This document shows, in pieces, positions 1 through 35,245 of a stretch of 35,245 nucleotides of DNA. The notes beneath the pieces are model-generated. The model was not told where the DNA came from. It did no database searches and worked only from the letters and a program-made list of their open reading frames with translations. Each line of letters starts with the position of its first letter. Within the stretch, counting starts at the first letter, position 1. Origin of the DNA: Verrucomicrobiales bacterium (GTDB lineage: Bacteria > Verrucomicrobiota > Verrucomicrobiia > Limisphaerales > SXTU01); the NCBI GenBank assembly GCA_005791875.1, contig SXTU01000201.1:1-35245 (forward strand), in the 5' to 3' direction. The translations under genes were made by a program, and so were the position numbers.

Positions 1-272
1 GTGTGGTTCAGGTCCTCGCGCTTGAGATAAATCTTCGCGCCGCCCAGTTCGCGCGTGAGCCGCTCGGCGAAGTAGAGCGGCGATGGCCTTCCGATGAACT
101 CGCGCAGGTAGTAACTCAGCTCGCGCTGAAACTCCGGGTCATGCTGCGCGCGGAAATATTCGTCCTCCAGCTCCTGCAACGGATGCACGAGCGTTTCGGG
201 GACGTAGCGCCCGCCGAACGGGCCGAAGTGGCCGTGGGCATCGGGGACAGTCGGAGTGGCGACACTGCTCAT
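1..272 (-). CDS. trpB: Tryptophan synthase beta chain, N-terminal part
   Basis: The first 90 residues of the pyridoxal-phosphate subunit that joins indole and serine to make tryptophan; the rest lies beyond position 1. The translation opens [17 protein letters not shown] and contains the family N-terminal signature [13 protein letters not shown], then LQELEDEY, then [13 protein letters not shown] and [11 protein letters not shown], the last being the segment that carries the PLP lysine region ([10 protein letters not shown] in the family). The ATG at 272-270 fits the usual TrpB N terminus and has no clear Shine-Dalgarno site. It follows trpF in the same direction, with a 121-base gap that holds a strong hairpin and a candidate promoter. 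Confidence 0.95.
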
Positions 273-278
273 GGGGGC

Positions 279-307
279 AAGGTAGCAAGGTGGCCGGGGC
301 GGGCCAA
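279..307 (-). promoter_or_regulatory. Candidate sigma70-type promoter of trpB, leaderless spacing
   Basis: On the minus strand TTGGCC (307-302) and TACCTT (284-279) are separated by exactly 17 bases. Only six bases follow the -10 hexamer before the trpB ATG at 272, so transcription would begin at or next to the start codon. The match to consensus is moderate; the spacing, and the same layout before other genes here, are the main support. Confidence 0.35.
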
Positions 308-333
308 TGGGGAAGTTGGGGAGCGTAAAACGA

Positions 334-395
334 AATGCGTAAAACGTAAGGGCCGTCGGTTCACGAACGCCAACGGCCCTTACATTTTACGCATT
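334..395. repeat. Hairpin of heptamer-like units between trpF and trpB
   Basis: Arms 334-356 and 373-395 are inverted copies, 22 of 23 positions matching, around a 16-base loop. The right arm runs into the trpF stop codon (396-394). The left arm and its flank read as seven-base steps (GCGTAAA, ACGAAAT, GCGTAAA, ACGTAAG) and the right arm as TTACATT, TTACGCA. On the mRNA it would fold just after trpF. It could end or attenuate transcription before trpB, or protect the trpF 3' end; there is no run of T, so it is not a classical intrinsic terminator. Confidence 0.75.
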
Positions 396-1029
396 ATCCA
401 ATCTCCTGCTCCATCTCGCGAACAATCTCCACGAACCGCCGCACCAACCCCGCATCCTTCTGCCCGGGCGCGGACTCCACCCCGCTCGAAACGTCCACGC
501 CGAAGGGCCAGACCTGTTGCACGGCGTCGGCGACGTTCTCAGGCGTCAGGCCGCCAGCGAGAATGACGGGGCGGCCCAGTTCCTTTGCCTGACACGCGAG
601 ATCCCAGTTGAACTTCTCGCCCGTGCCGCCGCGCTGGCCGGCCACATGGCTGTCGAGCAGCCACGCGTCCACGGCGTAGTCGGGCAGCGGCTTGAGCGAC
701 TCGGCGTTTTGGATGCAGAAAGCCTTCACGACCTTGAGCGGTGCAAACTGGCGGCAGAACTCCGGCGTCTCCTCGCCATGAAATTGCAGCGTGTCCAGCC
801 CGCACTCAGCCACGATGGCGCGCACGGTCTCGGCGCTGGCGTTCACGAAGACGCCGACCTTGGCCACGAACGGCGGGAGCGCGTGGATGATCTGCGCGGC
901 TGCGGCGGGGGCGATGTTGCGCTTGCTGCCCGCGAAGAACATGAAGCCCAGCGCGTCCGCGCCGGCCTCGACGGCGGCGAGTGCATCCGGCAGGCGGGTA
1001 AGGCCGCAGATTTTGACCTTGGTGCGCAT
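394..1029 (-). CDS. trpF: Phosphoribosylanthranilate isomerase
   Basis: A 211-residue single TIM barrel that converts N-(5-phosphoribosyl)anthranilate to the 1-deoxyribulose form in tryptophan synthesis. The start MRTKVKICGLTRLPDA gives the family N terminus with catalytic Cys in KICGLT; QFHGEETPEFC, LLDSHVAGQRGGTGEKFNW (catalytic Asp and phosphate loop) and ILAGGLTPENVADAV follow in family order, and FGVDVSSGVESAPGQKD is the C-terminal phosphate-binding signature. A 16-residue longer reading to 1077 is open, but would overlap the gene before it and lacks family support. It starts two bases after the stop of the GYF2/DUF4870 gene, so it is probably read from the same transcript, with trpB next. 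Confidence 0.96.
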   Translation of the reverse strand: MRTKVKICGLTRLPDALAAVEAGADALGFMFFAGSKRNIAPAAAAQIIHALPPFVAKVGVFVNASAETVRAIVAECGLDTLQFHGEETPEFCRQFAPLKVVKAFCIQNAESLKPLPDYAVDAWLLDSHVAGQRGGTGEKFNWDLACQAKELGRPVILAGGLTPENVADAVQQVWPFGVDVSSGVESAPGQKDAGLVRRFVEIVREMEQEIG

Positions 1030-1031
1030 GG

Positions 1032-1637
1032 CTACTTGATAAGTTCGTAGTGTCCGATCATCGGCAACGGTTTGCACTGGCCGCCGGCGGCGTTGACGAT
1101 GCCGAGTATGACCAACACGGCGTAGCCAACGAAAAGGCCCATGCCCACCAGACCCATGATGGCTACAAAAATCACTCCGAGGAACGGGATGAGCGCCATG
1201 CTAAACGTCAGCACCCATGAACCGACCATCACCACCAGCAAGGCAAGGAACAGAACCATCCCCTGATTGGCGTGGTATTTGGCGAAGCGTGAATGCGGAG
1301 CTGCAAGGAGGGGAATCAGGAATAGAATTCCCAAGTAGGCAAGAATTCCGAACGCCCTGTTCTTCTCGATGTCCTCGGCCTCCGAACCAGGCATGCTAGG
1401 CGGCTTCGGCGGCATCGCATTGCCCGCGCCCGGAACTGAAGGAACGGCGGGTGGTGAAGCGGCGGGGCGGCAGTTCGCAAACTCCGGCAGCGATTTCGCG
1501 GCGAGCCAGTTCGCCATGCCTTCCTTCCACACGTAGGTGTCGGGTGGCAGCGTGCCGTTGGTGAGGAGCGCAGTCAGCGCGGCGGTGTCCACCGGTGCGG
1601 AGGGCTGGCCGTTCTGAACGTATCGCCAAGTGCTCAT
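1032..1637 (-). CDS. GYF_2 (DUF4339) plus DUF4870/Tic20-like membrane protein
   Basis: A 201-residue protein of unknown job. Residues 3-52 (WRYVQNGQPSAPVD...YVWKEGMANWLAAKSLPEF) match the GYF_2 domain, a small putative peptide-binding fold common in bacteria at the front of membrane proteins. A proline-rich linker (about 58-84) follows. From about 95 to 185 there are three or four hydrophobic segments, and RAFGILAYLGILFLIPLL with RFAKYHANQGMVLFL resembles the DUF4870 family. The ATG at 1637 is chosen because GYF_2 begins there; a ten-residue upstream extension has no similarity. It lies 57 bases after the TPR membrane gene and two bases before trpF. A scaffold or membrane adaptor role is inference only. 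Confidence 0.85.
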   Translation of the reverse strand: MSTWRYVQNGQPSAPVDTAALTALLTNGTLPPDTYVWKEGMANWLAAKSLPEFANCRPAASPPAVPSVPGAGNAMPPKPPSMPGSEAEDIEKNRAFGILAYLGILFLIPLLAAPHSRFAKYHANQGMVLFLALLVVMVGSWVLTFSMALIPFLGVIFVAIMGLVGMGLFVGYAVLVILGIVNAAGGQCKPLPMIGHYELIK

Positions 1638-1694
1638 GGTCTTAATGCTTGTCTGAAATCCGAACACAATCCCGACGCGCGGGCAAACCGCATT

Positions 1695-2978
1695 TCAACG
1701 CCGCGGCCTTGCCAGCATCAGCCCGTTCGCCACCCACGGCGAGAGCATCGCGCCGATGGCGAAGAGGCCGAGCATGGCATCAAACGCAGCGAGAGAATTG
1801 ACCTCGTCATCCGTGGCGAGCAGGCCGGTGACGAGCGAGGCCATGCCCAGCACGGCGAGCAGCATCGTGTAAATCCCCATCATGCGGCGCGGCCAGCCAG
1901 GCTGGCATTTGAACGTCGCCGTCAGCGGGATCAGCAGCGCGCCGAACACCAGCGCGCCGATGACATACGGCGACTCGAACCCCGTCGCGAAGCACATCCC
2001 CAGCGACGCCAGCGCCAGCGCCACACAAGCGCCGACCCAGTTCGCCGCGCGCGTCTGCTCCTCGGACAGCGCGAGCCGGCCAAACTTGTTCAGCCGCAGC
2101 AGCAGGTTGAAAATCGGTTCCGCCGTCCACGTGAGCAGCGCGAAGGAGAGGTAGATCATTTGAAGCGGAAACACCCACGGCTGGAGCGCGGGGTTGGACT
2201 TCGCCAGCGAGCCGAGCATCCTGTTGCCGAGCCAGCCGCCGAGGATGACGCCGAACTGCCAGTTGGGCGGCAGCTTCGCCATCCAGAGGAAGTAGCGCAG
2301 CATCACCGAGTAGATGAAGTGCCGCGCCTTGAGCGACTCGATGATGCCCTGCCGCGCCCAGTCGTTGCCCGGGTCGAGCCGCATCGCCTCGCGGAAATGC
2401 GCCAGCGCCTTCTGATGGTTGCGCTGCTCGAGCAACGTCCAGCCTTGGTTCGCGTGGGTGAAGGAGTTGTCCGGGTCGCGCGCGAGGGCGCTCTGAATCG
2501 TCGCGCCCGCCTCGGCCTTGCGGCCCAGCTTCACGAGCGCGACGGCGCGGAGGTTCGTGCTGGCGACGTGTTGGGAATCCACTTGCAAGCCGCGCTCGGC
2601 CGCCGCCAGCGCCTCGGCCCAGCGGTAGTTCGCGAGGTGAATCTGCGCCTCCAGCGCGTGGAAGTCCGCATCCTCCGGTTCGAGTCGGATGGCCTCGCGC
2701 ACCGCATCGAGCGCGTCATCGAAATCCCGGCGGTCGTGCAAGACGTGCGCCAGCGCGTAATGCGCGAAAGGCAAATCCGGCGCAAGCGCGATGGCCCGCT
2801 GCGCCTCGTCCTGCGCCTCGGCGAACTGCTCCTGATCCGCGAGACACACGGCCAGCAACGCGTGCGGAAGCGCGGCGTCGGAATCGGTGGCGAGAACCGT
2901 GCGCAGCTCGGGGATGGCCAACTCGTGCCGGCCCTGTTCGAGCAGCACGAGCGCGCGCTGGAGTTGGGTCGAGGTCAC
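1695..2978 (-). CDS. TPR-repeat integral membrane protein
   Basis: A 427-residue protein with two halves. Residues 1-215 are about six tetratricopeptide repeats with the usual spacing of small and aromatic residues (for example AHYALAHVLHDRRDFDDALDA, HANQGWTLLEQRNHQKALAHF), a protein-binding superhelix. From about 225 to 420 there are five to six hydrophobic segments (VILGGWLGNRMLG, VFPLQMIYLSFALLTW, NWVGACVALALASLGMCF, VIGALVFGALLIPLTA, MLLAVLGMASLVTGLLA, AMLGLFAIGAMLSPWV). No enzyme motif is seen. The start is GTG at 2978, inside the stop of the AAA+ gene (GTGA overlap), a layout typical of translational coupling. It is probably a membrane partner or anchor of that ATPase; this rests on context only. 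Confidence 0.88.
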   Translation of the reverse strand: MTSTQLQRALVLLEQGRHELAIPELRTVLATDSDAALPHALLAVCLADQEQFAEAQDEAQRAIALAPDLPFAHYALAHVLHDRRDFDDALDAVREAIRLEPEDADFHALEAQIHLANYRWAEALAAAERGLQVDSQHVASTNLRAVALVKLGRKAEAGATIQSALARDPDNSFTHANQGWTLLEQRNHQKALAHFREAMRLDPGNDWARQGIIESLKARHFIYSVMLRYFLWMAKLPPNWQFGVILGGWLGNRMLGSLAKSNPALQPWVFPLQMIYLSFALLTWTAEPIFNLLLRLNKFGRLALSEEQTRAANWVGACVALALASLGMCFATGFESPYVIGALVFGALLIPLTATFKCQPGWPRRMMGIYTMLLAVLGMASLVTGLLATDDEVNSLAAFDAMLGLFAIGAMLSPWVANGLMLARPRR

Positions 2979-4336
2979 ACCTTGAGATATTTCAACACCT
3001 CGTCATACGCGCCGCCTTGGTTCGCATAGAGGGCGTAGTTGCGCGCGGTGGCGAACCACTCGCGGGTCGTGGGCTTCAGCGCAGCGACGGCTTGCGCGAG
3101 GTCTTTCGTCCGCAGCGGCGTGGGCACGCCGGACTTCATCGCCTCGCTGAGTTTGTTCTCAATGGCAACGTCCACCACGGCCTTGAGATCTGCGCCAGAG
3201 AAACTTTCTGCCTTCTTCGCGAGCGAGTCGAAGTCCACGTCCTCCGCCGGTCTGCCCCGCAGTTGCAAGCGCAGCACGGCGGCGCGCGCGGCGGCATCCG
3301 GCGGCGGGACGAAGAGGATGCGGTCGAAGCGCCCGGGCCGGCGGAACGCGCTGTCGAGGTGCCACGGGGCGTTCGTCGCGCCGAGGATGAGGATGCCCTC
3401 GTTGCTCGACTTCACGCCGTCGAACTCGGCGAGGAATTGGTTGATGAGATGGCGGCCCGCGCTCTGCCGCATGTCCGCGCGGCTCGCGCCGAGTGCGTCC
3501 ACCTCATCGAAGAACAGCACGCACGGGCGATGCTGGCGGGCCTGCTCGAACAGCTCGTGCAGGTTGCGCTCGCTGTTGCCGATCCACATGTCGAGCACGT
3601 CGTTGATGCCAACGGCGATGAAGCCGGCCTTGATCTCGCCTGCCGTGGCGCGTGCGAGGTGCGTCTTGCCGCAGCCGGGCGGGCCATACATGAGGATGCC
3701 GCCGCCGATGGACTTGCCGTAAGCCTTGTAGAGGTCCGCGTGCGTGAGCGGGTGGATGATCTTGAGGCGGATCTCCTCCTTGAGTGCTTCCATGCCGCCG
3801 ACGTCGGCGAAGGTGATCTTGGGCCGCTCTACTTCAACTTTCGAAGACTCTGGCTCCGGCTCCCAGCCCGCGCGCTGCTTGCCGTCGAAGACCTCGCTCT
3901 CTGCCTCGTCGGCCTCGATGCCGAGGCGGCTGGCGAATTCCAGGTCAGCGGCGGAAGAATCCTTCTCCACGCCGCGCTTGTATTGGATGACGGCTTGCTC
4001 GATCTCGCCGACGCCCGCGAGCAACCGCGCGTGCAGCACGAACGCACGGGCCGGGGCGTTCGAGGACTTTGTGAGCGACTCGATGAGTGCGAGCGCGTGG
4101 CTGTTCTTGCCTTGTGCGTGGAAGGCGCGGGCGAGGCCGAGTTGGAGCGCGGCGTGGTCGGGAGATTGTGCGAGCGCCTCGCGGTATTCCTTCTCCGCCT
4201 CGGCGGCGCGTCCGGCGGAGAGCAGCGAATCGGCGAGGTGCTGGCGAAGGGGGACGTTGTTGGGCGTCAGGCGCAACGCTTCGCGGAGCGCGTCGAGGTT
4301 GTCGCCGCCGGGGCCGGAAGAAGCGTTGCCTGCCAT
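2975..4336 (-). CDS. TPR-AAA+ ATPase, classical AAA clade
   Basis: A 453-residue protein. Residues 12-130 are three to four TPR-like repeats (LRQHLADSLLSAGRAAEAEKEYREAL and onward). A charged linker leads to one AAA+ module, about 172-400: FADVGGMEALKEEI, Walker A GPPGCGKT (218-225), a WIGNSE pore-loop-like segment (251-256), Walker B VLFFDE (273-278), sensor 1 N322 in GATNAP, and paired arginines in FRRPGRFDR (331-339). That second region of homology places it with the Cdc48/Vps4/FtsH type rather than Clp or NtrC. No protease, zinc site or membrane segment is present. A C-terminal helix region (TTREWFATARNYA) ends it. It probably remodels protein complexes; the TPRs may choose the target. 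Its stop overlaps the start of the TPR membrane gene by four bases, and it lies 59 bases after the propeller gene. Confidence 0.93.
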   Translation of the reverse strand: MAGNASSGPGGDNLDALREALRLTPNNVPLRQHLADSLLSAGRAAEAEKEYREALAQSPDHAALQLGLARAFHAQGKNSHALALIESLTKSSNAPARAFVLHARLLAGVGEIEQAVIQYKRGVEKDSSAADLEFASRLGIEADEAESEVFDGKQRAGWEPEPESSKVEVERPKITFADVGGMEALKEEIRLKIIHPLTHADLYKAYGKSIGGGILMYGPPGCGKTHLARATAGEIKAGFIAVGINDVLDMWIGNSERNLHELFEQARQHRPCVLFFDEVDALGASRADMRQSAGRHLINQFLAEFDGVKSSNEGILILGATNAPWHLDSAFRRPGRFDRILFVPPPDAAARAAVLRLQLRGRPAEDVDFDSLAKKAESFSGADLKAVVDVAIENKLSEAMKSGVPTPLRTKDLAQAVAALKPTTREWFATARNYALYANQGGAYDEVLKYLKV

Positions 4337-4395
4337 GCGGTGAGCAAACCGGAGCCGCGCCGCAGGGTCAATTCACATCCGGGCGAATCTGAGTT

Positions 4396-5610
4396 TCACC
4401 TCGCTGACACGTCGAGGCACACGAGGTCCGCCGCGCTGCGGCAGTAGATGCGGCCGTTGGACAACACCGGTGCGGCCCAAGTGCTGTTGCCGCCGAGGAC
4501 TTGCGCCGCAGCCAGCTCGCGGAAGCCAGTGGGCAAAGCTTCCGCCAAGCCGAGCCGCCCGCGCTCGCCGTAGAGGATGAGCCGGCCATCCGCGATCATG
4601 AGCGAGCCTTTGCCGTAGGCGGGCGTGGACCATTTCACTGCGCCGGTGATCACGTCCATGCAGCGGAGCTGGCCTTCATCGAAGCCGTAGAGATGGCTCT
4701 GCCAGAGGACGCAGGCGTTCATCTGGTTCCTCATGTTCTTGTTCGACCAGACTTGCTGGATGCCGTTGGCAGACATTTGCAGCAGCGCGCAGCCCGAGCC
4801 GTAGCCGGAGGAGATGAAGATTTTGTCCTCGAAGATTATCGGCGTCGCGGCGTTCACGTCGTAGGTCGTGCGCCAGTTGTGATGCCAGAGGATGCGCCCG
4901 TTGCTGGCCGCGCGGCCCGTCAAGCCGCCCGCGCTGAACACCGCCACCGCGCGGTCCCGCGCGAGGTCGAACGCGATCGGCGATGCGTAGCCCGCCGCGA
5001 GATTGCCATTGGCCCACACCACGCGCCCGGTTTTCTTCTCCAGCGCGACGACGGACCGGTTGGCCGCGCCGGTCTCAAGGATGAGCAGCTCGCCCTCGAT
5101 CAGCGGTGAGCCGGCGAAGCCCCAAACCGGGATGAACCCGGCGAAGTCATCAACGATCCGTTTGGACCAGACCAGCGCGCCGTTCGCCGCGCTCAAGCAG
5201 AGCAGGTGGCCGTTGCGGCTCACGGTGAAGACGAGGTTGCCGTCCACCGTGGGCGTGCAACGCGGGCCGGGATAGCCGTTCGGATCGGCGGCGGTGCAGG
5301 GGTATTTGTAATCCCAGACCAGCTTGCCGTTCGCGGTGTCGAGGCACATCACGTGGTCCACGTCGCTGACGTTGCCCATCGTGTAGAGCCGCCCGCCCAC
5401 GACCGACATGGACGAGAAACCGACGCCGACCTTCGCCGACCACACCCGCTGCGGGCCGTTCTTCGGCCAGGTGGTAAGAAAATCCTTCTCGGCGGAAACG
5501 CCATTGCGCTTGGGCCCGCGCCACTGCGGCCAGTCGAACGAGTCTTGCCCAGAGGCCGATGCCGCCAGCAGACAGGCGACGAAGGAGCAGATGAGGATGC
5601 TGGTGTTCAC
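4396..5610 (-). CDS. Exported PQQ-type beta-propeller protein (BamB-like fold)
   Basis: A 404-residue protein with a signal peptide (MNTSILICSFVACLLAASASG, cleavage near AQ/SG). The mature part starts DWPQWRGPKRNGVSAE, the entry motif of the PVC-type outer-membrane propeller family annotated as PQQ-binding-like. Repeated blade motifs end in a tryptophan: GKLVWDYKYP, GALVWSKRI, GRVVWANGN, GRILWHHNW, GAVKWSTPAYG. No dehydrogenase catalytic residues were recognised, so PQQ enzyme activity is not claimed; such proteins are often protein-protein scaffolds outside the inner membrane. Start is GTG at 5610; no ATG fits the signal peptide. A promoter-like pair sits eight to thirty-six bases upstream, making this the likely head of the minus-strand run down to trpF. 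Confidence 0.9.
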   Translation of the reverse strand: MNTSILICSFVACLLAASASGQDSFDWPQWRGPKRNGVSAEKDFLTTWPKNGPQRVWSAKVGVGFSSMSVVGGRLYTMGNVSDVDHVMCLDTANGKLVWDYKYPCTAADPNGYPGPRCTPTVDGNLVFTVSRNGHLLCLSAANGALVWSKRIVDDFAGFIPVWGFAGSPLIEGELLILETGAANRSVVALEKKTGRVVWANGNLAAGYASPIAFDLARDRAVAVFSAGGLTGRAASNGRILWHHNWRTTYDVNAATPIIFEDKIFISSGYGSGCALLQMSANGIQQVWSNKNMRNQMNACVLWQSHLYGFDEGQLRCMDVITGAVKWSTPAYGKGSLMIADGRLILYGERGRLGLAEALPTGFRELAAAQVLGGNSTWAAPVLSNGRIYCRSAADLVCLDVSAR

Positions 5611-5617
5611 GAGCCGA

Positions 5618-5646
5618 AACTAACTCCCCGGACTCCCGAGCGTCAA
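5618..5646 (-). promoter_or_regulatory. Candidate promoter of the propeller gene
   Basis: Minus-strand TTGACG (5646-5641) is five of six to the -35 consensus; 17 bases later is TTAGTT (5623-5618), a weak -10 match. Seven bases separate it from the GTG at 5610, the same near-leaderless spacing seen before trpB and the Sel1 lipoprotein gene. Confidence 0.3.
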
Positions 5647-5756
5647 ACCCGGCGGTGTGTTGCTGAGGCTGGAATCCGCATGGATGTGAGCGGCCCGCCC
5701 GCTTCCAGCGATGTCGGGATTTGCAGTCGCGCACCGGCGACGCGTCAACTGTGCCG

Positions 5757-5785
5757 TTGCCACGGGTGGAGCTGCCCGCTACAGT
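5757..5785 (+). promoter_or_regulatory. Candidate promoter of the Sel1 lipoprotein gene, leaderless spacing
   Basis: TTGCCA (5757-5762) and TACAGT (5780-5785) have a 17-base spacer; the -10 is preceded by GC as in GCTACAGT. Only eight bases lie between the -10 hexamer and the ATG at 5794, so the start site of transcription would fall at or within two bases of the start codon. No ribosome binding site is present, which agrees with leaderless initiation. Confidence 0.45.
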
Positions 5786-5793
5786 CCGCGCCC

Positions 5794-6066
5794 ATGAAGA
5801 CAGTTCAGAAAGCCATCGCACATTTTTCGCTCGTCCTCGCGCTCGCCTCCGGCGCGCTGTTCCTCGCCGGCTGTGAAACGCCCTCTGGCGGCGGAGCCCC
5901 GGCGACGAACAACATCGAGGTGTTGAAGGCGGCCGCCAACGGCGGGGACGCCGATGCCGCCTACAAGCTCGGCGACATCTACCTCCACGGTCGCGGCGTG
6001 CCGAAGAATTTCGTCGAGGCTGAAACCTGGCACAAAAAAGCCGCCGAGCTTTTCCAGAAGAAGTGA
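5794..6066 (+). CDS. Small Sel1-repeat lipoprotein
   Basis: A 90-residue protein. A lipoprotein signal peptide (MKTVQKAIAHFSLVLALASG) ends in the lipobox LAGC, so the mature protein would be lipid-anchored through the cysteine of CETPSGGG. After a glycine- and asparagine-rich linker comes one Sel1/TPR-like repeat, NGGDADAAYKLGDIYLHGRG followed by VPKNFVEAETWHKKAAELF. Proteins with Sel1 repeats usually bind other proteins; with only one full repeat this one is either a tiny adaptor or a remnant of a longer family member, but the reading frame is clean and stops right after the repeat helix. It stands alone, divergent from the minus operon, with its own promoter-like element. Confidence 0.85.
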   Translation: MKTVQKAIAHFSLVLALASGALFLAGCETPSGGGAPATNNIEVLKAAANGGDADAAYKLGDIYLHGRGVPKNFVEAETWHKKAAELFQKK

Positions 6067-6097
6067 AACGCGGTCGGCACTCGCCGGCCATGTGATG

Positions 6098-6174
6098 GTA
6101 GGGCGCTTCTGTCCCCAACGCGCCGCAATTGGTCGACCCCCCCCCGACGGCGCGCTTCGACAGACGCGCCCTAC
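6098..6174. repeat. 77-bp palindromic element, family A (diverged copy)
   Basis: Starts GTAGGGCG and ends CGCCCTAC, with inverted arms of about 28 bases that match imperfectly and a run of nine C in the centre. Two much better conserved copies are at 17709-17785 and 32553-32630. Here it lies in the gap between the converging Sel1 lipoprotein and TolC-family genes, five bases from the TolC-family stop, where it could also end transcription. Confidence 0.85.
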
Positions 6175-6178
6175 TTGC

Positions 6179-7666
6179 CTACTTGAACTCCAGCCCGATG
6201 TTCGCCTTGTCCAGCGTCGTGCCTTCGCTCTTGGAGAGCGTGGAGAGCGCCTTGTTGTAGTCGGCCAGCGCACGGATTTCAGCGGAGCGCGCAGCGGTCA
6301 GGTCGCGCTGGAGCTGGAGCACGAAGAAGCTCGTGCTCTTGCCGTTCTCCATCTTCTTCTGCTCGGCGTCGAGCGCGGCCTCGGCGTAGAGGCGGGCCTG
6401 GCGCGTGGCCTCGATCTTGTCGTAAGCCGTCTGCGTCTGCTTCACCCCGTTGTCAATTTCCACGATCACGCTTTGCTCGAGCTGCTTGAACTGAAGCAGC
6501 AGCAGTTCCTTCGTCAGCTTGCCGGACTTGTAGTTGTTCTTCGCCGTCGTGTTGCTCAACGGGAAGCTCAGCACGATGCTGTAGGCGTAAAACTGGTTGT
6601 TGCCGCGCTGGATGCCGTTGAGGCCCGTGGGCAGCGTCTGGCCGATGCCGTTGTGGCCATAAGTGAGCGTGAGGTCGAGCGAGGGGAAGAGCTGGTTGTA
6701 GTTGTAGCGGAGGACGATGTTCTGCTTCTCGATCTGCTCCCGCGCCTGCGCGAGGTCGGGCCGCAGCGCCATGCTGCTCCGCCAACTGTCCTGCACGTTG
6801 AGCGTCTGCGCGACGGCGAGGAGCTTGTCCGCCGGCTCCAGACTTGTGGCAGCCCATGAGTTGAAGTCGTCACCGACAAGGTTCTTGAGGTTGTTCACCT
6901 GAATCTCCAGGTCGCGCCTGGCAGAGAGCAAGTCCGAGCGCCGCGCGGCAACCTGCGACTCCGACTGCTTCTCGTCCAGCGGCGCGAGTGCGCCGACCTC
7001 GACGCGCCGCTTGTTGTCGGCGAGGAGCTTCTCCGCGAGTCCCAGCGACGCCTCCTGCACCCGCACGTTGTCACGCGCGAAGACCAGCTCGTAGTAGGCC
7101 TGCTGCACGCTGTTGACGGTGGTGATGACCTGGTTGCGCAAGGCCAGCTCGTCAATCTTGAGCGTGCGCTTGTTGATCTGGATCGTCTGGCGTGTGGAAT
7201 CAATCCACGCGTTCTTCAGCAGCGGCTGCGTGAGGCTGATGCCCGCGTCGGTCGAGTAGTTGTAGCTGGTGAAGGACGAGCCGCTGCGGCGGATGAGGTC
7301 GCCGTTGAGCGTGACGCGGCCACCGGTGGCGAGCTGCTGCGTGAAGCTGGGTCCGTAAGTCTCGGTGAACGTCTCGCTGCCTTTGCCGAAGAGCACGCTG
7401 TTCGGGTCGGGCGAACCGGGCGAGGAGTTGTAGCGATGCGTGGCGCTGAGGTTGAACGTCAGGTCGTAGTAGCCGCGCGCCGAGTCCAGGTTGTAGAGGT
7501 CAATGCTCGGCTGAAGTCGGCGGATCTGGATGTCGAGGTTCTTGTCGAGCGCCATGGCGATGCACTCCGCCAGCGTGATGACGCGCGTTGCGGGCGCGTT
7601 GGTTTGTGCGCTGGCTGTTGCGGCGAACGCCAGCGCGGCAAAGCCGGAAAGTAATCGGGTTCGCAT
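6179..7666 (-). CDS. TolC-family outer-membrane efflux protein
   Basis: A 495-residue protein with a signal peptide (MRTRLLSGFAALAFAATASAQ). The family pattern is clear: ITLAECIAMALDKNLDIQI at the front, long amphipathic helices (for example ELALRNQVITTVNSVQQAYYELVFARDNVRVQEASLGLAEKLL cut in the middle by heptads), an SLDLTLTYG strand, and a C-terminal half that repeats the helix-strand order and ends with SEIRALADYNKALSTL. Proteins of this family form trimeric channels that carry out efflux or type I secretion with an inner-membrane pump; no adaptor or pump gene is next to it, so the substrate is unknown. The ATG at 7666 is chosen for the signal peptide; a longer open frame to 7870 runs through repeat DNA. 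Confidence 0.93.
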   Translation of the reverse strand: MRTRLLSGFAALAFAATASAQTNAPATRVITLAECIAMALDKNLDIQIRRLQPSIDLYNLDSARGYYDLTFNLSATHRYNSSPGSPDPNSVLFGKGSETFTETYGPSFTQQLATGGRVTLNGDLIRRSGSSFTSYNYSTDAGISLTQPLLKNAWIDSTRQTIQINKRTLKIDELALRNQVITTVNSVQQAYYELVFARDNVRVQEASLGLAEKLLADNKRRVEVGALAPLDEKQSESQVAARRSDLLSARRDLEIQVNNLKNLVGDDFNSWAATSLEPADKLLAVAQTLNVQDSWRSSMALRPDLAQAREQIEKQNIVLRYNYNQLFPSLDLTLTYGHNGIGQTLPTGLNGIQRGNNQFYAYSIVLSFPLSNTTAKNNYKSGKLTKELLLLQFKQLEQSVIVEIDNGVKQTQTAYDKIEATRQARLYAEAALDAEQKKMENGKSTSFFVLQLQRDLTAARSAEIRALADYNKALSTLSKSEGTTLDKANIGLEFK

Positions 7667-7731
7667 GTGCGCGGCAGATTGCGGAATCGCGATGGCTTCG
7701 TCAAACGAAGGCTTCGCTTGTTCGCTCTGGC

Positions 7732-7781
7732 GGCGGTCTGTGACCACCGTAGGTAGCACGAGTCGGCGGTCACAGCCCGCC
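7732..7781. repeat. Imperfect hairpin between sua5 and the TolC-family gene
   Basis: Arms 7732-7749 and 7764-7781 match at 16 of 18 positions around a 14-base loop; the motif is GCGGTCTGTGACC on one side and GGTCACAG on the other. It sits 10 bases past the sua5 stop and could act as its terminator, though no T run follows. A third kind of palindrome, distinct from family A. Confidence 0.6.
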
Positions 7782-7791
7782 GCTGCAGGCG

Positions 7792-8820
7792 TCACGCTGC
7801 CGCCCGTCGCAGCCGGTCGGCGATGCCCTGCCACTCCGGCAAGTCCGGCGGCGCTTCCACCACGACGCACACTGCGCCCTGTTCGTCGCAGTGGTGCAGC
7901 TCCGCGTAGAGCGCCCGCGCGTAAGCCGCCGCGTCGTGCGGGATCACCGACACCGAGCCGAAACCGCCGCCCAGCGGAATGTGCGTGTGCGCCAGCACCG
8001 AGGCGCTGCTCGGCGACACGCCGAGTTCCGCAAGCCGTGCCTTCAACTCCGCCTCATCGGGCCAAACCAGGATGAGCAGCCGCGCCTTGGGCGAATAATG
8101 CTTCGGCAACTGCCCCGGACTCCGCAGCGCGTCCGAGTCGGCGGATTCCGCATTCCGCATTCCGCATTGCGCATTTCCCAAGGCTGCCGCCACCGACTCC
8201 GCGTGGATCATCCCCGGGCGCAGCACGCGCGCCGGACTCGTGGTCAGGTCCACCACGGTGGACTCGATGCCCACGTTCGAGTGTCCACCATCCACGATGA
8301 GCCGCAGCCGGTCGCCGAGCTGCTTGCGGACGTGCTCGGAGTTCGTCGGCGATAGCTGGTTGGAAAGATTTGCGCTCGGAGCCGCCAGCGGGAAGCCGCA
8401 CGCGCGGATGACCTCGCGCATCAACGGGTGCTGTGGCCAGCGCACGCCCACCGTGTCACCACCTGCCGTGACGAGATCATGAATCGCCGCCGCGCGCGGC
8501 AGCACGATGGTCAACGGCCCCGGCCAGAATGCACCGGCCAGCCGCTCCGCCACCTCCGGCCACCCGCGCACGCACGCACGCGCCATGTCCAACCCGTCCA
8601 CGTGGACGATGATGGGATTGTGCGACGGACGGCCCTTCAGCGCGTAGATTTTCGCCACCGCCTGCGGGTCCAGCGCGTTGGCCGCCAGCCCATAAACCGT
8701 CTCCGTGGGCAGCGCGACCACCTCACCCGCGCGCAGCAACTCCGCCGCGCGCAGCACCGCCGCCGCGAAGAGCGCGGGCGTGTGCGTGGACAGAGTTTCG
8801 GCTGGAGGCGGGGTGCTCAT
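7792..8820 (-). CDS. Threonylcarbamoyl-AMP synthase, Sua5 type
   Basis: A 342-residue enzyme that makes threonylcarbamoyl-AMP from threonine, bicarbonate and ATP for the t6A37 modification of ANN-reading tRNAs. Residues about 15-215 are the YrdC domain: EVVALPTETVYGLAANAL, IYALKGRPSHNPIIVHV, FWPGPLTIVLPR, TVGVRWPQHP, APSANLSNQLSPT, STVVDLT and RVLRPGMI. The C-terminal Sua5 domain (about 240-342) starts SPGQLPKHYSPKARL. The ATG at 8820 fits the family start; the open frame upstream of it is antisense to another gene. The linker between the two domains carries a heptamer array (8143-8177) read as the peptide QCGMRNAES without loss of frame, at a place where length is known to vary. Confidence 0.95.
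   Translation of the reverse strand: MSTPPPAETLSTHTPALFAAAVLRAAELLRAGEVVALPTETVYGLAANALDPQAVAKIYALKGRPSHNPIIVHVDGLDMARACVRGWPEVAERLAGAFWPGPLTIVLPRAAAIHDLVTAGGDTVGVRWPQHPLMREVIRACGFPLAAPSANLSNQLSPTNSEHVRKQLGDRLRLIVDGGHSNVGIESTVVDLTTSPARVLRPGMIHAESVAAALGNAQCGMRNAESADSDALRSPGQLPKHYSPKARLLILVWPDEAELKARLAELGVSPSSASVLAHTHIPLGGGFGSVSVIPHDAAAYARALYAELHHCDEQGAVCVVVEAPPDLPEWQGIADRLRRAAA
8143..8177. repeat. Five-unit GCATTCC heptamer array inside sua5
   Basis: Five consecutive seven-base units of consensus GCATTCC, 35 bases in all. Arrays of the same unit and the same length of five are found in the alcohol dehydrogenase gene (23116-23150) and in rsmH (29639-29673), all in the same orientation relative to coding. 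Because seven is not a multiple of three, the unit gives one seven-residue cycle in every frame, and neither strand contains a stop. Confidence 0.9.
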
Positions 8821-8934
8821 GCAAAACCGCCGCGAGCTTGCGAACTCGCCGCCCGCGACGCAACAACTTCGCCCGGCGCAGCTCACAGCGGATTGAACTT
8901 GCCGCCCCGGCCCGTTCTCCGGCGCAATCCTCGC

Positions 8935-10569
8935 GTGCTCACTGTCCGCGCGTTTATGCCCGCCCTGTTGGCTGGCACCTTGGCTGGCTTCGCTCAAAGC
9001 CCCGGCCTCACGCACACTTCGCCCGGCGCGCTCCTGCCCGGCAAGACGCAGGAACTCACCGTTCACGGCGCAAACCTCATCGGCGCGACCAATCTCTGGA
9101 CCGGCATCGGCGCGAAATTTTTCTCCGCCACTGCTACCAATGCCAGCGCGGCGAAGTTTCAAGTCTCGGTGCCTGCCGACGCACCAGTCGGCATCCACGC
9201 CGTGCGCGTGGCGTCGGTGAGCGGCGTTTCCAGCCCGGTGCTCCTTATGGTGGACGACCTGCCCAGCGCGGCGGACGCGGCCACGAACACGCGCTCCACC
9301 AACGCCCAATCCCTCGCCTGGCCCGTGGCCGTGGACGGCGCGGCGGTCGCGCTCGGCTTCAAGTTTTACCGCGTCACCGTGAAGGCCGGTGACCGCCTCG
9401 CCATCGAGGTCGTCGCGCAGCGGCTCGGCTCGAAGCTCGACCCGGTGCTGCGCCTGCTCGACCTCCGGGGCCGCGAGCTGGCGTTCTGCGATGACGAGTC
9501 CGGGCTGGGCGGCGACTGCCGGCTCGCACACGTCTTCGCGGCGGGCGGCGACTGTCTGATCGAGGTGCGCGACATCAATTTCGGCGGCGGCAGCGACTAC
9601 CGCTTCCGCCTGCGAGTCGGAGATTTCCCGCTGGCGAGCCTGCCTTTCCCTGCTGCGGTGAAAGCCGGTGCGTCCGCCACCTTTTCCTTCGTCGGTCCGC
9701 AGGTGGACAAGCTCAAGCCCGTCACCGCCACGGCTCCGACCGACGCGACGCGCGTGGCCCTTTCCGCGAAGTTCCCCGGCGGCAAATCCTCCACGTTCGT
9801 CTCCGCGCTTGTGACCGACACTGCCGAGTTCGCGGACGCAGAGCCGAACGACAGCGCCGAAACCGCCACGCCGTTCACGCTGCCCGGCGGGCTGAACGGG
9901 CGTTTCCTCAAGCCGAAGGACCGCGACTTCTGGAAGTTCGACGGGAAGAAAGGCCAGCGCGTCCTCTTCACCGCGCAGACGCGCAGCATCGGGTCCGCGA
10001 GCGAGGTGATGCTCCAGCTCCGCGACGCGAAGGGCACGGCCATCACCAGTTCGACGGTGAGCGATGCGGGCGAAGGCTCCGTGACAAACACGATTCCCGC
10101 CGACGGCACCTTCTTCCTCGTCGTGGACGAACTCATCCGGCGCGGCGGCCCGCAGCACGGTTACCGCATCAAGGTCGAACTGCTCACACCCGGCTTCACG
10201 CTCGACACCGACGCGGACAAGCTCGAGGCCGAGCCCGGCGGCAGCTTCACGGTGAAGGTCAACGCGACGCGCCGGGACTTCACCGGCCCGGTCACGCTGG
10301 CGGTTGTCGGTCTGGACGGCGTGACGCTCGCCGACGAAGTCATCGCGGAGAAGTCTGCGAGCGGGACACTCAAGGTCATCCTGGCAGAAAACCCAGTGCC
10401 CGGCTCGCTCACGCACTTCCGCATCGTGGGCAAGGCGAAGATTGGCGAGAGAGAAGTTCAGTCCATCGCCCGCACCACGCCCGCGCTTAAGAAACTGTTC
10501 CCCACGATGCCAATTTCTCCACGCGAACTGGACGGCTCCATCGCGCTGGGAGTGAAGGCGAAGAAGTAG
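8935..10569 (+). CDS. Exported protein with pre-peptidase C-terminal (PPC) domains
   Basis: A 544-residue protein of unknown function. The GTG at 8935 gives MLTVRAFMPALLAGTLAGFAQS, a signal peptide with a charged start; an ATG at 8956 is the alternative. An Ig-like section (about 25-115, SPGALLPGKTQELTVHGANL) is followed by two PPC-type beta-sandwiches: FKFYRVTVKAGDRLAIEVVA with LDPVLRLLDLRGRELAFCDD and SDYRFRLRVGDFP, then GRFLKPKDRDFWKFDGKKGQ with VMLQLRDAKG and HGYRIKVELLTPGF. A final Ig-like part ends it. PPC domains occur with exported proteins and, in PVC bacteria, often beside DUF1549/DUF1553 cytochrome genes, as here, where that operon converges on it with a 69-base gap. No catalytic residues are seen. 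Confidence 0.88.
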   Translation: MLTVRAFMPALLAGTLAGFAQSPGLTHTSPGALLPGKTQELTVHGANLIGATNLWTGIGAKFFSATATNASAAKFQVSVPADAPVGIHAVRVASVSGVSSPVLLMVDDLPSAADAATNTRSTNAQSLAWPVAVDGAAVALGFKFYRVTVKAGDRLAIEVVAQRLGSKLDPVLRLLDLRGRELAFCDDESGLGGDCRLAHVFAAGGDCLIEVRDINFGGGSDYRFRLRVGDFPLASLPFPAAVKAGASATFSFVGPQVDKLKPVTATAPTDATRVALSAKFPGGKSSTFVSALVTDTAEFADAEPNDSAETATPFTLPGGLNGRFLKPKDRDFWKFDGKKGQRVLFTAQTRSIGSASEVMLQLRDAKGTAITSSTVSDAGEGSVTNTIPADGTFFLVVDELIRRGGPQHGYRIKVELLTPGFTLDTDADKLEAEPGGSFTVKVNATRRDFTGPVTLAVVGLDGVTLADEVIAEKSASGTLKVILAENPVPGSLTHFRIVGKAKIGEREVQSIARTTPALKKLFPTMPISPRELDGSIALGVKAKK

Positions 10570-10638
10570 CCGCCGGGGTCAGGAGGTGGACCACGGGAGT
10601 TCAGAGGAGTTCCGCCTCCTTGCCTCTGCGGCTACGCT

Positions 10639-13434
10639 TCAGTGGTTGAACACAAACTCCGCGGAGTTCAGCAGCGCCCAGAGGATGTCCTCGGTGGCGG
10701 ACTGGCGGGTGGCGTTCTTCGCGGTGAAGGCTTTCAAGGCGAGGGCGAGTTCCTCGGACGTCGGCTTGCGGTTGTAGGCACTGAGGTAGAGGTCGGTCAC
10801 GATTTGCTCCTCGGTTGACTTGCTGGCGGCGAGGAGACGCGCGCGGCCGTCGGTGGCGGTGACCTTCGTGTTCAGGCGCGTGGAGTTCATCAAGTGCAAC
10901 GCCTGCACCATGCTGGGCCGGGCGTCGCGGTCGCAGGGGCATTCGGCGCTGCTGTTCGGGCGGCCGAAGGCGTCCATGAACTCGCTGTCCAGCTTGTGGT
11001 TCCACGTCTGGAGCGCGCGCGAGCCTTCGGGCAGGCCGGAGAAGTTGTCGCGCGTGCCGGTCACTTGCGTCACCGCGTCGAGCAGGACTTCTGCGGGCAG
11101 GCGGCGGCGGTAGCTGCGGGAGAAATTCTTCGTGTCGCCCACGTTCGTTTCGTTGGCGGCGGAACTGAGCTGATAGGTGTGCGAGCGCAGGATGGTCCGC
11201 ATCAGGTGCTTCAGGTCGAACTTGTGCACGATGAAGTCCCTCGCCAGCCAGTCGAGGAGCGGCTGGTTGCTCGGCGGGTTTGACGCTCGGAAGTCATCCA
11301 CCGGGTCCACGATGCCGCGACCGAAGAAGTTGTTCCAAACTCGGTTCACAGCGGCACGCGCGAAGAGCGGATTTTCCGGCTGCACCATCCAGTCCACGAG
11401 CGCGGCGCGCGGGTCGGAGCCGGTCGCGATGGTTACTTCGGGGCCGTCGGGTGCGCGCGGCTTCAAGTCTTCGCCGGTGACAGGATGTTTCATTGCGACG
11501 GTGCTGGTGGCCCAGATGTATTCCGGTTCACCGCTAATGGGGGCGGAGATGCCCTGGCCCTTGCGTCGCGTGCCACTGAAGAACGCGGCGAGCTGGTAGT
11601 AATCCTTCTGGTCCCACTTCTCGTTCGGATGATGGTGGCACTTGGCGCACTCCAGCCGCACGCCGAGGAAGACCTGGCTCACGAAACCGCTCGCGTCCTC
11701 GGGCGTGCGCTTGTCGCGGAAGAGCGCGGGCGGGCCGACGTGGTGCGTGCTGCCTTGCGCGGTGAGCAGTTCGCGGACGAACTGGTCGTAAGGCTTGTTC
11801 TGCCGGAATGAATCGCGCAGCCACTGGTCCATGAGGAAGACCGGCTTCACGCCGACGCGCGACGGGTTGCCGCGCACGAGGTCGCCCCACTTCACCGCCC
11901 AGTGGTCGGCCCACGCGGGATGGTCGAGCAGACGGTCAATCAGCTTCGCGCGCTTGTCCGGCGATTTGTCTTCGAGGAACGCCATCGTCTCCTCCGATGT
12001 GGGCAAAGTGCCGGTGGTGTCGAGCGACGCGCGGCGCAGGAACTCCGCGTCCGTGCAGCCCGCTGACGGCAGGTGCCCGAGCTTTTGCAGCCGCTCATAA
12101 ACGAGGCGGTCAATGTCGTTGCTCACCGGCAGCGCGGCGAACTGTTCCGCCGGCAACACGCGATCGCTGGGCACCATCACCGTGCTGACCGCAACGCTGC
12201 CGAGGAAGCGCGCGACGATGGCCCCTTCGCCGCTGAACTTGCCCACGCTCACCACGCCCTCGTCGTCCACGGTGGCGAGGGTTTTTTCGTTCGAGAGGAA
12301 TTCGGACAGCTCGGTCACGTCGCGCACGGAGCCGTCCGTGTAGCGCGCCTGCACGAGCAGCGGCTGCCGCGTCTCGCGACGGTAGCGGCGCTCCTTCGGG
12401 AAGACCGCGATGCCCGTGAGCGTCGGCTCGCCGGGGCGCGAGTAAGTCATGCCTTGGGCAATCCAACTCGCCACCGTCCGGAATTCCTCCGAGTCGCGCT
12501 CGATGCGCAGGCCGCCGTCGTGCGGCACGGCGAGCGAGGCTTTCTTCAGCAGCAAACTCTCCTCGGGCAACGCCGGGAACACGCGGCGACCGCGCGCGTC
12601 TTTCACAATCTCCAAGTAGTCCGCGCGCGGGTCGTAGGCGAAGATGGTGAGCTTGAAACCGTTTTGTCCGTCGGCCTTTGCGTGGCAGGAGCCAAGGTTG
12701 CAGCCGGCCTTGCTGAGGATGGGGAGAACGTCATTGAGGAAGCTGAGTTGCGGGCCAGTGCCGGCGGCTTCCAGCCGCCGCTCCGGGGCGTTGGTCGCGC
12801 TGTTCGCATCGGGGGTCGCAGACGGCGACTGCGAGTCGCCGGCGCGGCGCACCGTCACCTTCGCGCTCGCAGATTTGCCGGAGAGCTTCGCAGTGATGGT
12901 CGCGGTGCCCGGCGCGAGCGGGCGCACCTTGCCATCCGCGCTCACGCTGGCGACGGCGGGATTGTCCGACACGAACTTCGCCGGTGCAGTCACCTCGAAG
13001 CCGTCCTTGTCCGTGGCTGTCACGACGACGCGATGCGCCGCCGCCCCCGCGATGAGCGGCAGCTCCGTGGGAAACACCGCGATGGCCGTGACGCCTTTCA
13101 GCGCGACTGGTGTGCCCGACTTGGAAGCCGACTTCTGTGGCGGTGTGCAAGCCGCCAGCAACCCCAGCACCAACGCACACCACCACGAGGCGCGAGTCCC
13201 CTCGCCCCCACCGGGGGAGAGGGTTAGGGTGAGGGGGCGGGCGGAAGAGCAGAAGGACGCGGCGGATTGTTTGGGGCCAGAAGCGGTGACGTTGAACTCA
13301 GACGCGCTCTGACTTGCTGGACGCCCTGCCCCCTCACCCCGGCCCTCTCCCCCGATGGGGGCGAGGGAGAAGAGGCGGTTGGCCTTCGTCCGCGTTCTTT
13401 GCGTCTTCTGCGCCTCTTTGTGGCTAAAGCTCAT
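10639..13434 (-). CDS. DUF1549-DUF1553 lipoprotein with Big_2 domain and c-type heme-like motifs
   Basis: A 931-residue protein of a PVC family of unknown function. The start is ATG at 13434: it overlaps the stop of the cytochrome-WD40 gene (ATGA) and is preceded by GGAGG at four bases. A lipoprotein signal peptide comes only at about residues 82-96 (SWWCALVLGLLAAC, lipobox LAAC), after some 80 residues encoded by repeats. Then a Big_2 Ig-like domain (about 113-196), a repeat-encoded linker (about 197-228), a cytochrome-like region with CNLGSCH (245-251), DUF1549 (SLDTTGTLPTSEETMAFL, HWAVKWGDLVRGN), a CAKCH heme-type motif in ECAKCHHHPNEKWDQKDYY, and DUF1553 (FARAAVNRVWNNFFGRGIVDP onward to LNSAEFVFNH). 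Probably cell-surface and redox-linked with its operon partner; the reaction is unknown. Confidence 0.92.
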   Translation of the reverse strand: MSFSHKEAQKTQRTRTKANRLFSLAPIGGEGRGEGAGRPASQSASEFNVTASGPKQSAASFCSSARPLTLTLSPGGGEGTRASWWCALVLGLLAACTPPQKSASKSGTPVALKGVTAIAVFPTELPLIAGAAAHRVVVTATDKDGFEVTAPAKFVSDNPAVASVSADGKVRPLAPGTATITAKLSGKSASAKVTVRRAGDSQSPSATPDANSATNAPERRLEAAGTGPQLSFLNDVLPILSKAGCNLGSCHAKADGQNGFKLTIFAYDPRADYLEIVKDARGRRVFPALPEESLLLKKASLAVPHDGGLRIERDSEEFRTVASWIAQGMTYSRPGEPTLTGIAVFPKERRYRRETRQPLLVQARYTDGSVRDVTELSEFLSNEKTLATVDDEGVVSVGKFSGEGAIVARFLGSVAVSTVMVPSDRVLPAEQFAALPVSNDIDRLVYERLQKLGHLPSAGCTDAEFLRRASLDTTGTLPTSEETMAFLEDKSPDKRAKLIDRLLDHPAWADHWAVKWGDLVRGNPSRVGVKPVFLMDQWLRDSFRQNKPYDQFVRELLTAQGSTHHVGPPALFRDKRTPEDASGFVSQVFLGVRLECAKCHHHPNEKWDQKDYYQLAAFFSGTRRKGQGISAPISGEPEYIWATSTVAMKHPVTGEDLKPRAPDGPEVTIATGSDPRAALVDWMVQPENPLFARAAVNRVWNNFFGRGIVDPVDDFRASNPPSNQPLLDWLARDFIVHKFDLKHLMRTILRSHTYQLSSAANETNVGDTKNFSRSYRRRLPAEVLLDAVTQVTGTRDNFSGLPEGSRALQTWNHKLDSEFMDAFGRPNSSAECPCDRDARPSMVQALHLMNSTRLNTKVTATDGRARLLAASKSTEEQIVTDLYLSAYNRKPTSEELALALKAFTAKNATRQSATEDILWALLNSAEFVFNH
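12760..12843. repeat. Palindromic element, family B, inside the DUF1549 gene
   Basis: Inverted arms 12760-12780 and 12823-12843 match at 17 of 21 positions; each arm is also a small hairpin on its own (GGCGACT-GCG-AGTCGCC in the right arm). A close relative is in the MFS gene at 19039-19109, sharing GACGGCGACTGC and AGTC-CCGGC. Here it encodes the linker between the Big_2 and heme-like parts (AGDSQSPSATPDANSATNAP and flanks) in frame. Confidence 0.75.
13198..13369. repeat. Long inverted repeat, family C (CCCTCACCC type), at the 5' end of the DUF1549 gene
   Basis: Arms of about 41 bases (13198-13238 and 13328-13369) are near-identical inverted copies carrying GGGGGAGAGGG and GGGTGAGGGG, separated by about 90 bases. 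The motif resembles the widespread bacterial CCCTCACCCCAACCCTC repeat. It is read in frame as two copies of a peptide like LTLSPGGGEG and SLAPIGGEG near the protein's N terminus. Confidence 0.85.
13391..13430. repeat. Nonamer repeat, family H, directly after the DUF1549 start codon
   Basis: Nine-base steps of the CTTTGCGTC / CTCTTTGTG type. On the coding strand they give SHKEAQKTQRTRTK immediately after the start codon. The same kind of nonamer forms the large hairpin at 28911-29016. Nine is a multiple of three, so the coding frame repeats every three residues. Confidence 0.65.
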
Positions 13435-14765
13435 TTCGCCTCCAGTTTTGTCGCTGCCTTCCCGCCTTCCCACACATACACACTCCCATCGTGGCTGCCG
13501 GCGAAGACCGTCTTCGCGTCCGGCGTGGCGGTCACGGCGTAGAGGACTTCGCTAACGCCGGTGAGCTTGCGCTCGGTGCCGGGCGAACTGCTCTGCTCGC
13601 CGCTGTGGCGTTTGAGGTCCGTGATGGTCGAGGCGCTGCCGTCCTCGGCCACGGCCAGCAAGTTCGTGCCGCCCACGGTCCAGTGCAGCGCGGTGACGGC
13701 GGCGCTGCGATTCGAGAACGAGCCTTCGCGGCCGGAGCTGGCGATGTCCCAAATCTTGATTTCCTTGTCCGCGCCGCCGGTGGCCAGCACCGCGTCGTCC
13801 TTCCCGAACGCGACGGCCTGCACGTAGCTCGTGTGGCCTTCGAGCTTCGCGACCTCCTTCTGCGTCGCGAGATTCCAAACGCGCGCGAGCTTGTCCGCGC
13901 TGCCGGTGGCGAGGAGCTTGCCGTTCGCGCTGACTTTCAAATCGAGAATGCTGTCGTTGTGCGCAGTCCACGAGGCGAAGGGTTTTTCATCGCCCATCTT
14001 CCACAAGTGAACTTGCCCCGCCGCGCCGCCCGGGCTGTCCGCGACCGCGAGCGTGCTGCCGTCCGGCGTGAACGCGACCGCGGTGGCACGGCCCGCGAGT
14101 GGTTTGTCGAGCGTGCCAAAGGGCTGGAGCGTCTTCGCATCGTAGAGCAGCACGCGGCGGAACTCGCCGGCCGCCAGCCAGCGCCCGTCCGCGCTCCAAG
14201 CGATGGACTGGATGGCATCGCGGGCGCCGGTGAGCGTGGCGGAGAGCGTGCGGTTCGTCGCGCCGAGCGTGTGGATAAGCAACTGGTTGCCGCGCGCGCT
14301 GGCCAGGCGCTGACCGTCCGGTGCGAGCGCGACGGCGAGCACGGGCGTGTAGCTGGCGGGAAGCGACTTCAGCTCGTCGGACTTCGTCTCGCGCGTGAGG
14401 AGCTTGAGCACACCCGCGTCCCACGGAGCACCGGCATCCACCCAGCCGCGCAACGTGGCAATGAGCGCGTCGGAGAGCTGCTTCTTGGGCGGCATGTGCG
14501 GGTCGGAGCCGGGGGCGAGGAGTTTCACCAGCGGGCTGTCGGAGCCTTTGCCAGGCTTGAGCACCGGGCCGTTCTCGCCGCCCTTGAGTGCCGCCTCGCG
14601 CGAAGTCAGGTCGAGCTGGCCGCGCTTCTTCTCTAGGTTGTGGCAACTGAAGCAATGCGCGCGGAGAATGGTCATCGCGGCAGCGGCGTGCGTGTCCACC
14701 TCCGCGCCGTAAAGCGCGGGGGAAGCGGCCAGCGCAAGCGCGCAGAGAAGTAGCCGAGTGAACAT
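13431..14765 (-). CDS. Planctomycete-type cytochrome c domain plus WD40 propeller
   Basis: A 444-residue exported protein. A signal peptide (MFTRLLLCALALAASPALYG) precedes a PSCyt1 domain (about 25-115): heme motif CFSCH (38-42), the family segment LDLTSREAALKGGENGP, a likely axial methionine in DPHMPPKKQ (Met91), and LRGWVDAGAPWD. From about 140 on there are seven WD40-like blades, for example SIAWSADGRWLAAGEFRRVL, DLKVSANGKLLATGSADK with RVWNLATQKEVAKLEGHT, and AVAFGKDDAVLATGGADK with KIWDIA. It ends EGGKAATKLEAK. Periplasmic or surface location is likely. The next gene starts within its stop codon, so the two are a coupled operon, a pairing common in PVC genomes. Confidence 0.93.
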   Translation of the reverse strand: MFTRLLLCALALAASPALYGAEVDTHAAAAMTILRAHCFSCHNLEKKRGQLDLTSREAALKGGENGPVLKPGKGSDSPLVKLLAPGSDPHMPPKKQLSDALIATLRGWVDAGAPWDAGVLKLLTRETKSDELKSLPASYTPVLAVALAPDGQRLASARGNQLLIHTLGATNRTLSATLTGARDAIQSIAWSADGRWLAAGEFRRVLLYDAKTLQPFGTLDKPLAGRATAVAFTPDGSTLAVADSPGGAAGQVHLWKMGDEKPFASWTAHNDSILDLKVSANGKLLATGSADKLARVWNLATQKEVAKLEGHTSYVQAVAFGKDDAVLATGGADKEIKIWDIASSGREGSFSNRSAAVTALHWTVGGTNLLAVAEDGSASTITDLKRHSGEQSSSPGTERKLTGVSEVLYAVTATPDAKTVFAGSHDGSVYVWEGGKAATKLEAK

Positions 14766-14814
14766 GCGGAAGAAGTGACGCGAGAGGGGAGGGTGAATTC
14801 ACCGGCGGCAAGAA

Positions 14815-15116
14815 GCGCGGACGCCCACGTCCGCAGCTTGTTAACGGAATTCTTGAAGGCACTCGATGAAATGCCAACCCGACGCCACGACGCGCGCCTT
14901 CTCCCTTCCTCGGAGGAGGGGAGAAGGTCGCCGCAGGCCGGATCAGGGGTGGGGCGACTTGCGCCGATGCGTGTAACCCTCACCCCAACCCTCTCCCCTC
15001 ATCCGATGAAGGGAGAGGAAGAAGAGGCGCTTCGCGGTTACGAAGCCACTCGCCAAGTGTCTTTCGGCCTTGGAAATAGCCCAAACCAACTGGGCTGCGG
15101 ACGTGGGCGTCCGCGC
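14815..15116. mobile_element. MITE-like nested inverted repeat, gene-free gap
   Basis: The 354 bases between the cytochrome-WD40 gene and larB hold no gene. They are framed by perfect 23-base inverted arms (14815-14837 and 15094-15116), extendable to about 28 with one mismatch. Each arm is itself palindromic (GCGGACG-CCCA-CGTCCGC). Inside is a family C inverted repeat (14897-15024). Terminal inverted repeats, small size and no coding capacity resemble a miniature inverted-repeat element; no clear target duplication is visible, so mobility is inference. The right arm ends three bases from the larB stop. Confidence 0.65.
14897..15024. repeat. Family C inverted repeat inside the nested element
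   Basis: The left part (CTTCTCCCTTCCTCGG then AGGAGGGGAGAAGG) and the right part (CCCTCACCCCAACCCTCTCC then GATGAAGGGAGAGG) are imperfect inverted copies related to the element at 13198-13369. Confidence 0.7.
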
Positions 15117-15119
15117 TCC

Positions 15120-15875
15120 TTATGCAGCAGCTAGCGCGTTGATCTGGCTCGCCGCGTAGCCGGCACCGAAGCCGTTGTCTATGTTCACCACCGTCACGCC
15201 ACTGCCGCAGCTCGTGAGCATCCCGAGCAGCGCCGCCACGCCACCGAAGGCCGCGCCGTAGCCGATGCTTGTGGGCACGGCGATGACGGGCTTGGAGACG
15301 AGTCCGGCGACCACGCTGGGCAGCGCGCCTTCCATTCCGGCGCAGACCACGAGCACGTTCGCGCGTTGGAGGGTTTCCATTTTGGCCAGCAGCCGGTGCA
15401 GCCCGGCCACGCCCACGTCGCTGATGCGCTCGACGCGGTTGCCCATGATGTCCGCCGTCACGGCCGCCTCATCTGCCACGGGCAAATCGCTGGTGCCCGC
15501 GCAGAGCACGGCGATGAGGCCGGGGCGCTTGGGCAAGGGCTTCTTCTCGATGGTCACGGCGCGCGCGGCCTCGTGCCAGACGGCGTGCTTGAACTTGCGC
15601 TTGAGCAGCCGCGCGGCCTCGGGTGTAAGGCGCGTGACGAGGACGTTTTGCTCGCGCTCGACGAGCTGGCCCGCGATGGCGGCAATCTGCGGCGGCGTCT
15701 TGCCCGCGCCGAAGATGACTTCGGGAAAGCCCTTGCGCAGCGCGCGGTGCGTGTCCACCTGCGCGAAGCCGAGGTCCGCGACGGGCGCGGCCTGGAAGGC
15801 GCGGAGCACGTCGTCGCGCGAGGCGCGTCCGGCACGGAAGGAGTCGAGGAGGGCGGCGGCTTGTTCGGCGGTCAC
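15120..15875 (-). CDS. larB: Pyridinium-3,5-biscarboxylic acid mononucleotide synthase LarB
   Basis: A 251-residue protein of the PurE-like LarB family, which carboxylates nicotinic acid adenine dinucleotide as the first step toward the nickel-pincer cofactor of lactate racemase. Family features in order: DLGFAQVDTHRALRKGFPEVIFGAGKTP cut here as DLGFAQVDTHRALRKG and FPEVIFGAGKTP, then VLCAGTSDLPVADEAAVTA, DVGVAGLHRLL, VLVVCAGMEGALPSVVAGLV, PVIAVPTSIGYGAAFGG, and the C-terminal MLTSCGSGVTVVNIDNGFGAGYAA. Length is normal. Start is GTG at 15875. No larC, larE or larA lies in this window, so its partners must be elsewhere, or it serves another purpose. Confidence 0.94.
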   Translation of the reverse strand: MTAEQAAALLDSFRAGRASRDDVLRAFQAAPVADLGFAQVDTHRALRKGFPEVIFGAGKTPPQIAAIAGQLVEREQNVLVTRLTPEAARLLKRKFKHAVWHEAARAVTIEKKPLPKRPGLIAVLCAGTSDLPVADEAAVTADIMGNRVERISDVGVAGLHRLLAKMETLQRANVLVVCAGMEGALPSVVAGLVSKPVIAVPTSIGYGAAFGGVAALLGMLTSCGSGVTVVNIDNGFGAGYAASQINALAAA

Positions 15876-15964
15876 AGGCAGGAGGATGTCGGAGCGGCGG
15901 GGAAGAATGAAGTCTGAACTCTTGGTTCCGAGTCACCTAGCCTGCGCCTGCGTCAGAGGATGGC

Positions 15965-16975
15965 ATGAATCGCCTTCTCCTCGCCGCACTTCTCGCCGCT
16001 CCGTCCACCTTCGCCGCCGACCGCTACGGCGGCCTCGACACGGCGAAGCATCTCGGCGTGCTCAAGGTCGAGACCACCCTGCCCGGCACGAAGAACTTCA
16101 CCGAAGGCCCGGCTGTGGATGCGGAGGGCAATGTCTTCTTCACCAACCCTGGCGAGATTCTCAAGTGGGAGCCGGCGGCCAAGAAACTGTCCACGTTCCG
16201 CAAGCCCAGCAACGGCGCGAACGGCCAGGCCTTTGACCGGCAGGGCCGGCTGCTCACGTGCGAGGCGGCGGACGGCACGAACGGCCGCGTCACGCGCACC
16301 GACATGAAGAGCGGCGTGCTGACGGTGCTGTGCGACACGTTCAACGGCTTCCCGCTCGGCGGCCCGAACGACGTGTGCGTGGATGGCAGCGGACGGATTT
16401 ATTTCACCTCGCGCCTCGCGAACACAAACGCGCCCACGGGCAACGTGAACGCTGTCTATCGCATTGACCTCAACGGCAAAACTTCGCGCATCCTGGCCGC
16501 GCCGGACATTGACATGCCCAACGGCCTCGCCGTCTCGCCGGACAACCGGACGTTCTACCTCATCGAGTCCGATGGTCGCACGAACCGCGCGCGCGTGATC
16601 CGCGCCTACGACTTGAAGCCCGACGGCGCGGTCGCGAACCACCGCGTGCTCCACACCTTCTACCCCGGCCGCAGCGGCGACGGGATGCGTGTGGACGCGG
16701 TGGGCAACCTCTACGTCGCCGCCGGCCTGCACAAGACGCGCGGCTCCAGCGAGACACTCGACACGCGCCCCGGCATCCACGTGCTCACACCGCAAGGCAA
16801 GCTCGTCGCGTTCGTGGAGACGCCCGAGGACACGATCACGAACTGCGCCTTCGGCGGCCCGGGCGGTCGCACGCTCTACGTGACATGCGGACGCTTCCTC
16901 CTGAGCCTGCCAACGCAGGTGACTGGCAGCCCGCTGTATCGCGTTGCGGGGAAGCAGCCGCCTCCTCAAGAATAA
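15965..16975 (+). CDS. Exported SMP-30/gluconolactonase-like protein
   Basis: A 336-residue six-bladed propeller with signal peptide (MNRLLLAALLAAPSTFAA). Family markers for the metal site are present: TEGPAVDAEGNVFFT (Glu), LGGPNDVCVDGSGRIYFT (Asn), DMPNGLAVSPDNRTFYL, and GDGMRVDAVGNLYVAAG (Asp). Enzymes of this family hydrolyse sugar lactones outside the cytoplasm, but substrate range in PVC bacteria is broad and not predictable from sequence. The ATG at 15965 is the only start that gives the signal peptide. It is divergent from larB and stands alone; a hairpin follows its stop codon. Confidence 0.92.
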   Translation: MNRLLLAALLAAPSTFAADRYGGLDTAKHLGVLKVETTLPGTKNFTEGPAVDAEGNVFFTNPGEILKWEPAAKKLSTFRKPSNGANGQAFDRQGRLLTCEAADGTNGRVTRTDMKSGVLTVLCDTFNGFPLGGPNDVCVDGSGRIYFTSRLANTNAPTGNVNAVYRIDLNGKTSRILAAPDIDMPNGLAVSPDNRTFYLIESDGRTNRARVIRAYDLKPDGAVANHRVLHTFYPGRSGDGMRVDAVGNLYVAAGLHKTRGSSETLDTRPGIHVLTPQGKLVAFVETPEDTITNCAFGGPGGRTLYVTCGRFLLSLPTQVTGSPLYRVAGKQPPPQE

Positions 16976-17051
16976 AAAAGGCAAGGCACTCCTTCAAACC
17001 AGGCTGCGGCACGAAAGGAAGCCTCAGCCCGGTTTTTAGGAGCGCCTTGCC
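16974..17051 (-). terminator. Intrinsic terminator facing the minus strand
   Basis: Arms 16979-16992 and 17038-17051 pair at 13 of 14 positions (GGCAAGGC-CTCC type), with an inner stem AAACC-GGCTG / CAGCC-GGTTT. Read on the minus strand the stem is followed by TTTTTTA, the pattern of a rho-independent terminator. No T run follows on the plus strand, so it fits a minus-strand transcript better than the plus-strand gluconolactonase-like gene, whose stop it touches. Confidence 0.6.
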
Positions 17052-17315
17052 CCCTGCTGCTCTACCCGCGAACGGCTTGGAAACCCAAAACCAAGCCGCA
17101 CGCAAAAATCATTCGCACGCCGCGACCTCGATCTTCCCATGAGGTGCGTTGCTGTTTTCTGAACGAGAGCCAAGCAGTGCCGGGCCGGTCAGGCTCACCG
17201 TCGTTTGGCGAGACTTGAACCTGGGTTGCCTCTGGCCGCACTCGCCGCTGGACACGTCGCGGGAAATTTCGCAGGTTCACCGCCAGCTGTAGCGGACCAC
17301 CAGCTTCAAAACCGC
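17052..17315 (-). other. Gene-free stretch, possible small RNA on the minus strand
   Basis: No convincing protein gene lies here. The minus strand leads straight into the terminator at 17051-16974 and carries a second perfect 8-bp stem (17073-17080 with 17091-17098, CGGCTTGG/CCAAGCCG, loop 10). A GCTACAG element resembling the local -10 motif is at about 17294-17288 on the minus strand, without a good -35. A structured RNA of about 300 bases is possible; no match to tmRNA, SRP RNA, 6S or RNase P was recognised. Confidence 0.25.
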
Positions 17316-18470
17316 GTGACGACTCCGTCTCCCTTTGCCGCCTATTCGCGCCGTCTGCTCGCGTTCATCGAACGCGGCGGAGCTGATGACGCGCCCCAGT
17401 TCTCCTCGCTCGCCCGGGAGTTGTTCGCGCTTCAGTTCGCCCATGTCGCGCCCTTTCGCCAGCTCTGCGAAGCGCGTCGCGTCGCGCCGGACGCACTGCC
17501 CGACTGGCGGCAAATCCCCGCCGTGCCGACGGCTGCCTTCAAGGAGCTGGAAGTCACGAGCCTCGCGCCCGCCGAGCGCACCGCCGTCTTCCACTCCAGC
17601 GGCACGACGGAGCACCGCCCCAGCCGGCACTTCCACAACGCTGAGTCCCTCGCGGTCTATGAAGCCTCGCTGCTCCCTTGGTTTGCGCGGCATCTCTTGC
17701 CCGCAGAGGTAGGGCGCGTCTGTCCCCAGCGCGCCGCCGGACCATCCGAACAACCAACCGGCGCGCTGGGACAGACGCGCCCTACCTTCCTCTGCCTGGT
17801 GCCGCCGCCTGCGCGGACTCCGCACTCATCCCTCGTCCACATGTTCGCCACCGTGAGCCGCGCGTTCGGTGCGTCCGGATCGCGCTTCGTGGCGACGGCC
17901 GGCGCGGACAACTCCTGGCAGCTCGACTTCACCGCCGCCCTCACCGCGCTCCGTCACGCCGGGCAATCCGCGCAGCCGGTCATCCTCCTCGGCACCGCGT
18001 TCATGTTCGTGAACCTCCTCGATGCATTGGAGCAACGCGGCTTGTCCCTCAGGCTGCCGCCCGGTTCGCGCGTCATGGAAACCGGCGGCTACAAAGGCCG
18101 CTCGCGCGAGTTGCCCAAGGCCGAGTTGCACGCGCTCATCACGTCCCGCCTCGGCATCCCACACGCCTCCATCGTCTGCGAATACGGCATGAGCGAGCTG
18201 AGTTCGCAGGCCTATTCACTAATCACTAATCACGCCTCACTTCCCTTCCGTTTCCCCCCATGGTGCCGCGCACTTGTCATCTCACCTGAATCTGGCCGCG
18301 AAGTCGCCGACGGCGAAACCGGCTTGCTCAGAATCTTCGACCTCGCGAACGTCCGCTCCGTGATGGCGATTCAAACCGAGGACCTCGCGGTGCGCCGTGG
18401 CGATGGCTTCGAGCTGCTGGGTCGCGCCACGCAAGCCGAGGCGCGCGGCTGTTCGCTCATGGCCGTCTGA
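17316..18470 (+). CDS. LuxE-like acyl-protein synthetase
   Basis: A 384-residue adenylate-forming enzyme. In bioluminescent bacteria LuxE activates a fatty acid with ATP and hands it to LuxC. Family features: VPTAAFKELEVTSLAP (70-85), the nucleotide loop VFHSSGTTEHRPSRH (91-105), PHSSLVHMFATVSRAFG (169-185), FVATAGADNSWQLDF, PVILLGTAFMFVNLLD, VMETGGYKGRSRELPK and VCEYGMSELSSQAYS, then a C-terminal lobe with LLRIFDLANVRSVMAIQTEDL. GTG at 17316 is chosen because the family N terminus begins there. Two different repeats lie inside the frame: a family A palindrome encoding residues about 132-157 and TCACTAA heptamers at about 301-310. One base separates its stop from the MFS start; a LuxC-like gene is three genes on. 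Confidence 0.88.
   Translation: MTTPSPFAAYSRRLLAFIERGGADDAPQFSSLARELFALQFAHVAPFRQLCEARRVAPDALPDWRQIPAVPTAAFKELEVTSLAPAERTAVFHSSGTTEHRPSRHFHNAESLAVYEASLLPWFARHLLPAEVGRVCPQRAAGPSEQPTGALGQTRPTFLCLVPPPARTPHSSLVHMFATVSRAFGASGSRFVATAGADNSWQLDFTAALTALRHAGQSAQPVILLGTAFMFVNLLDALEQRGLSLRLPPGSRVMETGGYKGRSRELPKAELHALITSRLGIPHASIVCEYGMSELSSQAYSLITNHASLPFRFPPWCRALVISPESGREVADGETGLLRIFDLANVRSVMAIQTEDLAVRRGDGFELLGRATQAEARGCSLMAV
17709..17785. repeat. 77-bp palindromic element, family A, inside the LuxE-like gene
   Basis: Arms 17709-17735 and 17760-17785 are inverted copies identical except for one extra C, starting GTAGGGCGCGTCTGTCCC. The element adds VGRVCPQRAAG...TGALGQTRPT to the protein between LLPAE and FLCLVPPP, two segments that are adjacent in a normal LuxE-type protein. 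No stop or frame change results. Confidence 0.92.
18216..18243. repeat. TCACTAA heptamer array inside the LuxE-like gene
   Basis: Four seven-base units: two of TCACTAA, then TCACGCC and TCACTTC. It encodes SLITNHASLP in frame, between the SELSSQAY motif and the next conserved strand. A third intact TCACTAA would have put a TAA stop in this frame. The same ending (TCACGCC then TCACTTCC) occurs in the intergenic repeat at 24179-24239. Confidence 0.75.
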
Positions 18471-18471
18471 C

Positions 18472-19716
18472 ATGGACTCGCCGCATCATCGCACGCGCAC
18501 GCTCTGGCTCCTGGGCGTCCTGCACGCATTCACGCACGTCTATCATGTCGCGCTGCTGCCGCTCTACCTGCCGATGCAGCGCGACCTGAAGCTCACGAGC
18601 CTCGAACAGGCGACGCTCCCGATGACAGTGATGATGCTCACCTACTACGGCCTGAGCTACCCGCTCGGCATCCTTGCCGACCGCGTGAGCCGCAAGAAAC
18701 TCCTCGGCTGGGGACTGTTCATCAACGCGCTGGGCTTCGTTGGCCTTGCGCTCGCGCCGACCTACCCGCTGGCGCTGGCAAGCGTCGTCGTCGCTGCCAT
18801 CGGCGGAAGCTGCTTTCACCCGGCGGCGACGGCCCTGATCGCGCGACTCTATCCCGAGGCAACTGGCCGTGCGCTCGGACTTGTCGGCATCGGTGCTGGC
18901 GTGGGCTTCTTCGTCGGCCCGATCTACGCCGGTTGGCGCGCGACGCAATCCGGCGACTGGCGCATGCCGGTGATGGAGGTTGGTGTGCTGGGAATCCTCG
19001 CGGCCGGAGCATTCGCGTGGCTGGCCGATGAGTCCTCCAGTGCAGGCGACTTGCAGTCTTCACCTCGTCCGACCAGCGCACCCGACGGCGACTGCAAGTC
19101 CCCGGCACTCTTCCCCACTTCCGCCCTGTGGCTCCTCTTCTTCACGGCCGCCGTAGCGTTCGCCTTGCGCGATTTCGCCGGGCACAGCATGGGCAGCCTC
19201 GGCTCGCTGTTTCTGCAAAAGGCCCACGGCTTCTCCGTGAAGGAAGCCGGTGCGGCACTGAGCGTCATCTTCCTCATGGGCGTCATCAGCAACCCGCTCT
19301 TCGGCCACCTCAGCGACCTTGGACGCACGCGCTGGACGGCGGGCGTGATGATTGCGGCGGCAGTGGTCATCGCGGCTTTCCCGCATCTGCCGCGCGCTTG
19401 GCTTGCAGTCGCGCTCGCGGTCTATGGCTTCTTCTTCATGGGCTGCTATCCGATGGTCGAGGCCGCGTTGATGGAATCAGTGCCCGACGTGGTGCGCGGG
19501 CGTGTCTTCGGCCTCTTCATCACAGTGGGCGGAATCCTCGGCAACGTCGCGCACTGGTTCGCGGGTCGCTGGGTGGAGCACCTCGGCGCGGGAGCCGCCG
19601 AGCCGGCGCACTACCACGACTTCTACCTGCTGCTCGCCGCGCTGTTGCTCGCATCGCTGCCCGGCTTGCTGTGCTTGCGCGAAATCCGGAATCGGGAACA
19701 CTCCCAACAGCCATGA
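18472..19716 (+). CDS. Major facilitator superfamily transporter
   Basis: A 414-residue protein with about twelve membrane segments. The A-motif-like loop between TM2 and TM3 is GILADRVSRKKLLG (67-80), and GLVGIGAGVGFFVGPIYAGWRA follows the fourth and fifth segments; the second half has FGHLSDLGRTRWTAG. Overall pattern resembles fosmidomycin-resistance-like and sugar/drug permeases, but no substrate can be named. The central cytoplasmic loop (about 188-213) is lengthened by a family B palindrome (19039-19109). ATG at 18472 lies one base after the luxE-like stop, and its own stop overlaps the next start (ATGA), so it belongs to the same transcript as the LuxE- and LuxC-like genes. Confidence 0.93.
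   Translation: MDSPHHRTRTLWLLGVLHAFTHVYHVALLPLYLPMQRDLKLTSLEQATLPMTVMMLTYYGLSYPLGILADRVSRKKLLGWGLFINALGFVGLALAPTYPLALASVVVAAIGGSCFHPAATALIARLYPEATGRALGLVGIGAGVGFFVGPIYAGWRATQSGDWRMPVMEVGVLGILAAGAFAWLADESSSAGDLQSSPRPTSAPDGDCKSPALFPTSALWLLFFTAAVAFALRDFAGHSMGSLGSLFLQKAHGFSVKEAGAALSVIFLMGVISNPLFGHLSDLGRTRWTAGVMIAAAVVIAAFPHLPRAWLAVALAVYGFFFMGCYPMVEAALMESVPDVVRGRVFGLFITVGGILGNVAHWFAGRWVEHLGAGAAEPAHYHDFYLLLAALLLASLPGLLCLREIRNREHSQQP
19039..19109. repeat. 71-bp palindromic element, family B, inside the MFS gene
   Basis: Arms 19039-19058 and 19090-19109 match at 18 of 20 (AGTGC-GG-GACTTGCAGTC on one side, its complement on the other). It encodes SAGDLQSSPRPTSAPDGDCK and neighbours in frame in the long loop between the two halves of the transporter. 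Related to 12760-12843. Confidence 0.88.
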
Positions 19717-20402
19717 AATCGCGCCTGCTGATTATCGGATGCCTTCCTCTGGTCCTGCTGGCAGCTTACGCCGCCACCTCGCTCACGAAGAAGACCGTCG
19801 AAGAGCGGGTGAAACAATATGGCCCCGCGGCGCGCGCTCGATTGGAGCCGCACTTCAAGAAGGCAGCGGTCCCCTATCCGCCTACGCGTCTTGTGCTGGT
19901 CGGCATCAAGGACGAGCGCCGGGTGGAACTCCACGCCGCCGGCACCGACGGCAGACTACGCTTCGTGCGCTACTACCGTGTGTTGGGCGCGAGCGGTGAA
20001 CTGGGCCCCAAGCTGCGCGAAGGCGACCGCCAAGTCCCGGAAGGCATTTATCCCATTGAGTCGCTCAACCCCAACAGCCGCTTCCACCTCTCGTTGCGCG
20101 TCGGCTATCCAAACGCGTTCGACCGGGCGAAGGGGCAGCTCGATGGACGCGACCGGCTCGGCGGCGACATCATGATTCACGGCAGCAACATCTCCATCGG
20201 CTGTCTCGCGATGGGTGACGAGGCGGCGGAAGACTTGTTCGTGCTGGCGGCTGACACCGGGATCAAGAACATCACAGTTTTCCTCACGCCCGTGGATTTC
20301 CGTCGGGGCAAGTCGGTGCCGAAGGACGCCCGCGTGCCCGCGTGGACAGCGGGGCTTTACTCGCAGATTCAGACCAACCTCGCCGTTGTGCCGACGCCAT
20401 GA
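19713..20402 (+). CDS. L,D-transpeptidase (YkuD/ErfK family)
   Basis: A 229-residue protein with an N-terminal anchor or signal segment (LLIIGCLPLVLLAAYAA). The YkuD catalytic signature is HGSNISIGCLAMGD (His156 to Asp169, nucleophile Cys164), preceded by VPEGIYPIESLNPNSRFHLS and GGDIM. Such enzymes form 3-3 cross-links in peptidoglycan or attach lipoproteins to it, outside the membrane; this subtype resembles YafK-like proteins, which can also cut such links. Both ends overlap neighbours by four bases (ATGA), so it is translated together with the MFS and LuxC-like genes. Confidence 0.93.
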   Translation: MKSRLLIIGCLPLVLLAAYAATSLTKKTVEERVKQYGPAARARLEPHFKKAAVPYPPTRLVLVGIKDERRVELHAAGTDGRLRFVRYYRVLGASGELGPKLREGDRQVPEGIYPIESLNPNSRFHLSLRVGYPNAFDRAKGQLDGRDRLGGDIMIHGSNISIGCLAMGDEAAEDLFVLAADTGIKNITVFLTPVDFRRGKSVPKDARVPAWTAGLYSQIQTNLAVVPTP

Positions 20403-21763
20403 CGCTCCCGAACTACTACCTCGCCGACCTGCCGCCCGAGGCCGAGCTGTCGCCTCTGATGGTCACGGAGACGTGCCTCGCGCTGAAGCGCAACCGCACG
20501 CAATACCTCGCCGTGCGCGACACGCCCAGCATCCTGCGCACGCTCGTCCGCACCGCCGATGACTGGCTGTCCGATGACTATCCATTCCGCAAGCTCGCGC
20601 TCAAGGAAGGCCCGGCCCACACGGGCTTCTCCGCCCACACCATCGCCACCGGACTCGACAACTTCTTCCGCCAGCTCACCGGCGAAAACCTCGAGGCGCT
20701 GCTCGCACAGGAACTGGGCACCATCCAGCGCCTCGACGCATTCAGCGCGAGCAACAGCGATGGCCGCACGCGCCGCATGGCGCTCGCGACCGGGCCGGAG
20801 CTGCTCGGCCACATCACTGCCGGCTCAGTGCCGAACCCCGCGTTCACGGCCATCGTGCTTGGGCTTCTCACGCGCTCGGCGCAGTTCATCAAGTGCGCGC
20901 GCGGCGGCGCGTATCTGCCACGCCTGTTCCTCCACTCGCTCTACGGCAGCGAGCCAAAGCTCGGCGCGTGCATCGAGATCGCCGAGTGGCGCGGCGGCTC
21001 GGGCGAGCTGGAGAAAGCGCTCTTCGCCCAATGCGACGGCGTGACCGCCACTGGCTCGGACGAATCCGTGGAAGCCGTCCGGCGCGCGCTGCCACCGCGC
21101 GCGCGTTTCGCTGGCTACGGCCATCAGGTCAGCTTCGGCTACGTGACGCGCGAGGCCATCTCCGGCTGGCGCGCGAAGAAGCTCATTGCCGCCGCAGCCG
21201 CAGACGTCGTCGCGTGGGACCAGCTCGGCTGCCTCTCGCCGCACGTCTTCTACGTCGAGGACAATAGCGTTGGCTTCGCGCTGCACTTCGCCGGCCAACT
21301 CGCCGAGGAGCTCGCGCGCCGCGAAGCCGCCGAGCCGCGCGGCAAAATCTCCACCGAGACCGCCGCGCACATCGCTGCGCGCCGCGCCATCTACGAAGTC
21401 CGCGCCGCGCACGCACCGGAGCAGACGCGGCACTGGTGCAGCCCGGACTCGACGGCGTGGACGGTGGTCTTTGAGTCCGACGCGCGATTCGCGTTGTCCT
21501 GCCTCAACCGCTTCATCTACGTGAAGCCCGTGTTCGATGTTGCCGAGGCCTTGCGTGGCGCAGACCCCGTGCGCGACCACACCTCGACCGTCGGCCTTGC
21601 GGCGCAGGAGCACGAGATGGAAGGTCTGGTGAAACAGTTCTCCCGCTGGGGCGCGACGCGTCTCTGCCCGCTAGGCCAGATGCAAAACCCGCCGCTGACG
21701 TGGCGGCATGATGGGCGGGCGCTGTTGGGCGACCTCGTGCGGTGGACGGACTGGGAGCAATGA
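20399..21763 (+). CDS. LuxC-like acyl-CoA/acyl-protein reductase
   Basis: A 454-residue member of the LuxC family, which reduces acyl groups to aldehydes with NADPH. Family motifs: AGSVPNPAFTAIVLGLLTRS (141-160) followed by AQFIKCARGG, EIAEWRGG (193-200), FAGYGHQVSFGYV (237-249), and the nucleophile in WDQLGCLSPHVFYV (Cys278). The C-terminal part has NRFIYVKPVFDVAEAL and CPLGQMQNPPLTWRHDGR, as in LuxC-type proteins. With the LuxE-like gene it would form an acid-to-aldehyde reductase. No luxA, luxB or luxD is present, so the aldehyde is not for light here. It ends eight bases before a heptamer hairpin, with queD beyond. Confidence 0.9.
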   Translation: MTLPNYYLADLPPEAELSPLMVTETCLALKRNRTQYLAVRDTPSILRTLVRTADDWLSDDYPFRKLALKEGPAHTGFSAHTIATGLDNFFRQLTGENLEALLAQELGTIQRLDAFSASNSDGRTRRMALATGPELLGHITAGSVPNPAFTAIVLGLLTRSAQFIKCARGGAYLPRLFLHSLYGSEPKLGACIEIAEWRGGSGELEKALFAQCDGVTATGSDESVEAVRRALPPRARFAGYGHQVSFGYVTREAISGWRAKKLIAAAAADVVAWDQLGCLSPHVFYVEDNSVGFALHFAGQLAEELARREAAEPRGKISTETAAHIAARRAIYEVRAAHAPEQTRHWCSPDSTAWTVVFESDARFALSCLNRFIYVKPVFDVAEALRGADPVRDHTSTVGLAAQEHEMEGLVKQFSRWGATRLCPLGQMQNPPLTWRHDGRALLGDLVRWTDWEQ

Positions 21764-21771
21764 ACCGAGAC

Positions 21772-21837
21772 CCAGTGTTCAATTTTCAGTATTCAGTCGG
21801 TGCCACGTGCGCAGCGGAACTGAACACTGAACACTGG
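21772..21837. repeat. Heptamer hairpin between the LuxC-like gene and queD
   Basis: Arms 21772-21797 and 21819-21837 are inverted copies built from ACTGAAC units (complement GTTCAGT). They share all bases at both ends but the left arm is exactly seven bases longer, as if it had gained one unit. Related TTACTGAATATT follows to 21850. Confidence 0.8.
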
Positions 21838-21859
21838 TTACTGAATATTTTTTGAACTC

Positions 21860-22225
21860 ATGAACATGGAACTCCGCAAATCCTTTCAATTCGAAGCCGC
21901 CCACCTCCTCCCGCTCCTGCCCGAGGCGCACAAGTGTCGCCGCCTGCACGGGCACAGCTTCAAGGTGGAAGTCGTCATCGCCGGCGAGTGCGACCCGAAG
22001 CTCGGCTGGCTGATGGACTACGCGGACATCAAGGCCGCGTTCAAGCCGCTCTGGGAACAGCTCGACCACCGTTACCTCAACGACGTGCCCGGCCTGGAAA
22101 ATCCCACGAGCGAAAAGGTCGCCGTTTGGATTTGGGAGCGCCTGAAGCCCGGGCTGCCGATGCTCAAGGAAGTCGTCGTGGCTGAGACTTGCACCGCGCA
22201 GGCTGTGTATCGCGGCGGGAAGTAA
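21860..22225 (+). CDS. queD: 6-carboxytetrahydropterin synthase
   Basis: A 121-residue QueD/PTPS-family enzyme that turns dihydroneopterin triphosphate into 6-carboxy-tetrahydropterin for queuosine and other 7-deazapurines. Zinc ligands His15 (FEAAHLL), His30 and His32 (LHGHSF), catalytic Cys26 (HKCRRLHGH), His70 (LDHRYLND) and Glu109 (VAETCTA) are all present; [12 protein letters not shown] is also typical. The ATG at 21860 is used; a second ATG at 21866 would serve as well. Separated from the LuxC-like gene by a hairpin repeat, so it may be a separate unit. No other queuosine gene is near. Confidence 0.94.
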
Positions 22226-22293
22226 GGCGGACACTCCTGTCCGCCGTGGCTTGCGCCGGGTTGCGCGGGCTGGGGGGACAAGAGTGTCCCCCG
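22226..22293. repeat. Double palindrome, family D, between converging queD and alcohol dehydrogenase genes
   Basis: Two small palindromes, GGCGGACA-CTCC-TGTCCGCC (22226-22245) and GGGGGACA-AGAG-TGTCCCCC (about 22273-22292), are also inverted copies of one another. Starting right after the queD stop, it may act as a two-way terminator. The core GCGGAC...GTCCGC recurs as the terminal arms of the element at 14815-15116. Confidence 0.75.
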
Positions 22294-22301
22294 TTACGCA
22301 G

Positions 22302-23354
22302 CTACCGGCGCACGTCCACGAGGGTCTTCACCACCCGGTTCCCCGCCGTCATGCGGGCGAACAGCGCGGGCAGCTCGCTGAGGGCGCATTCCCCATCCAC
22401 GAAGTCAGCGGCGCGGATGACACCTGACTCAATGAAGTCCAGTGCGCGGCGGATGGTGCGCGGCGTGTGGTGGAAGCTGGCCCGCAGCGTGAGGTTCGAA
22501 TAGTGGATCAGCCCCGTGTCCAGCGAGACGCTCGTGCCCGCCGGACAGCCGCCGAAGAAGTTCACCGAGCCGCCCTTGCGCACGAGCTTCACCGCCGCCT
22601 CCCACGCCTCCGGATTGCCGACCGCCTCGATGACAACGTCAAACTGAGGCGTGGTAGGACCGCCCTGCCGGGCGGCCTTCACGATGTCCCCTTCAGTCCC
22701 GACGTCAATCACCGCGCTGGATCCGAGCCGAATCGCCGCCGCCAACCGCGCCTCACCGCGCCCGGCCACCGTGACTTCACAGCCCAGATTCTTCGCCAAC
22801 GCCACAAACATCAGCCCAATCGGCCCCGCGCCGATGACCAGCACTCGCTGTCCTGCCGCAAGCTCTGACTCCTCGACGCCCTGCACCACGCACGCGAGTG
22901 GCTCGGTGAGCGCAGCGTCACGAAAAGCGGTGCCGGGCTTGAGCCGCAACAGGTTCTTCTCCACCAGCCGCGCCGGGACAACGATGGACTCGGCGTAAGC
23001 GCCGTTGAGGAAGAGCAAGTCGTCGCAGAGGCTTTGTTGGTCACGTTCGCAGGAATCGCAGACATCGCACGGCGCTGAGTTCGCGACAACGACGCGGTCA
23101 CCGACGCGCCAGCCCTCATTCCGCGTTCCGCCTTCCGCGCTCCGCGTTTCGACGATCTCGCCCGCCAGCTCGTGCCCGAACACTGCGGGAGGCACGATCA
23201 TCTTCGCGTGGTAGCCGCGCTTGAAGACCTTGAGGTCCGTGCCGCACGTCAGCGCCGCGCCGATGCGGATGCGCACCTCGCCGGGCGCGAGCGGGCGCTC
23301 GGTGACCTCTTCGAGGCGGACATCTTGTTTTCCGTGGAGGACTGCGGCTTGCAT
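22302..23354 (-). CDS. Zinc-dependent alcohol/sorbitol dehydrogenase family protein
   Basis: A 350-residue medium-chain dehydrogenase. Catalytic zinc ligands: Cys37 (ALTCGTDLKVF) and the His61-Glu62 pair (FGHELAGEIVE). Structural zinc cysteines: Cys96, 99, 102, 110. The nucleotide fold has VLVIGAGPIGLMFVALAKNLG. It is closest in pattern to threonine or sorbitol dehydrogenase-like enzymes; the substrate is not readable. The ATG at 23354 (MQAAVLHGKQDVRLEEV) is the family start; five more codons upstream are open. Two repeat-derived peptides lie in frame: a GCATTCC heptamer array (23116-23150, RSAEGGTRNEG) in the loop before GDRVVV, and a small palindrome (22657-22677, AARQGGPTT) in the nucleotide domain. 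Confidence 0.92.
   Translation of the reverse strand: MQAAVLHGKQDVRLEEVTERPLAPGEVRIRIGAALTCGTDLKVFKRGYHAKMIVPPAVFGHELAGEIVETRSAEGGTRNEGWRVGDRVVVANSAPCDVCDSCERDQQSLCDDLLFLNGAYAESIVVPARLVEKNLLRLKPGTAFRDAALTEPLACVVQGVEESELAAGQRVLVIGAGPIGLMFVALAKNLGCEVTVAGRGEARLAAAIRLGSSAVIDVGTEGDIVKAARQGGPTTPQFDVVIEAVGNPEAWEAAVKLVRKGGSVNFFGGCPAGTSVSLDTGLIHYSNLTLRASFHHTPRTIRRALDFIESGVIRAADFVDGECALSELPALFARMTAGNRVVKTLVDVRR
22657..22677. repeat. Small palindrome inside the alcohol dehydrogenase gene
   Basis: CCGCCC-TGCC-GGGCGG is a perfect six-base stem flanked by GGA and CC, preceded by GTGGTA. It encodes AARQGGPTT between two conserved parts of the nucleotide domain. Confidence 0.45.
23116..23150. repeat. Five-unit GCATTCC-type heptamer array inside the alcohol dehydrogenase gene
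   Basis: Units TCATTCC, GCGTTCC, GCCTTCC, GCGCTCC and GCGTTTC, five in 35 bases, more diverged than in sua5 and rsmH. It is read on the minus strand as RSAEGGTRNEG. Confidence 0.85.
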
Positions 23355-23366
23355 AAAGACAAACAT

Positions 23367-23461
23367 CACTAACTGGCACTAACCGACACTGATAAGAAAC
23401 AAAACTCCGCCTTTGCACCGCTTCCCATTAGTGCCGGTAAGTGCGGGTCAGTGGTTTCAAG
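23367..23461. repeat. Nonamer hairpin between divergent alcohol dehydrogenase and dedA genes
   Basis: Left arm 23367-23393 (units like CACTAACTG, GCACTAACC, GACACTGAT) and right arm about 23426-23454 (TTAGTGCCG, GTAAGTGCG, GGTCAGTGG) are inverted copies with about 21 of 27 matches. It fills the shared upstream region of two divergent genes, unlike most other copies, which sit at gene ends. Confidence 0.75.
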
Positions 23462-23528
23462 TCTGCCCCGCGAGTCTGCAACAACGCGCTTGCCTCGCAA
23501 TGCCATTTTCCCGCAGCGTCGCCCGCTC

Positions 23529-24173
23529 ATGGACACCATCAAGCAAGTCCTCGATCTGTTCCTGCATCTTCAGGAGCACTTGCACCACCTCACGCGCGAT
23601 CACGGCGCGTGGGTGTATGCGATTCTCTTCGCGATCATCTTCGCGGAGACGGGGCTGGTCGTGACGCCGTTCTTGCCGGGCGATTCGCTGCTTTTCGCAG
23701 TCGGGGCGATCGCAGCCAACGCGGACAGCGGCCTGAACGTGTGGGTGGCCGGGCTGGTCATCTTCATCGCGGCGGTCATCGGCGACACGGTCAACTACTC
23801 CGTCGGCAAGTTCGCCGGCGCGGCGCTTTCGAAGCGCTACCCCCGGCTGATACGACCCGAGTATCTGGCCAAGACGCACGAGTTCTTCGAGCGCTACGGC
23901 GGCAAGACCATCATCCTCGCGCGCTTCGTGCCCATCGTGCGGACGTTCGCCCCGTTCGTGGCGGGCAGCGGCGCGATGGACTACCGGCGCTTCATGATGT
24001 TCAACGTCGTCGGCGCGGTCGCTTGGGTGGTGACCCTTGTGCCGGCGGGCTGGTTCTTCGGCAACCTGCCGTGGGTCAAGAAGAACTTCGAGCTGGTCGT
24101 GCTGGGAATCATTTTCGTCTCCGTGCTCCCGATGCTCGTGGAGATCCTGCGCGAGTGGCGGAAGAGGAAGTAG
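23529..24173 (+). CDS. DedA-family membrane protein
   Basis: A 214-residue inner-membrane protein of the DedA/VTT family, linked in other bacteria to lipid carrier recycling (undecaprenyl phosphate or phospholipid scrambling) and to proton-dependent stress resistance. Motifs: FAETGLVVTPFLPGDSLLFAVG (about 39-60), IGDTVNYSVGKFAG, and the paired-arginine-like segment FFERYGGKTIILARFVPIVRTFAPFVAG with the conserved G and R residues, then GAVAWVVTLVPAGWFFG. It ends in a basic tail (EWRKRK). ATG at 23529 gives the normal family length; upstream open frame is repeat sequence. It stands alone and converges with the hydrolase gene. Confidence 0.95.
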   Translation: MDTIKQVLDLFLHLQEHLHHLTRDHGAWVYAILFAIIFAETGLVVTPFLPGDSLLFAVGAIAANADSGLNVWVAGLVIFIAAVIGDTVNYSVGKFAGAALSKRYPRLIRPEYLAKTHEFFERYGGKTIILARFVPIVRTFAPFVAGSGAMDYRRFMMFNVVGAVAWVVTLVPAGWFFGNLPWVKKNFELVVLGIIFVSVLPMLVEILREWRKRK

Positions 24174-24178
24174 GCGGC

Positions 24179-24239
24179 GGCGTGTGGCGTGTTCTAGCAC
24201 GGGCGCAACCAGCCACACTCACGCATCACGCATCACGCC
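24179..24239. repeat. Heptamer inverted repeat between dedA and the hydrolase gene
   Basis: Left part GGCGTGTGGCGTGTT (24179-24193) and right part with three units TCACGCA, TCACGCA, TCACGCC (about 24219-24239) are imperfect inverted copies. It lies between two converging genes, where it may end transcription from both sides. Confidence 0.65.
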
Positions 24240-24242
24240 CCT

Positions 24243-25358
24243 TCACTTCCCATCCCGCACGTGTTTGTCCATCCAGCCGAGCATCTTCTCCCACATCTCC
24301 GGCAGATACACGTGGCCGAGTCCGGGATAGACGACGTTCTCGAAGCCCGCCTCCGCGCGATACAACCCGTAGGCCGGGCGAATCTTCGCCTCCAGCTTGC
24401 GAATGCCTTCGATGGGCGAGCCGTAGTCCTTGTCGCCGGTCATAAAGAGCATCGGGCGCGGCGCGGCGAGCGCGATGATGGCCTCGGAGTCAAAGTGGTT
24501 CAGCATCCCGGGCACGAAGTAGTAGATGCCGTGGTATTTCAAACCCTCGATGCGGATGAGGTCCGTGTAGCGCGTCATGCACGCGACCGGCACACCGGCG
24601 CGCAGCCGCTCGTCCAGCGCCATGAGCCACCACGCGCGCGTCGCGCCCATGCTGATGCCGGTGACGCCGATGCGCGACGCGTCCACTTCCTTGCGCGATG
24701 CGAGGTAATCCAAGGCCATCAAGTCGTCGCGCAGAATCATCCCCCAGAGCGAGCGCCCGACCCAGAGGTTGAACTTCGACGCCGTCATCTCCCCTGCCCC
24801 GCCCTTCTCGGCGAGCCCGCCCGGCCCCTGGCCATTCCGCTCGCCGAAGCAATAAGCGTCCACGCCCAGCACCACGTAGCCACGCTTTGCGAGTGCCGGT
24901 CCGGGTGGCGTGGGCACGGCATTCGTGCGCATCAGCTCGTCCTTGCCGATGTCGTATTGGCCGCCGTGCCAGTGGCAGTAGAGGATGGCGGGCGACTTGG
25001 CGGAAACGCCCTTGGGCAGGAACACATAGCCCGGCACAGTCGCGCCCGCGCCGTTGTCGAACGTGAACTTCTCGAAGACATAATCGCCCCGGTCCTCGCG
25101 AGAGACGGTCGTGACCTTGGGCACCTTGGGTCGCGGCGGCAGCTTGCCGAGCAACTGCCACAACGTCGCTCGCACCTCGGTTCGGCGCTTCTCCCACGCG
25201 GCCTTCGTCTTCGGCACGGAAAACTCCGGCGCGACCGGCGCGGCGGCGAGCCACGCCTCGGCGTTGGACACGTTGGTCTGGGCCATGAGCGGAGTGGCGG
25301 CGAGGAACAGCACGAACCCGGCGGCCAGTGCGATGGAGAGTGAGGCAGAGCGGGGCAT
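24243..25358 (-). CDS. Exported alpha/beta hydrolase (acetyl xylan esterase-like family)
   Basis: A 371-residue exported hydrolase with signal peptide (residues 1-26, ending LMAQ). Catalytic triad candidates: nucleophile Ser236 in GVTGISMGATRAW, acid Asp309 or Asp311 in MTGDKDYGSP, and His349 in YPGLGHVYLPEM. The oxyanion side is ILYCHWHGGQYDIGKDE. Such large esterases with an N-terminal helical cap are frequent in PVC bacteria and cut ester groups from polysaccharides or other substrates; the exact target is unknown. It starts at ATG 25358; a heptamer repeat lies just upstream. Confidence 0.9.
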   Translation of the reverse strand: MPRSASLSIALAAGFVLFLAATPLMAQTNVSNAEAWLAAAPVAPEFSVPKTKAAWEKRRTEVRATLWQLLGKLPPRPKVPKVTTVSREDRGDYVFEKFTFDNGAGATVPGYVFLPKGVSAKSPAILYCHWHGGQYDIGKDELMRTNAVPTPPGPALAKRGYVVLGVDAYCFGERNGQGPGGLAEKGGAGEMTASKFNLWVGRSLWGMILRDDLMALDYLASRKEVDASRIGVTGISMGATRAWWLMALDERLRAGVPVACMTRYTDLIRIEGLKYHGIYYFVPGMLNHFDSEAIIALAAPRPMLFMTGDKDYGSPIEGIRKLEAKIRPAYGLYRAEAGFENVVYPGLGHVYLPEMWEKMLGWMDKHVRDGK

Positions 25359-25371
25359 GGGGAAAGGGAGG

Positions 25372-25449
25372 AGTGATTAGTAGTTAGTGTTTAGTGGGTG
25401 GGATGATTGCCAGCGCTGATGCGGTGCGCACGACTAATTACCAATCACT
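25372..25449. repeat. Heptamer hairpin upstream of the hydrolase and sulfite oxidase-like genes
   Basis: Left arm about 25372-25396 (AGTGATTAGTAGTTAGT and TTTAGTG) and right arm about 25429-25449 (CACGACTAATTACCAATCACT without its last base here) are inverted copies with a few differences and unequal length. The unit is a relative of ACTAATC/GATTAGT, as in the luxE-like gene. Confidence 0.7.
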
Positions 25450-25515
25450 TCGTCCCCAGCACGCGCTCCAAGCTTGCCGCCCGTTGCCGGCGCGTTGAAC
25501 ATCCGCGCAACGCAC

Positions 25516-26754
25516 ATGCACCGCACCGCCGCCTCCCGCCGCAACTTCCTGCGCGGCTCCACGCTTGCCTCCCTCGCCGCCGCGCTCGGCGGACCGATTC
25601 CCTTCGCGCGCAACCTCGCGCCCGGCCTCTTCCCCGACGCGCTGGCGCAGACCGTCGCCGACTTGTTGCCCGACAAGCGCGGCCTGCGCATCCTCAGCGA
25701 CCGCCCCATTGTCGCCGAGACGCCCGTCACGCTGCTCGATGACGACATCACCCCGACCGAGCGCCACTTCGTCCGCAACAACGGCCATGTGCCCGAGCGT
25801 GCGGGGAAGCGCGACCTCGCCGGCTGGTCGCTGACAATTGACGGCGAAGTGGAGAAGCCGCTGAAGCTCACACTGGCCGAGCTTCAAAGCCAGTTTCCGA
25901 AAGTCACCCGTGCGCTCGTCATCGAGTGCGCCGGCAATGGCCGCGCCGCCTTCAACCCGCCCGCCTCCGGCAACCAGTGGACCCTCGGCGGTGTCGGCTG
26001 CGCGCTCCACACCGGCGTGCGTCTCGCCGACGTGCTGCGCCGCGCGGGCGTGAAGAAGTCGGCCGTTCACATCGGCTATCAGAGCGAGGACGCACATCTG
26101 AGCCGCGCGCCCGGCAAGCACGCCATCTCGCGCGGCTTTCCCGTCGCCAAGGCGCTCGACGAGCACACGCTGCTCGCGTGGGAGATGAACGGCCAGCCCT
26201 TGCCCACGCTGCATGGCTGGCCCCTGCGCCTCGTCTGCCCCGGCTGGCCCGCCTCGACTTCCGGCAAGTGGCTCACGCGCCTCTGGGTCCGCGACCGCGA
26301 GCACGACGGCGAGAAGATGACCGGCCATTCGTATAGGATGCCGAAGTTCCCCGTCGCGCCCGGCACGAAGGTCGAGGCAGCGGACATGGCAATCCTTGAG
26401 CAACTGCCGGTGAAGTCCCTCATCACGCTGCCGGCCTCGGGCGCGGAAGTCCCCGTCGCGCAGCCCACCCTCCTGCGCGGCCAAGCGTGGAGCGGTTGGG
26501 GCGACGTGAAGGCGATGCACCTCAGCTACGACTTCGGTGCGACGTGGCTCCCCGCGAAACTCAGCGCCCCGCGCAACCGCTACGCGTGGCAACGTTGGTC
26601 GGTCGAGGTGAAGCTGCCGACGAAGGGCTACTACGAAATCTGGGCGCGTGCCACCGACGAGAAAGGTTTCCAACAGCCGATGCTCGTGCCCGGCTGGAAC
26701 CCCGAAGGCTACTGCAACAACGCCATGCACCGAATCGCGCTCAAGGCAGTATGA
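25516..26754 (+). CDS. Tat-exported sulfite oxidase-like molybdopterin enzyme
   Basis: A 412-residue protein of the sulfite oxidase family (molybdenum cofactor enzymes that oxidise sulfite or reduce related compounds). A Tat signal, SRRNFLRGS (residues 7-15), implies export folded with its cofactor. The Mo-coordinating cysteine is Cys138 in [33 protein letters not shown] and [19 protein letters not shown] followed by [16 protein letters not shown] are family signatures, and the C-terminal dimerisation Ig-like domain is present ([20 protein letters not shown]...). No heme domain is attached. The ATG at 25516 precedes the Tat motif; its stop overlaps the next start (ATGA). Confidence 0.93.
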
Positions 26755-27686
26755 ACCACTCGCGTAGCAGACGACGTGAGGAGGCTCGCGCTTCGGAGTG
26801 CGGTGACGAGCCACCACAGACCACAAGTGCGTCACGCCGCACCTTCTTCAAAACGTCCCTCGCCACCGCTTCTCTCGTCGCCCTCGCCGCGCAGAAAGTT
26901 TCCGCCGCCGAGCCGAAAGCGGTCGCCCTCGTTGACACCAACGTCTCCCTCGGTCGCTGGTTCTTCCGCCGCTGCCCGCTGGACGAGACGCCCGCGCTCG
27001 TCGCCAAGCTCCGCGAGCACGGCGTCACGCAGGCGTGGGCCGGCACCTTCGATGGCCTGCTGCACAAGGACCTCGGCTCGGCGAACACCCGCCTCGCCGC
27101 CGAGTGCCGCGCCCACGGCGGCTTGCTCGTGCCTTTCGGCTCGGTCAATCCCAAGCTGCCGGACTGGGAGGAGGAACTGCGCCGCTGCGCCGAGGTCCAC
27201 CGGATGCCGGGCATCCGCCTGCACCCGAACTACCACGGCTACAAACTCGATGACCCCGCGTTCGTCCGCCTCCTCACGGTCGCTGCGGAGAAGAAGATCA
27301 TCGTCCAGCTCGCCGTCGTAATGGAAGACGAGCGCACGCTCCATCCTCTGGTGCAAGTCCCGCCCGTGGACGCCGCGTCGCTCGCGAGCCTGATGAAGAA
27401 CCTGCCCTCGCTCCGCCTGCAACTGCTCAACGCCTTCCGCACTCTGCGCGGCGAACCCCTCCTGCGCCTCGCTGCCGCCGGTGCGCATTTCGAGGTCGCG
27501 ATGCTCGAAGGCGTGGGCGGCGTGGCGAATCTGCTGAAGCAACTCCCCTCCGAGCGTCTCCTCTTCGGCTCGCACGCGCCACTCTTCTACTTCGAGAGCG
27601 CCGTGCTGAAGCTCAAGGAGTCCATGCTCACGCCCGAGCAGGACCGCGCGATTCGCAGTGGAAACGCGCTGCGGCTCAGTGCCTGA
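26751..27686 (+). CDS. Tat-exported amidohydrolase-like TIM-barrel protein
   Basis: A 311-residue protein related to Amidohydrolase_2. Tat signal SRRTFFK (28-34) is followed by a hydrophobic stretch and ends near VSAAEP. The barrel part starts [12 protein letters not shown], where the usual metal-binding HxH is replaced by [36 protein letters not shown] and [11 protein letters not shown] follow. With the first metal ligands missing it may bind a substrate without acting as a metal hydrolase. The start overlaps the sulfite oxidase-like stop by four bases and so is taken as real; the first 27 residues ([16 protein letters not shown] and on) look repeat-derived. Probably translated together with the gene before it. 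Confidence 0.85.
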
Positions 27687-27762
27687 GCAATCCCCGTCTG
27701 GCGCGAAACAATTTCCGGCGAGGTCTGCCACCGCTCGGCTCCTCAATCTTGCAGGTCTTGCA

Positions 27763-28908
27763 ATGAAGCTGCCGTGCCGACTCTGCCCCTCGCTGGCGGG
27801 AACCATCTTGCTGGTTCTCACCTCGCTCGCGCCCGCCCTTCGCGCGGCGCAGGTCGCAGCCGTCCCGATTGTCGAGCTTCGCGCCGCCGTCGCCAAAGCC
27901 CTGCTGCTCATCGAACGCAGCTCCGCCTTTGCCTTGCAGGAGCGCGCGTGCTTCACCTGCCACCACGGCGCCCACGCGTCGCTGGTCATCAACGATGCCT
28001 GGGTCGCGGCTTCCCCATCAACACGGGCAATTCCGAGGACAGTTGGCTCGCGCTTACCTAGGCCTCATTGAGGACCGCCCGCGTTTCAAGGAAGGCTGGT
28101 CCATCGCCGGCACGACCGACGGGCCGGGCACCGCGTTGTGGTTGCTTGAAGTCGTCGGCTGGAAGCCCGACGCCACGACGGCAGCGGCGGCGGAGTCCTT
28201 CCTCGACCAGAACAAGAACCTCGACCACTGGTCACCCGCCATGCGTCGCCCGCCCACGGTCGGCAGCGAATTCACCACCACCTATCTCGTGCTGCGCGGC
28301 CTGCGGAATCACAGCCCACCCTCACTGGCCGCGCGCACCGGCACACGCACCGCAGCCGCCGGCAATGGCTCTTGGCCGCGCTCGCGCGTAACACCGAGGA
28401 CAGCGTGCATCGCCTCCGCGCGCTGCACTTGCTAGACGTGGACGAGGCAGCGTTCAAGAAGGAGGCCGCTGAACTGCTCGCCGTCCAAGCGGCAGACGGC
28501 GGCTGGCCCCAGAAGCTCGACACCGCCAGCGACGCCTACGCGACCGGCACCGTGCTCGCCGCGCTCCACGACACCGGCGCGCTCACGGTGAAGGACGCCA
28601 AGTTCCAGCGCGGCCTGCGCTATCTGCTCACTGTCCGAGGCACCGACGGCACATGGCACGTCCGCAAGCGCACACACGACGTGCAGCCGTTCTTCGAGAG
28701 CAACTTCCCCCACGGCGTGGACCAGTTTATCTCCATTTCCGCCACGAGCTGGGCCGCCTACTCGCTTCTCCGCGCCGTGCCGAAAGTGGAGAGAAAGCCT
28801 TACCTCGTCGCGCACCCGCAAGCCGTCGCCCGCGTGCTCGCCAGCGCAAGGCCCGACTCGGAACGGCACCCCACCGAGCCGCCCGCAAAGCCCGACGAAT
28901 CCAAGTAG
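27763..28908 (+). pseudogene. Broken exported cytochrome-like / prenyltransferase-repeat gene
   Basis: One gene read in several frames. Frame one (from ATG 27763) gives a signal peptide (LAGTILLVLTSLAPALRAA) and a heme motif ACFTCHHGAHASLVINDAW, then fails near 28005. A short stretch in another frame gives RGFPINTGN, and a third resumes QLARAYLGLIEDRPRFKEGW to TYLVLRGL. A last change near 28360 returns to the first frame: QWLLAALARNTEDSVHRL, LAVQAADGGWPQKLDTASDA, ending at 28908. The repeats resemble alpha/alpha-toroid squalene/prenyltransferase units. The protein parts join well, so either the gene has recently decayed through about three one- or two-base changes, or the assembly has errors here. 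No slippery site argues for programmed shifting. Confidence 0.75.
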
Positions 28909-28910
28909 CC

Positions 28911-29016
28911 TCACGCAAAGACCGCAAAGGCCGCAAAGCGGAATGGAGCAGCCTCTATCCCGTGCCAGCTCTGGTTGACCTTTGCGTCCTTGGCGTCCTT
29001 TGCGTGAGGAAGGGAG
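28911..29016. repeat. Large nonamer hairpin between the broken gene and rsmH
   Basis: Left arm from about 28911 (CCTCACGCAAAG then CCGCAAAGGC and CCGCAAAG) and right arm to about 29012 (CTTTGCGTC, CTTGGCGTC, CTTTGCGTG, AGG) are inverted copies made of nine-base units. It sits between converging gene ends. Same unit type as 13391-13430. Confidence 0.8.
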
Positions 29017-29030
29017 TCAGCCTCACCAGA

Positions 29031-30116
29031 CTATGGCCCAGCCCGCCGCGCCCAGCGCAACTTCGCCGAGGACGAGCGCGGGTTGTCCCGACGCTCTTCA
29101 ACCGTGGGCCGGATGACTTCCTCGGCGATGGCTGCGTAAACCCCATCACGCAGCCCAGCGGCGAAGGCGTGCTTCACGCGCCGGTCTTCACCCGAGTGGA
29201 ACGTGAGCACCGCCACGCGTCCGCCGGGGTTCAGGCACGCGGGCAGATGCCGCAGGAGCGTGTCCAGCGCGGAGAACTCGTCGTTCACTGCGATGCGCAA
29301 CGCTTGGAACACGCGCCGCACCGTGAGGTCCGCCTCGCCCTTGTGCATCGTCGGCAGCGCGGCACGGATGGCGGCGACGAGTTCGCGCGTCGTGGCGAAA
29401 GTGTGTCCAGCCAGCGCGACGGCAAGTTCAGTCGCGCGCGGCTCGTCAGCATTTGCGCGAAGCAGATTTGCCAGAGCGTCCGGTGAAGTCTTCGCGAGCA
29501 GCGCAGCCGCAGGCTGGCCGCGCTGCGGGTTCATCCGCATGTCCAACGGCCCGTCGCCTTTCGTGGAGAAACCGCGAGCCGGGTCGTCGAGCTGCATCGA
29601 AGAGATGCCGAGGTCCGCGAGGATGCAGTCCGCGCCCTTCATTCCGCGTTCCGCATTCCGCATTCCGCATTCCCCGAGCGCCTGCGGCAGTCCGGCGAAG
29701 TTGCTGCGAATCGCAGTGAACCCCTCCGGGCTGAAGCCCGCCTCACGCAAGCGCGCCTCGGTCTTCGGCAACTCCAGCGGGTCCGCATCCAAGCCGAGCA
29801 GGTGGCCGCCGGGCTGGAGTCGGGCGAGCAACTCGCACGCGTGGCCGCCGTAGCCGAGCGTGCAATCCGCCACCATCTCACCGGGCTTGGGCGCTAGCAC
29901 CTCGAGAATCTCCGCGACCATGATGGGCCGGTGCGTGCCCGCCGGAGTCTTCCCCGACGCGATCACCTTCGCGACCGTCTCGGCGTAGCGCTGCGGGTCG
30001 CGCTCCTTGTATTTCTCCTCGAATGCGCGCGGGTTCTTGCCCGAGTAGCGCGGGCGGCGGCGGTGCGGAGTCGCGGGCGTCGAGCTGTCGGAGGATGGCA
30101 AAGATGAGTCGGTCAC
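29031..30116 (-). CDS. rsmH: 16S rRNA (cytosine1402-N4)-methyltransferase
   Basis: RsmH (MraW) methylates N4 of C1402 in the decoding centre of 16S rRNA using S-adenosylmethionine. Motifs: THRPIMVAEILEVL, SAM loop DCTLGYGGHACELL, GLDADPLEL, ILADLGISSMQLDDPARGFS, the family GPLDMRMNP, ALRIAVNDEFSAL and VLTFHSGEDRRVKHAF. A basic N-terminal extension (RRRPRYSGKNPRAFEEKYKE) precedes the domain. GTG at 30116 is preferred; TTG at 30155 gives 13 more residues. A GCATTCC heptamer array (29639-29673) is read in frame as GECGMRNAERGMKGAD just before the ILADLG strand. No mraZ, ftsL or ftsI follows, so it is outside the usual dcw cluster; the gene before it is an unrelated exported protein. Confidence 0.95.
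   Translation of the reverse strand: MTDSSLPSSDSSTPATPHRRRPRYSGKNPRAFEEKYKERDPQRYAETVAKVIASGKTPAGTHRPIMVAEILEVLAPKPGEMVADCTLGYGGHACELLARLQPGGHLLGLDADPLELPKTEARLREAGFSPEGFTAIRSNFAGLPQALGECGMRNAERGMKGADCILADLGISSMQLDDPARGFSTKGDGPLDMRMNPQRGQPAAALLAKTSPDALANLLRANADEPRATELAVALAGHTFATTRELVAAIRAALPTMHKGEADLTVRRVFQALRIAVNDEFSALDTLLRHLPACLNPGGRVAVLTFHSGEDRRVKHAFAAGLRDGVYAAIAEEVIRPTVEERRDNPRSSSAKLRWARRAGP
29639..29673. repeat. Five-unit GCATTCC heptamer array inside rsmH
   Basis: Units TCATTCC, GCGTTCC and three perfect GCATTCC, five in 35 bases. Same array length and orientation relative to coding as in sua5 and the alcohol dehydrogenase gene. It is placed in a surface segment between the substrate-side helix and the next core strand. 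Confidence 0.9.
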
Positions 30117-30182
30117 AGTGCCGGTGAGTGTGTTGGCAGTGCGGCCCTTGCGCAACGACCGCGCGGCGAACCCCGGCTCCCC

Positions 30183-32522
30183 CTACCGGGGAATCTCGTT
30201 CAACGTGTAGTGCAGCGTGTCATGCCGCAGCGCGTCGCCGCGGTGGCCCTTCAAGCCCAACGCGCGGAGCATGATGACGTGGCGGGGTTTCAGGCCTTCG
30301 AGCGTCAGGCGCACGGTGAGCTTGTCGGCGGCGACCTCGGCCTTCAGCACACGCAAGGGTGGGCCGGGGATTTTCTCGTCGCGGTCCTTCTCGGGCGCGT
30401 TGTGCTTGCCGTCGTAGGCGTAGGTGTATTGCGTCGCGTCCCAGTTCTCGGCGTCGCCGGCGAGCTTCGCGTCCACGGGCTGCGTGAACGCCAGCTCGAA
30501 GCCGTTCGTGCGCGCGGCCATAGTCTTGAACTCGAACGGCACGCGGCCGGTGAACTTCACGCGGTCCAGCGAGTGCGGCTGCGGTGCGATGCTCGTCCAG
30601 TGCCCGAAGCGCAGTCCGCCCACGTAGAGCCGCGAGTCCGGCCCGTAGGCGAGGCGGTTCACGCCGGACGCGAAGCCCTTCACGAACGGCAGCACCGCGC
30701 CCTGCCACTGGCCGTTCACCTTCTCCAGCGCCACGCGCACGACGCTCGCGTTCTGAAATTCGCCCACGAGCATCTGCCCGCCAAACGGCCCGAATCGGAA
30801 GTCACCGACGGTCGCGAGGCCGCTCGCGGAGCGCACCCACGCGTAGGGAAACCACACGGCGGGCGGCGTGAAGGCCGGGTCGCCGTCGAAGTGCGCGGGC
30901 GGCGACGGCGACGAACTGGGGTGGCCGTAGAAGTTCGTGAGCTGAAGATGGTTCAACTTGTTCGCCGCAATCCAGTGGCCCTGGTTGTCGGTCATGAAGA
31001 GGTCGCCACGAAATTCGCCGAAGCCATTGGGCACGCGCAGGCCGGACGCGAACGGGTCCGTGCGCCACACGTCCGTGAAGGGAATCGCGCCGGTGTTCGC
31101 CGGGTGCGGGGTAATCTTCAGGCACCAGCCCATCGCGGGGATTTCGCGCATCGCGCGGTGGCCGGTGATGAGCACGCCGAGGAGCCCGCTCTCGTCCACG
31201 AGCGGGCCGGTGGCGAAGGAATGGTAGTTGCCGGTGTAGCCCCACGCGTCGCTCACGCACTCGAAGACATCCGCCACGCCGTCGCCGTCCGCGTCGCGCA
31301 GACGCGTCAGCTCGCACTTCTGCATCACGTAGATGAAGCCATCCACCACGCGCAGACCGCCCGGCTCGTTGAGGCCGCGCGCGAACCGCCGCCACTTCGC
31401 GGCCTTCGCGTCGCCGGTCGCGCCCTCGACGATGAAGACCTCGCCCTGAAACGTCGCGATGGCGAGATTTCCGTCCGGCAGGAAGTCCATGCCGGCAACG
31501 GTCAACTTGATGTCCTTCGGCACGGGGAAATGCTCGACGGTGTAAAACTCATCGCCGCCGGGCTTGTCGGTGAAGTTCGTGTCGGGGAGAAAGACGGGCG
31601 CGGCAGTGAGTGCGTGTGGCGGACCGGAGACTGGCTTGAGTAGCCCGGCGAGTTGCTTCGCGAGCGCGGAGGCGGCATTCAAGTCCGCGACCACGGCGGA
31701 GGCGATTTCAAATGTCTGCGATTGCTCGCTCGGCGGAATCGCGACGCGCAACGTGACCTTGCGCCCGGCCACGACGTTAGTGACGAGCGCGGACCAAGGC
31801 CCCTTGCCATCGCGCTCGGCGTTGAGGATTTCCGTGACCGGCGTGCTGGTGACGAGCGGGAGAAAATTGCCGCCCGGCAGCCCGCGAAGCACCGCGACGA
31901 GCACGCCTGCCGGCGTGCGGATACCCTGCGCGCCAGCCACGCCGAAGATGTTCACCGGGTCGCCGGGTTCGTCGTGCGCGTTGAGCCGGACGCGGCGGGT
32001 GAGCGGGCCGAGTTCAAAGCGCCGGATGATGACATTCTGCCCGCCGACTTGCTCCAGTCTCGGCGACTCGATGACGGGAACATGCGAGTCGCCGGGCGGG
32101 TAAAGCTCATACACGAAGGAGTGCGCGCCGGCGACGGTGCTGTGGCCCTTAAAGCGCGTGAGCGGCCCGGTGGCGTCCGCTGCGACGGCGTCGAAGGTCC
32201 ACGGGTTGCGGGCGAGGCTGCCCCAGAGCCGCGTGCCGGTGAAGTCGCACACGAAGCGCGTGGACGTGCCGTTGTAAGGCGGGCCGTAGAGGTTGAGCGA
32301 GTCGCCCTGCCAGACCGTGTGCGTGCGGAGGAGCTGGGCGTCGAAGGCGAGGTGAAGGTTCGTCGCCAGCGGCACCACGATGCTGCGGCCCGACTGTGCC
32401 ATCGGCGCGCGCCGGAACGGGAGGTCGGCGGGATCGTGAACGGCGGGGACGGGAGCGGGCTTTGTGGGAGGTGCGGGAGCTTGTGCCATTGCCGCAAGCC
32501 CGAGCACGATCAAGCTACCCAT
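30183..32522 (-). CDS. Large exported beta-propeller protein (glucose/sorbosone dehydrogenase-like fold)
   Basis: A 779-residue exported protein of a type common in PVC bacteria, with no assigned reaction. ATG at 32522 gives MGSLIVLGLAAMAQA as signal peptide. The first half is a beta-rich domain (FDAQLLRTHTVWQGDSLNL, FVCDFTGTRLWGSLARNPW). A propeller follows from about 400: VAGMDFLPDGNLAIATFQGE, GLNEPGGLRVVDGFIYVMQK, LTRLRDADGDGVADVFECV (calcium-binding-like DxDxDG), NGFGEFRGDLFMTDNQGHW, FGGQMLVGEFQNASV and GVNRLAYGPDSRLYVGG, then a C-terminal beta domain. No CxxCH is seen. The frame stays open to a GTG at 32693 through a family A palindrome, so a longer N terminus is possible but less likely. 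Confidence 0.85.
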   Translation of the reverse strand: MGSLIVLGLAAMAQAPAPPTKPAPVPAVHDPADLPFRRAPMAQSGRSIVVPLATNLHLAFDAQLLRTHTVWQGDSLNLYGPPYNGTSTRFVCDFTGTRLWGSLARNPWTFDAVAADATGPLTRFKGHSTVAGAHSFVYELYPPGDSHVPVIESPRLEQVGGQNVIIRRFELGPLTRRVRLNAHDEPGDPVNIFGVAGAQGIRTPAGVLVAVLRGLPGGNFLPLVTSTPVTEILNAERDGKGPWSALVTNVVAGRKVTLRVAIPPSEQSQTFEIASAVVADLNAASALAKQLAGLLKPVSGPPHALTAAPVFLPDTNFTDKPGGDEFYTVEHFPVPKDIKLTVAGMDFLPDGNLAIATFQGEVFIVEGATGDAKAAKWRRFARGLNEPGGLRVVDGFIYVMQKCELTRLRDADGDGVADVFECVSDAWGYTGNYHSFATGPLVDESGLLGVLITGHRAMREIPAMGWCLKITPHPANTGAIPFTDVWRTDPFASGLRVPNGFGEFRGDLFMTDNQGHWIAANKLNHLQLTNFYGHPSSSPSPPAHFDGDPAFTPPAVWFPYAWVRSASGLATVGDFRFGPFGGQMLVGEFQNASVVRVALEKVNGQWQGAVLPFVKGFASGVNRLAYGPDSRLYVGGLRFGHWTSIAPQPHSLDRVKFTGRVPFEFKTMAARTNGFELAFTQPVDAKLAGDAENWDATQYTYAYDGKHNAPEKDRDEKIPGPPLRVLKAEVAADKLTVRLTLEGLKPRHVIMLRALGLKGHRGDALRHDTLHYTLNEIPR

Positions 32523-32552
32523 GCACGCGAACGCCCGGAGGCCGACGGTGAG

Positions 32553-32630
32553 GTAGGGCGCGTCTGTCCTCAGCGCGCCGCTTGGGCATCCGCACGATTC
32601 AGCGGCGCGCTGGGGACAGACGCGCCCTAC
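32553..32630. repeat. 78-bp palindromic element, family A, before the large propeller gene
   Basis: Arms of 29 bases (32553-32581 and 32602-32630) differ at one position; the loop is 20 bases. It lies 31 bases upstream of the likely start of the minus-strand propeller gene, in the shared upstream region with the broken plus-strand gene. On the minus strand it is still open in frame with that gene (VGRVCPQRAAESCG and on), which parallels the copy inside luxE-like. Confidence 0.92.
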
Positions 32631-32810
32631 CAGATGCGGCTTATCGGAGCCACCAAGGTGAAGCACGCTGACGATGTTCAATGGGAGCTGCACGAAGGCA
32701 GCGTATCGCAGCCCGTCCCGGCGGCGAGCGGGAAGTGTGCGACTTGGACTGCACCGGCTCGCACGGACGCTCGCCCCACCACGGTGGGTTTGCTACACAT
32801 TCGCCCCGTC

Positions 32811-34134
32811 GTGAACAAACGCGCTCTTGGCATCGCCGTCGCCATCCTGCTCTTCACCGGGCTGGTGACGTTGCAGGTGGTGCAGACGGCCGGGCCGCGT
32901 GCGTCGCAGGTCGCCACGCTGCCGGACGGCTCGACGCTGCGGCTCGAACAGGTGAGCTACGGTCTGAATCATTATCGTCCCGGCGCGTGGTGGCATTCGC
33001 TGGCGCGACGGCTGCCGTTGGCGTGGCAATCGCGGCTGAAGGTGGACACCGGCGCATCAATGACCACGAGCGAGCCGTCGCTGGGTGTCTGGCTTGCGTG
33101 GGAGAAGGCCGGCTCCAGCGGGAGCGGATGGTGGGACTTCGGGCTGGTGGACGAGCACGGCGCGGAAGTCCCGGCCAGCAGTCGCAGCACCCGCACAGGC
33201 CAGCCCGACGCGCTGGGCTATGCCTTCACCGCGTTTCCCCGCCGCGGGCGCACGATGACGCTGCGGCTCTAGAAGCGGAAATCGGGCGGCGAACGGGAGC
33301 TGGCGGCGGCGTTCGAGTTCGCCAACCCAGTGCGCGGCAAGTTCCCCGAGTGGCGTCCCCAGCCGAGGCCAGAGGTCGTCAAGCAAGGCGACTTGGAAAT
33401 CTCCTTCAAGCGGTTGCTGGTCGGAGTGAACCACGACAGCAAGCCTGTCGCCCCGCGACCGGGTGAGGAGACTTGGGCGCTGGCGGAATTCGACGTGAAG
33501 GCGAACGGAGTGCCGAGCGACGTGTGGTTCCCCGACGGCATCGAGTTAGCGGACGCGACGGGGAACAAGGTCCGCCAAAACTCGTGGTCCAGCGGCGTGC
33601 GAGGTGGCGCGGCCCACCTGCGTTGGCAGCCGTATCTCTGGCCCAGCGAGGCGGCGTGGAAGATCCGCGTCGAGTTCATGCGCAACCATGAGCAGGCGGT
33701 GTTCAGCACGAACGAGCTGGTCGTCGTGACCGGGCTGAAGTTGCCGACGGTGGATGATGTCACGGAGTTGAATCTATCCACCAACCGGCGCGTCCACGCC
33801 GGCCGGTGGCGTGCTGGGCTTGTCGAGCGGCAAGGGGAAGCTTGGCACGCGGCATTCCAGCATGAGCAGCACTGGCGTTCGCATCGAGGTGGACGTGTCA
33901 CCTGAGCTGGGCACGGACAAGCGGTTGACGGTGTCGAGCGTGCGCGACGATCAGGGCCGGAAGGTGGACAGCCATGGCTTTGGGCGCGGTGGCGGCTCCT
34001 ATTCGCTCGGCTTCGAGCCGAAGCCGGACGCGAAAGCCCTCGACTTCACCCTGGTCGTGCAGGAGGTGGTGACAGCGGAGTTCCTCGTGAAGCCGGAGCT
34101 GTTCACCCCGACCAAGGCCGCGAGCGGGAAGTAA
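32811..34134 (+). pseudogene. Broken gene for an exported or anchored protein of unknown function
   Basis: From GTG 32811 the frame gives a signal or anchor (MNKRALGIAVAILLFTGLVT) and about 150 residues with GAWWHSLARRLPL and SLGVWLAWEKAG. A TAG at 33270-33272 interrupts LRL/KRKSGGERE; the same frame then continues (NPVRGKFPEWRPQP, ISFKRLLVGVNHDSKP, GAAHLRWQPYLWPSEAAWKI). Near 33790 the sense passes to the +1 frame: PTGASTPAGGVLGLSSGKGK and then STGVRIEVDVSPELGTDKRL to the stop at 34134. So one nonsense change (a single base from TAC would do) and one frameshift separate it from an intact gene. An extended -10-like TGCTACACAT is 12 bases before the GTG. No family recognised. Sequencing error is the alternative. 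Confidence 0.65.
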
Positions 34135-34205
34135 GCGGCGCAGCATGAGAGCGTGCCGGCTGAAATCGGATTGACTCGCGCGGGGTGGACACCCGGAATG
34201 ACGCC

Positions 34206-34697
34206 ATGTTGAAACCAGTCCGCCCGCGTGCCACGTCGCCCAAGTCTGGCGGGCGTTTCGCCATCGTCGCCTCGCAATACAACGCGCGCTACGTGGACGG
34301 CATGCTGCGCGCCGCGCGGACCGAGTTGAAGCGCGCGGGAGCGGACGAAGTGCGCGTGGTGCGTGTGCCGGGGGCGTTCGAGGTGCCGGTCGTGGCGGGC
34401 GCGCTGGCGCGGCAATATCCGGCATGGGACGCGGTGATCTGCCTCGGCGTCATTCTGCAAGGCGAGACCTCACACGCGGAGCATGTCGGCGAGGCGGTGA
34501 CGGCATCGCTGGCGCAAATCGCCGTAAGCTCGGGCGTGCCGATGATTCACGAGGTGCTCGTCTTCACCAGTGAGGAGCAGGCGCGCGTGCGCTGCCTGGG
34601 CCGCGAGTTCAACCGTGGCGCGGAGGCGGCGCAGACTGCGTTGAAGATGGCAGCGGTGATGAGGGAACTCGCGCCAGCGGACGGCATTCCCTTCTGA
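34206..34697 (+). CDS. ribH: 6,7-dimethyl-8-ribityllumazine synthase
   Basis: A 163-residue lumazine synthase, the penultimate enzyme of riboflavin synthesis, which condenses the ribityl-uracil amine with the four-carbon butanone phosphate. Family motifs: FAIVASQYNARYVDGML (substrate entrance), VRVPGAFEVPVVAGAL (53-66), AVICLGVILQGETSHAEHVG with the general-acid His90, and VPMIHEVLVFTSEEQARVR, where the usual LTT segment reads LVF and an arginine for phosphate follows. ATG at 34206 is preferred to an upstream in-frame ATG at 34185. No nusB or other rib gene follows; the next gene, 13 bases on, is a response regulator. Confidence 0.93.
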   Translation: MLKPVRPRATSPKSGGRFAIVASQYNARYVDGMLRAARTELKRAGADEVRVVRVPGAFEVPVVAGALARQYPAWDAVICLGVILQGETSHAEHVGEAVTASLAQIAVSSGVPMIHEVLVFTSEEQARVRCLGREFNRGAEAAQTALKMAAVMRELAPADGIPF

Positions 34698-34710
34698 CCC
34701 TGCGCCGAAC

Positions 34711-35245
34711 ATGACTGCGAAGCCCACCGACCCCACCGCGCCGCGCATCCTCATCGTGGACGATGACGCGGGCCAGCGCAGCCTGTTGCAGACCTTCCTT
34801 GAGCGAAACGGCCACCGTCCGCTCGTCGCGGATTCCGGCGAGGCCGCGCTCAAGCTCCTCGCCACCGCGCCGGTGAGCATGATGATTTCCGATGTGCGGA
34901 TGCCCGGCATGACCGGACTCGAAACGCTTCGCCGCGCGCGCCAGCTTCACGCCAAGCTGCCTGTGCTGCTCGTCACCGCCTACGCCGACATCCGCGAGGC
35001 CGTCGGCGCGATGCGCGATGGCGCGGTGAACTATCTCTCCAAGCCCATTGATCTCGATGAGCTGCTGCGCATCGTCCAGCAGATCACCGGCAAGCACGCG
35101 GACGTCGCCGCGCAGAACGCCGAGCCGCCGTTGCCCGCAAACGTCGTCGCCGTCAGCCCGCTCATGCGCGCGGTGTTCTACGACGCCGCGCTGATTGCGC
35201 CCTCCGAGAGCCGCGTGCTCATCACCGGCGAGAGCGGCGCGGGCA
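34711..35245 (+). CDS. NtrC-family sigma54-dependent response regulator, N-terminal part
   Basis: The first 178 residues of a two-component activator; the window ends inside the ATPase domain. The receiver domain (about 11-125) has acidic Asp17/18 (ILIVDDDA), phosphorylation site Asp61 (MMISDVRMPGMTGLETL), Thr89 (VLLVTAYADIREAV) and Lys111 (YLSKPIDLDELL). After a short linker the AAA+ domain starts VAVSPLMRAVFYDAALIAPS and reaches the Walker A motif ITGESGAG at the edge. Such proteins activate sigma54 promoters when phosphorylated by a histidine kinase; the kinase and targets are outside this window. It starts 13 bases after ribH and may be co-transcribed with it. Confidence 0.95.
   Translation, partial: MTAKPTDPTAPRILIVDDDAGQRSLLQTFLERNGHRPLVADSGEAALKLLATAPVSMMISDVRMPGMTGLETLRRARQLHAKLPVLLVTAYADIREAVGAMRDGAVNYLSKPIDLDELLRIVQQITGKHADVAAQNAEPPLPANVVAVSPLMRAVFYDAALIAPSESRVLITGESGAG

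Follow-up and report, generated by a model that had tools for sequence, protein, structure and literature searches.

The LuxE-like gene and its palindrome

The window analysed here, a stretch of 35,245 nucleotides from a Verrucomicrobiales bacterium (contig SXTU01000201.1, forward strand), carries on its plus strand a gene of the acyl-protein synthetase family with a GTG start and an adenylate-forming fold (positions 17316-18470). Its product scores 58.5 bits against the Pfam LuxE family (PF04443; cut-off 24.9) and matches the LuxE chain of PDB 7xc6 by sequence, while the fold of its structural model is that of PaaK-type adenylating ligases (Foldseek, E 1e-12). Judged from PF04443 and this predicted fold, the gene product is a LuxE/acyl-protein synthetase-like enzyme. 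Within the gene lies a 77-bp near-perfect palindrome (17709-17785, no strand assigned), whose outermost arms form perfect 20-nt repeats (17707-17726 and 17768-17787) that are followed by a one-base indel and then by more pairing. Folded as RNA, the 77-nt strand reaches -61.5 kcal/mol compared to -27.4 +/- 3.1 kcal/mol for shuffled sequences (z = -11). The reading frame remains open through the palindrome, which adds 26 residues (VGRVCPQRAAGPSEQPTGALGQTRPT) to the enzyme, and an earlier note on this DNA, made from its letters alone, was thus right in describing a near-perfect palindrome in frame.

The intact frame makes it probable that the element is translated, giving the enzyme a disordered loop insert of 26 residues. 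The AlphaFold model (mean pLDDT 89) is of low confidence at just two places, the C-terminus and the residues coded by the element; the latter make up a loop that runs from helix 108-126 to strand 156-159 and are probably disordered. The source genome is a metagenome assembly of 314 contigs (~91% complete), and palindromes can mislead assemblers, which raises the question of whether the insert is an assembly artefact or the gene inactive. Either seems very improbable to us: all conserved LuxE blocks are present, the frame is intact on both sides of the insert, the predicted fold is confident, similar inserts occur in genomes that were assembled independently, and pairwise dN/dS values within the enzyme family of 0.16-0.27 (0.21 compared to the nearest relative) indicate that the enzyme is under purifying selection.

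Copies, anatomy and mobilisation of the element

The palindrome is one copy of a dispersed element, as the earlier note had proposed from three copies in the window. Its 18-base end has six matches in the window at up to three mismatches (0.09 expected) and, in the genome search that the note had called for, 46 matches in the 4.7-Mb genome at up to two mismatches, compared to none for the reversed control. Genome copies were counted by pattern and covariance searches, the latter with a model built from 19 copies, which recovered 28 full-length copies in the source genome and had matches in 10 of the 11 genus genomes. The second copy in the window (6098-6174, no strand assigned) is probably intergenic and in no convincing conserved frame, and the third (32553-32630, likewise) is located in the 5' part of a minus-strand open reading frame (30183-32693), ahead of a probable signal peptide; for these reasons, both are probably untranslated. 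Only two of 22 copies examined are clearly within conserved genes, N-terminal cases being uncertain, and the element is thus predominantly extragenic. The copy in the LuxE-like gene is the top-scoring match to the family model in the genome, and no intact copy occupies this site in the sampled relatives, which together suggest a recent insertion. A clean empty site for this insertion was not found among the relatives in the genus, all of which have some loop sequence, and empty target sites could not be recognised in intergenic DNA either, where even the nearest relatives (~75% protein identity) have diverged too far.

Each half of the element consists of GTAG followed by a hairpin with a one-base bulge, GGCGCG[T]CTG-TCCC-CAGCGCGCC, and the two halves are inverted about a variable spacer of ~20-25 nt, so that they pair into one longer hairpin. 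Alone, the left half (17709-17735, plus strand) folds at -15.8 kcal/mol and the right half (17760-17785, minus strand), whose loop is one base shorter, at -15.0 kcal/mol; most halves in other copies self-fold at -13 to -20 kcal/mol, degenerate ones more weakly. The ends of 17 of 19 aligned copies are GTAG...CTAC or differ from it by one base, with G preceding GTAG in 21/21 copies and C following CTAC in 19/21. Three copies (L017, L030 and L117) are heterodimers, in which one half carries GGCGCGGTG-TCCT-CACCGCGCC. Both sides of the stem in this variant half have changed together, although this weakens its pairing with the other half, which identifies the half as the conserved unit. Such a conserved half is by definition a REP, and the doublet is REPIN-like.

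GTAG REPs, which combine a terminal GTAG with a short and often bulged hairpin (stems of 6-9 bp) and occur in many dispersed genome copies, have been described in several phyla, and the verrucomicrobium Opitutus terrae is the species with the most intragenic ones (PMC3733652). The dimers in O. terrae share with our element the GTAG end, the short hairpin units and the inverted arrangement (spacers of 20-100 bp); some of them lie in frame in conserved genes, where they code for 20-30 residues, and several REP families coexist in one genome (PMC3733652). The element described here differs from them in its new sequence, its one-base bulge and its occurrence in another order of Verrucomicrobiota. 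Like REPINs (PMC3116915), it is an inverted doublet that forms one long hairpin, with copies far above chance, but REPINs are predominantly extragenic, whereas the LuxE copy is intragenic, the family comprises only 28 full copies and no cognate RAYT was found for it (see below). From the published anatomy and the intragenic GTAG REPs of O. terrae we conclude that the element belongs to a kind already known. The earlier note had correctly recognized a dispersed family tolerated within a protein, whereas the independence of this family as a kind is not supported, as translated GTAG REPs are already published (PMC3733652).

The note had drawn its parallel with the palindromic elements (RPEs) of Rickettsia, and the likeness in effect stands: RPEs and their Wolbachia counterparts (WPEs) are also in-frame insertions at solvent-exposed parts of proteins (PMC3767692), and the LuxE insert is in frame, probably translated and in an exposed position. 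The element type is a different matter, since each half has GTAG ends and a REP hairpin, while RPE sequences of R. conorii are reported to end in CGTC (PMC3733652). The palindrome ends in GTAG...CTAC and has neither the CGTC end motif nor an RPE sequence, and we consider a Rickettsia-type element unrelated to REPs a most improbable identity. Nor did we find support for the proposal that the sequence has been kept open for translation. In nearly all copies the TAG of GTAG closes two of the six frames, and among the remaining four, 62 of 76 cases are open. At 72% G+C, however, the element would have few stops in any event, and conserved genes contain only a minority of its copies; we therefore rejected stop-free frames as a sign of selection.

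The element most likely moved through single-stranded DNA by a putative Y1/HUH transposase (RAYT) acting in trans. The source genome has two Y1_Tnp genes, at least one Y1_Tnp match is present in 8 of the 11 genus genomes, and several of these genes have inverted GTAG hairpins on their flanks. In the source genome, inverted GTAGCGGGGACACTCCTGTCCCCG hairpins flank the Y1 transposase gene L112 (G000:C79:2237-2467), and this arrangement is, by its sequence, a REP-transposase unit of another REP family; GTAGCTCGACATTCCAATGTCGAG hairpins surround the Y1_Tnp gene of L171 in the same manner. A scan of the flanks of 16 Y1_Tnp matches in the genus and the ~91% complete genome revealed no RAYT flanked by the GTAGGGCGCG hairpin, and the cognate transposase is therefore a putative one, to which the anatomy of the element points; RAYT loci can be absent in REP-bearing species (PMC3733652). 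Two loci, L160 and L167, were considered as cognate RAYTs, but their element halves are ~1 kb away, and the Y1_Tnp match of L167 shares its 599-aa frame with a proline-racemase-like protein; neither was accepted as an association.

Repeat inserts in the enzyme loop and in other proteins

The earlier note had taken the segments on either side of the palindrome to adjoin in normal family members. This is not the case: every ortholog has a variable loop at this site (17685-17801, plus strand, between helix 108-126 and strand 156-159), and with 12-104 residues (median 19, sd 14.6) it is the most length-variable interval among 81 orthologs. The second most variable loop (residues 300-308 of the window protein, sd 10.3) contains a tandem micro-repeat, CACTAATCACTAATCACG (LITNH; 18217-18234, plus strand). 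Nine of 15 strong inverted repeats in the ortholog genes (counting L105) fall in the first loop, which makes up 6.7% of the DNA.

In the comparison of orthologs suggested in the note, other members have short loops or unrelated sequences at the site, among them repeats of other families. The GTAGGGCGCG insert is found in the window gene and, degraded, in L039; GTAGGGCGAGACTC in L036; GGAGCGCAGGTGTCC in L031; TGCCGGCGACT..AGTCGCCGGCA, as monomer or dimer, in L032, L034, L038 and, degraded, L035, with dimers in L033 and L197; GGAGCGCGGACA in L052 and L062; and CCCTCACCCC..CCTCTCCCCC in L104, L105 and L108. Inverted or tandem micro-repeats occupy the loop of L050 and L064 and, as seen by eye, also of L053, L054, L059 and L096. 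Several of these inserts are themselves dispersed: those of L036 and L031 recur over almost their full length at a minimum of several dozen further sites in the respective genomes, the TGCCGGCGACT palindrome has 1-75 copies in each of the 11 genus genomes (reversed control, 0), and the GGAGCGCGGACA end occurs 6-9 times per strand in the genomes of L062 and L052. Outside this loop, an insert in a different loop of L043 matches at least a dozen-plus places in its own genome. By sequence comparison, then, the repeat families that different species carry in this loop number at least five; they are unrelated and dispersed, and four of them are found within this genus, where nearly all 11 genomes have repeat-derived sequence in the loop.

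In an enzyme tree built without the loop, L052 is the sister of L078 and not of L062, and L104 and L108 stand apart; with carriers in separate clades, several independent insertions are required. The L039 insertion, of the same family as that in the window gene, is 12 bp shorter on the left, and the tree does not join the two genes as sisters, although its support in this region is weak. Six of the records (L032, L033, L035, L072, L077 and L085) are titled Akkermansia muciniphila or Klebsiella pneumoniae; their orthologs group with Limisphaerales in the tree, and the titles look mis-assigned.

Other proteins have received the same element in frame, making the LuxE case one of several in the genus. 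A DUF1365 gene of the source genome (L002:1001-2128, G000:C135; Pfam 247 bits) contains, in frame and stacked within a single loop, the element together with a repeat of the CTCGCCCC type; in two relatives this loop is occupied by another GTAG palindrome (GTAGCAGCCGACGTGAGGAGGCTC), six relatives have a palindrome-free loop of 15-24 residues, and repeats are nested within repeats in the DUF1365 spacers. The element also lies in frame in a class-V aminotransferase of one relative (NifS-like, cysteine-desulfurase-like; L152:1137-2387) and in a UvrD-type helicase of another (L154:3-1835).

Tolerance, targeting or function

Taken together, these observations probably describe a non-autonomous GTAG-REP doublet that inserted in frame into a working LuxE-like enzyme, at a surface loop recolonised through passive tolerance, and we hold this reading with good confidence. 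To persist, an intragenic copy would have to add a net number of bases divisible by three, leave the frame free of stops and lie where the protein accepts the length; the same loop would then be recolonised by unrelated repeat families in different species, because survival is limited to such length-tolerant, in-frame positions.

The loop might instead be an active hotspot, in which a resident palindrome forms a single-stranded hairpin target and unrelated REP families replace one another. The repeats in the loops of nearly all 11 genus genomes, from four families, and the repeats inside repeats of the DUF1365 spacers would fit such targeting. The DNA around the gene has 19 strong palindromes in 80.5 kb (0.24 per kb), and three shuffled versions of the window have none. 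By that density, ten 60-bp loops should contain 0.14; the four observed (P = 1.5e-5) also speak for a hotspot. If palindromes survive in only ~10% of the DNA, as we assumed, the expectation rises to 1.4 (P ~0.06; the genomes are related and the figures rough), so that tolerance alone nearly suffices. Moreover, the insertion points are a few codons apart, and further loops of the LuxE-like gene have also been hit. The loop carries about as many palindromes as intergenic DNA would, or perhaps slightly more. Our best reading of the inserts, and the simplest, is passive tolerance; we regard active targeting as rather unlikely.

Selection of the insert for a function, either in the mRNA as a regulatory hairpin or in the protein as a useful segment, appears improbable. 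The hairpin would be very stable in mRNA, and an action of REPs at the RNA level has been suggested (PMC3733652), but orthologs have unrelated sequences or short loops at the site, the element-coded segment is modelled with low confidence and probably disordered, and inserts are also found in unrelated proteins.

Reuse of one site has been noted before: recB of two Xanthomonas species has different REPs at about the same position (PMC3733652), and the genome paper on Rickettsia japonica describes a region of the biotin ligase gene where RPE-related elements and Wolbachia elements both occur, favouring a common origin and leaving hotspots as a possibility (PMC3767692). In the text of PMC3733652, different REPs at the same site are given only for the Xanthomonas recB, whereas the loop described here has, across an order, no fewer than five families; compared to RPEs and WPEs, the element has another sequence and end motif, and the families at the one site are plainly unrelated. 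The reuse of one enzyme loop by so many unrelated dispersed families goes beyond the texts of both papers. It addresses the question, raised for Rickettsia and Wolbachia (PMC3767692), of one ancient insertion versus repeated insertion in permissive sites, and since unrelated families occupy one place and several are dispersed in their own genomes, it supports repeated insertion. The inserts are a natural record of enzyme loops accepting 20-80 extra residues, with selfish DNA as a source of new protein sequence; were the hotspot reading true, mobile DNA would be writing a rapidly evolving segment of this protein throughout a bacterial order.

Repeat-derived peptides such as VGRVCPQ...GALGQTRPT, DCKSPAR and SPSPRPSPPGEGE will be a source of error in homology searches and gene calling for these genomes. 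Two adjacent frames of a relative (L167), one proline-racemase-like (109-1905) and one D-amino-acid-oxidase-like (1909-3237), contain the peptides GALGTARPT, SSRREEAPTS and QVGHLRS, which suggests that repeat-derived peptides in proteins are general across the genus. The window itself contains further repeats. The CCCTCACCCC..CCTCTCCCCC family, which other proteins contain in translated form as SPSPRPSPPGEGE, is represented at 13199-13367 by a 43-nt inverted repeat with 88% complementarity. The stretch 14810-15121 has two inverted arms of 28 nt (96%) with 256 bp between them; each arm is palindromic in itself (GCGGACG...CGTCCGC), and the pair possibly delimits a larger non-autonomous element. 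Tandem ATTCCGC micro-repeats are found at 8145-8182, 23118-23155 and 29627-29678, and the same motif fills the spacer of the DUF1365 insert in a relative (L179).
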